Below, piece by piece: positions 1 through 53,987 of a stretch of 53,987 nucleotides of DNA. Below the pieces are notes generated by a model. The model searched no databases. It had not been told where the DNA came from and saw nothing but the letters and a program-made list of their open reading frames with translations. The stretch's first letter is position 1. Every line of letters begins with the position of its first letter. The position numbers and the translations under genes were made by a program. This DNA is from an uncultured Actinomycetes bacterium (lineage in GTDB: Bacteria > Actinomycetota > Geothermincolia > Geothermincolales > RBG-13-55-18), in the NCBI GenBank assembly GCA_937128055.1, contig CAKZMC010000160.1:1-53987 (forward strand), written 5' to 3'.

Positions 1-47
1 GCCGAGTAATGGTCTCGCTCCGCAGGCTGCGCTGCGACCAACTCGGC
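1..47. repeat. Inverted repeat at window start
   Basis: Positions 1-7 (GCCGAGT) are the exact reverse complement of 41-47. The inner segments 10-14 and 36-40 also pair, giving a stem of about 12 bp with a 2-nt bulge. A related segment (TGGTCTCGC) occurs again near 107. It has no T-tract and no visible link to a gene. It may belong to something cut off by the window edge. Confidence 0.4.
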
Positions 48-210
48 CGTTCCCGGGCAAGCTGGGTGGAGATCCCTTCCTTCTTCCAGGCCGGGCCGCC
101 GTGCAGTGGTCTCGCCACGCAGAGCGCGCGAGAAAGGTCGAAGGACCTCATAAGAGGGCGCCGTGATATGATGTGAATTGCAGGAAGAGACGCGGATAGG
201 GGGGCTGCGA

Positions 211-1776
211 ATGGATAAACGGTATGTCCTGGTGAACGACGTGGGGACCACGGGGGTGCGGGCCGTTCTCTTCGACCGCGACGCCAATATCGTCCACGAA
301 ACCTATGCCGAGATCCCTCAGGTCTTTCCCAAGCCCGGCTGGACGGAACAGGACCCCCTGCTCCTCTACGAGAAATGCGTGGAGGTGACCCGGGAGACCC
401 TGCGGGCAGCGGGCGTGGGGCCGCCGCACATCGCGGCCATGGGCATCGCCACGCAGCGGGCCACCAGCCTCCTCTGGGACCGCGTGAGCGGGGAGCCGGT
501 GTACAACGCCATCACCTGGCAGGACACGCGCATGTCCGACGCGTGCGAGAAGGTCAACCGCAGCCCCCTCTTCCGCCTCCTGCACTTGCTTGGCAATATC
601 TACCAGAGAGTCGCCGTCCTCGGCGAGGGCCTGCGTCGCAACCGCCTGGGGAAGCTGCTCATCACCGCGGCGCATTTCACCGTCACCCCCGCGCAGTCCT
701 CCGCTCACGCCCGCTGGATCCTGGACAACGTGGAGGGGGCGGCGCGCAGGGCGGCGGCCAGGGAGCTGCTCTTCGGCACCGTTGATTCCTGGCTGGTCTG
801 GAAGTACACGAGGGGGGCGGTGCACGCCACCGACTACTCCAACGTCAGCGCGACCGGCATGTACGACCCCTTCGGCATGCGCTGGAGCCCGCTGCTCCTC
901 AAGCCCTTCGGGCTGCCGGGAGGGCTGCACCTGCCCGAGATCCGGGAAACCAGCGGCGACTTCGGGGTCACCGACGCTTTCGGGGAACCCATCCCCATAA
1001 GGAGCGTGGTGGCGGACCAGCAGGCCGCCCTCTTCGGGGAGGCCTGCTTCGAGCCAGGCAGCGTGAAGTGCACCAACGGGACGGGATCCTTCATCGACAT
1101 GAACACGGGCGGGGAGCCCATGGCATCGGTGCACAGGCTCACCCCCATGATCGCCTGGAGGATAGGGGGAAAGACCACCTACATGATCGAGGGAATAATT
1201 TCCAGCGCGGGCTCCTCCGTGCAGTGGCTGCGGGACAACCTGCAGATAATTGGGGATGCCGCTGAGTCGCAGGGGCTGGCGCAGTCATGCTCCGACTGCG
1301 GCGGGGTTTACTTGGTCCCCGCCTTCACCGGACTGACCGCCCCTTACTGGGACCCCTACGCGCGGGGCACGGTGATCGGCCTCACCCGCGCCACCACCCG
1401 CGAGCAGGTGGTGCGGGCTACCCTGGAGTCCATAGCCTACCAGTGCCGCGACGTCATCGAGGCCATGCGGGGGGATTCCGGCATAGAGGTGCGGTCTATC
1501 AAGGCGGACGGGGGAGCGTCCCGCAACGACTTCCTCATGCAGTTCCTGGCGGACATCCTCGATATCCAGGTGGAGCGCCCGCAGATGCTCGAGGCCACCG
1601 CCCTGGGCGCCGCCTACCTGGCGGGGATGGCGGCGGGCTTGTGGAAATACCCCGACGACATCCTGGGAACCAGGAAGGTGGAGAGGGTCTTCGCGCCGCG
1701 CATGGACGCCGCCGCCCGGGAGGAGCTCTACGCGGGATGGAAAAGGGCGGTGGAGAGGGCGCGCCACTGGGCTTGA
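211..1776 (+). CDS. FGGY-family carbohydrate kinase, glycerol kinase-like
   Basis: This 521-aa protein has the full FGGY fold. It should phosphorylate a sugar or polyol with ATP in the cytoplasm. Visible motifs are the N-terminal phosphate loop DVGTTGVRAVLFD, a glycerol-kinase-like stretch reading QRATSLLWD then AITWQDTR, the central TNGTGSFIDMNTG, and a C-terminal adenosine motif (DGGASRND, then ALGAAYLAG). These resemble glycerol kinase most, but the central part differs enough that the substrate is unproven. An in-frame TTG at 178 would add 11 residues. I prefer ATG 211 because a GGGGGG-rich Shine-Dalgarno lies just upstream. It stands alone, with no transporter or dehydrogenase partner next to it. 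Confidence 0.88.
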   Translation: MDKRYVLVNDVGTTGVRAVLFDRDANIVHETYAEIPQVFPKPGWTEQDPLLLYEKCVEVTRETLRAAGVGPPHIAAMGIATQRATSLLWDRVSGEPVYNAITWQDTRMSDACEKVNRSPLFRLLHLLGNIYQRVAVLGEGLRRNRLGKLLITAAHFTVTPAQSSAHARWILDNVEGAARRAAARELLFGTVDSWLVWKYTRGAVHATDYSNVSATGMYDPFGMRWSPLLLKPFGLPGGLHLPEIRETSGDFGVTDAFGEPIPIRSVVADQQAALFGEACFEPGSVKCTNGTGSFIDMNTGGEPMASVHRLTPMIAWRIGGKTTYMIEGIISSAGSSVQWLRDNLQIIGDAAESQGLAQSCSDCGGVYLVPAFTGLTAPYWDPYARGTVIGLTRATTREQVVRATLESIAYQCRDVIEAMRGDSGIEVRSIKADGGASRNDFLMQFLADILDIQVERPQMLEATALGAAYLAGMAAGLWKYPDDILGTRKVERVFAPRMDAAAREELYAGWKRAVERARHWA

Positions 1777-1815
1777 GGCGCTTGAAGGTTACGCGGGAGG
1801 GGGCCCTTTCTGCAC

Positions 1816-1871
1816 TTGACAAGCGGCTCGATGATGCTTACGTTGGAATTATCTAAAGTTGAAGTTAACTT
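1816..1871 (+). promoter_or_regulatory. Candidate promoter and palindrome upstream of the acyl-CoA dehydrogenase
   Basis: A perfect -35 (TTGACA, 1816-1821) is followed 17 bp later by a weak -10 (TACGTT, 1839-1844). Downstream is the palindrome AAGTTAACTT (1862-1871), preceded by another AAAGTT. This could be an operator for the MerR or one of the TetR proteins nearby. Promoter and operator are inference from sequence alone. Confidence 0.4.
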
Positions 1872-1965
1872 GAAATCATGACCACGAGATGGCTATGCCC
1901 GGTTTCCCGGCGGCGTTGACGCCCGGGATCCCACGCGAGGCGTGGGGAGAAAAGGAGGTGCCGCC

Positions 1966-3597
1966 ATGTCCCTTCCGGATAGAAACAACCCCTATACCTT
2001 CCAGCCCTACCTGGAATGGCGCAAAGGCGTCGATTACTACGCCGATGACCCCTTCCTCCAGAAGATGCTGCGCGTTTTCGCGGGTCCCGAGGCAGAGGCG
2101 ATCGACCGCGAGGCCAGGGAGTTCTCGCGCAAGGCTTCCTTCCGCTGGCGCGATCTCGCGGAAAGGATAGCCACGCCGGAGAACCGTCCCTACATGCAGC
2201 ATTACGACGGGCACGGTAACCGCATCGACCGCATCGTGCGGCCTTACGAGGTCGAGGTCATGGAGAGGGAGATCTTCTCGGAGGGCATGTTCTCCGACGC
2301 CGTCTCCCCCTGGACGCGCTTCATGAAGATATTCCTCCTCAGCGAGAACTCCGAGGCGGGGGTGGTGTGCCCGCTGGCCTGCACGTGGGGCATGGTGGCG
2401 CTCCTGGAAAAATACGCAGATAGCACCGAGACCAAGCGCATCCTCTCGCACGTGAAGGAAGGCATCGACGGCGAGTTCGCCATCGGAGCCCAGTTCGTCA
2501 CCGAGATCCAGGGAGGGAGCGACGTGCCCGCAAACCTGGTGGAGGCGGTGGAGGAGGGCGGGGCGTGGCGCATATACGGGAGGAAGTTCTTCTGCTCGGC
2601 CGCCCACGCCGACTACGCGGTGGTCACGGCGAAACCCCGCGGCTCCGAGCGCGTGGGCTGTTTCCTCGTCCCCATGTGGCTGGACAAGGAGAGGGAGATA
2701 CGCAACGGCTACACCATCGACCGCCTCAAGTGGAAGCTGGGCACGGTGGAGCTGCCCACCGCCGAGATCACCTTCGACGGCGCTCTCGCCCACCCCGTGG
2801 GGCCCCTGGACAGGGGGGTGGCGGTGGTGGTAGGGATCGTGCTCACCATATCCCGCCTGGTGGTGGGCATAGGGGGAGGAGCGGGAATGGCGCGGGGATG
2901 GCGCGAAGGCCGCGCCTACGCATCCTTCCGCACCGCTTTCGGGCTGCCCCTGGAAATGTTCCCCATGGTGGTCGCGCAGCTCGCGGATTACGAGAGGTAC
3001 ACCAGGCGCACCATCGCCGGGAGCTTCAGGCTCTACCGCGATTTCATGCGCCTCCCCGGGGGGCTCGCCCCCGGCCTCACCACGCAGGAACCACTGGACC
3101 TGAAGAGAAGGCGCTTCGAGGTGCGCCAGCTGGTCATGCTGCAGAAGATCACCGTGGCCTCGGACACCAACGACTTCGCCCGCAAGGGCATCAGCCTCTT
3201 CGGGGGCCACGGCGTCATGGAAGACTTTTCCATCTTCCCCCGCATGCTGAGGGATGGCCTCGTGAACGAGCTGTGGGAAGGTCCCCGCAACGTGTTGCTC
3301 ACGCAGATGCACCGCGATTTTCAGCGGGTGGCGGAATGGTACCCCGCGGACGAGTTCGTGGCCTCCGTGCTGCGGGGAGCGGATCCCTCCCTGGTCGAGG
3401 ATTTTACGCGGGAAATACGAGAGCTTCTCTCCCTGCCCCATCTCTTCGAGATGAACGAGAGAACGCTGGAGATCTGCGCACGTTGGGACGACTTCTGCTC
3501 CCGCTTCTTCCATGCCTACCAGGACCTTGCCCTCGCCGAGGCGGAGTCGGAGGCGGGGGCGAGGGAGTACGCGGCCGGGCAGCCGGCGGGAAGATGA
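1966..3597 (+). CDS. Acyl-CoA dehydrogenase, AidB-like
   Basis: This 543-aa flavoprotein belongs to the acyl-CoA dehydrogenase superfamily, in the longer AidB-like branch. The family oxidises the alpha-beta bond of acyl-CoA thioesters with FAD. Seen here are the flavin/substrate segment TEIQGGSDV, the C-terminal helical segment with GGHGVMEDFS, and LWEGPRNV, where Glu438 sits at the classical catalytic-base position. ATG 1966 is chosen because a strong AAAGGAGG lies 6-7 nt upstream; an in-frame start at 1942 has none. It leads an apparent operon with the MerR regulator and a second dehydrogenase. Substrate is unknown; AidB-like members may be catabolic or have other roles. Confidence 0.85.
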   Translation: MSLPDRNNPYTFQPYLEWRKGVDYYADDPFLQKMLRVFAGPEAEAIDREAREFSRKASFRWRDLAERIATPENRPYMQHYDGHGNRIDRIVRPYEVEVMEREIFSEGMFSDAVSPWTRFMKIFLLSENSEAGVVCPLACTWGMVALLEKYADSTETKRILSHVKEGIDGEFAIGAQFVTEIQGGSDVPANLVEAVEEGGAWRIYGRKFFCSAAHADYAVVTAKPRGSERVGCFLVPMWLDKEREIRNGYTIDRLKWKLGTVELPTAEITFDGALAHPVGPLDRGVAVVVGIVLTISRLVVGIGGGAGMARGWREGRAYASFRTAFGLPLEMFPMVVAQLADYERYTRRTIAGSFRLYRDFMRLPGGLAPGLTTQEPLDLKRRRFEVRQLVMLQKITVASDTNDFARKGISLFGGHGVMEDFSIFPRMLRDGLVNELWEGPRNVLLTQMHRDFQRVAEWYPADEFVASVLRGADPSLVEDFTREIRELLSLPHLFEMNERTLEICARWDDFCSRFFHAYQDLALAEAESEAGAREYAAGQPAGR

Positions 3598-3604
3598 GGG
3601 GCGG

Positions 3605-4240
3605 ATGCGCGGGGCACCCGGGAAGGCGGGGGGGAAGCCGCGCAACGAGGTGGTCGCGGGGCGCGAGAGGAAGATGACCATCTCCGAGCTGGCGCGCGAG
3701 TTCGGCATCGCCCCCAGCGCCATCAGGTATTACGAGGAGGTGGGGCTGCTCTCCCCCCACCGCGACTCCCCCAGGAGCCAGCGGCTCTACGACGACAGGG
3801 ACCGGGCGCGCCTCAAGCTCATCCTGCGCGGAAAGCGCTTCGGATACTCCCTCTCCGAGCTCGCCGACATACTCGCGCTCTACGATGTCGACCCCACCCA
3901 GGAGAAACAGATCGTGCGCACCCTGGAGTACGGGTTTCAACACATCCGCGAGATAGACGAGAGGATAGAGGAACTCCTCGAGATCCGCGGCGAGATGCTG
4001 GAGTTCGCCGAGGCTTTCCTCGCCATGCTGGAGAGGAAGGAGGGGAAGGAGGGGGAGAGAAGGGAATTCGTCGAGGCGGCGCGCAAGGTGATCGGGGAAC
4101 TGGGGGCGAGGGAATGGGGCACCGTTTCCAGGCCGGCGAGGGGGGCCTCCGCGGCGGGTGGTTCGCGGGCAGGGAGCGGCAAACAGGGCGCGGGGAGAGG
4201 AGGCCGTGGTTCCGCAGGTAGGATTTCCAGGGAGGGATGA
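3605..4240 (+). CDS. MerR-family transcriptional regulator
   Basis: The N-terminal winged helix is a clear MerR domain (ISELAREFGIAPSAIRYYEEVGLL, read in two parts). It is followed by a long dimerisation helix and a low-complexity Gly/Ala/Arg-rich tail with no recognisable sensor cysteines. With this start it is 211 aa. A later in-frame ATG at 3674 (product beginning MTISELAREF) gives 188 aa and is equally credible. It lies between two acyl-CoA dehydrogenases. The upstream stop is only 7 nt away, and its own stop shares bases with ATG 4237. Control of these dehydrogenases in response to an acyl-CoA-type signal is inference from position. Confidence 0.85.
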   Translation: MRGAPGKAGGKPRNEVVAGRERKMTISELAREFGIAPSAIRYYEEVGLLSPHRDSPRSQRLYDDRDRARLKLILRGKRFGYSLSELADILALYDVDPTQEKQIVRTLEYGFQHIREIDERIEELLEIRGEMLEFAEAFLAMLERKEGKEGERREFVEAARKVIGELGAREWGTVSRPARGASAAGGSRAGSGKQGAGRGGRGSAGRISREG

Positions 4241-4242
4241 GG

Positions 4243-5478
4243 ATGTTCGACTTCATCATGAGCGAGGAGCAGAAGGGGCTGCAGGATGAGGTGCGCGACC
4301 TGGTAAGCTGGGTCCCGCGCCAGCTCATACTGGACATGGACGCCATGATCGCGCCTTTTCCCAGGTTTTTCCTGGAGGAGGCGGGGCGGAGGAAGCTCCT
4401 GGGCCTGCGCTTCCCCGAGCAGTACGGGGGCCGCGGCCTGAAGTGGGAGGACGAGATCATCGCCATCTCCGAGATGTCCCTGGTGGGCGTGCCCCTGACC
4501 TGCCTCTACTCGCTGGTGAGCATCGTGGGAGAGTGCATAGTGCAGTTCGGGAACGAGGACCAAAAGGAGCGCTTCCTGGTCCCCACCCTCAAGGGCAAGA
4601 AGGTGTGCGCGGAGGCGCTCACCGAGCCGCGCGGCGGCTCCGACTTCTTCGGGGCCACCTGCACGGCCCGCCGCGAGGGGGACCACTACGTCCTGCACGG
4701 CCAGAAGCGCTTCATCGTGGGCGCGGAGGGTGCCGATTACTTCATGGTCTACGCGCGCACCGATCCGGACGCCCCTCCCCGCGACGGCCTGAGCTGCTTC
4801 CTGGTGGAGCGGGACGGCAGCGTGGAGGTAAAAACGGTATACGGGCTCATGGGGGCGCGGGGAAGCGGCACCGGCAGGGTACTCTTCCGGGACACCAGGG
4901 TTCCCGCGGAGAACCTGGTGGGAGAGGAAAACGGCGCCTCCCACATCTTCTACCGCATGATGGTTCCCGAGCGCATGACCTCTGCGGCGGGCTGCGTGGG
5001 GGCTGCGCGAGAGGCCATCGATCTCGCCGCCCGCTACACCACGCGGCGCAAGGCCTTCGGGGTGACCATCAAGAACTTCCAGGCGGTGAACTTCATGATT
5101 GCGGAGAGCCTGGTGAAGCTGGACGCCATGGCCAGCCTCATCTGGATGACGGCACGGGCCATCGACGCCGGCATCCCCCACGGCAGGATGCGGCGCATGG
5201 TTTCGGAAGCGAAGAAGTTCGCCACCGAGGCCGTTTGGGACATATGCTACAACGCCATGCAGGCCATGGGGGGCATCGCGTACACCAACGTCTACCCCAT
5301 CGAGAGGATGCTGCGCGACTCCCGCCTTCTCTCCATCTGGACGGGCACCAACCAGATCATGAACCTCATCATCCAGCACGAGTTCTACAAGGAGCTGGAA
5401 GAGCAGGTGAAGGGAAAGAGGGACGTGGAGCTGGACGCCCCGGAGGCCTTCAACGAGGAGGAGAAGATCTACGAGTAG
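4243..5478 (+). CDS. Acyl-CoA dehydrogenase
   Basis: This 411-aa standard-length acyl-CoA dehydrogenase has the N-terminal helical domain, the flavin-binding beta domain (EALTEPRGGSDFFG) and the C-terminal domain (RKAFGVTIKNFQ, then QAMGGIAYTNVYP). The usual catalytic Glu position in the final motif is Thr367 (WTGTNQIM). Glu243 in PERMTSAAG falls where isovaleryl-CoA and long-chain dehydrogenases carry their base, so activity is probably kept. ATG 4243 has GGAGGG six nt upstream; ATG 4237 in the same frame overlaps the MerR stop and is too close to that site. Its 3' end overlaps the convergent TetR gene by 29 bp. Confidence 0.9.
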   Translation: MFDFIMSEEQKGLQDEVRDLVSWVPRQLILDMDAMIAPFPRFFLEEAGRRKLLGLRFPEQYGGRGLKWEDEIIAISEMSLVGVPLTCLYSLVSIVGECIVQFGNEDQKERFLVPTLKGKKVCAEALTEPRGGSDFFGATCTARREGDHYVLHGQKRFIVGAEGADYFMVYARTDPDAPPRDGLSCFLVERDGSVEVKTVYGLMGARGSGTGRVLFRDTRVPAENLVGEENGASHIFYRMMVPERMTSAAGCVGAAREAIDLAARYTTRRKAFGVTIKNFQAVNFMIAESLVKLDAMASLIWMTARAIDAGIPHGRMRRMVSEAKKFATEAVWDICYNAMQAMGGIAYTNVYPIERMLRDSRLLSIWTGTNQIMNLIIQHEFYKELEEQVKGKRDVELDAPEAFNEEEKIYE

Positions 5479-6127
5479 GCGGCTTCCCGGGCGGAACCGC
5501 GGGGCCGGTCGTCCCGCCGCCCGCTTTCGGTGCCCAGGAGGCCAGGATGGGGCGCATGATCACCGACGCCGCCTCCTCACCCCGCGGCAGCAGCCAGTCC
5601 TCCTCGAAGGCAAGCATGTAGGTGAGGAAGAAGAAGATGAGCACCAGGACCCAGGCCAGGTAAGCGGGATCGAGGGAAGGGTCGAGCGTCCCCTCCTTGA
5701 TCCCCGCTTCCACCAGGCTGCGGATATCCCCCGCCCTGTCGGCGAGCAGGCTTTCGATGTTTTCCTGGAATTCGCGGGCCGCCGCCTCCGAAACCGTGTT
5801 CACCACTATGCGCAGCATATCCGGGTTCTCCTCGCAGAAGCGCAGGTGGGCGCGCATGAGCAGGTCGGCGAGTTCCGTGAAATCCCTGGCGGGAGGCAGC
5901 TCCCGCCAGAGGTTCTCCACGATGGCGGTATAGACCTCGTTGCGCACGGCGTAGAAGAGCTCGCGCTTGGAGGGGAAGTGGCGGTAGATGGCCCGCTTGG
6001 TGATACCCGCGGCCCGCGCGATGTCCGCCATGGAGGCCCCGTCGTAGTTCTTGGCGGCGAAGGCCTTGAGGGCGGCCGCGACGATGAGCGGGCGGCGGTT
6101 TCTCCTGGAAGATTTTACCTCAGCCAT
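5450..6127 (-). CDS. TetR/AcrR-family transcriptional regulator
   Basis: This 225-aa protein has an N-terminal TetR helix-turn-helix (SMADIARAAGITKRAIYRHF, about residues 31-50) and a long helical ligand-binding domain ending in a Pro/Arg-rich tail. It is the second gene of a two-TetR operon, starting 4 nt after the stop of the upstream TetR. The stop lies inside the end of the convergent acyl-CoA dehydrogenase. TetR proteins beside acyl-CoA dehydrogenases commonly sense acyl-CoA esters, so a role in lipid or aromatic catabolism is plausible but unproven. Confidence 0.9.
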   Translation of the reverse strand: MAEVKSSRRNRRPLIVAAALKAFAAKNYDGASMADIARAAGITKRAIYRHFPSKRELFYAVRNEVYTAIVENLWRELPPARDFTELADLLMRAHLRFCEENPDMLRIVVNTVSEAAAREFQENIESLLADRAGDIRSLVEAGIKEGTLDPSLDPAYLAWVLVLIFFFLTYMLAFEEDWLLPRGEEAASVIMRPILASWAPKAGGGTTGPAVPPGKPPTRRSSPPR

Positions 6128-6131
6128 CGCG

Positions 6132-6749
6132 TCAGCCCTCGATGCGGCCGGTGGTGGAGATGCTCGAGAGCAACCTGTCCACCAGGTCCAGGTAGGTGCG
6201 CTTGTCGTTAAAGGGGACCTCCAGGCCCAGCGCGTTGGCGATATAGACGATCTCCATGAGGGCGACGAAGCTCCAGGCGAATTCCATGGCGTTCACGTCG
6301 TCTGTCGCCTCACCCCGCCGCTGCGCCTCCTCGATCATGTAGGAAACCGCCGCGTAGAGGTGGTGCAGGCGGTCCACGGGGGTGCGGTGGAAGCCGCCGC
6401 GGCCGAGCTCCGGTATGGAGTAATAATATGCCCGCATCTTGCTGCGGTGACGCCTGGTGAAGTCGAAGGCCGCCTCCGCGGCCTCGCGCAAGCCCGCCAG
6501 TGGGTTGCTTTGCTTCAGGACGCGCATGACCACGTAGCGGGAAAGCTCCTTGACGGTGCGGTGCCGGAGGCATTCCACCAGGTCCCGCTTGTCCTCGAAG
6601 TGCTGGTAGAGGATGGGCTCGGTGATGCCCGCCTCGGCGGCGATGTCCGCCGTGGTGCATGAGTAGTACCCGCGCCGCGCCAGGCAACGTTCCGCCGCCT
6701 TCAAGATGCTCTCCCTGCGCTTCTCCGCCGGCAGCCTCTTCCTGGCCAT
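6132..6749 (-). CDS. TetR/AcrR-family transcriptional regulator
   Basis: This 205-aa protein has a TetR helix-turn-helix at about residues 30-55 (TADIAAEAGITEPILYQHF) and an alpha-helical C-terminal sensor domain. It is the promoter-proximal gene of the two-TetR unit read towards the dehydrogenases. Its upstream region holds a cluster of GTTA...TAAC palindromes that could be autoregulatory sites. Ligand and targets are unknown. Confidence 0.9.
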   Translation of the reverse strand: MARKRLPAEKRRESILKAAERCLARRGYYSCTTADIAAEAGITEPILYQHFEDKRDLVECLRHRTVKELSRYVVMRVLKQSNPLAGLREAAEAAFDFTRRHRSKMRAYYYSIPELGRGGFHRTPVDRLHHLYAAVSYMIEEAQRRGEATDDVNAMEFAWSFVALMEIVYIANALGLEVPFNDKRTYLDLVDRLLSSISTTGRIEG

Positions 6750-6787
6750 GCCCTTCCCTTTCCGCGCTTCCTCAAACGTTCACGGGA

Positions 6788-6838
6788 GTTAAAATAACAA
6801 TCCCCATGTTAAAAGAACCAGTTACTAATGATAATAAC
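6788..6838. promoter_or_regulatory. Cluster of GTTA...TAAC palindromes upstream of the TetR operon
   Basis: An AT-rich island in GC-rich DNA holds GTTAAAATAAC (6788-6798), a half site GTTAAAAGAAC, and GTTACTAATGATAATAAC (6821-6838). All share GTTA and TAAC arms. They lie 39-89 bp upstream of the TetR start at 6749, where an autoregulated TetR operator would be expected. No protein-site pairing is shown by the sequence. Confidence 0.45.
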
Positions 6839-6939
6839 CGTGACGGGTATATGATAGCACGCTTTTGGGGCGCTATCTCAAGGACGCCTCTTTCATTACA
6901 GGCGGTTTTGCTATGAGGACGCTCTCCCTGCCGCCACCC

Positions 6940-7349
6940 CTAGCGGGGAAAGCCGAAGCGCTTCTGTATGCGGGCCACCGCCTTGAGCAGCAAGGGGTAC
7001 TGGCGGGCCCTCATCCCAAGGAAGCGGGTCTGGATGAACTCCAGGATGATTCCCGTAGATTCGGCGGTATCCAGGTAAGCGTAGTCGATGGTCATGCCCA
7101 ATTGTTTCAGGGTGCCCCGCTGCAGGATCCCGATCCCCTGCTCGCGGGCCGCCTCCAGCCTCTCCTCCAGGTTGTCCACGGTGAAGCCCAGGTGGTGCAG
7201 GCCTTCCTCGCGGTCTCCCCCTCCAGCACCAGCCAGGGACCGATACCGAAGACGTCCTCGAGCTGCCTTATGGTGCTGTCCATGTCTCTTACCACCACGC
7301 CGACCTGGGCCAGCCTGGGCATATGCAGGTCCTTCGCCGTGCTCCTCAC
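6940..7349 (-). pseudogene. Broken VOC/glyoxalase-family gene (frameshift plus internal deletion)
   Basis: The 5' part, starting at ATG 7349, reads AQVGVVVRDMDSTIRQLEDV and then FGIGPWLVLEGE, a typical VOC first strand and helix. The 3' part is in another frame and continues with EGLHHLGFTVDNLEERLEAA and then ILEFIQTRF. The switch lies near 7200-7225. Intact relatives have some 40 more residues between these segments, including the strands that supply metal ligands. So the gene has lost sequence as well as frame and is unlikely to work. Its ATG overlaps the stop of the upstream TetR (ATGA), so the ancestral gene was translationally coupled. Methylmalonyl-CoA epimerase-like was the probable ancestral class. 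Confidence 0.75.
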
Positions 7350-7984
7350 GCGCCCCCTCCTTGCCGTTTTCTGGGCGGCAGCCTGACGAGGATATTCGCC
7401 GCCCCTTGCACCAGGCTCTCCTCGTATACCTCGCGTGGGTACATACGGTATTTCATCCAGTGCAGCGCGGTGGACTCCACCATCCCCACCAGCATCACCG
7501 CCGTTATGTAGATCTTTTCCGCCGGCACGGCCTCCGTGTCCGTGTAGTATCGCACCCTCTCGTTGACCAGGTCGATGATGCCCGAGCGGATCTCGGTCAC
7601 GCGCTCCTGTGCCTGGCTGTCCACGTTGAGGTCGGTGTCGTATATGAGGCGAAAGCCGGCCTCGGATTCCTCCACGAAATCGAAGTAGGAGCGCACCGCG
7701 TGGCGGATGGCGGTGATCCAGTTCACCTGGCTGGTATCCGGCTTGAGAAGCGACTGGCGCAGGTTCTCCCCGGAACGGTCTATGATGGCCAGGAGCAGGT
7801 CGAGCTTGCTCGGGAAATGGCGATAGAGGATGGGCTTGGTTACGTCCGCCCTCTCGGCGATGGTCTCCATGAGCGCGCCGTGGTAACCGAACTCGACGAA
7901 GGCGTCCAGGGCCGCATCGAGGATGACCTTCCTGCGCTCCGACGCGGGGAGCCGCTTCTTCACGCGGTTCTCGTTCTTCTCCAT
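7346..7984 (-). CDS. TetR/AcrR-family transcriptional regulator
   Basis: This 212-aa TetR protein has a helix-turn-helix around residues 35-60 (METIAERADVTKPILYRHF) and a helical effector domain. ATG 7984 is preceded by AGGTGA at good spacing; an in-frame ATG at 8002 has no such site. It forms an operon with the decayed VOC gene, overlapping it by 4 nt. It is the third TetR within 2.6 kb. Its remaining target is unclear because the coupled enzyme gene is broken. Confidence 0.9.
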   Translation of the reverse strand: MEKNENRVKKRLPASERRKVILDAALDAFVEFGYHGALMETIAERADVTKPILYRHFPSKLDLLLAIIDRSGENLRQSLLKPDTSQVNWITAIRHAVRSYFDFVEESEAGFRLIYDTDLNVDSQAQERVTEIRSGIIDLVNERVRYYTDTEAVPAEKIYITAVMLVGMVESTALHWMKYRMYPREVYEESLVQGAANILVRLPPRKRQGGGA

Positions 7985-8123
7985 GGGTTCACCTGGAAAC
8001 ATATTACCATTCTTCCGGCAACCATCAAACCGGTATTACGAGGAGGGTTCCCCGACCTTTTCCCCCGAAGACGCCTGCCGAGATGATACGACATTTGAGG
8101 GCGGGCCGGCTTCGATCGGGCAG

Positions 8124-10349
8124 TCAATGGGGCACCGTGAAGCTGAAGGCCGAGCCCCCCTCCGGCGTTGATTCCACCCACAACCTGCCGCCCCATTTCG
8201 ACACCATGCGCTGCGCTGAGGAAAGCCCGATCCCGAAGCCCGGAGACCCCCTGTCCAGCTGCCGGAAGGGCTCGAAGAGCGTGGCCCGTTCCTCCTCCGG
8301 TATGCCGGGCCCGTTGTCCCTTACCGTGATCACCGTCTCGCCCTCTCCCGGCAGGGAGCTCACCTCCACCAGGGGACTTGCGGCCGTGCAGTTATGCTTG
8401 ACCGCGTTTTCCACCAGGTTGAAGAGGACCTGCCGCAGCAGGACGGGGTCGGCGACCACCGTCTCCCGTTGCAGGGAGAGCACGAGGCTGGCGCGGGACG
8501 CCTGGTTCACCACCCTCAGCTCATCCCAGATTTCCCTGACCACATCCTCGATGTCCACCTCCGCCTGCTTCCAGGGCTGCAGGCCGTAGCGCGCCATCTC
8601 CATGATGGAGTCGATTATCCTCTCCATGCCCCGGCAGGCCTTGAGGATGTAGGAAAAGTACTCCATCTCCTCGGGGGTGCACCTTCCCTCCGCGGCGTCG
8701 CGGGCCAGGCGTGCGAATCCGTCGATGCTGGTCAGGGGGGCGCGGAGGTCGTGGGAGACGATCTCGGCGAAGGACGACAGGTCCTCCATGCGCTCCCGCA
8801 GCCCCTCTTCCAGCTCCTTCCGAGAGGTGATGTCCAGGTCCATGCAGAAGGCCTCGATACAGGCACCGCGGTGCATGACCGGGAAGATGGTGGAGTAGAC
8901 CCAGCGATGGTTTCCAAGGCGGTCGCGGGTCAGCCATTCCCGCGCCGGAGAGGGCACGCCCGTTTCCCAGATACCGTGCAGCTCTTCCAGGAATTCCCGT
9001 GCCGCGGCGGCATCCAGGATGAGCTGGTCCAGGGTCTTCCCCAGGGCCTCCTCCCTCCGGTAACCGTAAAGCTCCTCCGAGGCCCGGTTCCAGTAGGTTA
9101 CCCGCCCGTCGTGATCGTATCCCTGCACGGCCACCATCGGCGCCTGGTCGATGGCGGCCTTGAAGCGCGTCTCGGCCTCCTCGGAAACGCGGCTCTCCAA
9201 CTCCTCCGCATCGGCGGGGAGTTCCTTGACCAGCGACAGGAGCAGCTTCTCATCGTCCCCCTCCAGCGTGGTGGCGGTGACCGCAACCTTTTTAAGCGTG
9301 CCGTCCTTGCATTGCACCGTTCCCAAGAAGCCGAAGAATTCTCCCCGCTTTGCCTTCAGCAGCTCGGCTTCGGAGATGTCGCGCTCCTGCGGGATGTGCA
9401 GGTCCTGCACGTGCATGGAGAGAAGATCCTCCCTGTCGTAGCCGCAAAGGCGCGAGGCGGCGGGGTTGATCTGGAGTATCTTTCCCTCCATATCATGGAG
9501 GAATACGGCGTCGCTCGCCTGCTCGAAGAGCAGCCCCCACCTTTCCTCGGCCTGCCTCGCCCTGGCTTCGGAGCGCCTCTGCTCCGTCACGTCCCGCAGG
9601 ACCGCAAGGGTGTAGGAACCCTCGGCATCCTGGCTGGCGGAGGCGGTGAGCTCCAGGCAGATCTCGTGCCCGTCCCGGTGGAGAGCCCACATTTCGTAGG
9701 TCGGGGGCGGGGGCAGTTCCTTCCCGGCCTGGCGGCGCCGGTATCTGTCCATGATCATCTCCCTCCACGAGGGTGCGGCGAAGTCGATGAAGGGCCGGGA
9801 GTAAAATTCCTCCGCGCCGTATCCGAGCATTTCGCAGAGCTTGGGATTGACGTAGATGGCGCGGTCATCGCGCAGCAGGGCGATGCCGGCGTTGACGTTT
9901 TCCACCAGGTGGCGGTAGCGAGCTTCCGTCTGCTCCCTCTCACGGCGGTCACGGCATGCCTCCCACTGTTTGCGGATGGTAAGCGCCACGCGCTTGAACT
10001 GCAGGAGCCCGGAGCGCTTGATGATGTAGTCGTCCGCCCCCATGCGCAGGGCCTCCGAGGCCACCTCCTCGTTCCCGTGGCCGGTGAGGATGATGAAGGG
10101 GATCTTGCTGTCCCCCTCCCGCACTTTCTTCAGGAGGTCCAGCCCGCTTATCCCCGGGCCCAAGAGGTAATCGCTCAGGATCACCCCGTACCCTCCCTCC
10201 TCTATCAGCCGCAGCGCCTCCTCGCCGCTGGTCACGGAGGTGATCTTCAGGTCGGGATCCTCCCGCTCCAGGCTGCGCTTGATGAGGAGCGCATGGTCCG
10301 GGTTGTCCTCAACGTGAAGAACGCGGATGCTTTCACGCAAAGCGTACAC
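8124..10349 (-). CDS. Hybrid sensor histidine kinase (receiver, three PAS, HisKA, HATPase)
   Basis: This 741-aa cytoplasmic protein has no membrane segments. Residues 8-125 are a CheY-like receiver (acidic pair E14-D15, phospho-acceptor D60 in VILSDYLLG). PAS domains follow at about 140-260, 268-375 and 395-510. The HisKA helix has the phosphorylatable His533 in IVSHDLRAPLTS. The ATPase has N648 in NLVENAVKHN, the G-box DNGPG (678-682) and FGIGL (705-709). The receiver at the N-terminus suggests input by phosphotransfer as well as PAS sensing. No response regulator lies nearby, so the partner is elsewhere. The start is GTG 10349, but its GGGAGG is adjacent; TTG 10340 in frame has better spacing. 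Confidence 0.9.
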   Translation of the reverse strand: MYALRESIRVLHVEDNPDHALLIKRSLEREDPDLKITSVTSGEEALRLIEEGGYGVILSDYLLGPGISGLDLLKKVREGDSKIPFIILTGHGNEEVASEALRMGADDYIIKRSGLLQFKRVALTIRKQWEACRDRREREQTEARYRHLVENVNAGIALLRDDRAIYVNPKLCEMLGYGAEEFYSRPFIDFAAPSWREMIMDRYRRRQAGKELPPPPTYEMWALHRDGHEICLELTASASQDAEGSYTLAVLRDVTEQRRSEARARQAEERWGLLFEQASDAVFLHDMEGKILQINPAASRLCGYDREDLLSMHVQDLHIPQERDISEAELLKAKRGEFFGFLGTVQCKDGTLKKVAVTATTLEGDDEKLLLSLVKELPADAEELESRVSEEAETRFKAAIDQAPMVAVQGYDHDGRVTYWNRASEELYGYRREEALGKTLDQLILDAAAAREFLEELHGIWETGVPSPAREWLTRDRLGNHRWVYSTIFPVMHRGACIEAFCMDLDITSRKELEEGLRERMEDLSSFAEIVSHDLRAPLTSIDGFARLARDAAEGRCTPEEMEYFSYILKACRGMERIIDSIMEMARYGLQPWKQAEVDIEDVVREIWDELRVVNQASRASLVLSLQRETVVADPVLLRQVLFNLVENAVKHNCTAASPLVEVSSLPGEGETVITVRDNGPGIPEEERATLFEPFRQLDRGSPGFGIGLSSAQRMVSKWGGRLWVESTPEGGSAFSFTVPH

Positions 10350-10737
10350 CCTCCCTTAGCCTTCCGCGCTACCGATCCTTCACCGGTCGTAGCGACGGCT
10401 GACCGCAAGCGGGCAGGCCGCAAGCGCATGGTATGACGCATGTCGGGATTTTGGGAAGCGCGCGTGGTACAAACGCGGACCTTCCGCGCCCGCGAGCGCC
10501 CTCCGGAATCCTGGAATATAATACCATGATCTCTCGCGTGCCGGTAGCCTCTCGCCCGGGAACCTCGCCCGCCTTGCGACGGTCAATGCTGCGGCCTCTG
10601 CTCGTGGATATGGTGAAGATACTGCTTCCTGCCCGGCCTCTTGTGCTCGTATGCATTTATCATAAATAATCTATTACATCTTCAGGGCCCATGTAAATGG
10701 ACCGCGGAGCGGTTTTCCCATATATGCGCGGGGAAGT
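10350..10737. other. Intergenic region between the divergent kinase and RNase D genes
   Basis: About 390 bp without a convincing gene. ORFs here are short and have no family features. A GAATATAATACC stretch near 10513 could hold a minus-strand promoter for the kinase gene, which would leave a leader of about 150 nt. The right-hand end is AT-rich and leads into the RNase D promoter. I see no repeats or structured RNA. Confidence 0.4.
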
Positions 10738-10751
10738 TATAATAGGTTCCA
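10715..10751 (+). promoter_or_regulatory. Promoter directly on the RNase D start codon (leaderless candidate)
   Basis: A perfect -10 (TATAAT, 10738-10743) ends 7 nt before ATG 10751, so transcription should begin at or next to the start codon. A weak -35 (TTCCCA, 10715-10720) is 17 bp upstream. There is no Shine-Dalgarno. Leaderless translation is inferred. Confidence 0.55.
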
Positions 10752-11884
10752 TGAGCGAGTTTCATTACATCGGCGAAGAGCCACCCCTGCAAAAAATGCT
10801 CGCTTTCCTCGAGAAGCGCCCCCGCTTTTCGGTGGACCTGGAATCGGACGGCTTTCACCATTACGCGGAGAGGATAGCGCTCCTGCAGATCGCGGCGGGC
10901 GACAGGGTCTTCATCGTCGATCCCCTGCAAGTGGACATCTCCCCGCTCGCCTCCCTCTTCGCGGACGCGTCCAAGGAGAAGGTCTTTCACGACGCGGACT
11001 ACGACGGCAGGATGATCCTCACTTCCCTGAAAGTAAAACCGTACCCGGTGTTCGACACCATGATCGCCGCGCGCGTCCTGGGCAAGCGGAAGGTCGGCCT
11101 CGCCGATCTCCTGGAGGAGTATTTCGGAATCTGCGTGGATAAGGGGCTCCAGAAGGCCGACTGGTCACGTCGTCCCCTGGAGAAGGAGATGCTCGAGTAC
11201 GCCGCCCTCGACGTGGCCTACCTCCTGGCCTTGCGGGACGGCATGCATGAGGAGATGGAGAAGCTGGGACGCCTGGCATGGGCGCGCGAGGAGTTCGAGA
11301 GGCTGGTAAGGGAACTGGAGCCCATTCCGGAGAAGAAAAGCAACCTCGCCAGGGTAAAGGGCGCGCGCAACCTTACGACCAGGCAGCTCGCCGTTCTCGA
11401 GGAACTGCTGGAGTGGAGGGAGGGGGTGGCCAAACGCATGGACCTTCCCCCCTTCAAGGTGGTGGGCACGGAAAGGCTGCTCAGGATGGCGGAAGCCCTT
11501 CCCCGCACCCGCCGCGAGCTCGAGGCTTGCGGGGCGCTCTCCCCGCGCCAGTCCAAGCGCTTCGGGGAGGAGTTGGCGCGGGTCGTGCACCGTGGCTTGG
11601 GCCGAGCGAAAGCGAGCTTGCCGCAGTTACCGTCTCCCGCGAGGGTCCCGAGGGACCTCGAGGCGGAGAACCTGCTCAGAAGATTCAAGGAGGTCCGGGA
11701 CCTAAAGGCCGTGGAACTGGGCGTAGATCCCGGTTTTCTCCTGCCCAACGCGTCCCTGAAGGGGCTGGCCAGGCTGAAACCGCGTGGCCTGGAGGACATC
11801 CGCAAGAGCGGCTTGCTCAAGCAGTGGCAGTTGCATGCGGTGGGAAAAGCCCTGGCGAAAGGCCTTTCCTCCGGCCGTGCGTGA
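10751..11884 (+). CDS. rnd: Ribonuclease D (3'-5' exonuclease with HRDC domain)
   Basis: This 377-aa protein has an N-terminal DEDD-type 3'-5' exonuclease domain. Exo I is VDLESDGFHHY (D and E), Exo II lies around FHDADYDGRMI, and Exo III is YAALDVAYLLALRD (Y and D). An HRDC domain follows near residues 210-280 (TTRQLAVLEELLEWRE). The family trims 3' ends of tRNAs and other stable RNAs. I start at ATG 10751 because the -10 box lies just upstream; a GTG-type extension to 10697 would put the promoter inside the gene. It is a single gene, followed by a convergent pair. Confidence 0.88.
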   Translation: MSEFHYIGEEPPLQKMLAFLEKRPRFSVDLESDGFHHYAERIALLQIAAGDRVFIVDPLQVDISPLASLFADASKEKVFHDADYDGRMILTSLKVKPYPVFDTMIAARVLGKRKVGLADLLEEYFGICVDKGLQKADWSRRPLEKEMLEYAALDVAYLLALRDGMHEEMEKLGRLAWAREEFERLVRELEPIPEKKSNLARVKGARNLTTRQLAVLEELLEWREGVAKRMDLPPFKVVGTERLLRMAEALPRTRRELEACGALSPRQSKRFGEELARVVHRGLGRAKASLPQLPSPARVPRDLEAENLLRRFKEVRDLKAVELGVDPGFLLPNASLKGLARLKPRGLEDIRKSGLLKQWQLHAVGKALAKGLSSGRA

Positions 11885-11929
11885 TCTCCGCAGGTACCCA
11901 CCCGTCAAGAGCCCGGATTTTACCGCTGC

Positions 11930-12853
11930 TTATTCGAACTTGGCGCCGCACCGGCGGCAGTACATGGCTTTCTCGTCACCGCGGGGGTGACCGCATTTCC
12001 GGCAAAACGCCTGTGTTGAGGGCTCCTCCGGGGGAGGTGGCGGCGCGGGAGGAGGCGGGACGTATGCCTCCTGCAGGGGTGGAAACGCGGGGGTCTCCGC
12101 AGGCGGGGGTGTTCCAGGCAGCGGAGGCGCGCCCACCGTGGCCGGCACAGCTTCCCTCGTCTTGCGCGTGGAGGCGAAGAGGAAGAGGAGCAGGCCGATG
12201 GCTGTCAGGAGGGAGAAAACGATGGTGAAGAGCGACTTGTGCCGGTAGAGGAATCCCCCGCCCGCGGGGGTGATCTCCGGCAGGTCATACCTCACCGCGC
12301 CCGTCTCCTCGTCCCATTCCGCGTTGCGCGCTCCTTCCGGCAGGAGGATGGTCACCTTCTCCTCGAGGGGCATCTCCTCGAAGAGGGTGAACTCGTTGTT
12401 GAGGGTCCAGGAGGCCTTGAGGACCATGCGCTCGCCTCCCTCGTCAACCACCTGGTATCCCGCGTATCCGAAGAGATGCCACCCGTCGTCAAGCAGGTAG
12501 GCCAGCCCCGGTGCATCGAAGGATACGGTGACGGTGGCCTTGCTGTGGCTTATCTTCACGGAGAAGTTCTCTATCTCCCCCAGGTTGGTGTCCGCGCGGA
12601 AACGGCGGGAGAGGAGATTGGGATTTTCCTCGAAAAGATATCCGTACGTGGAGAACCAGTCGGGGTCGTAGCTTATGGTGTCCGTGATGCTGGCGTCACC
12701 CAGCCCATTGAGCTCGATGCGGTAATCCTCGCTCAGGGAATAGGGCTCCCCCTCGCCGATTTCCTGGGCGAGGGGCGCTTCCGCCAGCGGGAGGACGAGC
12801 AGGGCGGCGAGCAGCACCAGGAGCAGACCCTTGCAGAGCTTTCCGCTCACCAT
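11930..12853 (-). CDS. Secreted/membrane protein with C-terminal zinc ribbon
   Basis: The 307-aa product starts with a signal peptide (KGLLLVLLAALLVLPLAEA). About 170 residues of beta-rich extracytoplasmic domain follow, then one membrane segment (about residues 200-225), a Pro-rich linker, and a C-terminal zinc ribbon with CRKCGH and CRRCGAKFE. The ribbon should lie in the cytoplasm. It is translationally linked to the transglutaminase-like gene upstream by a 7-nt overlap, which suggests joint work at the cell envelope. I do not recognise a family for the outer domain, so no function is assigned. Confidence 0.75.
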   Translation of the reverse strand: MVSGKLCKGLLLVLLAALLVLPLAEAPLAQEIGEGEPYSLSEDYRIELNGLGDASITDTISYDPDWFSTYGYLFEENPNLLSRRFRADTNLGEIENFSVKISHSKATVTVSFDAPGLAYLLDDGWHLFGYAGYQVVDEGGERMVLKASWTLNNEFTLFEEMPLEEKVTILLPEGARNAEWDEETGAVRYDLPEITPAGGGFLYRHKSLFTIVFSLLTAIGLLLFLFASTRKTREAVPATVGAPPLPGTPPPAETPAFPPLQEAYVPPPPAPPPPPEEPSTQAFCRKCGHPRGDEKAMYCRRCGAKFE

Positions 12854-13947
12854 ATGGGCATCACCCCCTGCTCCCAGCTCTTTTCGATATCGATGAGTAT
12901 GTAGGAGCCTTCCTCCATGGCGGCCTTTATCTGCCGTGCGGCGATGTCCATGCATTCCAGCGCGGTGACCTCGGGGCTGGTCTCCCCGGGGTAGTGGGAG
13001 AGTACGTAATCGCGGTCGATGAAGGTGGACTCTATGGCGTAGAGCTCGCCGCTCTGGGGAAGCTGGATTACCGGTATGGCGTGCCCCGGTATGAGGGCCA
13101 CGTAGGAGCGTATGCCCACCGCCTCCATGAGGGCGGCCATGCATATGGCAAGGTCAAGGCAGGTTCCGGAAGCCCTGAGGATGGTCTCGTGCGGGTACTG
13201 CACGTACTGCGCCTGATTTTCCGTCCAGAAACCTGAGGGCTCCATGATATAGCGCACGCCGTACTGGCGCAGGATATCGAAGGAGCGCAGGAAAGCCGTA
13301 TAGGCGTCCTGGTCGCTGATCACCGTCTCCAGCCCGCCGGAGATCTGGTTGGCCATGCTCTTGACCGTTTCCTCGTTGGGGGTCACGAAGGCGGCCAGCA
13401 GGGGGTAATTGTCGAAGGCGTCGCTGAAGGTGAATATGTCGTCCTCCTCAAGGGAAGTGAAGGTGAAGTCGTTCTTGCCCAGCAGGTAGATCTTCTCCGT
13501 GTCCTCCACGGGGGAGTCGAGGCCGTCGTGCTCGTATCTCATCTTGAGCTCCACGGGCGTCTTGGTGGAGATCTCCTTCACCTTGGCATCGTCGAGGTTG
13601 GGCCAGCAGTAATCGCGCACCGTCTGGCCGGGGAGGATGAGGGGGTAGACCTCCGTGGAGGTCCAGTCCGTGTAGCCCTCGATCTTGTAGGCGATGCGGA
13701 AATCGCGCGCCGGCACGTCGCCCACGTTCCTGATGATGGTCTTGGCCACCCACATGCCCTGCTGGTCGTCACCATAGACCTTGTACGCGCAGGTCATGAT
13801 CTCCTCGCGCGTGTGAAGCTTGATTTCGAGGCGCGGCTCTCCCTGCGAGGGTTTTTCGGCGCCGACGGTCACCACCAGGCCGAAGACCGATCCCAGGAGA
13901 AGCGCCGCCGCCGCCAGGGAAAGGAACACCTTAAGGCCCTTGCTCAA
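12847..13947 (-). CDS. Secreted transglutaminase-like protein
   Basis: The 366-aa product has an N-terminal signal or anchor segment (VFLSLAAAALLLGSVFGLVV). A later transglutaminase-like core shows Cys in ASGTCLDLAICMAALMEAVG, His in IPGHAIPV, and a nearby acidic segment (AIESTFIDRD), consistent with a Cys-His-Asp/Glu arrangement. The region before it is a beta-rich domain without a clear family. The start is TTG 13947, supported by AGAGGTGA about 7 nt upstream. Its stop overlaps the start of the zinc-ribbon membrane protein. Such proteins often act as proteases or cross-linkers at the envelope; the actual reaction is not known. Confidence 0.72.
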   Translation of the reverse strand: MSKGLKVFLSLAAAALLLGSVFGLVVTVGAEKPSQGEPRLEIKLHTREEIMTCAYKVYGDDQQGMWVAKTIIRNVGDVPARDFRIAYKIEGYTDWTSTEVYPLILPGQTVRDYCWPNLDDAKVKEISTKTPVELKMRYEHDGLDSPVEDTEKIYLLGKNDFTFTSLEEDDIFTFSDAFDNYPLLAAFVTPNEETVKSMANQISGGLETVISDQDAYTAFLRSFDILRQYGVRYIMEPSGFWTENQAQYVQYPHETILRASGTCLDLAICMAALMEAVGIRSYVALIPGHAIPVIQLPQSGELYAIESTFIDRDYVLSHYPGETSPEVTALECMDIAARQIKAAMEEGSYILIDIEKSWEQGVMPIW

Positions 13948-14114
13948 GTTCTCTCACCTCTTTCGTGCCGACAAGCAACCCCGACGTTGCGGCCCTTTCC
14001 CTGCACGCCTCGCCGACGTCGCGGACGCCGCTTTTACGGCTATAATATACTCTCCGGGGGGGAAATGAAAATGAGGAATGCCGCCGCCGCGTGCGGGCGC
14101 CGTTACCGTGGCAT

Positions 14115-14153
14115 TTCGGTCCCGTGACGGCCATGTGATAAAATGCTTATCCA
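14115..14153 (+). promoter_or_regulatory. Promoter abutting the nucleotidyltransferase start (leaderless candidate)
   Basis: A -10 of TAAAAT (14139-14144, in TGATAAAAT) ends 8 nt before ATG 14153, with TTCGGT 18 bp upstream as a weak -35. There is no Shine-Dalgarno before the ATG. Another TATAAT occurs at 14041-14046 and could give an alternative longer transcript. Confidence 0.5.
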
Positions 14154-15223
14154 TGGAGCTCAAGGGACTGATCCTTTCCGGTGGCGAGGGGACGCGGCTG
14201 CGTCCCATAACCCACACCAGGGCCAAGCAGCTGGTGCCGGTGGCCAATAAGCCCATACTCTTCTACGGGCTGGAGGCCTTGCGGGAAGCCGGGATAGAGG
14301 AAATCGGCATCATCGTTGGCGATACCGAGGAAGAGATACGCGAGGCGGTCGGGGACGGATCACAGTGGGGGGTCAAGGTCACCTATATCAGGCAGGAGGC
14401 ACCCCTCGGCCTCGCCCACGCCGTGCTGACCGCGGCCGATTTCCTCGGGGAAACCCCCTTCGTCATGTACCTGGGAGACAACCTCATCAAGGAGGGCATA
14501 GTCGGTTTCGTGGACGAGTTCCGCGGCAAGCAGGTGGACGCACTCATCCTGCTTGCGCACGTCGCGGAGCCGCAGCGCTTCGGGGTGGCCCGCCTGGATG
14601 GGGACAAGGTGGTGGGGCTGGTCGAAAAGCCCAAGGACCCGCCGAGCGACCTCGCCCTGGTGGGCGCCTATATGTTCCGCCCGGTGATCCTGGAGGCCTC
14701 CCGGGCCATCAAGCCCTCCTGGAGGAATGAGTTGGAGATCACCGACGCCATACAACACCTTATCGACGAGGGATACCACGTGGAGGCGCACGTCATCCGG
14801 GGATGGTGGAAGGACACCGGCCACCTGGAGGATCTCCTGGAGGCCAACTGCATGGTCCTGGAGGACCTGGAGCCGCTCTGCGCGGGCACGGTGGACGAGG
14901 AGTCCCGCATCCTCGGCAGGGTGGTAGTGGAGGAAGGGGCGGAGGTGATCCGTTCCACGCTGCGGGGACCATCCATGGTGGGGAAAGGCTCGCGCATCGT
15001 CGATTCCTACGTCGGGCCCTTCACCTCGATATATTACGGCGTGACGGTGGAGGGCAGCGAGCTGGAACATTCCATCGTCATGGAGAACAGCACCATCCGG
15101 AACATCCCTGGCAGGATCGAGGACAGCCTCATCGGTAAGAACGTGGAGATCGCCCGGTCTTTCGACCGCCCCAAGACCTTCCGTTTCATGCTTGGGGACA
15201 ATTCCAGGGTCGGCCTGATCTAA
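14153..15223 (+). CDS. Glucose-1-phosphate thymidylyltransferase, long RmlA-type
   Basis: This 356-aa sugar-phosphate nucleotidyltransferase starts with the signature LILSGGEGTRLRPITHTRAK. It keeps the metal/substrate motifs YLGDNLI, EKPKDPPSDLALVGAYMF and WWKDTGHLEDL. Unlike short RmlA (about 290 aa) it has a C-terminal left-handed beta-helix-like part (residues about 245-350). It should make dTDP-glucose from glucose-1-phosphate and dTTP, the first step to deoxysugars. It leads a three-gene run with the RmlC-like cupin and RmlB, all within 15-30 nt. Confidence 0.88.
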   Translation: MELKGLILSGGEGTRLRPITHTRAKQLVPVANKPILFYGLEALREAGIEEIGIIVGDTEEEIREAVGDGSQWGVKVTYIRQEAPLGLAHAVLTAADFLGETPFVMYLGDNLIKEGIVGFVDEFRGKQVDALILLAHVAEPQRFGVARLDGDKVVGLVEKPKDPPSDLALVGAYMFRPVILEASRAIKPSWRNELEITDAIQHLIDEGYHVEAHVIRGWWKDTGHLEDLLEANCMVLEDLEPLCAGTVDEESRILGRVVVEEGAEVIRSTLRGPSMVGKGSRIVDSYVGPFTSIYYGVTVEGSELEHSIVMENSTIRNIPGRIEDSLIGKNVEIARSFDRPKTFRFMLGDNSRVGLI

Positions 15224-15235
15224 GGGGGGGCGGCG

Positions 15236-15676
15236 TTGATACCGGGAGTAGTCGCTCGCGAACTCGCCACCGCCCTGGGATCCGGCGGTTACACGGTGGA
15301 CCTCTGGGGCGGTGATATCTGCCCCGCGCCGCGCGGCAGCGCCGCACTGCACCATCTCTTCCCGGGCAGGGTGGAAGCCTGGTTCCGGAGAAGGGAGGCG
15401 GCGGAGAGGATAATCTGCCTGCAGGGGATGATCAAGCTGGTGCTCTGCGATCGCAGGAAGGGTTCCGAGGGCCGCGGCGAGGTGGCGGAACTGTTCCTGG
15501 GAGAATACCGCTTTCGCGAGGTGACCGTCCCGCCAGGCATCTTGCGCGGATGGAAGGCGGTGGGAAGCCGCCCCGCTCTGGTGCTCCTGGCCGTGGAGGG
15601 GGAAGCCGGGGACCTGGAATGCGTGGGCCAGGAGGAGGCGGCGGTTCCCTACGACTGGGAAATAGTGATGCGCTGA
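15236..15676 (+). CDS. RmlC-like cupin (dTDP-4-dehydrorhamnose 3,5-epimerase-related)
   Basis: This 146-aa cupin sits between dTDP-glucose synthase and dehydratase genes. The segments CLQGMIKLVLCDRRKGS, then EVTVPPGILRGWKAV, resemble the RmlC barrel. RmlC enzymes use a His in a GLHxQ motif and a Tyr; here the aligned region reads AWFRRREAAER and the His is absent. It is also shorter than typical RmlC (about 180 aa). It may be an isomerase for another dTDP-sugar or a non-enzymatic binding subunit. The start is TTG 15236, with a strong AAGGGGGGG upstream. Confidence 0.62.
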   Translation: MIPGVVARELATALGSGGYTVDLWGGDICPAPRGSAALHHLFPGRVEAWFRRREAAERIICLQGMIKLVLCDRRKGSEGRGEVAELFLGEYRFREVTVPPGILRGWKAVGSRPALVLLAVEGEAGDLECVGQEEAAVPYDWEIVMR

Positions 15677-15704
15677 GGGAATGGCGGGAGAGGTGGTGCG
15701 AGGG

Positions 15705-16703
15705 ATGCGCCTGCTGGTCACCGGCGGATGCGGGTTCATAGGCAGCAACTTCGTCCGACACGTCCTCCGCGAGCATGCGGAGGACGAGGTGCTCAACCTG
15801 GACAAGCTCACCTACGCCGGCAACCCCGAGAACCTGCGCGAGGTGGAGGGCGACCCGCGTTACCGGTTCCAGCGGGGCGACATATGCGAGGAGGAGGACG
15901 TGGCGCAGGCCTTCGCCTGGGAGCCGGAGGCGGTGCTCAACTTCGCCGCGGAGACCCACGTCGACCGCTCCATCGCCTCCCCCGAGGCCTTCGTGCGCAC
16001 CGACGTGCTGGGAACCTTCCGTCTGCTGCGCGCGGCGCAGGAGAGGGGCGTACGCTACGTGCAGATCAGCACCGACGAGGTATACGGGAGCATACCGGAA
16101 GGCTCCTTCCGTGAGGACAGCCCCCTGCAGCCCAACAGCCCCTACGCCGCGTCCAAGGCGGGCGCGGACCTCCTGGTCCGCTCCTACGTCATGACCTATG
16201 GCCTGGACGCCGTCATCGTGCGCAGCTCCAACAACTACGGCCCCTACCAGTATCCGGAGAAGGTCATCCCCCTCTTCGTCACCAACCTCCTCGAGGGGAG
16301 GAAGGTCCCCCTCTACGGCGAAGGGAAGAACGTGAGGGACTGGCTTTTCGTGGAGGACAACTGCCGCGCCATCGACCTGGTGCTCAGGCGCGGCGAGACC
16401 GGGGAGATCTACAACGTGGGAGGCGGGCAGGAGAAGAGCAACCTCGCGCTGACGCGCTCCATCCTGGAGATCATGGGGATGGGCGAGGAATGCATACAGT
16501 ACGTGCCCGACAGACCCGGGCACGACCTGAGGTATTCCGTGGACTGTTCCAAGATCCGTTCCCTGGGCTGGCGGCCATTCACGGATTTCGAGGGCGGGCT
16601 GCGGGAGACGGTGCGCTGGTACCGGGAGAACGAGGACTGGTGGCGCCCCATAAAGAACGGCGAGTTCCGCCGCTATTACCTCGAGCGCTACGGCGACATA
16701 TGA
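15705..16703 (+). CDS. rfbB: dTDP-glucose 4,6-dehydratase
   Basis: This 332-aa extended short-chain dehydrogenase has the NAD-binding motif TGGCGFIGSNF, the catalytic STDEVYG, and YAASKAGADLL with the YxxxK pair. NNYGPYQYPEK and YGEGKNVRDW are characteristic of RmlB. It converts dTDP-glucose to the 4-keto-6-deoxy sugar. ATG 15705 has GAGAGGTGG about 7 nt upstream and puts MRLLVTGG at the N-terminus; the earlier in-frame ATG 15681 lacks spacing. RmlD is not in the window, so the end product (rhamnose or another deoxysugar) is open. Confidence 0.93.
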   Translation: MRLLVTGGCGFIGSNFVRHVLREHAEDEVLNLDKLTYAGNPENLREVEGDPRYRFQRGDICEEEDVAQAFAWEPEAVLNFAAETHVDRSIASPEAFVRTDVLGTFRLLRAAQERGVRYVQISTDEVYGSIPEGSFREDSPLQPNSPYAASKAGADLLVRSYVMTYGLDAVIVRSSNNYGPYQYPEKVIPLFVTNLLEGRKVPLYGEGKNVRDWLFVEDNCRAIDLVLRRGETGEIYNVGGGQEKSNLALTRSILEIMGMGEECIQYVPDRPGHDLRYSVDCSKIRSLGWRPFTDFEGGLRETVRWYRENEDWWRPIKNGEFRRYYLERYGDI

Positions 16704-16924
16704 TGCCGTGGATAGGGTGGCGGGGATTCGCGGAGGCCGCCTTGCGGGAGCGAATGGGATGGGCGGAAAGTGCCGATGAACGCATCAGCGGCTGTCGATG
16801 CCGGCAGGGGTTGCGGTGACATGGCCGGCGCGGACCCCCTTGGATCTCTTTTGCGCGCAGGAGTTACAGTGATGCAGGAGATCCCGCGGCGGGATGGCGG
16901 GAGAAATATGCGGGAGGAGGAGCG

Positions 16925-17611
16925 GTGAAGCTCTCGGTCATCATCCCCGTGTACAACGAGCGCAACACCATCAAGGAGATCCTGCGGCGCGTGCGCCAGG
17001 TGGACCTGGGAGACCTGGACGTGGAGATTGTGGTGGTGGACGACGGGTCCACCGACGGGACGCGCGACATCCTGGCCATGGAGGAAAACTCGGCAACCCG
17101 GGTCATCTACCAGCCGAAGAACCGGGGCAAGGGAGCCGCCGTGCGCGCCGGCCTGGCCGCCACCACCGGCGACCTCATCATCATCCAGGACGCGGACCTG
17201 GAGTACGACCCCGAGGATTACCCCAAGATGCTGGAACCCATATTGAAGGGGAAGGCGGAGGTGGTGTACGGGTCCCGTTTCACCGGCCCGCGCCGGAACA
17301 TGCTCTTCTGGCATTACGTGGGCAACCGCTTCCTGGCACTGGTGACCAACGTCCTCTACAACACCACCCTCTCGGACATGGAGACGTGCTACAAGCTCTT
17401 CACCCGGCGTGCGCTGGAGGGCATAGTGCTGCGTTCCAACCGCTTCGACATAGAGCCCGAGATCACCGCCAAGATACTCAAGAAGAAGATAAGGATCTAC
17501 GAGGTACCCATCTCCTACACGGGGCGGGAGATCGAGGAGGGGAAGAAGATCTCCTGGAGGGACGGCCTGCCGGCCCTGTGGACCCTCATCAAGTACCGCT
17601 TCGTGGACTGA
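16925..17611 (+). CDS. Family 2 glycosyltransferase (dolichyl/polyprenyl-phosphate mannosyltransferase-like)
   Basis: This 228-aa GT-A enzyme starts with LSVIIPVYNERNTIKEIL. It has VVDDGSTDGTRDIL, GKGAAVRAGL and the metal-binding QDADLEYDPEDYP, which place it among polyprenyl-phosphate-sugar synthases. No membrane segments are obvious, so it should be cytoplasmic or peripheral. The start is GTG 16925, behind GGAGGAGC. It lies 221 bp after RmlB and probably joins envelope polysaccharide or glycolipid synthesis. Confidence 0.88.
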   Translation: MKLSVIIPVYNERNTIKEILRRVRQVDLGDLDVEIVVVDDGSTDGTRDILAMEENSATRVIYQPKNRGKGAAVRAGLAATTGDLIIIQDADLEYDPEDYPKMLEPILKGKAEVVYGSRFTGPRRNMLFWHYVGNRFLALVTNVLYNTTLSDMETCYKLFTRRALEGIVLRSNRFDIEPEITAKILKKKIRIYEVPISYTGREIEEGKKISWRDGLPALWTLIKYRFVD

Positions 17612-17790
17612 TCGCCTCCCTCTCGCGCGGCGAGCCCCCAACGCGTGCGCGCCTCTTCGCGAGAAAGCGCTGGCGGGCGCGCGGTTGGCGGGAATCGCCC
17701 GTCTCTCTCGGATGAGCGTGAAGGGTGCAGGGCTGCAGCACGACGCGGCGCCGCTTACACCCCAGCGCCGGTTACGGAGGCTTACGGGAG

Positions 17791-17812
17791 AGGGGCGCCG
17801 CCCGGCGCCCCT
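17791..17812 (-). terminator. GC-rich hairpin after the GYD gene
   Basis: A perfect 9-bp stem (AGGGGCGCC / GGCGCCCCT) with a 4-nt loop lies 28 bp beyond the stop of the minus-strand GYD gene. There is no T-tract, which is common for terminators in high-GC genomes. The hairpin is symmetrical and could serve either strand. Confidence 0.5.
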
Positions 17813-17839
17813 CCGCTGCGCCCAGCCCTATCGCTTAGC

Positions 17840-18124
17840 CTACTTCAAGTTCTCGATGAAGGTGTCGACGTCGATGGCCGGCAGGGTCATGATGCGCACG
17901 GTCCCGCGCGACGCCAGTTGCACGGAGATGCGGCCAATAGTCTCGTTGTTCGGCGCCTCCACGATGTTGATGAAATCATACTGCCCCAGCACCACGTACT
18001 GCGAGATCACCTTGCCGCCCATCGCCTCGACGTCCTTGTTCACTTCCTTGATGCGATCGGGGTTCTTGGTCAGGGTCGCACATCCCTCGTCCGTCAGACG
18101 GCTGATGAGGATGTAGGTCGCCAT
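17840..18124 (-). CDS. GYD-domain protein
   Basis: This 94-aa single-domain protein has the GYD pattern: TYILISRLTDEG at the start, then VISQYVVLGQYDFINIVEAP with the glycine-tyrosine-aspartate core. The fold is ferredoxin-like and resembles ABM/Dabb domains. Function is not established for the family. It is strongly expressed by appearance (AAAGGAGG site 6-7 nt before ATG) and stands alone with its own hairpin downstream. Confidence 0.85.
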   Translation of the reverse strand: MATYILISRLTDEGCATLTKNPDRIKEVNKDVEAMGGKVISQYVVLGQYDFINIVEAPNNETIGRISVQLASRGTVRIMTLPAIDVDTFIENLK

Positions 18125-18427
18125 AAGCCTTCCTCCTTTCCTTGACTATCCATCCGCCGATGCAACTATCTTAAGTATCTACCCCCTTGGCCACCGGGAT
18201 AAACGCGCGCGGGCGGTGCCGCCGCCGCGCGCGGCAATGATGCCCGCCGGGCGCAGGGAGGATGGCAGCGGGTAATATATGGGCATGCGATGTGATACGG
18301 TAATGGTCTTCTTGGCGGAGGACGGGGCTGGGTTGCGGGCGGGATGCCGGCCGCTTTCCGGGCCCGGGAAGGGTGTTACCCTCCCCGCCTGGAAATGATT
18401 GCATGGTGAGAACGAGGAGGAAAGACC
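18125..18427. other. Divergent intergenic region
   Basis: About 300 bp separate the divergent GYD and HDAC-family genes. It contains the GYD Shine-Dalgarno, an AT-richer patch around 18160-18180 and another around 18285-18305 that could hold promoters, and a GAGGAGG site before ATG 18428. I see no gene, repeat or clear operator. Confidence 0.4.
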
Positions 18428-19279
18428 ATGGCCTCGATCCCGCGTTGCAGGCTGGTGGTTGTCTACCACCCCGAGTTCGCCACCCGCGGCTATCCCGCCT
18501 TGCGGGAAAGGGTGGCGCCGGCATTCGATGAGCTGCGCTCCAGGGGTTTGCTGGGGCGGGAGGGGGTAAGGCTCGTGGAGGCAGAGCCGGCGCAGGAGCG
18601 CCTGGCCGCGAGGGTCCATAGCGAGCTGCACATCCAGGGCGTCAGAAACAGCGGCTATTACGAGATCGCCCTGCTCTCGGCGGGGGCGGTGATCATGGGC
18701 GCCAGGGAAGTGGCCGAGGAGAGGGCGGACGCCGCCTTCTCTTTCGTGGGCGCCGCCGGGCACCACGCCAGCCACGACGGTTTCTGGGGCTTCTGTTACC
18801 TGAACGACGTGGCCATGGCCGTGACCTCGCTGCGCGAGGAGGTGGGAACCAGGCGCATGGCCATCATCGATATCGACCCCCATTTCGGGGACGGCACGCG
18901 GGATATCCTGGGAGGGGATCCCGAGATACTGCACGTGAACTTCCATTCCGGCTACCTGATGAAGGAGGCCCGGGGACCCCACAACCTGGACCTCGCCCTG
19001 CCCCACAACGCCGGCGACGTGCAGTTCCTGCGCGCGGTGGACCAAGCCCTGCTGGCGGCGGAGGACTTCGGGCCCGAGCTCCTCTTCATCGTCTTCGGGC
19101 ACGACAGCCACCGCGAGGATTACGGAGCCTTCGAGTTGAGCGACGAGGCGTACCGCGAGTTCGCGGTGAAGGTAAGGGAAGTTTTTCCATATCGCGTGTG
19201 TTACGTGCTCTCGGGAGGCGCGCGCCCCATGGTGGCTCGCAAGGCCATCGGGGACGTGGTGGAGGTGCTGGCGGGCTGA
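18428..19279 (+). CDS. Histone deacetylase-superfamily hydrolase
   Basis: This 283-aa protein has the arginase/deacetylase fold. The His-His pair is in AGHHASHDGFWGFCYLND, the zinc ligands Asp and His in IDIDPHFGDGTRDI, and the third ligand Asp in FGHDSHREDYGAF. Bacterial members deacetylate acetyl-lysine, acetoin-utilisation targets or polyamines. The length is slightly below the usual 300-370 aa but the catalytic set is complete. The acetylated substrate is unknown. It precedes a secreted polysaccharide deacetylase by 60 bp, possibly by chance. Confidence 0.87.
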   Translation: MASIPRCRLVVVYHPEFATRGYPALRERVAPAFDELRSRGLLGREGVRLVEAEPAQERLAARVHSELHIQGVRNSGYYEIALLSAGAVIMGAREVAEERADAAFSFVGAAGHHASHDGFWGFCYLNDVAMAVTSLREEVGTRRMAIIDIDPHFGDGTRDILGGDPEILHVNFHSGYLMKEARGPHNLDLALPHNAGDVQFLRAVDQALLAAEDFGPELLFIVFGHDSHREDYGAFELSDEAYREFAVKVREVFPYRVCYVLSGGARPMVARKAIGDVVEVLAG

Positions 19280-19339
19280 GCCGTCTCCGCGGTTTCGGAG
19301 AGGGCTCAGGAGTCACGGCAGAAAGGCGGAAGGCAGCGA

Positions 19340-21253
19340 ATGAGGCGTTTTAAAGCGATTTTCCTGACACTCGCCATGGTCACCGCGCTCTTTCTCCCGC
19401 CCGTGGGCGCCCCCCGCGCACTCGCCGCGGACGGCCCGCCCCGCGTGGTCTTGACCTTCGACGATGGCTACAACCTCGACCACCGCATCCTGGAGTTCCT
19501 CTCCTCGCAGGGGATCAGCGCCACCGCCTTCGTCATCGGGTCGTGGGCGGAGAGGAACCCCTCACTCCTGCAGGAGATGAACGCCCTGGGGTGGGATATC
19601 TGCAACCATACCCAGACCCACCCCTGGCTGACCAGGATCGGCGACGACCAGATCAGGGCCGAGCTCAATACCTGCCAGGCGGTGATCACTTCCATCACCG
19701 GGCAGCAGCATCCCCTTTTCCGGCCCCCCGGGGGGTTCATAGATGCGCGCGTACAGGCGGTGGCCGCCGCTGCGGGTTACACCCCGGTCATGTGGGACCT
19801 GGACAGCGGGGATTCGCGCGGGGTCGATTACCCGGTGCAGGAGCGCGTAGCGTACATGGTGAACGCCGCGCGCGACGGAAGCGTGCTCCTCTTCCACTTC
19901 GGCGGCCGCCAGACCTATGACCTGGTGACCGGCGTGGTGAAGGGGCTGCAGCAGAGGGGCTTCTGCTTCGTCACCATCACGGAGCTTTTCGGGTGGAAAA
20001 GGGTGATAAGGGGCGGCGAGATGAGCCTCGGCGCGAGCGAAACCGCCCGGACCCTGTACTTCGCCGACGGCACCACCGCCGAGGGGTTCGAGGAGTGGAT
20101 CACCGTCTTCAACCCGGGCAGGTCGGAGGTGGACCTGGAGGCTCGTTACTTCACCGCGCAGGGGAGCGTGGTGAAGAATTACAGGATACCGCCGCAACGC
20201 CGCATCTCCGTGCCGGTAAACCAGGAGATCGCCTGGCAGGGAGACGTTTCCGTGCAGTTGCAGGCCTCTTCACCGGTGGCGGCGGAGCGGACGCTCTTCT
20301 TCGACCGGGGCTCGGGGTTATGCGGCGGCTCTCTCTCGCGGGGGACGCGGGAGCCTGGGAAGCTCTTCTATTTTCCCGGCGGCACGACGAGAGAGGGATT
20401 CGAGGAATACCTGAGCATCTTCAACCCCTCCGGGACGCAGGCGCTCCTGGACCTGCAGTTCCTCGGCTGGGGCAGGGCCGATACGGTCAAGGCGGCGGTT
20501 CCCCCTCTCGGCAGGGCGACCCTGCGCGTCAACGATCTGGTGCCGCCGGGTGACCACGTGCTGGTGGCGAAGTGCGACACCCCGGTGGTCATGGAGAGGG
20601 CGCGGTACTTCTCCTACGGCGGCACGATCAAAGGTTCCAGTTGCACCTCGGGAAGCGGTCCGCCCAGGGGCGACTGGTATTTCGCGGGGGGGACCACCAG
20701 GAACCTCTCCGATTCCTACCTCTCCGTGTACAACCCCTGCCGGGAGGCCACCTGGCTGCGCCTGGCGCTCTCGGGGTCGGACGGTTCGCGCGTGGAGGAG
20801 GAGCTCATCCTGCAGGCGGGCGAGCGGAGAGACCTCTTTCTCGACTCCTACCTGCCTCCGGATATCGATTACGCGGCCAGGGTGGAGAGCCTGCTGCCCG
20901 TGATGGCGGAATGCAACACCTTCTTCCTTTTCAACAACGTGGCGGGGGGTTCCTGCGAGAGCGGGAGCGAGATCCCCTGCGAACACTGGTGTTTCGCGGA
21001 AGGATGCACGGCCCCCGGCTTTTCGGAGAGCCTGACCCTCTTCAATCCCCTTGAAGGAGCCCAGAAGGCTAAGGTAACCTTCATGCTGGGTTCTGGCGAG
21101 AAGGTGACGCGCACCTACAAGCTGCCCTCCCAGGGAATGGTGAGCGTGGACGTGGCCGCGGAGGTAGGCCAGGCCAACGAGGTCGCAATGGTGATACAGG
21201 CCCAGCGGGAGATCATCGCGGAGCGCACCTTCCTCTTCGAGTTCAGGAGGTAG
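19340..21253 (+). CDS. Secreted polysaccharide deacetylase with four C-terminal repeats
   Basis: This 637-aa protein starts with a signal peptide (about residues 1-30, ending ALAA). A NodB domain follows (residues 34-230): VVLTFDDGYN with the Asp pair, HTQTHPWL with the zinc histidines, and RPPGG. The rest is four repeats of about 104 aa. They start near residues 238 (YFADGTTAEGFEEW), 341 (YFPGGTTREGFEEY), 445 (YFAGGTTRNLSDSY) and 549 (CFAEGCTAPGFSES), each followed by an FNP or YNP motif. It probably deacetylates cell-wall or exopolysaccharide amino sugars, with the repeats binding surface or polymer. I know this repeat class only from uncharacterised secreted proteins. Confidence 0.9.
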   Translation: MRRFKAIFLTLAMVTALFLPPVGAPRALAADGPPRVVLTFDDGYNLDHRILEFLSSQGISATAFVIGSWAERNPSLLQEMNALGWDICNHTQTHPWLTRIGDDQIRAELNTCQAVITSITGQQHPLFRPPGGFIDARVQAVAAAAGYTPVMWDLDSGDSRGVDYPVQERVAYMVNAARDGSVLLFHFGGRQTYDLVTGVVKGLQQRGFCFVTITELFGWKRVIRGGEMSLGASETARTLYFADGTTAEGFEEWITVFNPGRSEVDLEARYFTAQGSVVKNYRIPPQRRISVPVNQEIAWQGDVSVQLQASSPVAAERTLFFDRGSGLCGGSLSRGTREPGKLFYFPGGTTREGFEEYLSIFNPSGTQALLDLQFLGWGRADTVKAAVPPLGRATLRVNDLVPPGDHVLVAKCDTPVVMERARYFSYGGTIKGSSCTSGSGPPRGDWYFAGGTTRNLSDSYLSVYNPCREATWLRLALSGSDGSRVEEELILQAGERRDLFLDSYLPPDIDYAARVESLLPVMAECNTFFLFNNVAGGSCESGSEIPCEHWCFAEGCTAPGFSESLTLFNPLEGAQKAKVTFMLGSGEKVTRTYKLPSQGMVSVDVAAEVGQANEVAMVIQAQREIIAERTFLFEFRR

Positions 21254-21287
21254 AGGCGCCGTGGCGGGAAGAGCGCGGAGGTGGGAG

Positions 21288-21749
21288 ATGTTGAGACGCG
21301 AGCTGGTGACCAGCCTGGAGGTGGAGGCCGACAGGGAGCGCGCATGGGAAGTGTTGACGGACCTGGAGGCTTACCCGGAGTGGAACCCCATGATACGCAG
21401 GGCGAGCGGTGAGCTGCGGCCGGGAAGCGTCTTGCGGGTGCGTTTCGAGCCGGAGGGGATGCGGGGGCGCGACTACCGGCCCAGGCTGAGCGTGGTGGAT
21501 CCTCCGGGCGAGCTGCGGTGGACGGCTTTCCTGAACCTCCCGGGGGTGTTCGCCTTCGAGCATTACTGGTTGCTCGAGCGGGCGGGGGAGGGGAGAACCC
21601 TGCTGAAACACGGCGTCTCCGTTTCCGGGATCCTGGCGCCCCTTGCATGGAAAATAGTGGAAAGAAGCTCACGGGGCCCCTTCGAGGCCATGAACCGGGC
21701 GCACAAGGAGAGGGCGGAGGGGCCGGCGGGGAAAGGCGGCGGCGGGTAG
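21288..21749 (+). CDS. SRPBCC-family (START-like) protein
   Basis: This 153-aa protein has the SRPBCC/polyketide-cyclase pattern: an N-terminal ADRERAWEVLTDLEAYPEWNP, a central beta sheet, and a C-terminal long helix (FEAMNRAHKERAE). These bind hydrophobic ligands in a deep pocket. ATG 21288 has GGAGGTG 4-5 nt upstream; GTG 21261 is an alternative. The tail is Gly-rich. It follows the deacetylase by 34 bp and may be co-transcribed; no substrate can be assigned. Confidence 0.8.
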   Translation: MLRRELVTSLEVEADRERAWEVLTDLEAYPEWNPMIRRASGELRPGSVLRVRFEPEGMRGRDYRPRLSVVDPPGELRWTAFLNLPGVFAFEHYWLLERAGEGRTLLKHGVSVSGILAPLAWKIVERSSRGPFEAMNRAHKERAEGPAGKGGGG

Positions 21750-21886
21750 GGAGGAAGGACCGGGCGGGGGGCGAAGCCCCGGTTCCTCGCTTTCCGGGAG
21801 CGTCCGCGCGGCGTTGCGCTTGAGCGTTGGCCGGGGGAGGCGTGTTGTCCTCCCCGCGGCGGTGCCTTATCATTTCCCGTAGCGAC

Positions 21887-21961
21887 GGGCGTTTAGCTCA
21901 GCGGGAGAGCGCCTGCCTTACAAGCAGGAGGTCGTGGGTTCAAATCCCGCAACGCCCACCA
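21887..21961 (+). tRNA. tRNA-Val (anticodon TAC)
   Basis: A complete cloverleaf: acceptor GGGCGTT / AACGCCC, D-arm around GCTCAGCGGGAGAGC, anticodon stem CCTGC/GCAGG with loop CTTACAA (TAC at 21919-21921), and T-loop GGTTCAAAT. Discriminator A and an encoded CCA (21959-21961) follow. This gene is the sequence source, or a close relative of it, for two degenerate tRNA fragments near 23.5 kb. Confidence 0.97.
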
Positions 21962-21969
21962 CTTGAGAC

Positions 21970-22001
21970 GCCTGGCCGGAGGAGAACCCGGCCAGGCTTT
22001 T
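21970..22001 (+). terminator. Intrinsic terminator of tRNA-Val
   Basis: A perfect 10-bp stem (GCCTGGCCGG, 21970-21979, with its complement at 21988-21997), an 8-nt loop and a TTTT run lie 9 nt past the CCA. It ends the tRNA transcript. Confidence 0.9.
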
Positions 22002-22144
22002 CTACATCGTGCAATACGGATCGGAGCCTCCGTCTTGCGATGGATAACGGGAAATTCCTGCGGAAAAAAAGAACAACAATATGAATATTAAGTTATCTTC
22101 CAACGCATACGATTAATTGACTTAGACGGGATATGAAGGGAGTG

Positions 22145-23385
22145 GTGGATGTGCTGGGAAAAATTTGCAGTCAATGCGGCGCGGAATCAGCATCCAGGAA
22201 TATTTCTGCCCACGATGCGGTACCACCTTGTTCGCCGACGATACGGCGGAGTCGCCGATAAAAGGCCCGCCCACCGCCGCCATGGGGGCCCCCGGGCGGC
22301 ATCCGGCGGGGGGTCAGCAAGGCATGCCAGGAGGGGCGCCCGGGGGCATCGCGGCAAGCTCCCAGAACGCCAGCACCTTCCGCCATGAGGGATAGGGCAC
22401 CTATAGCGTTGTATGGACAGGGTTTCCCGGCACGCAGCGCCAAGCTGTTTCCGGCACGGGCATGGGCGTTTCCGTGAGCAGGGAGCAACTGCGGCGCATG
22501 ATCGAGGAGGACAGGCGAAGGAGGAAGAAGATCCTGCTCATTTCCATTCCCGCCGCTTTATCCGTCTGTGCCGTCGTCTTTTTACTGCTTTTCTTCCTCG
22601 TTTTCCACAAAGGCATGAGTCCGGAGGGGTACAAGAAGGAAGCCCTGAGGGTCCACGATAGCGTCATCACCAAGCTCCAGGCTATCGAGAACGGCTGGAA
22701 CCGGAGCGATTACAGCGACAAGCCCTACAGCTGGTGGTACGACAAGCTACGCGACGAGTTCAACGAAGTCGCCTCGGTGATCAGCCAGGCGCTTGAGGAA
22801 TTGCAGAGACTGCGACCTCCCGAGCAATGCGCGTCGCTGGCTGAGGAGGCGCTTTCATACTACGAAGAGGCAGCCGATTACGCTGCCCGCGCGGTACCGG
22901 TCTTCACGTTCGCGGGGGATTGGGCGCGCATATGGGAAGGATGGGTGGATACCCCCTTCGTATCGGATGGCATGAGGGAGGACATGACTCCTGCGGATGC
23001 CGTTTCCCTCATCGACCAGGATATCGCCTGTATCGACCAGGTGACCAAGAGCTTCCAGGAGCTAAGTGCACCCGTGGAATGCAGCAACATGCTAAACGGT
23101 GTATTATCCCTCATCCAGGAACAGAGGACGCTTTTCGAGCGCCTGAAGAGGCCGATCATCAATTACGACGTGGACGCCTTTGAGGTCCTGTGCGCGGACT
23201 GAGACCATTTCGACAACACCGCTGTGGAGAGAATTGTAAAATTATGGGAAGACATGGATTCTTTTCACGACGAGTACCTGGGGCTTCTCGACAAGGGATA
23301 CGATATCCTGGCTATGCTCAAAGGCTTGCAGATGGAGTTGGAAGACGAGAGCGTGGAAGGAACCACCGCTTTCCTGGCGCCGTGA
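22145..23385 (+). pseudogene. Decayed zinc-ribbon, single-pass membrane protein gene
   Basis: Three reading-frame lesions can be seen in one ancestral gene. The start (GTG 22142/22145) encodes a first zinc knuckle KICSQCGAESASRN. The second knuckle EYFCPRCGTTLFADD is in another frame, so a frameshift lies around 22190. That second frame runs through a Gly/Pro-rich linker to an in-frame TAG (22393-22395). It stays open afterwards and continues, without frame change, into REQLRRMIEEDRRRRKK, a membrane segment (about 22530-22605) and a helical outer domain. A TGA (23200-23202) interrupts it, yet 60 further codons stay open in the same frame to 23385. ATG 22462 to 23202 could still give a 246-aa membrane protein. 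Function unknown. Confidence 0.7.
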
Positions 23386-23486
23386 CCTGAGATGCCGGTA
23401 ATGCAAGCGGGGCGGCTCGGGAATACGCGGTTTCCCTTCATCGCCCGCCGCGCTTTTTTGCTGCATTTGACAGGGGGCATGCGACC

Positions 23487-23536
23487 CAGCGGGTGAGCGC
23501 CTACCTTACAGGCAAGAGGTCATGGGTTCAAATCCC
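23487..23536 (+). repeat. Degenerate tRNA-Val fragment, forward copy
   Basis: These 50 nt match tRNA-Val positions 21899-21948 at 45 of 50 sites with no gaps, from the D-loop to the T-stem. The anticodon and T-loop segments are kept but the acceptor stem is missing on both sides. It cannot fold as a full tRNA and is a remnant. It directly adjoins the repeat unit 23537-23630. Confidence 0.85.
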
Positions 23537-23630
23537 TTAAGGCCCTTGGAAGACCTATCCCCACTTATCGTCCTGGGGGAGGCGGTATGAAAAAGGGCCA
23601 CGGTGGCCCCATGTTATTGGTGGGCGCTAA
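23537..23630 (+). repeat. tRNA-associated ~90-bp repeat unit, copy 1
   Basis: This segment matches the reverse complement of the unit at 29634-29727 at about 91 of 94 positions. It starts TTAAGGC, passes through CCCCACTTATCGTCCTGGGG and a GGGCCACGGTGGCCC hairpin, and ends TTGGTGGGCGCTAA. Read on the minus strand it is a tRNA-Val 3' end with CCA, then a short spacer, then an intrinsic terminator (hairpin plus TTTTT). Flanking it are the forward and reverse tRNA-Val fragments, so the whole 23487-23664 block is a large imperfect palindrome. Confidence 0.8.
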
Positions 23631-23664
23631 AGGATTTGAACCCATGACTTCCTGCTTGTAAGGC
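23618..23664 (-). repeat. Degenerate tRNA-Val 3' half, reverse copy
   Basis: On the minus strand these 47 nt match tRNA-Val 21915-21961 at 41 positions: anticodon loop, T-arm, acceptor strand and CCA. The 5' half is missing. With the forward fragment at 23487-23536 it can form a 24-bp stem with two mismatches. The tail runs straight into the repeat unit's terminator. Confidence 0.85.
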
Positions 23665-23694
23665 CTATCCAGATTAGAAACCAAGGATTGCGGC

Positions 23695-24360
23695 TCAGGA
23701 GAAGAGGCCCTCGCGGAAGGCTTTTAGTGCATAGTCGCGGTCGTTTTCAACCAACCCTCGAATGGCCCGCGATGCTTCCTCAGCGTCTCTGCCCGTGAAC
23801 GCGTCCATGGCCTCCTGGAAAAACTTGAGATTTTCCAGGAGGTTTTCTTTCTGCATGATCAGAGCGGCGTATTCAATTCGTGCGGTAATAGGCCATAGAT
23901 ACAGCACCACGTCCTCCAGGATCTTGTTCTTACTGGATCTGCAAGAATGGTAAGCGACCTGAAAGGAGCCCTCGAGGTAGCCCTCGAGATCACCCGTTCT
24001 GGCGCTCTCACGGAGCTTCTCCAGCGCCTTTTCTATGTTCAGGAAGCTTCCCTCGTCTTGATTCTCCACCCCCCTGAAAGCAACCAGGCCGAGGATCTCC
24101 TTCAGCACGTCCGCAAGCCAGATTATTGTTTCCTCCGTTATCTCGGACACTCTCGCTCCGCGGCGCGGCGTAAGCTCCACCAGCTTCTGCTTTTCCAAGA
24201 TGCGAAGCGCCTCTCGCAAAGGTGAACGGCTCACGCCGAGCTCGTCAGCAAGTCTCGTCTCGACGATCTTCTGGCCCGGCTTCATCTCCAGGCTGATGAT
24301 CCTCTGACTGAGATAGGCCGCTATCTGCTCGGGAAGGTTTTCCGATGGTTTGAAGGGCAT
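23695..24360 (-). CDS. GntR-family regulator, FadR/FCD subgroup
   Basis: This 221-aa protein has an N-terminal winged helix (ETRLADELGVSRSPLREALR, about residues 35-54) and an all-helical C-terminal FCD ligand domain. FCD regulators bind small organic acids and usually repress neighbouring catabolic genes. It is divergent from the glycyl-radical enzyme gene. Repeated ATACAAT motifs over that gene's promoter are the likely operator. An effector related to the enzyme's substrate is inferred. Confidence 0.9.
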   Translation of the reverse strand: MPFKPSENLPEQIAAYLSQRIISLEMKPGQKIVETRLADELGVSRSPLREALRILEKQKLVELTPRRGARVSEITEETIIWLADVLKEILGLVAFRGVENQDEGSFLNIEKALEKLRESARTGDLEGYLEGSFQVAYHSCRSSKNKILEDVVLYLWPITARIEYAALIMQKENLLENLKFFQEAMDAFTGRDAEEASRAIRGLVENDRDYALKAFREGLFS

Positions 24361-24520
24361 ATCTGGCTCCCCGGGAATACACAGCCGCCGTTTGCCTGTT
24401 CCGAAAACGTGGTCCTTATCATCATGTAAGGATTTTACTTTATTGCAGGCGAATGCGGAACGTAACCATGCTGCGCATGCTCTTTCAGGCGGGAAGCGTC
24501 TGTTGCTTGGCAGAGAATCT

Positions 24521-24580
24521 TATTGATGATTATTGATGAAGAGCTTGACATAGCATACAGTATACAATATACAATATGAT
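24521..24580 (+). promoter_or_regulatory. Promoter and operator region of the glycyl-radical enzyme operon
   Basis: A perfect -35 TTGACA (24545-24550) is 17 bp from TATACA (24568-24573). The -10 lies inside a run of ATACAAT, ATACAAT and ATGATACAA repeats (about 24562-24583), the type of TTGTAT-containing site bound by FCD regulators. A 10-bp tandem repeat (TATTGATGAT / TATTGATGAA, 24521-24540) sits just upstream of the -35. GntR binding here would block polymerase; this is inference. Confidence 0.7.
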
Positions 24581-24803
24581 ACAAAGGAATCTATGAGCCT
24601 GAATCGATCGATGGTCGCTATTCGCGAAGTAGTTGGGCGGATTCATGCGCCATTTTAGGGCTGTTCCTGCGGCTCTAGCTGCGACGTGGCGGTGGCTTTC
24701 TGGTCGACACAGGAACGGAGGAAGCGAAAACACGTGAAGATTTTTCGGATTTCAGCATATCGGTCGGCGTTGTTCTCCAGAGGGGAAGGGGGAGGTGTCT
24801 CGC
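24581..24803 (+). other. Long 5' leader of the glycyl-radical enzyme mRNA
   Basis: If transcription starts near 24580, the leader is about 220 nt, unusually long for this window. It contains a possible long-range stem: GTTCCTG near 24661 with CAGGAAC near 24710. It ends with GGAGGTG before ATG 24804. I cannot match it to a known riboswitch class. No open reading frame in it looks real. Confidence 0.4.
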
Positions 24804-27473
24804 ATGGGCGTCGCTGTTAAGCAATTGAACGCATCCCGCATCACCAAGGCAGTCCAGATAAAGGACGCCGAGCGGCCTTCGGTGAGCATGCCGGTCGAAG
24901 TCAAGCTTGATCCCAACGTCAGGATCTGCACAGAGCGCGCTGAGCTCGTTACTGAATCCTACCGCATGACGGAAGGGGAACCCTGGGTGATCAGGAGGGC
25001 GAAAGCGCTCGACCACCTCCTGCGCAACATGACCATCTACATACTGGAGGGCGAGCAGATAGTGGGCAATTACGCCAGTACCCCGGATAGCCTGCCTACC
25101 TACCCGGAGATATCATGCCGCTGGCTGGATGAGGAACTCGAGGGCGCTTTCAGGGAAAACATCGATGAAGCGGGCAGGGCGAGGCTGCGAGAGATTCATT
25201 CCTTCTGGTACGAGCGGAACGTCGAGGGCAGGATACTGGCCACCTTGCCCGATGACCTCAGAGTTTTTATCGAGAAGAGCAAGTCCACGGCCATGTTCAC
25301 CATCTTCTGGCCTTTGGGGTGCTTCACCCTCGATCTCAGGCATTGGGTTTTCCCCAGGGGGCTGCGCGGTATCGTCGAGGAGATAGGCAGGCTGCGCGGG
25401 GAGCTGCGTGCGGATGATCCGGAATACGGTGAGAAGAAGGATTTCTACGACGCCGCCGAGATATGCTGCGAGGCGGCGATTGCTTTCGCGCGGCGCTACG
25501 CGGAACTGGCTCGTAAGAAAGCGGCCTCCGCACGAGGAAAGGTCAGGGAAGATTGCCTCAGGGTAGCAGAAGTATGTTCGCGCGTGCCCGAGAACCCGCC
25601 CCGGACCTTCCACGAGGCGCTGCAGGCGGTTTTCTTCTGCCACCTGATCAGCGCGCAGATAGACTGGTACAGCGTGGGCCTAGGCCAGCGTTTAGACCAG
25701 CTTCTCTGGCCGTATTACGAAGCCGATAAGGAAGCCGGGAATATCGACTACGACCGCGCCGTGGAGCTGCTCGAGTTCCTCTGGATCAAGCTGGACGATC
25801 TGGGACAGATAAACCCCGTGACCACCTCTATCTACCAGGCGGGTGGCACGAAGTTCCAGAACATCTCGATCGGCGGGGTGGATGAGCACGGCAACGACGC
25901 CTCCAACGAGCTTTCCCTGGCAGTTTTGGACGCGACCATCGATGTACGTACGCCCCAGCCGTCCATATGCCTGCTCTTCCACGAGAAAATGGACCCGAGG
26001 CTTCTGGATAAGGCCATAGAATGCATTGCAACAGGCCAGGGACAGCCTGCCATATTCAACAACGACGTCTGCGTGAAATGGCACCTGGACAAGGCGCTGG
26101 AGATACTGTACCCGGAGTCGGGGGTCCATATCGGCGTGCCGTGTCTCGGTCTGGTGCAGAAAGCGGATCGGGTTGTGAGGAGGATGATAGCGCGGCTGCC
26201 GAGGCGCGTTCGCCAGCGAATCGAGTTATCCATAGACGAATGGCCCAATGCGGTGTACACGGGCGGGGGCGCCGTCGGGGATGCGTTGCGCAAGGTCGCA
26301 AAGAAAACGGGTTTCTGGGACGCCGAGAAAGGGATGGCGATAGCTCGCGGCTGGGCTCCGACCGCTTGCGTCGGAGGCGGACTGCAGGGCAGAGTGACCA
26401 TCCAGGGGACCCTTACTTCGATCCTCATCTTCACGGTCCTCGATTTCGTCAAATGCTTCGAGTACGTGATGTACCAGGGCGTCGAGCCGGAGACCGGTGA
26501 GCTGGTGGGGGCGCCCACGCCCGACCCCCGTACTTTTAAGACCTACGAGGAATTCCTCGAGGCTTTCATGCGGCAGATCGAGTTCCAGGTAGACCGGGCC
26601 AACCGCGCCTACCAGGTTGCGGAGAAGATTTACGAAGAACAGATGCCGCGACCATTCGCCTCGGCCTGCACGGAGACCTGCGTGAGGCGCGGTAGGGACG
26701 GAATGAGGAAGGGCGATGCGTCCATAAGCGAGATCTTCAGCATGGGCAGCGTGAACGCTGCCGAATGCCTCGCAGCGGTGAAGAGACTGGTTTTCGAGGA
26801 AAAATCCGTCACCATGGACGAACTGATCGCCGCCTGCGCGGCCAACTGGGAAGGTTACGAGGACCTGCACCGCAAGTGCCTGGAGGTGCCGAAGTTCGGC
26901 AACGACGACGATTACGTGGACGGCATCCTGGCAGAATTCTACCGCAAGGCACAGGCAGTGGTGCATTCCCACAGGGACCACTGGGGAAACGGCCTGCAGT
27001 TGGAGTCATCGCTCGCGGCCGGATATTATGTGGGCGGCCTCGTCTGCGGCGCTACCCCGGATGGTCGGGTCAAGGGAGAGACGGTCTCCGACGGACAGCT
27101 CTCTCCCATGCACGGGCGCGACGTGAAAGGACCTACGGCGGTACTGAAATCCTGCTCCAAGGTCGATCCTCACAAGACCTGGAACCAGTTATGCAACCAA
27201 AAGATAAACCCCGCCTTCCTCAAGGGCGAGAATCGCAAGCTCTTTGCCGATTACCTGCGCACCTGGCTGAAGTTCGGCAACTGGCACGTACAGTTCAACT
27301 GCCAGAGCGCCGAGGAGCTCAGGGATGCCGTGGCGCACCCTGAAAGGCACAAGGACCTGATCGTGCGGGTGGCCGGGTACAGCGCATATTTCATTGACCT
27401 GGCTCCAGGTCTGCAGCAGGATATCATCGCCCGCACGGAACAGGACCTGAGCGAGTTCGCCAGCAGAGCGTAA
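24804..27473 (+). CDS. Glycyl-radical enzyme of the pyruvate formate-lyase superfamily, substrate unknown
   Basis: This 889-aa oxygen-sensitive enzyme has the C-terminal glycyl-radical motif RVAGYSAYF (Gly858) and an N-terminal PFL-like domain. The active-site loop reads GWAPTACVGGGLQG, with Cys522 as the presumed thiyl site. Most dehydratases and decarboxylases of this family have GCVEP there; the Glu is replaced by Gly. Length is near that of arylacetate decarboxylases and benzylsuccinate synthases rather than PFL (about 760). The adjacent activase has the two-cluster insert usual for non-PFL members. No microcompartment or small-subunit genes are present. ATG 24804 has GGAGGTG 6 nt upstream. 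The reaction cannot be named from sequence. Confidence 0.9.
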   Translation: MGVAVKQLNASRITKAVQIKDAERPSVSMPVEVKLDPNVRICTERAELVTESYRMTEGEPWVIRRAKALDHLLRNMTIYILEGEQIVGNYASTPDSLPTYPEISCRWLDEELEGAFRENIDEAGRARLREIHSFWYERNVEGRILATLPDDLRVFIEKSKSTAMFTIFWPLGCFTLDLRHWVFPRGLRGIVEEIGRLRGELRADDPEYGEKKDFYDAAEICCEAAIAFARRYAELARKKAASARGKVREDCLRVAEVCSRVPENPPRTFHEALQAVFFCHLISAQIDWYSVGLGQRLDQLLWPYYEADKEAGNIDYDRAVELLEFLWIKLDDLGQINPVTTSIYQAGGTKFQNISIGGVDEHGNDASNELSLAVLDATIDVRTPQPSICLLFHEKMDPRLLDKAIECIATGQGQPAIFNNDVCVKWHLDKALEILYPESGVHIGVPCLGLVQKADRVVRRMIARLPRRVRQRIELSIDEWPNAVYTGGGAVGDALRKVAKKTGFWDAEKGMAIARGWAPTACVGGGLQGRVTIQGTLTSILIFTVLDFVKCFEYVMYQGVEPETGELVGAPTPDPRTFKTYEEFLEAFMRQIEFQVDRANRAYQVAEKIYEEQMPRPFASACTETCVRRGRDGMRKGDASISEIFSMGSVNAAECLAAVKRLVFEEKSVTMDELIAACAANWEGYEDLHRKCLEVPKFGNDDDYVDGILAEFYRKAQAVVHSHRDHWGNGLQLESSLAAGYYVGGLVCGATPDGRVKGETVSDGQLSPMHGRDVKGPTAVLKSCSKVDPHKTWNQLCNQKINPAFLKGENRKLFADYLRTWLKFGNWHVQFNCQSAEELRDAVAHPERHKDLIVRVAGYSAYFIDLAPGLQQDIIARTEQDLSEFASRA

Positions 27474-27523
27474 TCGGAAGACAGCCTTTCTCCAGCTGCT
27501 TGATGGCAGGGGAAAGGCGTGAG

Positions 27524-28546
27524 ATGACCGCGCTGGGGAAAATGGGCTGGAGACGCAATAACAGTTTTAAGGGCTTAAGCGGGAGGTCCGGTCGTCGTGG
27601 CGGTGACGACGTTGTGGAGGGCCTGGTCTTCAACATCCAGAAATTCAGCATCCATGATGGCCCCGGCATCAGGACTACCGTCTTCCTCAAGGGATGTCCC
27701 CTGCGCTGCCCCTGGTGCTCCAACCCCGAATCCATCAACCCCTTTCCAGAGGTGCTCGCCAAGTTCGAAAACCTCTGCCTGGATTGCGGCAGGTGCAACG
27801 AGGTCTGCCCTCGCGAAGCCATCGTGGTCACCAAGAAGGATCGTGCCGACGTCGACGACGGCGGGCACATGCGCTCAATAGACCGTGATCTCTGCGAGCG
27901 GTGCATGAAATGCGTCGAGGTATGTCCCAGCGGCGCGTTGAGCAAGGTGGGCGAGGTAAGAACGGTGGGCGAGATAATGGGCCTGGTGGAGCAAGACCGC
28001 CTCTTCTATGAGACCAGCGGCGGAGGCATAACCCTATCGGGGGGAGAACCGCTGTTGCAGCCGCACTTCACCCTTGCGCTATTACGGGAAGCGAAGAGGA
28101 GAAGCATCCACACCGCCGTGGACACCAGCGGCCACGCCCCCCGTGAGGTGCTGGAAGGCGTTCTGCCGTATGTGGACCTGGTGCTCTTTGACATCAAGCA
28201 CGCCGACCCGGTGATCCATCGCGATACCGTGGGGGTGGATAACCTGCTGATATTTAACAACCTTGAATATCTTTCTGGTAAGACGAGAATATGGATCCGC
28301 GTGCCTCTTATACCGGGTTTCAACGACGATAAGGCGGGAATCTGTGCGATAGCGGAAAAGATACGTCGCTTGTGTTTCGATAAGCTGTGCATTCTGCCAT
28401 ATCACAACTGGGGGAGCGGAAAGTACGCCGCTTTAGGGAGAAGTTATCCTCTGAGCGAAAAAGATGAGACCAATCCCGCCTGCCCCTGCCTGGCGCAGGC
28501 GCTTTTCAGGGCGGCGGGCGTGCAGGATTGCGAAATCGTGCGATGA
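27524..28546 (+). CDS. Glycyl-radical enzyme activating enzyme (radical SAM)
   Basis: This protein of about 340 aa abstracts the hydrogen that makes the glycyl radical on the enzyme encoded upstream. It has the radical-SAM cluster GCPLRCPWC (Cys58, 62, 65 with this start). An inserted ferredoxin-like domain carries two 4Fe-4S motifs (CLDCGRCNEVCP and CERCMKCVEVCP). SAM-binding GGGITLSGGEPLLQP follows. The start is uncertain: most relatives begin just before GLVFNIQKFSIHDGPG, so GTG 27614 is possible; ATG 27524 has AAAGG 6 nt upstream. It lies 50 bp after the enzyme gene, in one operon. Confidence 0.9.
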   Translation: MTALGKMGWRRNNSFKGLSGRSGRRGGDDVVEGLVFNIQKFSIHDGPGIRTTVFLKGCPLRCPWCSNPESINPFPEVLAKFENLCLDCGRCNEVCPREAIVVTKKDRADVDDGGHMRSIDRDLCERCMKCVEVCPSGALSKVGEVRTVGEIMGLVEQDRLFYETSGGGITLSGGEPLLQPHFTLALLREAKRRSIHTAVDTSGHAPREVLEGVLPYVDLVLFDIKHADPVIHRDTVGVDNLLIFNNLEYLSGKTRIWIRVPLIPGFNDDKAGICAIAEKIRRLCFDKLCILPYHNWGSGKYAALGRSYPLSEKDETNPACPCLAQALFRAAGVQDCEIVR

Positions 28547-28652
28547 TGGTGGGGGCCAGGATCTGGCTGCCACTCGAACGGAGTCGGAGTGCGTTAAACT
28601 CGTCTTCAACAGTTACATTTTGAGATTACCAGGTAAGGTGGCGTCAAGGGAT

Positions 28653-28681
28653 TTGGAAGGCCTGTCCCCACTTGTCGTCCT
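28653..28681 (+). repeat. Partial copy of the ~90-bp repeat
   Basis: These 29 nt match the repeat-unit core (TTGGAAGACCTGTCCCCACT and on through CGTCCT) with two differences. The hairpin and tRNA-end parts are missing. It lies about 100 bp after the activase gene and looks like a truncated copy in the same orientation as the unit at 23537. Confidence 0.65.
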
Positions 28682-28727
28682 CGCTTGGCAGTGATGGTTA
28701 TGCTGAATACGCGAGGAAGTCGATTTT

Positions 28728-29120
28728 TCAGTCCGAAGCGTGTGTCTCGAAAAAGGCAACTGCTTCTTCCTTGGATATATCCCCCGCTGCAACCCCGAGG
28801 CAAAGCCGTTTTAGTTCCTCATTCGACGCCTCGAGCTGCACGCCGTTGATGTTCAAGAATATCTCGGCGGCTACAACCGCCGTACGCTTGTTGCCGTCAA
28901 GAAATGGGTGGTTCTTGCAGATATGAAAGAGGTACGCCGCGGCCATGGCGGGAAGGCTCTTATGAAGGAACTCACCTGCTAAGGCAGCAGTCGGCATCGC
29001 CACCGCACTTTCGAGCATTCCACGGTCTGCGATGCCCTCGGCCCCGCCGAACTCGGCTATCATGCGTGCGTGGATCTTCAGTATGTCTTCGAACGAGAGG
29101 AATACGGGTTCCACGCTCAC
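28728..29120 (-). CDS. Doc/Fic-family toxin
   Basis: This 130-aa Fic-fold protein has the catalytic motif HPFLDGNKRTAVVAAEIFL, in the form typical of Doc toxins. Doc enzymes phosphorylate elongation factor Tu, whereas other Fic proteins AMPylate. Length is normal for Doc (about 125). It starts with GTG overlapping the antitoxin stop by 4 nt, so the two are translationally coupled. Toxin activity is inferred from family and partner. Confidence 0.88.
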   Translation of the reverse strand: MSVEPVFLSFEDILKIHARMIAEFGGAEGIADRGMLESAVAMPTAALAGEFLHKSLPAMAAAYLFHICKNHPFLDGNKRTAVVAAEIFLNINGVQLEASNEELKRLCLGVAAGDISKEEAVAFFETHASD

Positions 29121-29350
29121 GAATCAGCCAGTTCCTTGAGCACCTTCCCGCGCTCCCCCACGATTCGGTCCAGGTGACGCTCGAGCTCCTCCGGGTCCAC
29201 CCGCCGAGGGCTCACGGGAGTGATGATTATCGACCCGTTGCTCACCGTCAACTGGACTTCCTTGCCCTCTTCAAGCCCGACCATCTCCATGATCGGCAGA
29301 TCCAGTATGAGGGCGTTGCTGTTTCCCACTTTCTGCAGTCTCTTTATCAT
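29117..29350 (-). CDS. AbrB/MazE-type antitoxin
   Basis: This 77-aa protein has an N-terminal swapped-hairpin AbrB domain (KVGNSNALILDLPIMEMVGL) and a charged helical tail that should bind and neutralise the Fic toxin downstream. It is the first gene of the pair and likely represses its own operon at the ATGTTATAACAT palindrome upstream. AbrB-Doc combinations are known, though Phd-Doc is more common. Confidence 0.85.
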   Translation of the reverse strand: MIKRLQKVGNSNALILDLPIMEMVGLEEGKEVQLTVSNGSIIITPVSPRRVDPEELERHLDRIVGERGKVLKELADS

Positions 29351-29365
29351 TGTGCCGACTCCTTT

Positions 29366-29406
29366 ATGTTATAACATAATTATAACATCATTTGATCCCA
29401 AGTCAA
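29366..29406 (-). promoter_or_regulatory. Promoter and palindromic operator of the toxin-antitoxin operon
   Basis: On the minus strand TTGACT (29406-29401) is 16 bp from TATAAT (29384-29379). A perfect 12-bp palindrome ATGTTATAACAT (29366-29377) and a second TGTTATAAT half overlap the -10. This is the expected layout for autorepression by an AbrB-type antitoxin. Confidence 0.7.
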
Positions 29407-29534
29407 TCCCGCGCAGCAAGACAAGAATCGCAGCCCCTTATAGGGCATGACCGCAGAAGCTGCTGGTTGGCGCCGGCAGACAGATCAAGCCGAGGCAGCA
29501 TTAAGCGAGGCATGGAGTCCGGCTTCTATTGCTC

Positions 29535-29636
29535 TGGTGGGCGTTAAGGCCTCTGGAAGACCTATTCCAGTTTATCCTACTGGGGGAGGCGGTATGAAAA
29601 AGAGCCGCAGGCGCCCCAAAAATTGGTGGGCGTTAA
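29535..29636 (+). repeat. ~90-bp repeat unit, diverged copy D
   Basis: The unit starts and ends with the same 13 nt, TGGTGGGCGTTAA (29535-29547 and 29624-29636), 89 nt apart. Inside it keeps CTGGAAGACCTATTCC and GGGGGAGGCGGTATGAAAAA, but the hairpin has changed to GAGCCGCAGGCGCCCC. It faces the next unit head to head: 29623-29646 is a perfect 24-bp palindrome. Confidence 0.75.
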
Positions 29637-29727
29637 CGCCCACCAATAACATGGGGCCACCGTGGCCCTTTTTCATACCGCCTCCCCCAGGACGATAAGT
29701 GGGGACAGGTCTTCCAAGCGCCTTAAC
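29634..29727 (-). repeat. ~90-bp repeat unit, conserved copy E
   Basis: This is the reverse complement of the unit at 23537-23630, identical at about 91 of 94 positions despite 6 kb of separation. On the plus strand it reads TTAACGCCCACCA, which equals the tRNA-Val acceptor end with CCA. An intrinsic terminator follows (GGGCCA CCG TGGCCC TTTTT, 29654-29673), then the conserved core. It could terminate plus-strand transcription. Confidence 0.8.
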
Positions 29728-29815
29728 GCCTGCCAATCACCAGGGCCCCTGCGGCCTCCATCACAACGCCTCATCCAGGACGACAAGTGGGGATAGGCCT
29801 CCCCGGGGCCTTAGC
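29723..29815 (-). repeat. ~90-bp repeat unit, diverged copy F
   Basis: This unit follows E in tandem, in the same orientation, 89 nt later. It starts TTAACGCCTGCCA, keeps CAGGACGACAAGTGGGGATA and ends GGCCTTAGCGC. The hairpin is altered to AGGGCCCCTGCGGCCT and has no T-run. Confidence 0.65.
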
Positions 29816-30100
29816 GCACGCGGAGGCATAAAGGCTGAGAGCACCCGCCTCTCCGTGCTAGGACCGGCGAAGTAGCGCCGCGGCCTTGATCGCCGGCGGC
29901 GGGCGGCGGTGAGGCCGACATGCCGCGTGCCGGCCAGCACCGGCACGGTGTAACCGGCCCGATAGCGCGGCAGGGCCGTGAAACGGGCATCCCGCCGCTT
30001 GCCCCTCGCCACCCTCAAAAAGCCCGGTCAAGGAGGCGGAAAAACATCCCCCTTAAAAGGGCTTCGCGCTTGCGTTCTGAGGATTTGCGGGAAACATGCC
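29816..30100. other. Intergenic stretch after the repeats
   Basis: About 285 bp of GC-rich sequence. ORFs in it are Arg-rich and lack family features. Several small inverted segments (GCCGGC, GGTGCCGG-like) occur. I find no gene, tRNA or known element. A minus-strand ORF (29761-30018) covers much of it but looks like composition bias. Confidence 0.35.
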
Positions 30101-30129
30101 TTGATATATAAGCACGAAGGGGTTATATT
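30101..30129 (+). promoter_or_regulatory. Promoter of the RNA-binding protein gene
   Basis: TTGATA (30101-30106) is 17 bp from TATATT (30124-30129). Transcription should start near 30136, leaving a leader of about 79 nt that contains an intrinsic terminator. Confidence 0.65.
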
Positions 30130-30164
30130 GTATGTGCATTGGTTTTTGAGGATGGCGTGAATCG

Positions 30165-30196
30165 TCCCGAGGAGACCTGCTCCTCGGGATTTTTTT
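30165..30196 (+). terminator. Intrinsic terminator or attenuator in the RRM gene leader
   Basis: A perfect 10-bp stem (TCCCGAGGAG, 30165-30174, with CTCCTCGGGA, 30180-30189), a 5-nt loop and seven Ts lie 18 nt before the GTG start and 4 nt before the Shine-Dalgarno. It would stop most transcripts after about 60 nt, making a small RNA, unless antitermination occurs. Confidence 0.85.
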
Positions 30197-30214
30197 GAGA
30201 AGGAGGTGAGAGAA

Positions 30215-30487
30215 GTGAAGATATACGTCGGCAACCTGAGTTACGCGACGAGTTCCAGCGACCTGCAAGGCGCTTTCGGGAAGTTCGGAGCGGTGGACTC
30301 GGCGGAAGTGGTCATGGACCGCAACACCAACCGCTCCCGCGGTTTCGGTTTCGTGGAGATGTCCGACGAGGGCGAGGCAAAAGCCGCCATAGCCGGCCTT
30401 AACGGCAAGGAGATGGACGGCCGCACCCTCAAGGTCAGCGAGGCAAAGCCGAGAAGGGCGGAGACGAGGAGCAGCTACCGCTTCTGA
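30215..30487 (+). CDS. RRM-domain RNA-binding protein
   Basis: This 90-aa protein is a single RNA-recognition motif: RNP2 as KIYVGNLSYA and RNP1 as SRGFGFVEM, with a short basic tail (KPRRAETRSSYRF). Bacterial RRM proteins of this size bind single-stranded RNA and are often cold- or stress-induced. GTG 30215 is chosen because AAGGAGG lies 8 nt upstream; GTG 30206 overlaps that site. The preceding terminator suggests control at the RNA level, perhaps by the protein itself. Confidence 0.92.
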   Translation: MKIYVGNLSYATSSSDLQGAFGKFGAVDSAEVVMDRNTNRSRGFGFVEMSDEGEAKAAIAGLNGKEMDGRTLKVSEAKPRRAETRSSYRF

Positions 30488-30767
30488 TCTCGTACGGTTT
30501 GGCGGCAGCGCGAGGTTTGCTCGCAAGGGGACAGGCGGTGAGGTCGCCGCCTGTCCCTCCCTTCCCGGGCAAGACTCGTTGCCGGCATCCGGAGCCTGCG
30601 GGGCCGCACCCTTTCCGGCGTCCGACGTTGTGCTCCAGGGGCGCCATTCCGCCGGTCTGCCCTGGGGGGAAAGGCCCGCGCACCGTGTTCGCCGGTTGAC
30701 CGCGGCGAAAACCCGGACATATCATGATTTTGCATGATTCTGCAGCAATAAAGCGGATGGAGGTCGC

Positions 30768-31562
30768 ATGATGGAGAGAACCCCCGAGGAAAAGACGGAA
30801 TTCCTCATGGAACTGGCGGAAGCGCCCATCGCGCGCCTGGAGGCGGAACTGGCCTTTCGCTTTCTTTACAAGCACCTCGAGGCGGATGTGAGAAGGGAGG
30901 GCGAGGGGCTCAACGTCCTCGACGTGGGAAGCGGGCTGGGGGAGGTCGCCCTGCGTTTCGCGGCGCTGGGCCACAAGGTCACCATGCTGGAACCCCAGGC
31001 CTGCCTGCTGCAGACGGCGGAGGAAAGGGCAAGGGAGCAGTTGCCCGAGCGGGCCTCCCTCCTGCGTTTTCTGAACGAACGCATTGAGAACCTGGAGGAG
31101 AGCCTGACGGACGAGTTCGACCTCATCATCTGCCACGAAACCATAGAGTACGTGGACGATCCCCTGAAAGCCCTGAACGTCATCACCCGGGTGCTGCGTC
31201 CCCGCGGCAAGCTCTCCCTGGTCTTCCTCAACCGCTACGGCCTGGTCATGGAGAAGGTGGTCGTGGAGGGCAACGTGAAGGAAGCCGTGGAAGCCTTTGA
31301 TATGGAAGAGTTTCCCACACAGTTGCACCATGGCCGCGGACACCTGTATTCCGATGCGGAGATGATGAACCTACTCGACCCACTGGGGTACAACCTGGAG
31401 GGGCAGTACGGGCTGCTCATCTTCTCCGAGTTCATCGACTGCTCCCTTTTCGAAGAAGGGCAGTGCTACCGGGGCATGCTGGAGCTCGAGGAGAGGGCGG
31501 GGCAGGAGCCGCAACTCAAGGGCATCGGTAAGTACATCCAGCTCATCTGCTCCAAATCCTGA
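30768..31562 (+). CDS. SAM-dependent methyltransferase, CmoM-like
   Basis: This 264-aa class I methyltransferase has motif I NVLDVGSGLGEVALRFA and the post-I acidic residue in VTMLEP. From the middle on it resembles E. coli CmoM (SmtA), which methylates 5-carboxymethoxyuridine in tRNA: GKLSLVFLNRYGLVMEKVV, then CYRGMLELEERAGQEPQ and IGKYIQLICSK. The same tRNA target is plausible, but its CmoA/CmoB partners are not in the window. GGAGG precedes ATG 30768. Confidence 0.8.
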   Translation: MMERTPEEKTEFLMELAEAPIARLEAELAFRFLYKHLEADVRREGEGLNVLDVGSGLGEVALRFAALGHKVTMLEPQACLLQTAEERAREQLPERASLLRFLNERIENLEESLTDEFDLIICHETIEYVDDPLKALNVITRVLRPRGKLSLVFLNRYGLVMEKVVVEGNVKEAVEAFDMEEFPTQLHHGRGHLYSDAEMMNLLDPLGYNLEGQYGLLIFSEFIDCSLFEEGQCYRGMLELEERAGQEPQLKGIGKYIQLICSKS

Positions 31563-31704
31563 GGGCCGGGGGCGTCGCGGGAGAAGCGCCCTTACCGGCA
31601 GCGGGCTCGCGCGGGGGGCGGAAGCCAGCCGCGAAGGTGAGGCGGCCGTCGCGGGCTACCCGGTATGAAAGCCTTTTATCCGAAAGGGCGGGTTTCTCGC
31701 GCTC

Positions 31705-32964
31705 TCACAGGAAACGGCGCAGGGAAGCGGCATAGCCGTGGAGGCCCCTCTTCACCGTGGCGTAGGTGAGGAGCTGCTGGTAGAGGCTCTCGTCCGCCAG
31801 GTCCCGCCAGCGCAGCTGCCGCTTGGTCTTGGTCAGGAAGAGCATGGGTATCCAGGTGCCTGTGTTGATGTAATACTTACCTCTCTTGCCGCCCAGCACC
31901 GGCTGCAGCTCGTTTGAATAATAGCGGTGGTCATGACCGAAGACGACCACGTCGATGTCCTGGTCCGAGAGGAGGAGATCGCGTGCCGCCACCGAGAGGG
32001 CGTCCTCCCTGGTGGCCAGGGAGTCGAGGAGGAGCCCGTCAGTCGCCAGCTCCGATGTCTCCCCTTCTTCCTCCTCCGGGAGCTCCGGGCTCACCCGCTC
32101 CGCGTCCTCCACTCCCTGCAGCTCCACGCGGGCGCGGCCGGAGATGAAATCCATGGTCCTCTTCAGCGAATATCCCCAGGTGTCCAGGCGCCCCTCCCGC
32201 CGCCGCCGCTGCAGCTCCCGGCTTTCCTTGAAAGGGGGAAAGCCCACCTTGGACATGAAGCGGAGCAGCTTGTACCCGTAGACCAGCTTGAACCACCAGT
32301 TCTCGTCCTGGATGCCCATGAAGACCATGTTGGGGATGGGCCTGACGTTGTTGATGAAGGGACTCCTTTCGCTTATCATTCCTTTGGCAAAATATTCCAA
32401 GAAACAGTTGCTCCAGCTCCTCTCCAGCCTCAGCTCCCCCGACTTGGGATCGCGCAGGAAGGGGTGGGTGAAGTTCTCGAAGGCGCTGTCCGCGAAATAC
32501 TGGTTGCCATGCTCCACGTACAGGCCGCCGTCCCGGTAGATGCCCGTGTACTCGAAGTGGAAGTGCTCCGAGTCGGGGGTCCCGAATTCCTCCAGGAGGC
32601 GGTCGCGCACCTGCGGCCAGAAGAGGTCCACGTCATGGTTGCCCGGCACCAGCACCAGGCGATGGCCGTCTTCCATGAAGCGGCGCAGGGAAAGGAAGCA
32701 GTCCCGGTGGGCTTCCAGGACGCGCTCCAGCTTGTGCAGTGATTCCGCCTCCGTGCAACCCAGGCGCTGGAAGGGCTTGCTTACCGTCTTCTCCAGGGTG
32801 ACGCCGACGAAATCGATGAAATCCCCGTTGATGATAAGCTCCGAGCTGCGCCGCCTGGCGATGGTTTCCACGAAGGACCGGAAGGCGGCGTCCTGCTGGA
32901 AGTCGTCCAGGTAGTCCCCTGCCCCCAGGTGCAGGTCGCTTATTATGAATCTGGTCCTGGGCAT
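31705..32964 (-). CDS. Metallophosphoesterase (calcineurin-like)
   Basis: This 419-aa protein has the complete metallophosphoesterase set: ISDLHLG (D and H), NGDFIDF, VPGNHD and VFGHDHRYY. An inserted helical region of about 150 residues lies between the third and fourth motifs. No signal peptide is visible; residues around PMLFLTKTKRQLRW may associate with membrane. ATG 32964 has AAGGAGC 5 nt upstream and puts the first motif near residue 7; the earlier in-frame start 33018 is less likely. The substrate (nucleotide, lipid or protein phosphoester) cannot be named. Confidence 0.87.
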   Translation of the reverse strand: MPRTRFIISDLHLGAGDYLDDFQQDAAFRSFVETIARRRSSELIINGDFIDFVGVTLEKTVSKPFQRLGCTEAESLHKLERVLEAHRDCFLSLRRFMEDGHRLVLVPGNHDVDLFWPQVRDRLLEEFGTPDSEHFHFEYTGIYRDGGLYVEHGNQYFADSAFENFTHPFLRDPKSGELRLERSWSNCFLEYFAKGMISERSPFINNVRPIPNMVFMGIQDENWWFKLVYGYKLLRFMSKVGFPPFKESRELQRRRREGRLDTWGYSLKRTMDFISGRARVELQGVEDAERVSPELPEEEEGETSELATDGLLLDSLATREDALSVAARDLLLSDQDIDVVVFGHDHRYYSNELQPVLGGKRGKYYINTGTWIPMLFLTKTKRQLRWRDLADESLYQQLLTYATVKRGLHGYAASLRRFL

Positions 32965-33246
32965 CGGCGCTCCTTGTCGGGGCCGCCTGCAAGCACGGGG
33001 CGGCAGGCTGAACAACAATTGAGTATAGCATCATGCGGCGCGCCGCACATGCCCAGGCGGGAGAGCGGGAAGCCCGCCCGCGCATCGCCCGGCCCCGCAT
33101 GCGGGAGCGCGCTGCCGGGCGGGTTAGGGGAAGCGCTACGCCCCGGCCATGTTGAAACGGGCGCTTTCCTGTATATTAGTCCTGTATGTTGGAACGGAGC
33201 CGCATACGGACGTGGCGGGAAAAGGGCTCTTGCGCGGAGGAGAGGG

Positions 33247-34368
33247 ATGAGCTGCGAGGCGGGACGGGTGATCGGACTCATGGAGCGTCTGGCGCCCCCG
33301 GAGCTGGCGGCGGATTGGGACAATGTCGGGCTGCTGTTCGGGTCGCCGCGCGCGGAGATAGACGCCGTCCTGATCGCGCTCGAGGTGACCGTTGAGGTGC
33401 TGGAGGAGGCGCTCGCGAGGAAAGCCGGCCTCATCATCTGCCACCACCCGCCGCTTTTCCGGCCTTTGCGCCGCCTTCGGGAGGACGAGCCCGAAGGCGC
33501 TCTGGCCTGCGGCATCGTGCGTTCCGGCGTTGCCGTCTATGCGGCGCACAGCAACCTGGACGCCTCGTCCCAGGGGGTCAACGCCGCCCTCGCCGAGGCC
33601 CTCGAGCTGCGGGAGCACGTGCCCCTGGGCGAGGCCTCGCTGGAGGGTTACAAGCTGGTGACCTTCCTGCCGCCGGAGTGCCTGGGGGAGGTGAGCGAAG
33701 CCCTTTTCCGCGCGGGGGCAGGGGCCATCGGCGACTACCGCGGGTGCTCTTTCCGCGTCGAAGGGACGGGGACCTTTCTCGCGGGTCCCGGCTCCCGGCC
33801 GTTCCGCGGGGAAGCGGGGAGGCGGAACGAGGTGCGGGAGGCGAGGCTGGAGGTGTGGGTGAAGGGGCAGGACCTGCCGCGGGCGATGGGGGAGCTCATG
33901 GGCGCCCATCCCTACGAGGAGCCGGCCGTCGATATCTACCCGGCGCGCCTGGGCCAGCGTGGAGGCATAGGAAGGATAGGGACCCTTTCCCGCGCCATGA
34001 CCCTGGGGGAGCTGGCGGAGTCCTGCCGCCTGCGGCTGGCGAACCCCGCTGTGAGATACGCCGGCGATGCGGGTCTGCGGGTGAGAAGGGTGGCGGTATG
34101 CGGCGGACGGGGAGGAGATGTGGCCGGCGAAGCGAGGCGCATGGGGGCCGAGGTGTTGATCACGGGAGACGTGAGCCACCACGAGGCGCAGGATGCGCTG
34201 CGGGCGGGGTTGGCCATAATCGACGCAGGGCATTATCATACCGAGAGTGTGGTGGTCCCCTTCCTGGCCAAGCATATCGCAGGGTTGGCGGGCGCGGCGG
34301 GCCTGGAGGTCGAGTTCTTCATCTCCGAGACGGATACCTGCCCCTGGCACACCGGAGGTGAGAGTTGA
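33247..34368 (+). CDS. Nif3-like dinuclear metal-centre protein (YbgI/YqfO family)
   Basis: This 373-aa protein has the metal ligands of the family: WDNVGLLFG near the start, the ICHHPPLF His pair, YAAHSNLDA, and the C-terminal TGDVSHHEAQDA with DAGHYHTE. The inserted middle domain (about residues 130-230, with HPYEEPAVDIYP) is the YqfO-type insert. The role is unsettled; GTP cyclohydrolase-like activity has been proposed for the family. A possible promoter is TTGAAA (33152) with TATTAG (33174). Its stop overlaps the next start as TTGA. Neighbours match the mycobacterial Rv2230c-Rv2229c-Rv2228c order. Confidence 0.9.
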   Translation: MSCEAGRVIGLMERLAPPELAADWDNVGLLFGSPRAEIDAVLIALEVTVEVLEEALARKAGLIICHHPPLFRPLRRLREDEPEGALACGIVRSGVAVYAAHSNLDASSQGVNAALAEALELREHVPLGEASLEGYKLVTFLPPECLGEVSEALFRAGAGAIGDYRGCSFRVEGTGTFLAGPGSRPFRGEAGRRNEVREARLEVWVKGQDLPRAMGELMGAHPYEEPAVDIYPARLGQRGGIGRIGTLSRAMTLGELAESCRLRLANPAVRYAGDAGLRVRRVAVCGGRGGDVAGEARRMGAEVLITGDVSHHEAQDALRAGLAIIDAGHYHTESVVVPFLAKHIAGLAGAAGLEVEFFISETDTCPWHTGGES

Positions 34369-35084
34369 GCGAACTGGCAAGGTTGCAGCAGGTACAGGAG
34401 CTGGACACGCGCATCTTCGCGCTGCGGGCGCAGGCGGAAAGACATCCCCTGGCGGAGGAGATAGCTGCCCTGAAGGAAAAGGAGGGCGAGCGTGTCCGTG
34501 ACCTGCAGGAAGCGGAGTCATCCCTGGAAAGATCCGGCAAGAAGCAGAGCAGGTTGGAAGCGGAGGTCCGGGCTATCGAGGAGAAGCTGGCCCGCGAGGA
34601 AGAGAAGCTCTTCGGGGGGAGGGTGACGAATCCCAAGGAATTGCGAGGGTTGCAAGCCGAGGTGCGTTCGCTGCAGCGGCAGAAGGACGGGCTGGAGACG
34701 GAGCTGCTGGAGGAGATGGAGGAACAGGACGGCATACGTTCCCGGGTGGAGGAGATACGCAGCGAGCGAGAGGGGTTGCTCGCGGAGATCGCGGAGAAGG
34801 AAGCCGTCCTGCGTTCTGACCTGGAGAAGCTGCACGGCGAGCTGGGCGAGCTGGAGAGGGAGAGGGAAGAGCTGGCGGCAGGCTTGGAGGAGGAACTCCT
34901 GCGCCTGTACGAAAAACTGCTTGCCGGCAAACAGAACCTCGCCGTGGTCAAGGTCGTCGAGGGCATATGCCAGGGGTGCCGGGTCGAGCTGCCGGGGAAG
35001 GAGTACGACCGTTTCCTCAAGAGCGAGGGGATATTCCGCTGCCCCAATTGCGGGCGTATCCTGGTCAGGCAGAACGGCGGATGA
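34365..35084 (+). CDS. Coiled-coil protein with C4 zinc ribbon
   Basis: This 239-aa protein is a long antiparallel coiled coil (residues 1-185) followed by a C-terminal zinc ribbon with CQGCRVELP and CPNCGRILV. This matches the C4-type zinc-ribbon family encoded next to Nif3 and RNase H in many actinobacteria (Rv2229c type). The family may bind nucleic acid, but function is not established. The start is TTG 34365, sharing bases with the Nif3 stop, which signals translational coupling. Confidence 0.88.
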   Translation: MSELARLQQVQELDTRIFALRAQAERHPLAEEIAALKEKEGERVRDLQEAESSLERSGKKQSRLEAEVRAIEEKLAREEEKLFGGRVTNPKELRGLQAEVRSLQRQKDGLETELLEEMEEQDGIRSRVEEIRSEREGLLAEIAEKEAVLRSDLEKLHGELGELEREREELAAGLEEELLRLYEKLLAGKQNLAVVKVVEGICQGCRVELPGKEYDRFLKSEGIFRCPNCGRILVRQNGG

Positions 35085-35131
35085 GTGATGAGGCGGTGTA
35101 GGACTTGCAGGCAAGGAAGAGCAGGAAAAGC

Positions 35132-35677
35132 GTGATAGAACCGGCATTTCAGGGAGCCAAGCGTTTCGAGGAATTGCACGTGTTCGTCGACGGTGCAGCG
35201 CGGGGCAACCCCGGGCCCGCGGCCATCGGGGTGCTGGTGCTGACCCGGCAGGGGAGAAAGGTCGCTTCCTTCGGCGAGGTGATAGGCGAGGCCACCAACA
35301 ACTTCGCCGAGTACACGGCGCTGGTGCATGCCCTGCGGCTTCTCTCCGTCTTCGAGGTGGACCGCCTGCGCCTCTACACGGACAGCGAACTCATGGCGCT
35401 TCAGCTCCGCGGCGAATACCGGGTAAAAGAGAAGACCCTAAGCAGCCTTTACGCGCAGGTGGCATCCATGCTCGGCCGTTACCGCGACTGGGATATCGAG
35501 CACGTGCCGCGGGAGCGCAACCAGGAGGCCGACCGCCTGGCCAACCAGGCGCTCGACCAAGCGGGCCCCCGCCCCTTTGCCCGGCGCCGCCGCGAGGCGG
35601 ATTCCTCGCAGGGGCAGGAAGCGCTCTTCACCGAACCCGGCGAGCAGGAAGAAGACGGCGAAGAGGCGGAGGAATAG
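35132..35677 (+). CDS. Ribonuclease H-like protein (RNase HI, stand-alone)
   Basis: This protein of about 181 aa has the RNase H fold with all acidic residues: FVDGAARGNPGPAAIGVL (D), NNFAEYTALVHAL (E), LYTDSELMALQ (D) and VPRERNQEADRLANQAL (D). It should cut RNA in RNA-DNA hybrids. In mycobacteria the equivalent is fused to a histidine phosphatase (Rv2228c); here the phosphatase is a separate gene 0.65 kb on. GTG 35132 has AGGAAAAG upstream; TTG 35105 is an alternative start. The tail is acidic and Gln/Glu-rich. Confidence 0.88.
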   Translation: MIEPAFQGAKRFEELHVFVDGAARGNPGPAAIGVLVLTRQGRKVASFGEVIGEATNNFAEYTALVHALRLLSVFEVDRLRLYTDSELMALQLRGEYRVKEKTLSSLYAQVASMLGRYRDWDIEHVPRERNQEADRLANQALDQAGPRPFARRRREADSSQGQEALFTEPGEQEEDGEEAEE

Positions 35678-35679
35678 GC

Positions 35680-36270
35680 ATGTTCCTCATAGCGCACGCG
35701 GGCATCGCCGCCGCCCCCGCTTCAGCCGTGCTGGCCTGGTGGCAGGAGAACCGCGGCTTCTCTCGCGAAACCCCCGACCTCAGGTGGTTGCTGCTGGGAA
35801 GCGTGTTGCCGGATCTGGTGGACAAGCCGCTGGGGCAGGCTGTGCTGCGTTCCTATTTTCAGAACGGGCGCATCTTTTTCCACACCTTCCTCTTCACCAT
35901 CCTTTTCCTCCTGGGGGGCGCCTCCCAGTGGAAACGCCGCGGGGACAGCCGGTTGTTCATGCTGGCATGCGGCATGTTGGCCCACGTGGTGGTGGACAGG
36001 GTATGGGTGGAGCCGACAACCGCCTTCTGGCCTTCCCTGGGGCCTTTTCTGCGCCACCCCTCCCTGGGGACAATCATGGAACAGGTGATGGAATACCTGC
36101 GTGAGCCGTCTTTCTGGGTGGAGGAAGTGGGTGGAGGAGCCCTGCTCGTAGGCTCGCTCCGCCTGCTTGGGGTAAGGTCGCTCCGGGATCTCAGGCAGTT
36201 TGCAGGGCACGGCACCCTGCCCGCCCTCGCTTCCCCACTGCCTGAAGACGGCCGTGGGGGCCGGGGATGA
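35680..36270 (+). CDS. Membrane-bound metal-dependent hydrolase-like protein
   Basis: The 196-aa protein has conserved His/Asp motifs of the YdjM/DUF457-like group: IAHAGIAAAP, LLGSVLPDLVDKP, RIFFHTFLFTILFLLGG and CGMLAHVVVDRVW. There are two or three membrane segments. The family is annotated as metal-dependent hydrolases on motif grounds; substrates are not known. It starts 2 nt after the RNase H stop, inserted between the RNase H and phosphatase genes that are fused elsewhere. Confidence 0.72.
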   Translation: MFLIAHAGIAAAPASAVLAWWQENRGFSRETPDLRWLLLGSVLPDLVDKPLGQAVLRSYFQNGRIFFHTFLFTILFLLGGASQWKRRGDSRLFMLACGMLAHVVVDRVWVEPTTAFWPSLGPFLRHPSLGTIMEQVMEYLREPSFWVEEVGGGALLVGSLRLLGVRSLRDLRQFAGHGTLPALASPLPEDGRGGRG

Positions 36271-36293
36271 GCCGCTTTCCGCGCGCGGGTTCC

Positions 36294-36332
36294 TTGCCCC
36301 CCTGGTAAACCGCGGCTACAATGGTTAGGTCA
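36294..36332 (+). promoter_or_regulatory. Promoter abutting the histidine phosphatase start (leaderless candidate)
   Basis: TTGCCC (36294-36299) is 17 bp from TACAAT (36317-36322), and ATG 36332 is 9 nt beyond. The transcript would have at most a few leader bases, and no Shine-Dalgarno is seen. Confidence 0.6.
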
Positions 36333-36952
36333 TGGGAACGATATACCTGTTGCGACACGGAGAAACCGAGTACAATGCCCAGCAGAGGTTGCTGGGGCGC
36401 CTGGACCTCAGCCTCAACGAGAAGGGCCGCGGGCAGGCGAGGCGGGTGGTGGATTTCTTCCGCGGCGTGGACCTGAAGGCTATCTATTGCAGCCCCCTGA
36501 AGCGTTGCCTGGAGACGGCCGCCCCGGTAGCGGAGGCGCAGAGCCTCGAGGTGGAGATCATGGAAGGCCTCATGGAAGTGGACATGGGGGAATGGGACGG
36601 GCGCTCCATCAAGGAGTTGTTCGAGCGGGAAGGGGAAGCGGTGGGAAACTGGATGCGCAACCCGTCCTCGGTGGCCATACCCGGGGGAGAGAGCTTCGAT
36701 GCGGCGAGGGAGCGGGTGATGGCGGCGATCGGCGAGATCACCTCCCGCAATCCGGGCGGCGAACAAGTCCTCGTCGTATCCCACGGGGGGCCCATAAGGG
36801 GCGTGCTTTGCGAGGCGCTGCGCATGGACCTGGACAGCATGTTCCGCCTCCAGATAGACCTGGCCTCCGTATCCGCCGTCAAGTATTACGAGGGCGGCAT
36901 ACAGGAGTCAGCCACTGTGACGCTGGTCAACGAGACCTATCATCTGAGGTAG
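36332..36952 (+). CDS. Histidine phosphatase (phosphoglycerate mutase/CobC-like)
   Basis: This 206-aa protein has the catalytic LLRHGETEYNAQQRLLG, the second Arg in YCSPLKRCLETA, the acid Glu in LMEVDMGEWDG, and the second His in VVSHGGPIRGV. It resembles the CobC/PhoE group and the C-terminal half of mycobacterial Rv2228c, which is fused to RNase H. Substrate is unknown: alpha-ribazole phosphate or a broad phosphomonoester are options. Confidence 0.9.
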   Translation: MGTIYLLRHGETEYNAQQRLLGRLDLSLNEKGRGQARRVVDFFRGVDLKAIYCSPLKRCLETAAPVAEAQSLEVEIMEGLMEVDMGEWDGRSIKELFEREGEAVGNWMRNPSSVAIPGGESFDAARERVMAAIGEITSRNPGGEQVLVVSHGGPIRGVLCEALRMDLDSMFRLQIDLASVSAVKYYEGGIQESATVTLVNETYHLR

Positions 36953-37016
36953 GCCTCCCCTCGTGGTGAAAGCGCGCCGCGCGCTTCGCGGACGGAAGGA
37001 GCAATTTAGGATTATC

Positions 37017-37682
37017 ATGAGGGAAACGGATTTGCGCTCTGTAAACTCTCTCCTCTTCGACCTGGACGGCACCCTGGTGGACACCATCCAGCTCATCCTG
37101 TATTCCTTCCGGGAGACCTTCCGCATCCTGGGGCTGCCGCCGCGCAGCGAACGCGAGCTGCTGCTGCAGGTGGGACGCCCGCTCCTGGAGCAGGCATGGG
37201 ACATCGATCCCGAGCATGCCGAGGACATCTACCAACTCTACCGGCGCGTCTACGACGATAATTACCAGCATTTGGTAAAGGAATATCCTGGCGTGAGGGA
37301 AGCGCTGGCCGAGTTGAGGCGGAACGGTTACCGCCTGGCAGTGGTGACTTCCAAGCGGCGCCGCAGCGCCTCGCGTGATCTTGAGGTGTTTGGCCTGGCA
37401 CTTTACTGCGAGGTCCTGGTGACCGCCGAGGATACGGAAAACCACAAGCCCGATCCGGAGCCGGTCCTCAAGGCCCTGGAGAAGCTGGGCATTTCACCGC
37501 GGCAGGCCACCTTCATAGGAGACAGCCCGTACGACGTGCGCAGCGCGCATGCCGCGGGCCTGTCTGCCGGGGTGGTGGGGTGGGGACCTTTTCCCAGGGA
37601 GATACTGGAAAAAGAAAGCCCGGACTACTGGATCCCAGACCCACAGAGCCTGCCGCGCATCTTCCCTGGAAGGGGAGGTTGA
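37017..37682 (+). CDS. HAD-superfamily phosphatase (Gph/PpaX-like)
   Basis: This 221-aa HAD hydrolase has motif I LLFDLDGTLVDT, motif II VVTSKRR, and motif III/IV FIGDSPYDVRSAHAAG. A helical cap domain lies after motif I, as in phosphoglycolate and pyrophosphate phosphatases. ATG 37017 has AGGAT upstream; GTG 36963 in frame would add 18 residues without a motif. It follows the histidine phosphatase and may be read with it. Confidence 0.87.
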   Translation: MRETDLRSVNSLLFDLDGTLVDTIQLILYSFRETFRILGLPPRSERELLLQVGRPLLEQAWDIDPEHAEDIYQLYRRVYDDNYQHLVKEYPGVREALAELRRNGYRLAVVTSKRRRSASRDLEVFGLALYCEVLVTAEDTENHKPDPEPVLKALEKLGISPRQATFIGDSPYDVRSAHAAGLSAGVVGWGPFPREILEKESPDYWIPDPQSLPRIFPGRGG

Positions 37683-37944
37683 GGGGGCGGGAGAGAAAGG
37701 CCCTCCGCGCGGCAAGCGCGACACCACCAGGGAAGGAAAAGCCCCCGTGCCGAGCCGCGAAGGGCGTAACCGGCATATGCCCGTGAGAACGAGGGATTCC
37801 ACGGGCGCATGACGATGTGGGCCGGCGCGGCCCTCGCCGGTGGGATCCGCGACCTCAAGTTCGTCACAGGCGCTTCCGATTTAAGGATGGGCGTGAACAG
37901 CGCCCGTCTTTTGCGGTTATGTATCTGCGAGCAAGGAGCCTTGA

Positions 37945-39002
37945 GTGAAAGCGAGGAAATGCTCCGCCTGCGGGGTCCCCAAGCTGGTGAGCAAGGGTCA
38001 CGAGTGGACGAGCGGCGGAGCCATCGTGAGCAAGAAGAACCCGGTTTTCCGCATGATCTTCTGGGAGAGTGATTACATATCCCGGGTACTGGGCATCTTG
38101 CAGCAAATCACCGAGGTACCCCTGGAACGCATGGTCATAGAGCTTACCCGCAAAGCAAGTCATGATTACGTGACGAGCTACATATACCCCGCCTTGCTCA
38201 AGGTCATCAACCGGGTATCCCTCAACCCTTTCACCAAGAACCTGCTCTCCCTGCTGCGCGCCTACGGTTTCGGCGAGGCGAGCTTTCATGAGGTGCAGTA
38301 CAGGAAGGGGGAGGACGACTACGTGATCGTGAAGGTGAAGAACCCCTATTACCTTCCCTCTTGCGCCGGCACCCTGCTCGGTGGCGTGGAAGCCGTCTGC
38401 GGGCGAGAGGGCAGCGTGAGAAACGAGGAGATCGCGCCCGGTGAATACCTGCTGGACGCGTACATCTCCAACCACCCCATGGAGTTCAGCGGGCGCTTGC
38501 ACTTACGCCACTACCCCGCAAAGCCGGGCGAAATCGCATTCGAGCGCTGTCCTTCCTGCGGGAGCCCCGCGAACTCTCCGCCTACAACTGGGACATGGAG
38601 AGGGGGATCATCACGAGGAAGCAGGACGGAGCGCGCATGGCGCTGGGAGCCTTCGGGATCTACGACGCGCTCATCGAGGACCTGAAGCAGGAGCTGGGAA
38701 GGCATATCCCGCGCCTTGTCGCGGAGTCGGCGAGGCGCTGCGCCACCGGGGGCCGCTTCGAGGCGGACCTGGTGAGCCGGGAGGGCATCGTGCGCCGCCA
38801 GATGGCGCTGCAGGGATTGGGCAACCTGCGCAGGTACGTGGTCCAGAAGGACCACATGCTGGTGAAGATAGAGAACGCCTGCCTGCATCCCATAATGGCG
38901 GGCACCTTCCAGGGCTTCTTCGAGCTCATCTCCGGCCGCCGGGGCGAGGTGGAGTGGGACTGCGCCCCGGACGGCGACCTGAGCATCACGGTATGGGCCT
39001 GA
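37945..39002 (+). pseudogene. Frameshifted CxxCG double-domain protein (paralogue A)
   Basis: This is the paralogue of the intact gene at 44233-45312. The first part (GTG 37945, AAGGAGC upstream) encodes KCSACGVPKLVSKGHEW, then a long domain, and reaches the second knuckle FERCPSCGSP. There the frame is lost in a run of Cs (38565-38568). Restoring one C gives RELSAYNWDMERGIITRK and the rest of the second half in frame to 39002, about 353 aa, matching the paralogue's 359 aa. It may be a genuine mutation or a homopolymer assembly error. The function of the family is unknown. Confidence 0.75.
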
Positions 39003-39228
39003 GGGCGGCGCGCTTGCCGGGATGCCGTCCCCGGCGGCAGAGGCGGCCGCTCGGGGCCGCCGGGCGGCCAGGGACCACGCAGCGGAATCTTGGCCGGGGA
39101 AGAGGGCCCTCCGGTTTCCTCTCCCTGCATCGATCTCCGGATTTGCGGGTAGAATAAGGTGGAACGGGAGCACCTGCGGGCGCTCCTCCCGTGCGTCGGG
39201 AAGGTCCCCAAGAGGCGGGGGGACGGCC

Positions 39229-40623
39229 ATGGTGGATGTTGTGAGCGAGCTCAGGGAGATAGTGGGCGGAGATAACGTCCTCGCGGGGCTCTCCTCCCTG
39301 CGACGCTTCTTCCAGGACCCGGTAGGGGATTGCGGGCTGGTGCTGGTGAGGCCGCGGGACGAATACGAGCTCAACGAGGTCATGGTCGCGGCTTACCGGA
39401 ACGGCTGCTCCGTTTACTCCCTGCGGCGCGAACAGATAGACGCTTCCCTTGCCCGCGGCAGGGGAGTTCTCCTGGATCTCTCGCGCATGGACACCGTCAA
39501 GAAGATAGACCGGCGCAACCTCATGGCGCACATATACGCCGGCGTGACCTACGAGAGCCTGCAGAAGGAATGCCTCGAGAGGGGCTGCAAGCTGCTCCTC
39601 CCCGCCGCGGCGCGTTCCCGCTCCGTCCTCCGCTCCTACCTGGACCGGGACATCCTCAACGGCAACGCCGTCCACCGCTTCCCGCAACTGTCCCTCTTCC
39701 ACGCCGTGCTCAGCGACGGCCGCGTCTGGATATCCGGCTCCCAGCAGTTGACGTCGGAAGGCATAGCGGATTTCCGCGAGGACCAGGGGCCCCAGCTCTC
39801 ACCCTTCTTCGGCGCCAGCGAGGATATCTTCGGCATACCGTTCTATGGAATAATTTACCTTTACCCTCTGCGGGAGGAGCGGCGCGTGCTCCTCTTCGGC
39901 TTCGAGGAACTGGAGCCGGCTCTCGCGCTGGCCTACAAGGTGAACCGCGAGGAGCACTGCTTCGAGTGCCTGACCGCCGATGCCCGCTACCTCTCGGTGC
40001 TCCTTTCCTCGCGCGCGGACGACGCAGAGGGCCTGCGCGCGCGCCTTCCCGCCTGGACCACGGCGGTGAGCCTGGAGCATCACGCCGAGCTGGTGGACCT
40101 CTGGGAGAAGTACGTGCGGGAGGACGCGACCCGCCTGGGAGGGAGGCCGCTGGACGCGGAGCTGGCGGCGGCGGTGGACAGGAAGCTACAGGTGCCGTGG
40201 TACGTGCAGGAGCGCGACTACCTGCGCGGACGTTGCGAGCTGGTGGAACATTACGACCTGCGCAAGCGCATACCGCGCCTGTTGTCCATGGTGCGCGAGG
40301 CTGCGGAGGCGCGGGGATACCCGCGCGGGGAGGTGGGCCAAGCTCTCATCCCCGTCTACTTCGGCGGCTCCTTCTACTGCGAGAGCGACCTCTACTTCGA
40401 CCCCTCGCGCGAGAGCGAGAGGGAGAGGGCGCGGGAGGCCGTTCTCGCCGGCTATCGCGTGCTGCTCGAGGAGGGGAGCTACGTGGACCGCCCGCGGGGG
40501 GAGGTCGCGGAAATGGTCTACGGGCGCGCCAACGCGGGGTTCGTCAAGGCGATGAGAACCCTCAAGGACATCCTCGATCCCCGGGGTCTGCTGAACCCCG
40601 GCCAGCTTCTGGAGGGGGTGTAG
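39229..40623 (+). CDS. FAD-linked oxidase, GlcD/D-lactate dehydrogenase-like (subunit 1)
   Basis: This 464-aa flavoprotein ends with LDPRGLLNPGQLLEG, the C-terminal signature of FAD-binding type 4 oxidases. The N-terminal half has a PCMH-type FAD fold, although the usual glycine-rich PGG loop is poorly conserved (SLRREQIDASLARGRG). It is the first of three genes that together look like a hydroxy-acid or alkyl-ether dehydrogenase with an Fe-S partner. ATG 39229 lies behind AGGCGGGGGG. Its weaker FAD loop suggests a structural or altered subunit relative to the gene at 41852. Confidence 0.78.
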   Translation: MVDVVSELREIVGGDNVLAGLSSLRRFFQDPVGDCGLVLVRPRDEYELNEVMVAAYRNGCSVYSLRREQIDASLARGRGVLLDLSRMDTVKKIDRRNLMAHIYAGVTYESLQKECLERGCKLLLPAAARSRSVLRSYLDRDILNGNAVHRFPQLSLFHAVLSDGRVWISGSQQLTSEGIADFREDQGPQLSPFFGASEDIFGIPFYGIIYLYPLREERRVLLFGFEELEPALALAYKVNREEHCFECLTADARYLSVLLSSRADDAEGLRARLPAWTTAVSLEHHAELVDLWEKYVREDATRLGGRPLDAELAAAVDRKLQVPWYVQERDYLRGRCELVEHYDLRKRIPRLLSMVREAAEARGYPRGEVGQALIPVYFGGSFYCESDLYFDPSRESERERAREAVLAGYRVLLEEGSYVDRPRGEVAEMVYGRANAGFVKAMRTLKDILDPRGLLNPGQLLEGV

Positions 40624-40626
40624 GGG

Positions 40627-41847
40627 ATGAAGAGGCGCCTTACCGCTCCCCGCGAGGTTCTGGCCGAGCTGCAGCAGGATTACTTCATCTGCACGAAATG
40701 CAAGATCTGCCAGGCGGTGCACGTGCAGTTCTGCGACGATTCCCGCTTCTGGCGCAACTGCCCTTCCGGCACCCGCTTCCGCTGGGACGCTTATTACGCC
40801 TCGGGGAAGATGGAGATCGCCCGTGGACTGCACCTTCACGAGCTGGAGCCGGGCGATTCCCTGCGCCATGTCCTCTACACCTGCATGCTCTGCTCATCGT
40901 GCCAGGAGCAGTGCTACGAGGTGAAGCAACTGCACCCCACGCGCGTCTTCGAGCTCATGCGCGAGAAAGCGGTACGCGAGGGGTGGGGACCTATGCCCGA
41001 GCACGAGCCGCTGCGCCGTAGTATGGAAGAAAATGGCAATCCCTTCGGGCTGGAAAGCCGGCGGCGGGGTGACTGGGCCAGGGGTCTGGGGATGAAACGC
41101 CTGCCGCGCGAGAAGGCGCAGGCGCTCTTCTTTGCGGGCGACGCCTATGCCTCCGATCCCTCCCTGCGCCGCGCCGTGCGCGCCGCGGCGCGTGTCCTCC
41201 TGAGGGCGGGCCTGGACCTGGGCACTCTGGCCGCCCGCGAGAAGAGCGACGGGGCCCTCATGCTCCTCCTGGGCGACCGCGATCTATTCGAGACCTTCGC
41301 CTGCGAGAACATCGGGACCTTCAACCGCTTAGGGGTGAGCACGATCGTCACCCCCGACCCCCACGCCGCCTGGGTCTTCAAGGAGGAGTACGCGCGGGAG
41401 CTCGACCCGGGCGTGGAAGTGAGGCACACCAGCGAGGTCTTCAGCCGCCTGCTCGGTGAGGGCGCGCTGAAACCCGAAGGGGAAGTCCCCATGAAGGCGG
41501 TTTACCATGACCCGTGCAAGCTGGGAAGGCGCTTCGACATCTACCAAGAGCCCCGCGAGGTCCTCCGTGCCATCCCCGGGCTGGAGCTCTTGGAATTCCC
41601 CCGTGCCACCTTCAATTCCCTGTGCTGCGGGGGAGGGGGAGGAGTTCCCTACGCCTTCCCGGACTTCGCTCTCTGGACGGCCGGGGAGCGGCTCCGCGAG
41701 GCGGAGAGCACGGGGGCGGAGGCGATCGTCACCGCCTGTCCCTACTGCCTGCAGATGTTCGGCAAGGCGGTCGCGGCGGCGGGAAGCGGGATGAAGGTAT
41801 ACGACCTGGCGGAGCTGCTGCTCGCCTCGCTGGGGGAGGAGGCGTAG
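40627..41847 (+). CDS. CCG-domain Fe-S oxidoreductase (GlpC/HdrD-like)
   Basis: This 406-aa protein starts with a cysteine-rich region (CTKCKICQAVHVQFC, then CMLCSSCQEQC) that should hold two iron-sulfur clusters. It ends with two CCG domains: the second shows YHDPCKLGRR and NSLCCGGGGGVPY, with CPYCLQMF. This is the electron-accepting subunit type of glycolate/lactate/glycerol-3-phosphate dehydrogenases and heterodisulfide reductases. The genes on either side encode FAD oxidases 3-4 nt away, so a three-subunit complex is likely. Confidence 0.87.
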   Translation: MKRRLTAPREVLAELQQDYFICTKCKICQAVHVQFCDDSRFWRNCPSGTRFRWDAYYASGKMEIARGLHLHELEPGDSLRHVLYTCMLCSSCQEQCYEVKQLHPTRVFELMREKAVREGWGPMPEHEPLRRSMEENGNPFGLESRRRGDWARGLGMKRLPREKAQALFFAGDAYASDPSLRRAVRAAARVLLRAGLDLGTLAAREKSDGALMLLLGDRDLFETFACENIGTFNRLGVSTIVTPDPHAAWVFKEEYARELDPGVEVRHTSEVFSRLLGEGALKPEGEVPMKAVYHDPCKLGRRFDIYQEPREVLRAIPGLELLEFPRATFNSLCCGGGGGVPYAFPDFALWTAGERLREAESTGAEAIVTACPYCLQMFGKAVAAAGSGMKVYDLAELLLASLGEEA

Positions 41848-41851
41848 GAGG

Positions 41852-43495
41852 ATGTGGATCAGGGACGCGGTGCGGGACATAAAGGAGCGCAGAATAAACG
41901 GCATTATATTCCAGCACGAGGCGGAGCCCCTCCACAACCGCCCCGATGACCTGGCTCGCGCCAGGGAGATGCTCGCGGAGGCCCTGGGTGCGGAGTGGGT
42001 GAGCGACGACCCGGCGATCCTCATCGGCTACTCCCGTGACCAGGGCCCCTTGCCGGCGCGCTATCCCCACCTGGTGGTCATGCCGCAGAGCAGCGAGGAG
42101 GTGGCGGAGGTCTATCGCGTGGCCAACGAGTGCGGGGTGGACGTCATCCCCATGGGTACCGGACTCACCACCATGGGCCTGCACATCCCCATGTACGGCG
42201 GCATCGTCATGGACCTGCGGCGCATGGACCGCATCCTGGAGGTGGACGGGGAGAACATGTTCATGGTGATCCAGCCGGGGGTGAATTACCTGGCGGCGCA
42301 GGTGGAGGCGCAGAAGGTGGGATGCCGGGTGCTCAATCCCTCCACCGCGGCCACGGCGGGGGTCATCTCCAACCACGCCTTCTGCAACATCAATACCCTG
42401 GCCTCCAAGTACGGGTTCGGCATGGACAACATCATCGACGTGACCATGGTCATGCCCGACGGCACCATCCTCAAGACCGGCCCCGCGGCCTGCGGGTCGG
42501 TGAAAGCGCACGTGCCGGGGCCCGGCCCCGACATGTCCTCCCTCTTCCGCTACGCCTACGGCACCCTGGGGACGGTGACCGAGATGACCCTGCGCCTCTA
42601 CCCGGAGCCGCGCCATACATACCAGATATTCCCGGTATATGAAGAGGACGACCTGACCGTCGTTATCGACGTGCTCTACAGGGTCGCCAACGAGAACCTC
42701 GCCCTGGAGCTGGCCCACATGCAGAACTCCTTCTTCGGCATCTTCGTGGGGGAGACGAACGCGCAGGCCAGCGCCGTCGCGGGAGCCTTCCCCCGCAACA
42801 ACCTCCTCACCATCTTCGGCGGCTGCAGCGAGGAGGAGGCGAGGCTCAAGGCCGAGATAGTACAGCGGGCCATACTGGAGATCGACCCCGCCTGGGGTTT
42901 CCTGCCGGCGGAGATGGTGGAGGAGATCGCGGGGGAACTGCGCAGCGTCAACCTCGACCGCTGGCAGAAATACTTCAACGTCACCGTGCGCGTCATGAGG
43001 GTAAGGGGATCCTTCCTCATCGGGGCCCTCATCGGCCACCTGGACGATTTCCTGGAGGCGGAACGCGACATGCGCCGGGTGACCAGCGACCAGGTGGGCC
43101 ATAGCGAGGACATCCTCCCTCCCGACGACGCCTCCACCTACCTGCAGCCCTACCACATGGGCCGTTCCGCCTACATGGAGTACGATCTCTATGCCAACCA
43201 GGGGGACAAGGACGACAACATGCGCATGTTCCTGACCTACATGCGCGCCATGTTCCAGGGGCAGCTTGCCCACGGCCTGGTGCTGGCCGCAGGCGCCCTT
43301 CCGCTCTACAAGGGAATGCCGCTGCCGCTCCCCGCGTGGATGCCGGGGCTCGACGATCTCATGGCCCTCTTCATGCCCGGCGCCTCGACTTACCTGGACA
43401 CCTTCACCGCCTTCAAGATGGCGGTGGACCCCAACAACGTGGCCAACCGCAGGTGGGATTACCGCACGGGGTTGTGCAAGAAGATCTCCCTATAG
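41852..43495 (+). CDS. FAD-binding oxidase, type 4 (subunit 2)
   Basis: This 547-aa flavoprotein has PHLVVMPQSSEEVAEVYRVA, the FAD loop IPMGTGLTTMGLHIPMYGG, STAATAGVISNHAF and a C-terminal DPNNVANRRWDYRTG. It resembles vanillyl-alcohol-oxidase/alkyl-dihydroxyacetone-phosphate-synthase-type proteins. Together with the Fe-S protein it should oxidise a hydroxy acid or alcohol and pass electrons to a membrane or soluble carrier. It starts 4 nt after the Fe-S gene and ends 10 nt before a convergent flavodoxin. The actual substrate is not evident. Confidence 0.85.
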   Translation: MWIRDAVRDIKERRINGIIFQHEAEPLHNRPDDLARAREMLAEALGAEWVSDDPAILIGYSRDQGPLPARYPHLVVMPQSSEEVAEVYRVANECGVDVIPMGTGLTTMGLHIPMYGGIVMDLRRMDRILEVDGENMFMVIQPGVNYLAAQVEAQKVGCRVLNPSTAATAGVISNHAFCNINTLASKYGFGMDNIIDVTMVMPDGTILKTGPAACGSVKAHVPGPGPDMSSLFRYAYGTLGTVTEMTLRLYPEPRHTYQIFPVYEEDDLTVVIDVLYRVANENLALELAHMQNSFFGIFVGETNAQASAVAGAFPRNNLLTIFGGCSEEEARLKAEIVQRAILEIDPAWGFLPAEMVEEIAGELRSVNLDRWQKYFNVTVRVMRVRGSFLIGALIGHLDDFLEAERDMRRVTSDQVGHSEDILPPDDASTYLQPYHMGRSAYMEYDLYANQGDKDDNMRMFLTYMRAMFQGQLAHGLVLAAGALPLYKGMPLPLPAWMPGLDDLMALFMPGASTYLDTFTAFKMAVDPNNVANRRWDYRTGLCKKISL

Positions 43496-43505
43496 CGGCG
43501 GCGGC

Positions 43506-44006
43506 TCAGCACACCTTTTCCATCACCTCGCGGGCGAAGGCGCGCGCCTTCTCCAGGCGGGACTCGTCGGGCTGTCCCTTGGTCTGCGGCGCGTACTCCG
43601 CGAACTGGCGGTGGCGCGGGTTCTCGCTCTTGGAAAGGAATTCCATGATGGCTTCGGCCATCTCTCCCTGGCAGTTGAACATCCCCACCAGGTCCACGTC
43701 CACCAGCGACGCCCTGCAATTTTCCAGGTAACGGGCGACGTTCTCGCCGTCCTCGGGGTTGGAGTGGGTGATGAAGACGGCCACCTTCCTGCCCCGCGCC
43801 TTTTCCTCCAGGAAGGCCTTGGCGTCGCTCGCCGGGTTGGCGGCGTGGATGGGGAACCCGATGAAGGCGAGGTCGAAGCCCTCGAGGCTTTCCACTTCGC
43901 CCAGGGGTTTGAGTTCCTTATCCGCCTCGATGGCATCGTAGATTGCCTCGGCCACCTTCCGGGTGTTCCCCGTCTGGGAAAGGTAAGCCACAAGAACTTT
44001 CATCAT
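43506..44006 (-). CDS. Flavodoxin-family protein
   Basis: This 166-aa protein has a flavodoxin fold with the FMN phosphate loop in VAYLSQTGNTRKVAEAIYD, then IGFPIHAANPASDAKAF and the C-terminal part of the sheet (VDLVGMFNCQGEMAEAI). It probably carries electrons. It is convergent with the oxidase cluster. A perfect 13-bp palindrome CTGTGTGACACAG lies at 44054-44066 upstream and may be an operator; a weak -10 TAGAAT lies near 44075. ATG 44006 and 44003 are both possible. Confidence 0.87.
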   Translation of the reverse strand: MMKVLVAYLSQTGNTRKVAEAIYDAIEADKELKPLGEVESLEGFDLAFIGFPIHAANPASDAKAFLEEKARGRKVAVFITHSNPEDGENVARYLENCRASLVDVDLVGMFNCQGEMAEAIMEFLSKSENPRHRQFAEYAPQTKGQPDESRLEKARAFAREVMEKVC

Positions 44007-44232
44007 GCACCTCCTCGCACGCGACTGTTAAGCCGGAAGCCCCGCAAGCGGTCCTGTGTGACACAGAACAATTCTACCAGAAGTTGACGGCAGGTTAACG
44101 AAAATGGCGGGATGACATATCCCCGCGCCTCCCGTAGCGCGGGCGGGGATAATGCGGATACTATGATAGACGGGAGGACGCTGGGAAAGCGAGGACGCAG
44201 GGAAGGCGATAGGGGCGGATAAGGAGGCTTTC

Positions 44233-45312
44233 ATGGCAAAGGTTAAATCGTGCGTGGAGTGCGGCGTTCCGCTCGCGGTGAGCCGGGATCACGTCTGGCA
44301 CGAAAACGGGGTGATAGCCCAGGCCAAGAACCCCGATCACCGCATGGTCTTCTTCGAGTCCGAGAACATAGACCGCGTTTTCCAAAAGATCGAGGAGATC
44401 ATCGGCATATCCGTGGAACGCATAGTGGTGGAAAGCCAGCGCCGTTCTACCAGGGAATACCTGGAAAAGCAGTTTCCGCTGGCGGTGAGGAGGATGCTTT
44501 ACTTCATGCAGCCGGGGTTGATAGCGAAGCGAATGGCAGGGATCGCCAACCTTTACGGGTACGGGCACGTAGAGCTGGTGGAGGTGCGCGCGGGCTATTT
44601 GTGGCGCGCGAGGAAGGGTGAAGACTACCTGGTCATGACCATCAAGCATCCCTATTCCATCTATCGCTACAGCGGCGACAACCTGGGGGGCATGGAGGCG
44701 GTCACGGGGCGCGCCTGCTCGGTGACCCGGGAGAGGACCGGCGAGGACACCTACCGGCTGGAACTGACGGTGGGCCGTCACCCGGTGGAGCTGGAGGAAA
44801 GGCTGGCGCGGCGGAAATACGCTTACAAGGAAGGAAGTATCCGTATGGAGAGGTGCCCGGCTTGCGGCGTCCCCCGGGGAGTGGCGCGCTGCAGGTGGGA
44901 CCTGGAGAACGGGACGATCACCGATCCCGACACGGGCAGGAGGATGGCTCTCTTCGGGCCCGCCTCCCTGGAAGCCGCCTTCGGCGAGCTGGAAAGCGAA
45001 TTGGGGGAGACCATCCCGGACACCGTCATCGAGGCGCAGCGTCGCTTCGTGAGGGAGGCGATGCGCAAGGGTGACTGGCGAGCCTATACCTCGTCGCTGG
45101 AGGAAATCCTGGCCACGCGGGGGCTGGGCATGCTCGCCGCGTTCGAGGCGGACGACCGGAGGCTCGCGCTCACCATCCAGAACCCCTGCCTCCACCTCTG
45201 GGTGGTGGGCCTGGTGCAGGGGATTTTCGAGCTGGAAACAGGCCACGAGACCTCGAATCGCGAATGGAGCCTCGCTCCCGACGGCGACCTCACCGTAACG
45301 GTGAGCGCGTAA
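44233..45312 (+). CDS. CxxCG double-domain protein (paralogue B), function unknown
   Basis: This 359-aa protein consists of two related halves. Each begins with a knuckle (SCVECGVPLAVSRDHVW; RCPACGVPRGVARCRW), followed by NGxI, a helix with LExxLG/IEEIIGISVERIVVE, RRxxxxY-like segments and a C-terminal beta part (ELVEVRAGYLWRARKGED; LAAFEADDRRLALTIQNP). The second part resembles a V4R-like (4-vinyl reductase) domain, but I am not sure. Only one CxxC is in each half, so metal binding would need the two halves or a dimer. AAGGAGG precedes ATG. A frameshifted paralogue lies on the other side of the oxidase cluster. Confidence 0.75.
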   Translation: MAKVKSCVECGVPLAVSRDHVWHENGVIAQAKNPDHRMVFFESENIDRVFQKIEEIIGISVERIVVESQRRSTREYLEKQFPLAVRRMLYFMQPGLIAKRMAGIANLYGYGHVELVEVRAGYLWRARKGEDYLVMTIKHPYSIYRYSGDNLGGMEAVTGRACSVTRERTGEDTYRLELTVGRHPVELEERLARRKYAYKEGSIRMERCPACGVPRGVARCRWDLENGTITDPDTGRRMALFGPASLEAAFGELESELGETIPDTVIEAQRRFVREAMRKGDWRAYTSSLEEILATRGLGMLAAFEADDRRLALTIQNPCLHLWVVGLVQGIFELETGHETSNREWSLAPDGDLTVTVSA

Positions 45313-45480
45313 CGCGCTCGCGCCGCGGCTTGAGCGGCGGGTCTTCCCGGTGCCGGGTTGACGGCGGTCATGGAGGCGTCCTCGCGCCTCAAACATAATT
45401 GTGACCAGGCTCCTTTCGTGTACGGGGATTTGGTAAGGGCCTACAGGCTTAAGAGTGTGCCCGAGGCGGGGAGGGAGAGA

Positions 45481-46476
45481 TTGCAAGAATTCGACAGGAG
45501 GGAATTCCTGGAAAAGGCGGGCTCCGTGGCCGCGGGCCTCGGAGCGCTATACCTGGCCGCGGTCCTGCCGGGATGCGGGAAGGGAGAGAGCGGTACCTGC
45601 CCCGTCGACGAGGGGCCGCCGGCCACCGCAGAGGAGCTGCCGTCGCCGCAACCCGTCGCGGAGGCTCCGGCGGGCATCGTGGTGGTGAGAGGGAGCGACC
45701 CCGCCACCATGCTGCGCCGTGGCCTGGAGGAGCGGGGTGACTCCGCCCGGCTCGATCCCTCGGGCAAGAAGGTGCTCATCAAGGTGAACGCCGCATTCGC
45801 GCGTTCCCCGCAGGAAGCCACCACCACCCATCCGGACCTGGTGGCCGAGGCGGTGAGGTTTTTCCTGGCGGCCGGCGCGGCGAAAGTCACGGTGTACGAC
45901 CATATACTCCAGGACCTGGTGGATCCCACCCTGGAAAAGAACGGCATCGGGCCGGCGGCGCGCGCGGCGGGGGCGGAGCTCGCCGTCTACGCGGTGGGAA
46001 AGCCGGGGAAATCGCGAGTGGTGCAGGTCCCCAACGGTCGAGCCCTGCCCTCGGTCGGCATCCTGGAGGAGATCTTCCAGGCGGACATCATCGTCAACAT
46101 GCCCAAGGCCAAGCATCACAGCGGCGCCGGCCTCTCCATGGCCATGAAGAACCTCATCGGATGCACGCAGAACATGGGGCGCATGCACGAGAGCGATCTC
46201 CACCGCGCCATAGCGGAGCTGAACACGGTCATCCGCCCTTCGCTGGTGATCCTGGACGCCACGAGCATCCTCCTGGACAACGGGCCGGGAGGGCCGGGCA
46301 CGGTCTCCCGTCCCGGCACGCTGGTCATCGGCGGCGATCCCGTGGCGGTGGATGCTTATGCCTGCTCCTTTTTCGGGGTGCCGCCGCGCGATATCCGCTA
46401 CCTGTCGCACGGCGAGGAGCTCGGTGTGGGCAGCATGGATTTCCAGTCCCTGGGAGTCAAGGAGGTGGCCGTTTAA
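45481..46476 (+). CDS. DUF362-domain protein with Tat signal
   Basis: The 331-aa product begins with a short Tat-type signal (FDRREFLEKAGSVAAGLG) and a possible lipobox VLPGC around residue 31, so it should be exported folded. The body is a DUF362 domain (KVLIKVNAAFARSPQEATTT, then MPKAKHHSGAGLSMAMKN and DPVAVDAYACSFFG). TTG 45481 is preferred: GGGGAGGG lies 5 nt upstream and gives a normal Tat n-region; longer in-frame starts back to 45358 would bury the signal. It heads a three-gene cluster with NapH- and NapG-like ferredoxins. DUF362 function is unsettled, often next to Fe-S proteins. Confidence 0.85.
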   Translation: MQEFDRREFLEKAGSVAAGLGALYLAAVLPGCGKGESGTCPVDEGPPATAEELPSPQPVAEAPAGIVVVRGSDPATMLRRGLEERGDSARLDPSGKKVLIKVNAAFARSPQEATTTHPDLVAEAVRFFLAAGAAKVTVYDHILQDLVDPTLEKNGIGPAARAAGAELAVYAVGKPGKSRVVQVPNGRALPSVGILEEIFQADIIVNMPKAKHHSGAGLSMAMKNLIGCTQNMGRMHESDLHRAIAELNTVIRPSLVILDATSILLDNGPGGPGTVSRPGTLVIGGDPVAVDAYACSFFGVPPRDIRYLSHGEELGVGSMDFQSLGVKEVAV

Positions 46477-46479
46477 GGC

Positions 46480-47388
46480 ATGGAGGGCAGGCAGAGGCGT
46501 ATCGCGCGCTGGACGAGGAGGGTGGTGCAGCTCTCCTTCCTCGGATTTTTCGTCGCGCTGGCGTGGGCGGCCTCCTATCCTCCTTCCGGGGCCGTCGGCG
46601 AGAACCTCTTCCTGCGCGTGGACCCCCTGGCGGCCTTCGTCGCCGCGTACGGCAGTTCCCTCTGGCTCTACCTCCTGCCCGCCTGGGTGATGCTGGGGCT
46701 GACCTTCCTGAGCGGGCGCTTCTTCTGCGGCTGGATATGTCCCCTGGGGACCGTGTTGGAAATTATCCCTAGCCCGTGGAAGAGGCGCAGGAGGAAGCTC
46801 TCCGGGCTGCGCGCCCGGGACCTTTCCGGTAGGCCGCTGCGGGAGGGCGACCGCCGCCTGCGCCTTAAGTACCTCTTCCTGGCGGTGCTGGCGCTGCTCT
46901 TCCTTGTGGGCACGAACCTTTTCTGGATCTTCGACCCCCTGGTCGTCGCCAACCGCGCCGTGGTCTTCATCCTTGCCGGCAGCGTACCCCTGGTCTTTGT
47001 CGCCCTCGCCGTCCTTGCGGTGGCGGCCGGACCGCGCTTCTGGTGCCAGGAGATGTGTCCCCTCGGCGCCTGCCTTTCCCTGGCGGGCATGGCCGGCTCG
47101 CGCCTGCCCGCGGCGGCCAGCCCCCTGGCTCTGGTGAAGCGGGAGGAATCGTGCATCCACTGCGGGAAATGCGCCTTGGCCTGTCCCTTCGGCATCGTGG
47201 AGGTGGCCGACGCCCGCAGGACGGGACGGCTCGCCCTGGCCGACTGTGCCCTGTGCGGCGAGTGCGTCGCGGCCTGTCCCCGGGAGGGCGCCCTTTCCCT
47301 GCGGGCCATGGGAGCGCCCATCATGGTTTCGAGGGGGAAGGGGACGACGGGCGAGGCGCGGGAGGAGGGAGCGGCATGCGCGGTGTGA
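46480..47388 (+). CDS. NapH/MauN-like membrane polyferredoxin
   Basis: This 302-aa protein has about four or five membrane segments and the paired CxxxCP motifs of NapH (FFCGWICPLGTV and FWCQEMCPLGACL). A C-terminal 2x[4Fe-4S] ferredoxin domain shows CIHCGKCALACP and CALCGECVAACP. It should pass electrons from the quinone pool or ferredoxin across the membrane to exported partners. It starts 3 nt after the DUF362 gene and overlaps the next by 13 nt. Confidence 0.9.
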   Translation: MEGRQRRIARWTRRVVQLSFLGFFVALAWAASYPPSGAVGENLFLRVDPLAAFVAAYGSSLWLYLLPAWVMLGLTFLSGRFFCGWICPLGTVLEIIPSPWKRRRRKLSGLRARDLSGRPLREGDRRLRLKYLFLAVLALLFLVGTNLFWIFDPLVVANRAVVFILAGSVPLVFVALAVLAVAAGPRFWCQEMCPLGACLSLAGMAGSRLPAAASPLALVKREESCIHCGKCALACPFGIVEVADARRTGRLALADCALCGECVAACPREGALSLRAMGAPIMVSRGKGTTGEAREEGAACAV

Positions 47389-47996
47389 AGATCGCCCGCC
47401 GCGATTTCCTCGCCCTCGGCCTGACGGGGGCCGCGGCCGCTTTCCTCCACGGTATCCTGCGCCGGGAAGCCTCCGCCGCCCCCCTGCTGCGCCCCCCGGG
47501 AGCACAGGACGAGGAGGAGTTCCTCTCCCGCTGCCTGCGCTGCCAGGAATGCGTGCGCGCCTGCCTCACGGAATGCCTGGAGCCGGCGGGTAAGGAATAC
47601 GGCGCCGCGGCGCTCTGGACGCCGCGCCTCAACCCGGTCCTCGCCAAGTGCGAGTTCGAGCTGTGCGGCAGGGCCTGCGCTCGCGCCTGCCCCGTGGGGG
47701 CCATACGGCGTCCCGCGGACGAGGAGGTGCGCATAGGCACGGCATCCGTGAACCGTTCCAAGTGCATCGCCTGGAACGAGGGGAAATCATGCCTGGTCTG
47801 CTACGAGCGCTGTTCCTACCAGGCCATAGAGGTCGACTCACGCGGCCGCCCGCGAGTGGTCGCCGAGAGGTGCACCGGATGCGGGGCCTGCCAGAACACC
47901 TGCGTGACCTGCCCCGACCCCGCCATCGTGGTCTACCCGCCGGGGGAGATCCCAGGGGGCGGCGGCGGGAAGGGAAAGCAAGTCAAGCAAAACTGA
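47376..47996 (+). CDS. Tat-exported NapG-like ferredoxin
   Basis: This 206-aa protein begins with a Tat signal (KIARRDFLALGLTGAAAAF). It carries four cysteine clusters: CLRCQECVRAC, CEFELCGRACARAC, the SKCIAWNEGKSCLVC region and CTGCGACQNTC. It resembles NapG/periplasmic 4Fe-4S proteins. With the upstream NapH-like gene it forms an electron chain to the outside. GGAGGAGGGAG precedes ATG. No nitrate reductase or other terminal reductase is in the window, so the electron acceptor is open. Confidence 0.88.
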   Translation: MRGVKIARRDFLALGLTGAAAAFLHGILRREASAAPLLRPPGAQDEEEFLSRCLRCQECVRACLTECLEPAGKEYGAAALWTPRLNPVLAKCEFELCGRACARACPVGAIRRPADEEVRIGTASVNRSKCIAWNEGKSCLVCYERCSYQAIEVDSRGRPRVVAERCTGCGACQNTCVTCPDPAIVVYPPGEIPGGGGGKGKQVKQN

Positions 47997-48381
47997 CGAG
48001 GCCAACGTTCCGGTCAACACTTGGGGTCGGGACTCATCTATTGCCTTTTTCAAGGCCATGCCGCCGGACAGTGGCCTCGCTCCTCGTTCATGTCTTGGGT
48101 GGGTAAGCGGGGGCGCGCCTCCGATCGCGGGTGAGCGGGGAAGCGCCTCCGATCTTCGCTCTTATGCATGGGCCTGGGAAAACACATCTATCACCAAGAT
48201 CGAAGGTCGAGGACAGGACCCCCATTGCATCTCCATGTGCGCGGGAGGCGATAATTACTCAAGCGTTTCCCCGTTGCTGCCGGGAAAGACGCCGCTTCGG
48301 CCATTCTCGGCAAAACGGACGCGCAAAACGGATATAATTAGAAAAATGTGAGACCCGGTCGCCCGTGAGGAAAGGAGCCCC
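47997..48381. other. Intergenic region with promoter and short direct repeat
   Basis: About 385 bp without a gene. Two 22-nt near-copies (AAGCGGGGGCGCGCCTCCGA, 48105; GAGCGGGGAAGCGCCTCCGA, 48133) lie 28 nt apart. A perfect -10 TATAAT (48333-48338) lies about 43 nt before ATG 48382, with no good -35. GGAAAGGAG precedes that ATG. Confidence 0.5.
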
Positions 48382-49515
48382 ATGGATGTGCAAGCCACCG
48401 TCGAGGAATGCCTGGAGTTATGGCGGAACCCCTATCCGCAGCTGGCGCGCCTGCGCGAGGAAGGGGAGAGGCCGGTGGCGTTCTTCTGCTCCTACACGCC
48501 GGAAGAGATATTGCATGCGGCCGGCCTGACCCCCGTGCGCCTCATGGGGGCGGTGCGCACCATCACCCACGCCGATGCCCACCTGCAGCCCTACTGCTGC
48601 TCGCTTGCCCGCACCGACCTTGATATGGCCTTGGCGGGAGAGCTGGGTTTCCTGGAGGGGGAGGTGTTCGTGCAGACCTGCGACACCATGATGCGCCTCT
48701 CGGATATCTGGCGACGCAACGCGGGACTTTCCTTCCACGGCGACCTGGTGCTCCCTATTCGCATGGGGGAAGAGATATCCCTGCCCTTCATCGTCGAGGA
48801 GGTACGCCGCTTCCGGAAGCAGGTGGAGTCGTTCATCGGGCGAGAGATATGGGACGACGCCATAGAGGAGAGCATGCACGTCTACAACCGCAACCGGCGC
48901 CTGGCGGAAAGGCTCTACGGGCTGCGGCGCGAGAACCCGGGCATCCTGGACGGGCTCTCGGCCACCGCCTGCCTGGTGGCCGGGTTCTGGATGCGCAGGG
49001 ATAAGCACAACGAGCTGCTGCACGAGCTGGTTGAGGAGCTGGGGAAAGGAAGAATATCCCAGGAGGAGAGGGTGCCCCTGCTGGTGAGCGGCAGCGTTTG
49101 CACCATGCCGGACCTGCCGGAACTCCTGCTCGAGCTGGGGGCGGACATGGTGGACGACGATCTCTGCTGCGGTCACCGCTACTTCGACGCCTTCGCCGAC
49201 GAGTCCGTCTCCCCCGAGGAGGCCCTGGCGAAACGCATGTGGGAGCGGGTCAACTGCCCTGCCAAGCACCAGTGCATAGAGGACCGCGCCGAACGCCTCA
49301 TGCGGCAAGTGGGCGACTGCGGCGCCAAGGGGGTGGTTTTCTACCTGCAGTCCTTCTGCGAGCCGCACCTCTTCGACATCCCTTACCTGCGGGGGCGGCT
49401 GCAGGAGGAGCTCGGGGTGCCCTCGCTGGTGCTGGAAAGCGAATTGCAGTCCTTCTCGCGGGGGCAGTTGCGCACCCGCCTGCAGGCCTTCATCGAGACC
49501 ATAAGAGGAGTTTAG
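48382..49515 (+). CDS. 2-hydroxyacyl-CoA dehydratase / benzoyl-CoA reductase-like subunit 1
   Basis: This 377-aa protein has the HgdB/BcrC-type fold with an N-terminal Cys (FFCSYTPEEILHAAG), YCCSLARTDLDMAL, VQTCDTMMRLSDIW, DLCCGHRYFD and YLQSFCEPHLFDIPYL. These Cys residues bind a [4Fe-4S] cluster that performs difficult radical reductions or dehydrations of acyl-CoA thioesters. The next gene encodes its partner. No ATPase activator (HgdC/BcrA-D type) is nearby. The enzyme could be a dehydratase or a ring reductase; sequence alone does not separate them. Confidence 0.82.
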   Translation: MDVQATVEECLELWRNPYPQLARLREEGERPVAFFCSYTPEEILHAAGLTPVRLMGAVRTITHADAHLQPYCCSLARTDLDMALAGELGFLEGEVFVQTCDTMMRLSDIWRRNAGLSFHGDLVLPIRMGEEISLPFIVEEVRRFRKQVESFIGREIWDDAIEESMHVYNRNRRLAERLYGLRRENPGILDGLSATACLVAGFWMRRDKHNELLHELVEELGKGRISQEERVPLLVSGSVCTMPDLPELLLELGADMVDDDLCCGHRYFDAFADESVSPEEALAKRMWERVNCPAKHQCIEDRAERLMRQVGDCGAKGVVFYLQSFCEPHLFDIPYLRGRLQEELGVPSLVLESELQSFSRGQLRTRLQAFIETIRGV

Positions 49516-49525
49516 GGGGTTCACG

Positions 49526-50779
49526 ATGAGCAGCGATGGAAACGCGGACGCCAGGGCGGCGGACAAGGAACGGAGGCGCATCAAATCCACCGAGGCCATG
49601 CGGGACCTCATGGTCAAATACTACACGGAGGCCAAGGCGGCGGAGGGCACGGATAAGCATATCGCCTGGATCACCAGCGGCGCGCCCGTGGAGCCCCTCA
49701 TCGCCTTCGACGTCATCCCCGTCTACCCGGAGAACCACGGGGCCATGTGCGGTGCCGCCCATATGAACGTGGAGCTGTGCGAGGCGGCGGAGGCGCGAGG
49801 CTTCTCGCGCGACCTCTGCTCCTACGCCCGCGGGGACATCGGGAGCGCCCTCACCAAAGGGGGGCCCATCGGGGGGCTGCCCCGCCCCACCTTCCTGATC
49901 GCCTGCAACAACATCTGCAACACCGTTTTCAAATGGTACGAGGAACTCTCGCGCTTCTTCGGGGTGCCCCTCTTCATCTACGACACTCCCTTCGTGCGCG
50001 GGGAGCTGCCCGCGCACATCGCCGACTACTCCCTCCGGCAGATGAAGGAATACATTTCCTTCCTGGAAAAAACAACCAATAAGGAATACGATGAGCAGCA
50101 CTTCGTCGAGGTGGCCGCGAAATCACTCTTCGCCTCCGGGCTGTGGGCGGAGGTGCTGGCCTGCAACCAGCACCGGCCCGCGCCCATGACCTGTTTCGAC
50201 GCCTTCATCATGATGGCCCCCATCGTCACCCTGCGCGGCACGCAGGAGGTGGTCGATTTTTACCAGGGATTGCTCGCCGAGATGCGGGAACGCGTGGAGC
50301 AGGGCATCGGCATACTGCCCTCGGAGAGGTACCGCGTGCTCTGGGACAACATCCCCGTCTGGTACGAGCTGCGCAACCTGGGGAGGCTCTTCCTGGAGCT
50401 GGAGACCTGCCTGGTGGCGGACACCTACACCAGCGCCTGGACCTTCGAAGACGTGGACCCGTCCGACCCCCTGGGCAGCATGTCCAAGATCTACGCCGAG
50501 GTTTACCTGAACATAAACCTGGAGCGCATGGCGGACAAGATAGAATCGCTGGCTGCCCGCTTCGACGTCGACGGCATGATCATGCACTCCAACCGGAGCT
50601 GCAAGCCCTACTCCCTGGGCCAGTACGACCTGGCCAAGGAGTTCACGCGCCGCACCGGCAAGCCGACCCTCGTCATCGAGGCCGACCACACCGACTCGCG
50701 CTGGTACAACCGCGCCGAGGTGGAAACCCGCATCCGCGACTTCGTGGAGAACCTCCTGGGAGGCGGCGTCGGCCTTTGA
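49526..50779 (+). CDS. 2-hydroxyacyl-CoA dehydratase / benzoyl-CoA reductase-like subunit 2 (BcrB/HgdA-like)
   Basis: This 417-aa protein is the second catalytic subunit. It shows ITSGAPVEPLIAFDVIPVYP, DLCSYARGDIGS, IACNNICNTVFKWYEELS, HSNRSCKPYSLGQYDL and a C-terminal TLVIEADHTDSRWYNRA typical of the family. It lies 10 nt after subunit 1. Conserved Cys residues match the cluster ligands of BcrB. Together they form an O2-sensitive alpha-beta core that needs an ATP-driven electron donor encoded elsewhere. Confidence 0.85.
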   Translation: MSSDGNADARAADKERRRIKSTEAMRDLMVKYYTEAKAAEGTDKHIAWITSGAPVEPLIAFDVIPVYPENHGAMCGAAHMNVELCEAAEARGFSRDLCSYARGDIGSALTKGGPIGGLPRPTFLIACNNICNTVFKWYEELSRFFGVPLFIYDTPFVRGELPAHIADYSLRQMKEYISFLEKTTNKEYDEQHFVEVAAKSLFASGLWAEVLACNQHRPAPMTCFDAFIMMAPIVTLRGTQEVVDFYQGLLAEMRERVEQGIGILPSERYRVLWDNIPVWYELRNLGRLFLELETCLVADTYTSAWTFEDVDPSDPLGSMSKIYAEVYLNINLERMADKIESLAARFDVDGMIMHSNRSCKPYSLGQYDLAKEFTRRTGKPTLVIEADHTDSRWYNRAEVETRIRDFVENLLGGGVGL

Positions 50780-50892
50780 TGGAGACGCGCTCTCCCCGGC
50801 TCGCGGCCGCCATAACGGGGGCCGCCTTCTCCCCCGCATATCCTGGTGACGGTCCGTGCCTGGGCGGCGCTGCGAGGCGGTCTTTTTCAGGT

Positions 50893-50921
50893 TTGCGATG
50901 CCAAATGCGGGATGGGATAAT
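50893..50921 (+). promoter_or_regulatory. Promoter of the DUF2207 gene
   Basis: TTGCGA (50893-50898) is 17 bp from GATAAT (50916-50921). Transcription would start near 50928, giving a leader of about 54 nt to ATG 50982, which has GGAGG upstream. Confidence 0.6.
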
Positions 50922-50981
50922 TCTTATCGTGGCACATTATCGAGGCGCGCACCGCGAAGTGTGGCCGTCCTCGGAGGAAAC

Positions 50982-52847
50982 ATGCGAACGGAAAAAGTCG
51001 GAGCGCTTCTCATCGCCGTGGTGGGCGCCTTGCTCTGCGCAGTCCTGTCGGGCTCCGCAGTGATCGCCGCAAACGGCCCGCCTCCCCCCGGCACTTCCCC
51101 CGCGCTTGACGTGGGTGGGGGGACGGGGGGTCGGGACGGCGCAGGTCCCATGCCTGCGGGAGCGACCCGCCGACAGGTCGGCGCCTCCGAGAAGAAGTGG
51201 GAGTTCGAGCGCTTCGATTCCGAGATCGTGGTACACGACGACGGCTCCTTCACCGTGCGCGAGACGCAGGTGGTGAACTTCACCGGCAGCTTCTCCTTCC
51301 TCACCCGCGACATCCCCACCCGCATGGCCTACTTCGACGAGGGAAGGACCTACGGCAAGGTGCGCGTGAAGGACGTGCAGGTCTACAACCTCGACGGCAC
51401 CCCGTACGACGGCGGCCTGTGGGAGACGGACTCGTACGCGGGCGGCGAGCTGGTCCGCATCAACTTCCAGGCCCGTGACGAGCAGAGGGGATGGATAATC
51501 AGTTACCGCATGCAGGGAGCGATCATCTACGCGGAGGATTACGACCGCCTCTACTGGAACGCGGTCTCCCATGACCGGGCGGCACCCATCAAGCACGCGC
51601 GCATAAGCGTCGAGCTTCCCGCGGAAACGGATATGAGCGCGGTGCGGAGCCTCGATTATTATGGCGATCCCGGCAACAGCTCTCACCGCAGCGGCAGGAG
51701 CGGAAAAACCGTATGGTGGGAGGCGGAGAACATCTATCCCTACACCGATTTCACCATCGACGTCTCTCTCCCCAAGGGCCTCGTCCGCAAGCCGTGGCCC
51801 TACCGCGCCTCCACCCTCTGGCTCATGCTCTTGGTGGCCGCGGGCTGCTTCCTCGGCGCCGTGCTGATCATGCTCGCGCTCTGGTTCTGGAGGGGAAGGG
51901 ATGCCTACGGGGGCCCCCGACCGGGGGTGAGCTACGGGGCGCCGCAAGAGCAGAGGCCGGCGATCGTGGCCATGCTCATGCACCAGCACCCGAGGATCGA
52001 GGACGTGGCGGCGACGGTGGTGGACCTGGCGGTGCGTGGCAAGCTGCGCATCATCGAGGCCCCGGAGGAGAAGATCCCGGGGAGAAAGAGTTTCGTCTTC
52101 GAGCGCAGGGACGCCTCCGAGAAGGATCTGCTCCCCTACGAGCGCACGCTCATGAAAGCGATCTTCGCCGCGGGGGAGAGGGTGGAGGAGGACGACCTCA
52201 AGGTGGGAACCAGGTTCCTCTCCATCGTGAACGCGGTGAGGAAGGAAGTGAAGAAAAGGAGGCTTTTCCACGATGACCCCGAGAGGACGGTCGGCACCTA
52301 TTTCCGGACGGCCAGAGCCGTCCTGCTCATACCGCCGCTGGTCCTCTTCATCCTGCGCTTCTGCATGGACATGGGGTACCTCTGGGTGCTGCTGGCGGGC
52401 ACGCTTGCCGCGGGCGTAGCCGTGTGGGTGATCGGCCATGCCATGCCCAAGCGCACCGCGATCGGATCGCGGCTCTTCTGGCAAGCCATGGGATTCCGGG
52501 AATACCTCAGGACCGCGGAGGCGGGGGAGCCGGAATCCATGACCCTGCAGAGCTTCCAGGAGAACCTCCCTTATGCCATGGTCATGGGAATGGCCGACAG
52601 GTGGGCCGCCCTCTTCGCGGACGTCCTGACCTCCTCGCCGGAATGGTATAGCGGGGCGGAGCCCGCTTTCAGCACCACGAGGCTTGCCTCGAGCTTGAAC
52701 GGCATGGCCACCACCCTCTACATCAGCGGGCTGCCCAAGGCCTCATCGTCGAGCAGTTCCGCTTTTCACTCCGGCTTCGGCGGCGGAGGCTTCGGGGGAG
52801 GCTCGTCGGGTGGCGGCTTCGGCGGGGGAGGTTCCTCCGCCGGCTGA
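50982..52847 (+). CDS. DUF2207-family membrane protein
   Basis: The 621-aa product has a signal peptide (ALLIAVVGALLCAVLSGSAV). A beta-rich outer domain follows (about residues 60-275; ERFDSEIVVHDDGSFTVRET, then WIISYRMQGAIIY). There is then a membrane segment (about 285-310), a cytoplasmic winged-helix-like region (ERTLMKAIFAAGERVEEDDL), two more membrane segments near 450-490, and a Gly/Ser-rich tail with FGGGGFGGGSSGGGFGG. This matches DUF2207 architecture. Function is unknown; the tail is typical for the family. The start is ATG 50982 (GGAGGAAAC upstream), not the earlier in-frame 50856. Confidence 0.88.
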   Translation: MRTEKVGALLIAVVGALLCAVLSGSAVIAANGPPPPGTSPALDVGGGTGGRDGAGPMPAGATRRQVGASEKKWEFERFDSEIVVHDDGSFTVRETQVVNFTGSFSFLTRDIPTRMAYFDEGRTYGKVRVKDVQVYNLDGTPYDGGLWETDSYAGGELVRINFQARDEQRGWIISYRMQGAIIYAEDYDRLYWNAVSHDRAAPIKHARISVELPAETDMSAVRSLDYYGDPGNSSHRSGRSGKTVWWEAENIYPYTDFTIDVSLPKGLVRKPWPYRASTLWLMLLVAAGCFLGAVLIMLALWFWRGRDAYGGPRPGVSYGAPQEQRPAIVAMLMHQHPRIEDVAATVVDLAVRGKLRIIEAPEEKIPGRKSFVFERRDASEKDLLPYERTLMKAIFAAGERVEEDDLKVGTRFLSIVNAVRKEVKKRRLFHDDPERTVGTYFRTARAVLLIPPLVLFILRFCMDMGYLWVLLAGTLAAGVAVWVIGHAMPKRTAIGSRLFWQAMGFREYLRTAEAGEPESMTLQSFQENLPYAMVMGMADRWAALFADVLTSSPEWYSGAEPAFSTTRLASSLNGMATTLYISGLPKASSSSSSAFHSGFGGGGFGGGSSGGGFGGGGSSAG

Positions 52848-53076
52848 GCCGCGCACGGTCCCGTGACGTGACCGGTACGTGGCACGGCCCGCCGTGGCCG
52901 CCGGCGTGGAGATCGCCGTGCAGGCGCACAGGCCCGGGCACTACCGATACGTGCGCGGGGCGCAGGAAAAGGGAACCCGGCGATAATAGCGTATTTAGTG
53001 GTGGAGCGTCGGAGAACGGGCAAGCCCTTGACCGAGATGTCTGGCGGGCGTGATCGGATCCGGGAAAAGGGACGTT

Positions 53077-53970
53077 ATGCTGGATGACGGCCACCTTATC
53101 GGCTTAGGCGGCCTTTCGGAGGAGGAGGCAGCCCGCCGGCTGCGCGAGGAAGGCCCCAACCTCATCGCCTCCGCGGAGAGGAGAACCGCCTTCCGCATCG
53201 CCCTGGATATCCTCAGGGAACCCATGTTCATCCTTCTCATCGCCGCTGGCGCCGTGTACCTGGTCCTGGGAGACCTGCAGGGGGCGCTCATCCTCATGAG
53301 TTTCGTGGTCCTGGTCCTCTCCATCACCTTCTTCCAGGAGCAGAGGACGGAGCGCGCCCTGGAGGCCCTGCGCGACCTCTCCAGCCCCCGCGCCCTGGTC
53401 ATCAGGGAGGGGAGGCGCAGGCGCATAGCCGGTACGGAGGTTGTGCGCGGGGATATCATAGTCCTGGCCGAGGGAGACCGCGTGCCCGCCGACGGCGTGC
53501 TGGTCGCCTGCTCCAACCTCGCGGTGGACGAGTCCCTCCTCACCGGGGAGGCGGTCCCGGTGCGCAAGCTGCCGCGCGAGGGGCCCGTGGACATGGGAGA
53601 GCCGGGCGGCGAGGATTCGCCCTGGGTCTTCGCCGGTACGCTGGTGGTCAAGGGCCACGGCATCGCCGAGGTAAGGGGCACGGGGGCCTCCAGTGAAATG
53701 GGAAAAATTGGAATATCATTGCGGGAGATATCCCCCGAGCCCACGGCGCTGCAGAGGGAGACCCGCGGCCTGGTCCTGCGCCTGGCGTCCCTGGGGGCCG
53801 TACTCTGCGTCACCGTCTTCGTCGTCTATGGCGCCACCCGCGACGACTGGCTGCAGGGGCTGCTGGTGGGCAATGTCCAGAAGGTGTTGATCAGCATGGG
53901 TCTATGGCTACCCTATCTGCTGCTGTCGAAACGGGTGAACGTCACCTTCCGAAGCCGCGTCCCGGCCTGA
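53077..53970 (+). CDS. P-type cation-transporting ATPase, N-terminal part only
   Basis: The first 264 residues follow Ca2+/cation P-type ATPases: the N-terminal GLSEEEAARRLREEGPN, the first two membrane helices, the actuator domain with EGDRVPADGVL, and the dephosphorylation motif LLTGEAVPV. From about 53868 the sequence stops matching; instead of the next helix with its PEExP motif it runs NVQKVLISMGLWLPYLLLS and ends at a TGA. The phosphorylation site DKTGT and the nucleotide domain are absent. ATG 53077 has AAAAGGGAC upstream. The break may be an insertion, a recombination or an assembly join at the window end. Confidence 0.8.
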   Translation: MLDDGHLIGLGGLSEEEAARRLREEGPNLIASAERRTAFRIALDILREPMFILLIAAGAVYLVLGDLQGALILMSFVVLVLSITFFQEQRTERALEALRDLSSPRALVIREGRRRRIAGTEVVRGDIIVLAEGDRVPADGVLVACSNLAVDESLLTGEAVPVRKLPREGPVDMGEPGGEDSPWVFAGTLVVKGHGIAEVRGTGASSEMGKIGISLREISPEPTALQRETRGLVLRLASLGAVLCVTVFVVYGATRDDWLQGLLVGNVQKVLISMGLWLPYLLLSKRVNVTFRSRVPA

Positions 53971-53987
53971 TTATTTCAGCCGCTCCT

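What the first reader, a model, noticed from the sequence alone, without database searches (positions are those of the whole stretch)
23487..23664. Palindromic block built from two tRNA-Val fragments and a terminator-bearing repeat
A forward tRNA-Val fragment (45/50 match to 21899-21948) and a reverse tRNA-Val 3' half with CCA (41/47 match) bracket a segment that recurs at 29.6 kb. Read on the minus strand, the block is a tRNA-Val 3' end, CCA, a 7-nt spacer and a strong intrinsic terminator. It thus looks like a duplicated tRNA tail plus its terminator, arranged as a mobile or structural cassette. Forward and reverse arms can also form a 24-bp stem. tRNA 3' ends are integration targets, but the opposite orientation and missing integrase do not fit a simple attachment site. 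The family relation and mobility are inference.
Basis: partly seen in the sequence, partly recalled or inferred. Interest (0 to 1): 0.75.

Follow-up and report, generated by a model that had tools for sequence, protein, structure and literature searches.

The report
tRNA-anchored gene cassette array, internally flipped
The odd palindrome is the scar of one precise DNA flip inside an integron-like string of small mobile gene cassettes that plug into the 3' end of a valine tRNA gene and re-supply its tail and stop signal; such strings, mostly carrying toxin-antitoxin genes, occur in a family of uncultured actinobacteria without any recognisable integron enzyme.

Summary
The block is one copy of a repeat found in 9 of 15 genomes of this bacterial family (Candidatus Solincola relatives) and in no other species genome scanned. 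The repeat is a boundary site: TGGTGGGCG|TTAAGG plus about 45 conserved bases. Its left part, read on the other strand, is the tRNA-Val 3' end (TTAACGCCCACCA) followed by an intrinsic terminator. Copies form one-way arrays ending at intact tRNA-Val(TAC) or tRNA-Val(CAC) genes and delimit small cassettes (Doc/AbrB, ParDE, AbiE, Fic, MntA/HepT). The same cassette recurs in different arrays, with homology running from site to site, so cassettes have moved.

The window's palindrome is secondary. Flipping 23541-29632 between two TTAA cores repairs both odd junctions at once: a decayed second tRNA-Val regains its 3' end, two 97%-identical units become tandem, and all sites point one way. The reverse tRNA half is a scar of an ordinary anticodon-loop insertion.

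No integron integrase or attC-like fold was found; this genome's only tyrosine recombinases are XerC and XerD, so the recombinase is unknown. I file it as a new variant of tRNA-anchored additive islands, with integron-like architecture.

The parts
21887..21961 (+). intact tRNA-Val(TAC), ancestral type (T-stem ...CCCGCAACGCCCACCA)
   Evidence: ARAGORN and Rfam
23475..23540 (+). decayed second tRNA-Val (tRNA2), array type (TTCAAATCCC|TTAA); true 3' end displaced by the inversion
23537..23540 (.). TTAA core, left breakpoint of the inversion (TTCAAATCCC|TTAA|GGCCCTTGG)
23537..23630 (+). gene-less cassette unit: site core plus terminator, now inverted
23590..23610 (-). intrinsic terminator of the unit (GGGGCCACCGTGGCCCTTTTT on the minus strand)
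23618..23664 (-). tRNA-Val 3' half starting at the anticodon loop; displaced half (attR-type scar)
   Evidence: similar halves in L132 and L133
23695..24360 (-). GntR/FCD regulator, island cargo
   Evidence: Pfam
24795..27473 (+). PFL-like glycyl radical enzyme, island cargo
   Evidence: Pfam, NCBIfam
27500..28546 (+). glycyl-radical-enzyme activating protein, island cargo
   Evidence: TIGR02494 above cut-off
28640..28683 (+). cassette boundary site (35 bits)
28728..29120 (-). Doc/Fic toxin gene of a cassette shared with G008
29120..29359 (-). MazE/AbrB-like antitoxin gene of the same cassette
29531..29593 (+). cassette boundary site (59 bits)
29633..29636 (.). TTAA core, right breakpoint of the inversion (TGGTGGGCG|TTAA|CGCCCACCA)
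29677..29736 (-). cassette boundary site (60 bits)
29767..29817 (-). cassette boundary site, decayed (36 bits)
23416..30125 (.). whole island: 6.7 kb here versus about 590 bp in the sister genome G001

Best explanation
This is a decayed copy of a tRNA-Val-anchored cassette array. Each cassette carries a copy of the tRNA-Val 3' end plus a transcription terminator at one end, genes (mostly toxin-antitoxin pairs) or nothing in the middle, and a conserved recombination half-site at the other end. A site-specific recombinase, not identified, inserts cassettes at the core GTTAAG of the tRNA 3' end, so the tRNA gene keeps a working 3' end and gains a new terminator, and older cassettes are pushed outwards (insertion model inferred). 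In this window the array sat on a second tRNA-Val gene that has since decayed. An ordinary anticodon-loop element once split that tRNA and left the displaced 3' half. Later, one recombination between two TTAA cores, aligned in the wrong direction because TTAA is its own reverse complement, flipped 23541-29632 and made the palindrome. Shown by comparison: arrays, polarity, tRNA anchoring, cassette mobility, the single-inversion solution. Inferred: enzyme, insertion step, order of events.
For: 36 sites of at least 30 bits in the regions read, against a best score of 12 bits in 553 kb of reversed control. Arrays abut intact tRNA-Val(TAC) or (CAC) genes in G002, G006, G008, G012, G014, with a truncated tRNA at a contig end in G010; G006 is bridged across a contig break by a shared ATTGGTGGGCGTTAAGG. 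A terminator follows the tRNA-end copy at 25 of 35 sites, 1.1 expected from shuffles. Same cassettes in different arrays match from site to site: Fic 87% over -41 to 1456 of a 1450 bp cassette; AbiE 75-87% in a TAC array, a CAC array and a third locus, ending at -7 and 2194 of 2189. Undoing one inversion repairs tRNA2 (match 13-75, 94%), gives the best-scoring site of all (71.4 bits) and puts all sites on one strand. The sister genome lacks the island.
Against: No recombinase is identified: no integron integrase over cut-off in 15 genomes, only XerC and XerD here, no serine recombinase in 14 of 15, and the site does not resemble the chromosome's dif. Every genome is a draft, and those that could be named are metagenome assemblies, so the inversion could not be checked against reads. 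The window's array is decayed, so nothing shows present activity. In G002 the tRNA kept its own T-stem next to the array, so the crossover point within the tRNA end may vary.
Confidence: 0.77

Rival explanations
1. A degenerate true integron or CALIN: cassettes were moved by an integron integrase now lost, with attC sites and a tRNA-associated attI.
For: One-way arrays of short cassettes rich in toxin-antitoxin genes, gene-less units, a core GTTAAG like the integron core GTTRRRY, no cis integrase.
Against: Sites lack paired R''/R' boxes and do not fold better than shuffles: mean z 0.06 for the top and -0.34 for the bottom strand of the core. No integron integrase over cut-off in any of 15 genomes. 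Most of the conserved sequence lies on the gene side of the crossover and is conserved as sequence.
Confidence: 0.1
2. Serial insertions of ordinary tRNA-targeting integrative elements (phage satellites) using a trans-acting phage-type integrase; the short units are deletion remnants.
For: A 365-aa phage-type integrase lies next to tRNA-Val(TAC) in G010. Anticodon-loop tRNA halves in the window, G004 and G013 show such elements used this tRNA.
Against: Those scars start at tRNA position 29-31, whereas cassette boundaries lie at the TTAA of the acceptor end. The 90-base units and gene cassettes share one boundary site, and cassette homologies stop at it.
Confidence: 0.15
3. The palindrome is an assembly artefact (chimeric join at repeats) rather than a genomic inversion.
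For: The genome is a 210-contig draft and the two units are 97% identical inverted copies.
Against: The new junctions share only 4 bases (TTAA), far below assembler overlaps, and both junctions are reciprocal and exact.
Confidence: 0.1
4. Chance tRNA-like sequence or dispersed regulatory palindromes unrelated to mobility.
For: None beyond the short length.
Against: Shuffle and reversed controls, array polarity, tRNA anchoring, cassette mobility.
Confidence: 0.01

Closest known systems
Additive flexible genomic islands with tRNA-end direct repeats (Ca. Methylopumilus tRNA-Lys, PMC10872708; Ca. Actinomarinales, PMC7771536; Alteromonas, PMC4119200)
   Same: A tRNA gene is the insertion target, cassettes add up, and each leaves a copy of the tRNA end; no bona fide integron was found among the Methylopumilus insertions.
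   Different: Here cassettes also carry a terminator and a conserved second half-site of about 45 bases, include gene-less 90-base units, use two tRNA-Val isoacceptors, and permit precise inversion through TTAA.
Integrons and CALINs
   Same: One-way arrays of small cassettes, many toxin-antitoxin genes, one shared recombination site per cassette, anchoring at one fixed site.
   Different: No integron integrase, no foldable attC, anchor is a tRNA gene; cassettes carry their own terminator and tRNA tail.
Tycheposons and classical tRNA-integrating islands
   Same: Insertion into tRNA genes with restoration of the tRNA.
   Different: Those described (PMC10872708) are 4-200 kb and carry a tyrosine recombinase; these cassettes are mostly 0.09-2.2 kb and carry none.
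Xer-dependent modules (pdif modules)
   Same: Toxin-antitoxin cassettes without an integrase of their own (from general knowledge).
   Different: The site is unlike the dif of this genome.

Membership tests
tRNA-anchored additive genomic island | cassettes inserted at a tRNA gene, marked by direct repeats of the tRNA end | tested here: met
tRNA-anchored additive genomic island | variable cassette content and presence/absence between related genomes at a conserved location | tested here: met
Integron | integron integrase gene (IntI) | tested here: not met
   TIGR02249 below cut-off in all 15 genomes; the two in this genome are XerC and XerD
Integron | attC sites: single-strand fold with paired R''/R' and L''/L' boxes | tested here: not met
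   core folds no better than shuffles; no second AACGCCC-type box seen upstream of the core
Integron | array of small co-oriented cassettes separated by one type of site | tested here: met
   most but not all genes co-oriented
Classical tRNA integrative element / tycheposon | own tyrosine recombinase in the element | tested here: not met
   none found within the arrays; G000, G004 and G012 have only two tyrosine recombinases genome-wide
Serine-recombinase element | resolvase/invertase gene | tested here: not met
   PF00239 in 1 of 15 genomes only
IS110, IS200/605 or casposon-type mobilisation | transposase or Cas1 present in all array-bearing genomes and tracking the arrays | tested here: inconclusive
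   none of PF01548, PF01797, PF01867 follows array presence
Xer-dependent module | dif-like 28-bp site at the boundaries | tested here: not met
   candidate dif CGCCGATAATATATCTTATGTTAAGTT shares only GTTAAG with the site

The most novel reading that the evidence does not exclude
A distinct, integron-like cassette capture system in which a tRNA-Val gene serves as the primary site, cassettes bring a replacement tRNA 3' end and terminator, the exchange core is palindromic TTAA so that cassettes can insert or flip, and the enzyme is either the housekeeping Xer recombinase or an undescribed recombinase. The conserved half-site may also encode a short peptide ending at a fixed stop codon.
Probability: 0.3. 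Interest if true: 0.8.

Novelty: new variant of a known kind. Interest (0 to 1): 0.62.

Why it matters
Cassette capture with array growth at a fixed site is usually credited to integrons. Here a similar architecture uses a tRNA gene as the anchor, appears to rewrite the 3' end of essential tRNA genes, and lacks any recognisable integron enzyme. It gives tRNA-linked additive islands, usually described only as repeated tRNA ends, a defined cassette unit, a mapped exchange core (TTAA) and a clear search for the missing recombinase. It also warns that tRNA-like palindromes in drafts can be inversion scars.

Tried and rejected
attC-like folding of the core: no signal. Integron integrase: none. Serine recombinase, IS110, IS200/605 and Cas1 as recombinase: absent or not following the arrays. 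dif similarity: only GTTAAG shared. Search for the site in viral contigs, plasmids and phages: nothing. Search for a full-length protein from which the conserved mini-reading frame could derive: only the sites themselves, in 31 genomes of the class. Simple target-site duplication was considered but does not explain why array-bearing tRNAs end ...CCCTTAACG while array-free ones end ...CCCGCAACG or ...CCGCCAACG. Other inverted junctions were sought in the fetched loci: none outside the window. Empty-site test for the AbiE cassette at G001:C8: inconclusive, because G000 carries other DNA between the same flanks.

Full report
What was claimed and what is there. The finding describes 23487-23664 as a palindrome of two tRNA-Val pieces around a terminator-bearing repeat. 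All the stated matches are real: 45/50 (51/59 when extended) forward and 41/47 reverse against the intact tRNA-Val(TAC) at 21887-21961. Both are far above shuffles (alignment scores 43 and 35 against maxima of 15 and 14 in 2000 shuffles), and no other place in the window comes close. The inner segment recurs at 29.6 kb, 97% identical but inverted.

The repeat is a family of boundary sites. In this genome it occurs only near the window's tRNA-Val and at one contig start. A search of 59 related genomes found it in the same bacterial family and, apart from one marginal hit (E = 0.009), nowhere else. Viral contigs, plasmids and phages gave nothing. A profile built from 14 copies found 36 sites of at least 30 bits in the regions read, against a best score of 12.2 bits in 553 kb of reversed sequence. 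By peptide search, 9 of 15 family genomes carry sites and none of 16 others in the class.

Anatomy of a site, in the orientation of 23537: a GC-rich hairpin (typically AAGCCGGGC...GCCCGGCTT), then TGGTGGGCG, then TTAAGG and about 45 further conserved bases. On the opposite strand this reads ...CTTCCAAGGGCC-TTAACGCCCACCA-terminator, so each site ends in the 3' end of tRNA-Val. A terminator-like structure follows the tRNA-end copy at 25 of 35 sites; 1.1 would be expected from shuffles.

Arrays are polar and anchored. Intact tRNA-Val(TAC) genes stand at the end of arrays in G002, G008, G012 and G014, and tRNA-Val(CAC) genes in G002, G006, G012 and G014. In G006 the TAC array runs off one contig with ...ATTGGTGGGCGTTAAGG and the tRNA contig begins with the same 17 bases. 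In G010 a truncated tRNA end closes the array at a contig end. The exceptions are short contigs, half-tRNA scars and a cassette in G001:C8 that lies beside a flavodoxin gene which in G004, G008 and G010 neighbours tRNA-Val(CAC). The window's locus, tRNA-Val(TAC) followed further on by a methyltransferase, a metallophosphoesterase and Nif3, is conserved, with arrays between tRNA and methyltransferase in several genomes and without in others.

Cassettes are mobile units. Cargo includes Doc with MazE/AbrB-like antitoxin, ParE with a ribbon-helix-helix antitoxin, AbiEi with a likely AbiEii partner (no Pfam hit for the partner), Fic, MntA/HepT and an AlbA/MarR-type protein. Gene-less 90-base units also occur. 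Orthologous cassettes sit in different arrays and their homology runs from site to site: Fic in G006 and G014, 87% over -41 to 1456 of a 1450-bp cassette; AbiE in a TAC array (G008), a CAC array (G012), G010 and the G001:C8 locus, 75-87%, ending at -7 and 2194 of 2189 in the G001 comparison.

The window's palindrome is the scar of one inversion. The left junction reads TTCAAATCCC|TTAA|GGCCCTTGG and the right junction TGGTGGGCG|TTAA|CGCCCACCA. Both follow if two same-orientation sites, (tRNA2) TTCAAATCCC-TTAA-CGCCCACCA and (unit) CCAAGGGCC-TTAA-CGCCCACCA, recombined in antiparallel alignment. Flipping 23541-29632 in silico gives tRNA2 its 3' end back (match to positions 13-75, 94%), makes the 97% identical units tandem, turns the half tRNA forward, raises the junction site to 71.4 bits (the best of all) and puts all the sites on one strand. 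No homology other than the palindromic tetramer supports this alignment, so exchange inside TTAA is the simplest reading; that a site-specific enzyme did it is inference. I could not check reads.

Second tRNA and the island. The sister genome G001 is collinear up to window 23415 and again from 30126, with about 590 bp in place of 6.7 kb, and retains a tRNA-5'-like remnant at the same place. So the forward piece is a decayed second tRNA-Val. The reverse piece starts at the anticodon loop, as do half tRNAs in G004 and G013; this is the usual scar of a tyrosine-integrase element, and such an integrase lies next to tRNA-Val in G010. The island also carries a glycyl radical enzyme, its activase and a GntR/FCD regulator.

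What drives it. This 99%-complete genome has two tyrosine recombinases, one over the XerD cut-off and one best matching XerC. No integron integrase passes its cut-off in 15 genomes. Serine recombinases are absent from 14 of 15. IS110, IS200/605 and Cas1 genes do not track the arrays. The chromosome's likely dif shares only GTTAAG with the site. The core does not fold like attC. The recombinase is therefore unknown; Xer, a trans-acting or lost integrase, or an undescribed enzyme remain open.

tRNA rewriting. Array-type tRNA-Val(TAC) genes in G004, G006, G008, G012 and G014 end ATGGG...CCCTTAACGCCCACCA; array-free ones end GTGGG...CCCGCAACG or have CCGCCAACG. In G006, G008, G012 and G014 the array type is the only TAC copy found, so it is presumably functional. 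This fits cassettes that bring their own tRNA tail, but G002 kept its own T-stem beside an array.

Comparison with known systems. The nearest described kind is the additive genomic island with repeated tRNA ends: the last 20 nt of tRNA-Lys in Ca. Methylopumilus (PMC10872708), tRNA repeats in Ca. Actinomarinales (PMC7771536), tRNA-targeted cassettes in Alteromonas (PMC4119200). The present system meets those features and adds a defined cassette with terminator and second half-site. It works like an integron in array logic but fails two defining integron tests (integrase, attC), so it is not filed as one.

Noticed in passing
window 23537-23590, 29544-29596, and the other sites: The conserved half-site looks protein-coding in one frame, (WWA)LRPLEDLTPLVVLEEAV-stop: conservative changes (mean BLOSUM 0.94 against 0.09 for column-permuted controls), TGA/TAG/TAA at the same codon in 28 of 36 sites, and conservation ends at that stop. 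No consistent start codon and no parent protein were found. Sites are related and one frame was adjusted by one base, so the statistics are approximate.
   Followed up: partly
L046 7313-7387 and L038 4564-4638 versus L037 11629-11703: tRNA-Val(CAC) of G006 and G012 has the acceptor stem GGGCGTT/AACGCCC of tRNA-Val(TAC), while G014 keeps GGGCGCT/AGCGCCC; suggests cassette insertion or gene conversion rewrote both strands of an essential tRNA.
   Followed up: partly
L038 4719-6128: A group II intron reverse transcriptase/maturase gene lies just downstream of the tRNA-Val(CAC) terminator at the head of an array.
   Followed up: no
L120 1497-2594: A 365-aa phage-type tyrosine integrase ends 86 bases from the 3' end of array-free tRNA-Val(TAC) in G010; candidate source of the anticodon-loop tRNA halves.
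   Followed up: partly
window 24795-28546: Glycyl radical enzyme with activase and divergent GntR/FCD regulator inside the island; below the cut-off of every substrate-specific NCBIfam model, so substrate unknown.
   Followed up: partly
L122, between the window-22462 homologue and the RRM gene: At the island's position G001 has a short reading frame that looks (by eye) like a truncated heme-NO-binding domain, so the interval itself is variable.
   Followed up: no
L035 and L036: Two G014 contigs (C2 and C40) end in genes that are neighbours in L038, so they are probably one array of about 10 kb or more between methyltransferase and tRNA-Val(TAC).
   Followed up: no
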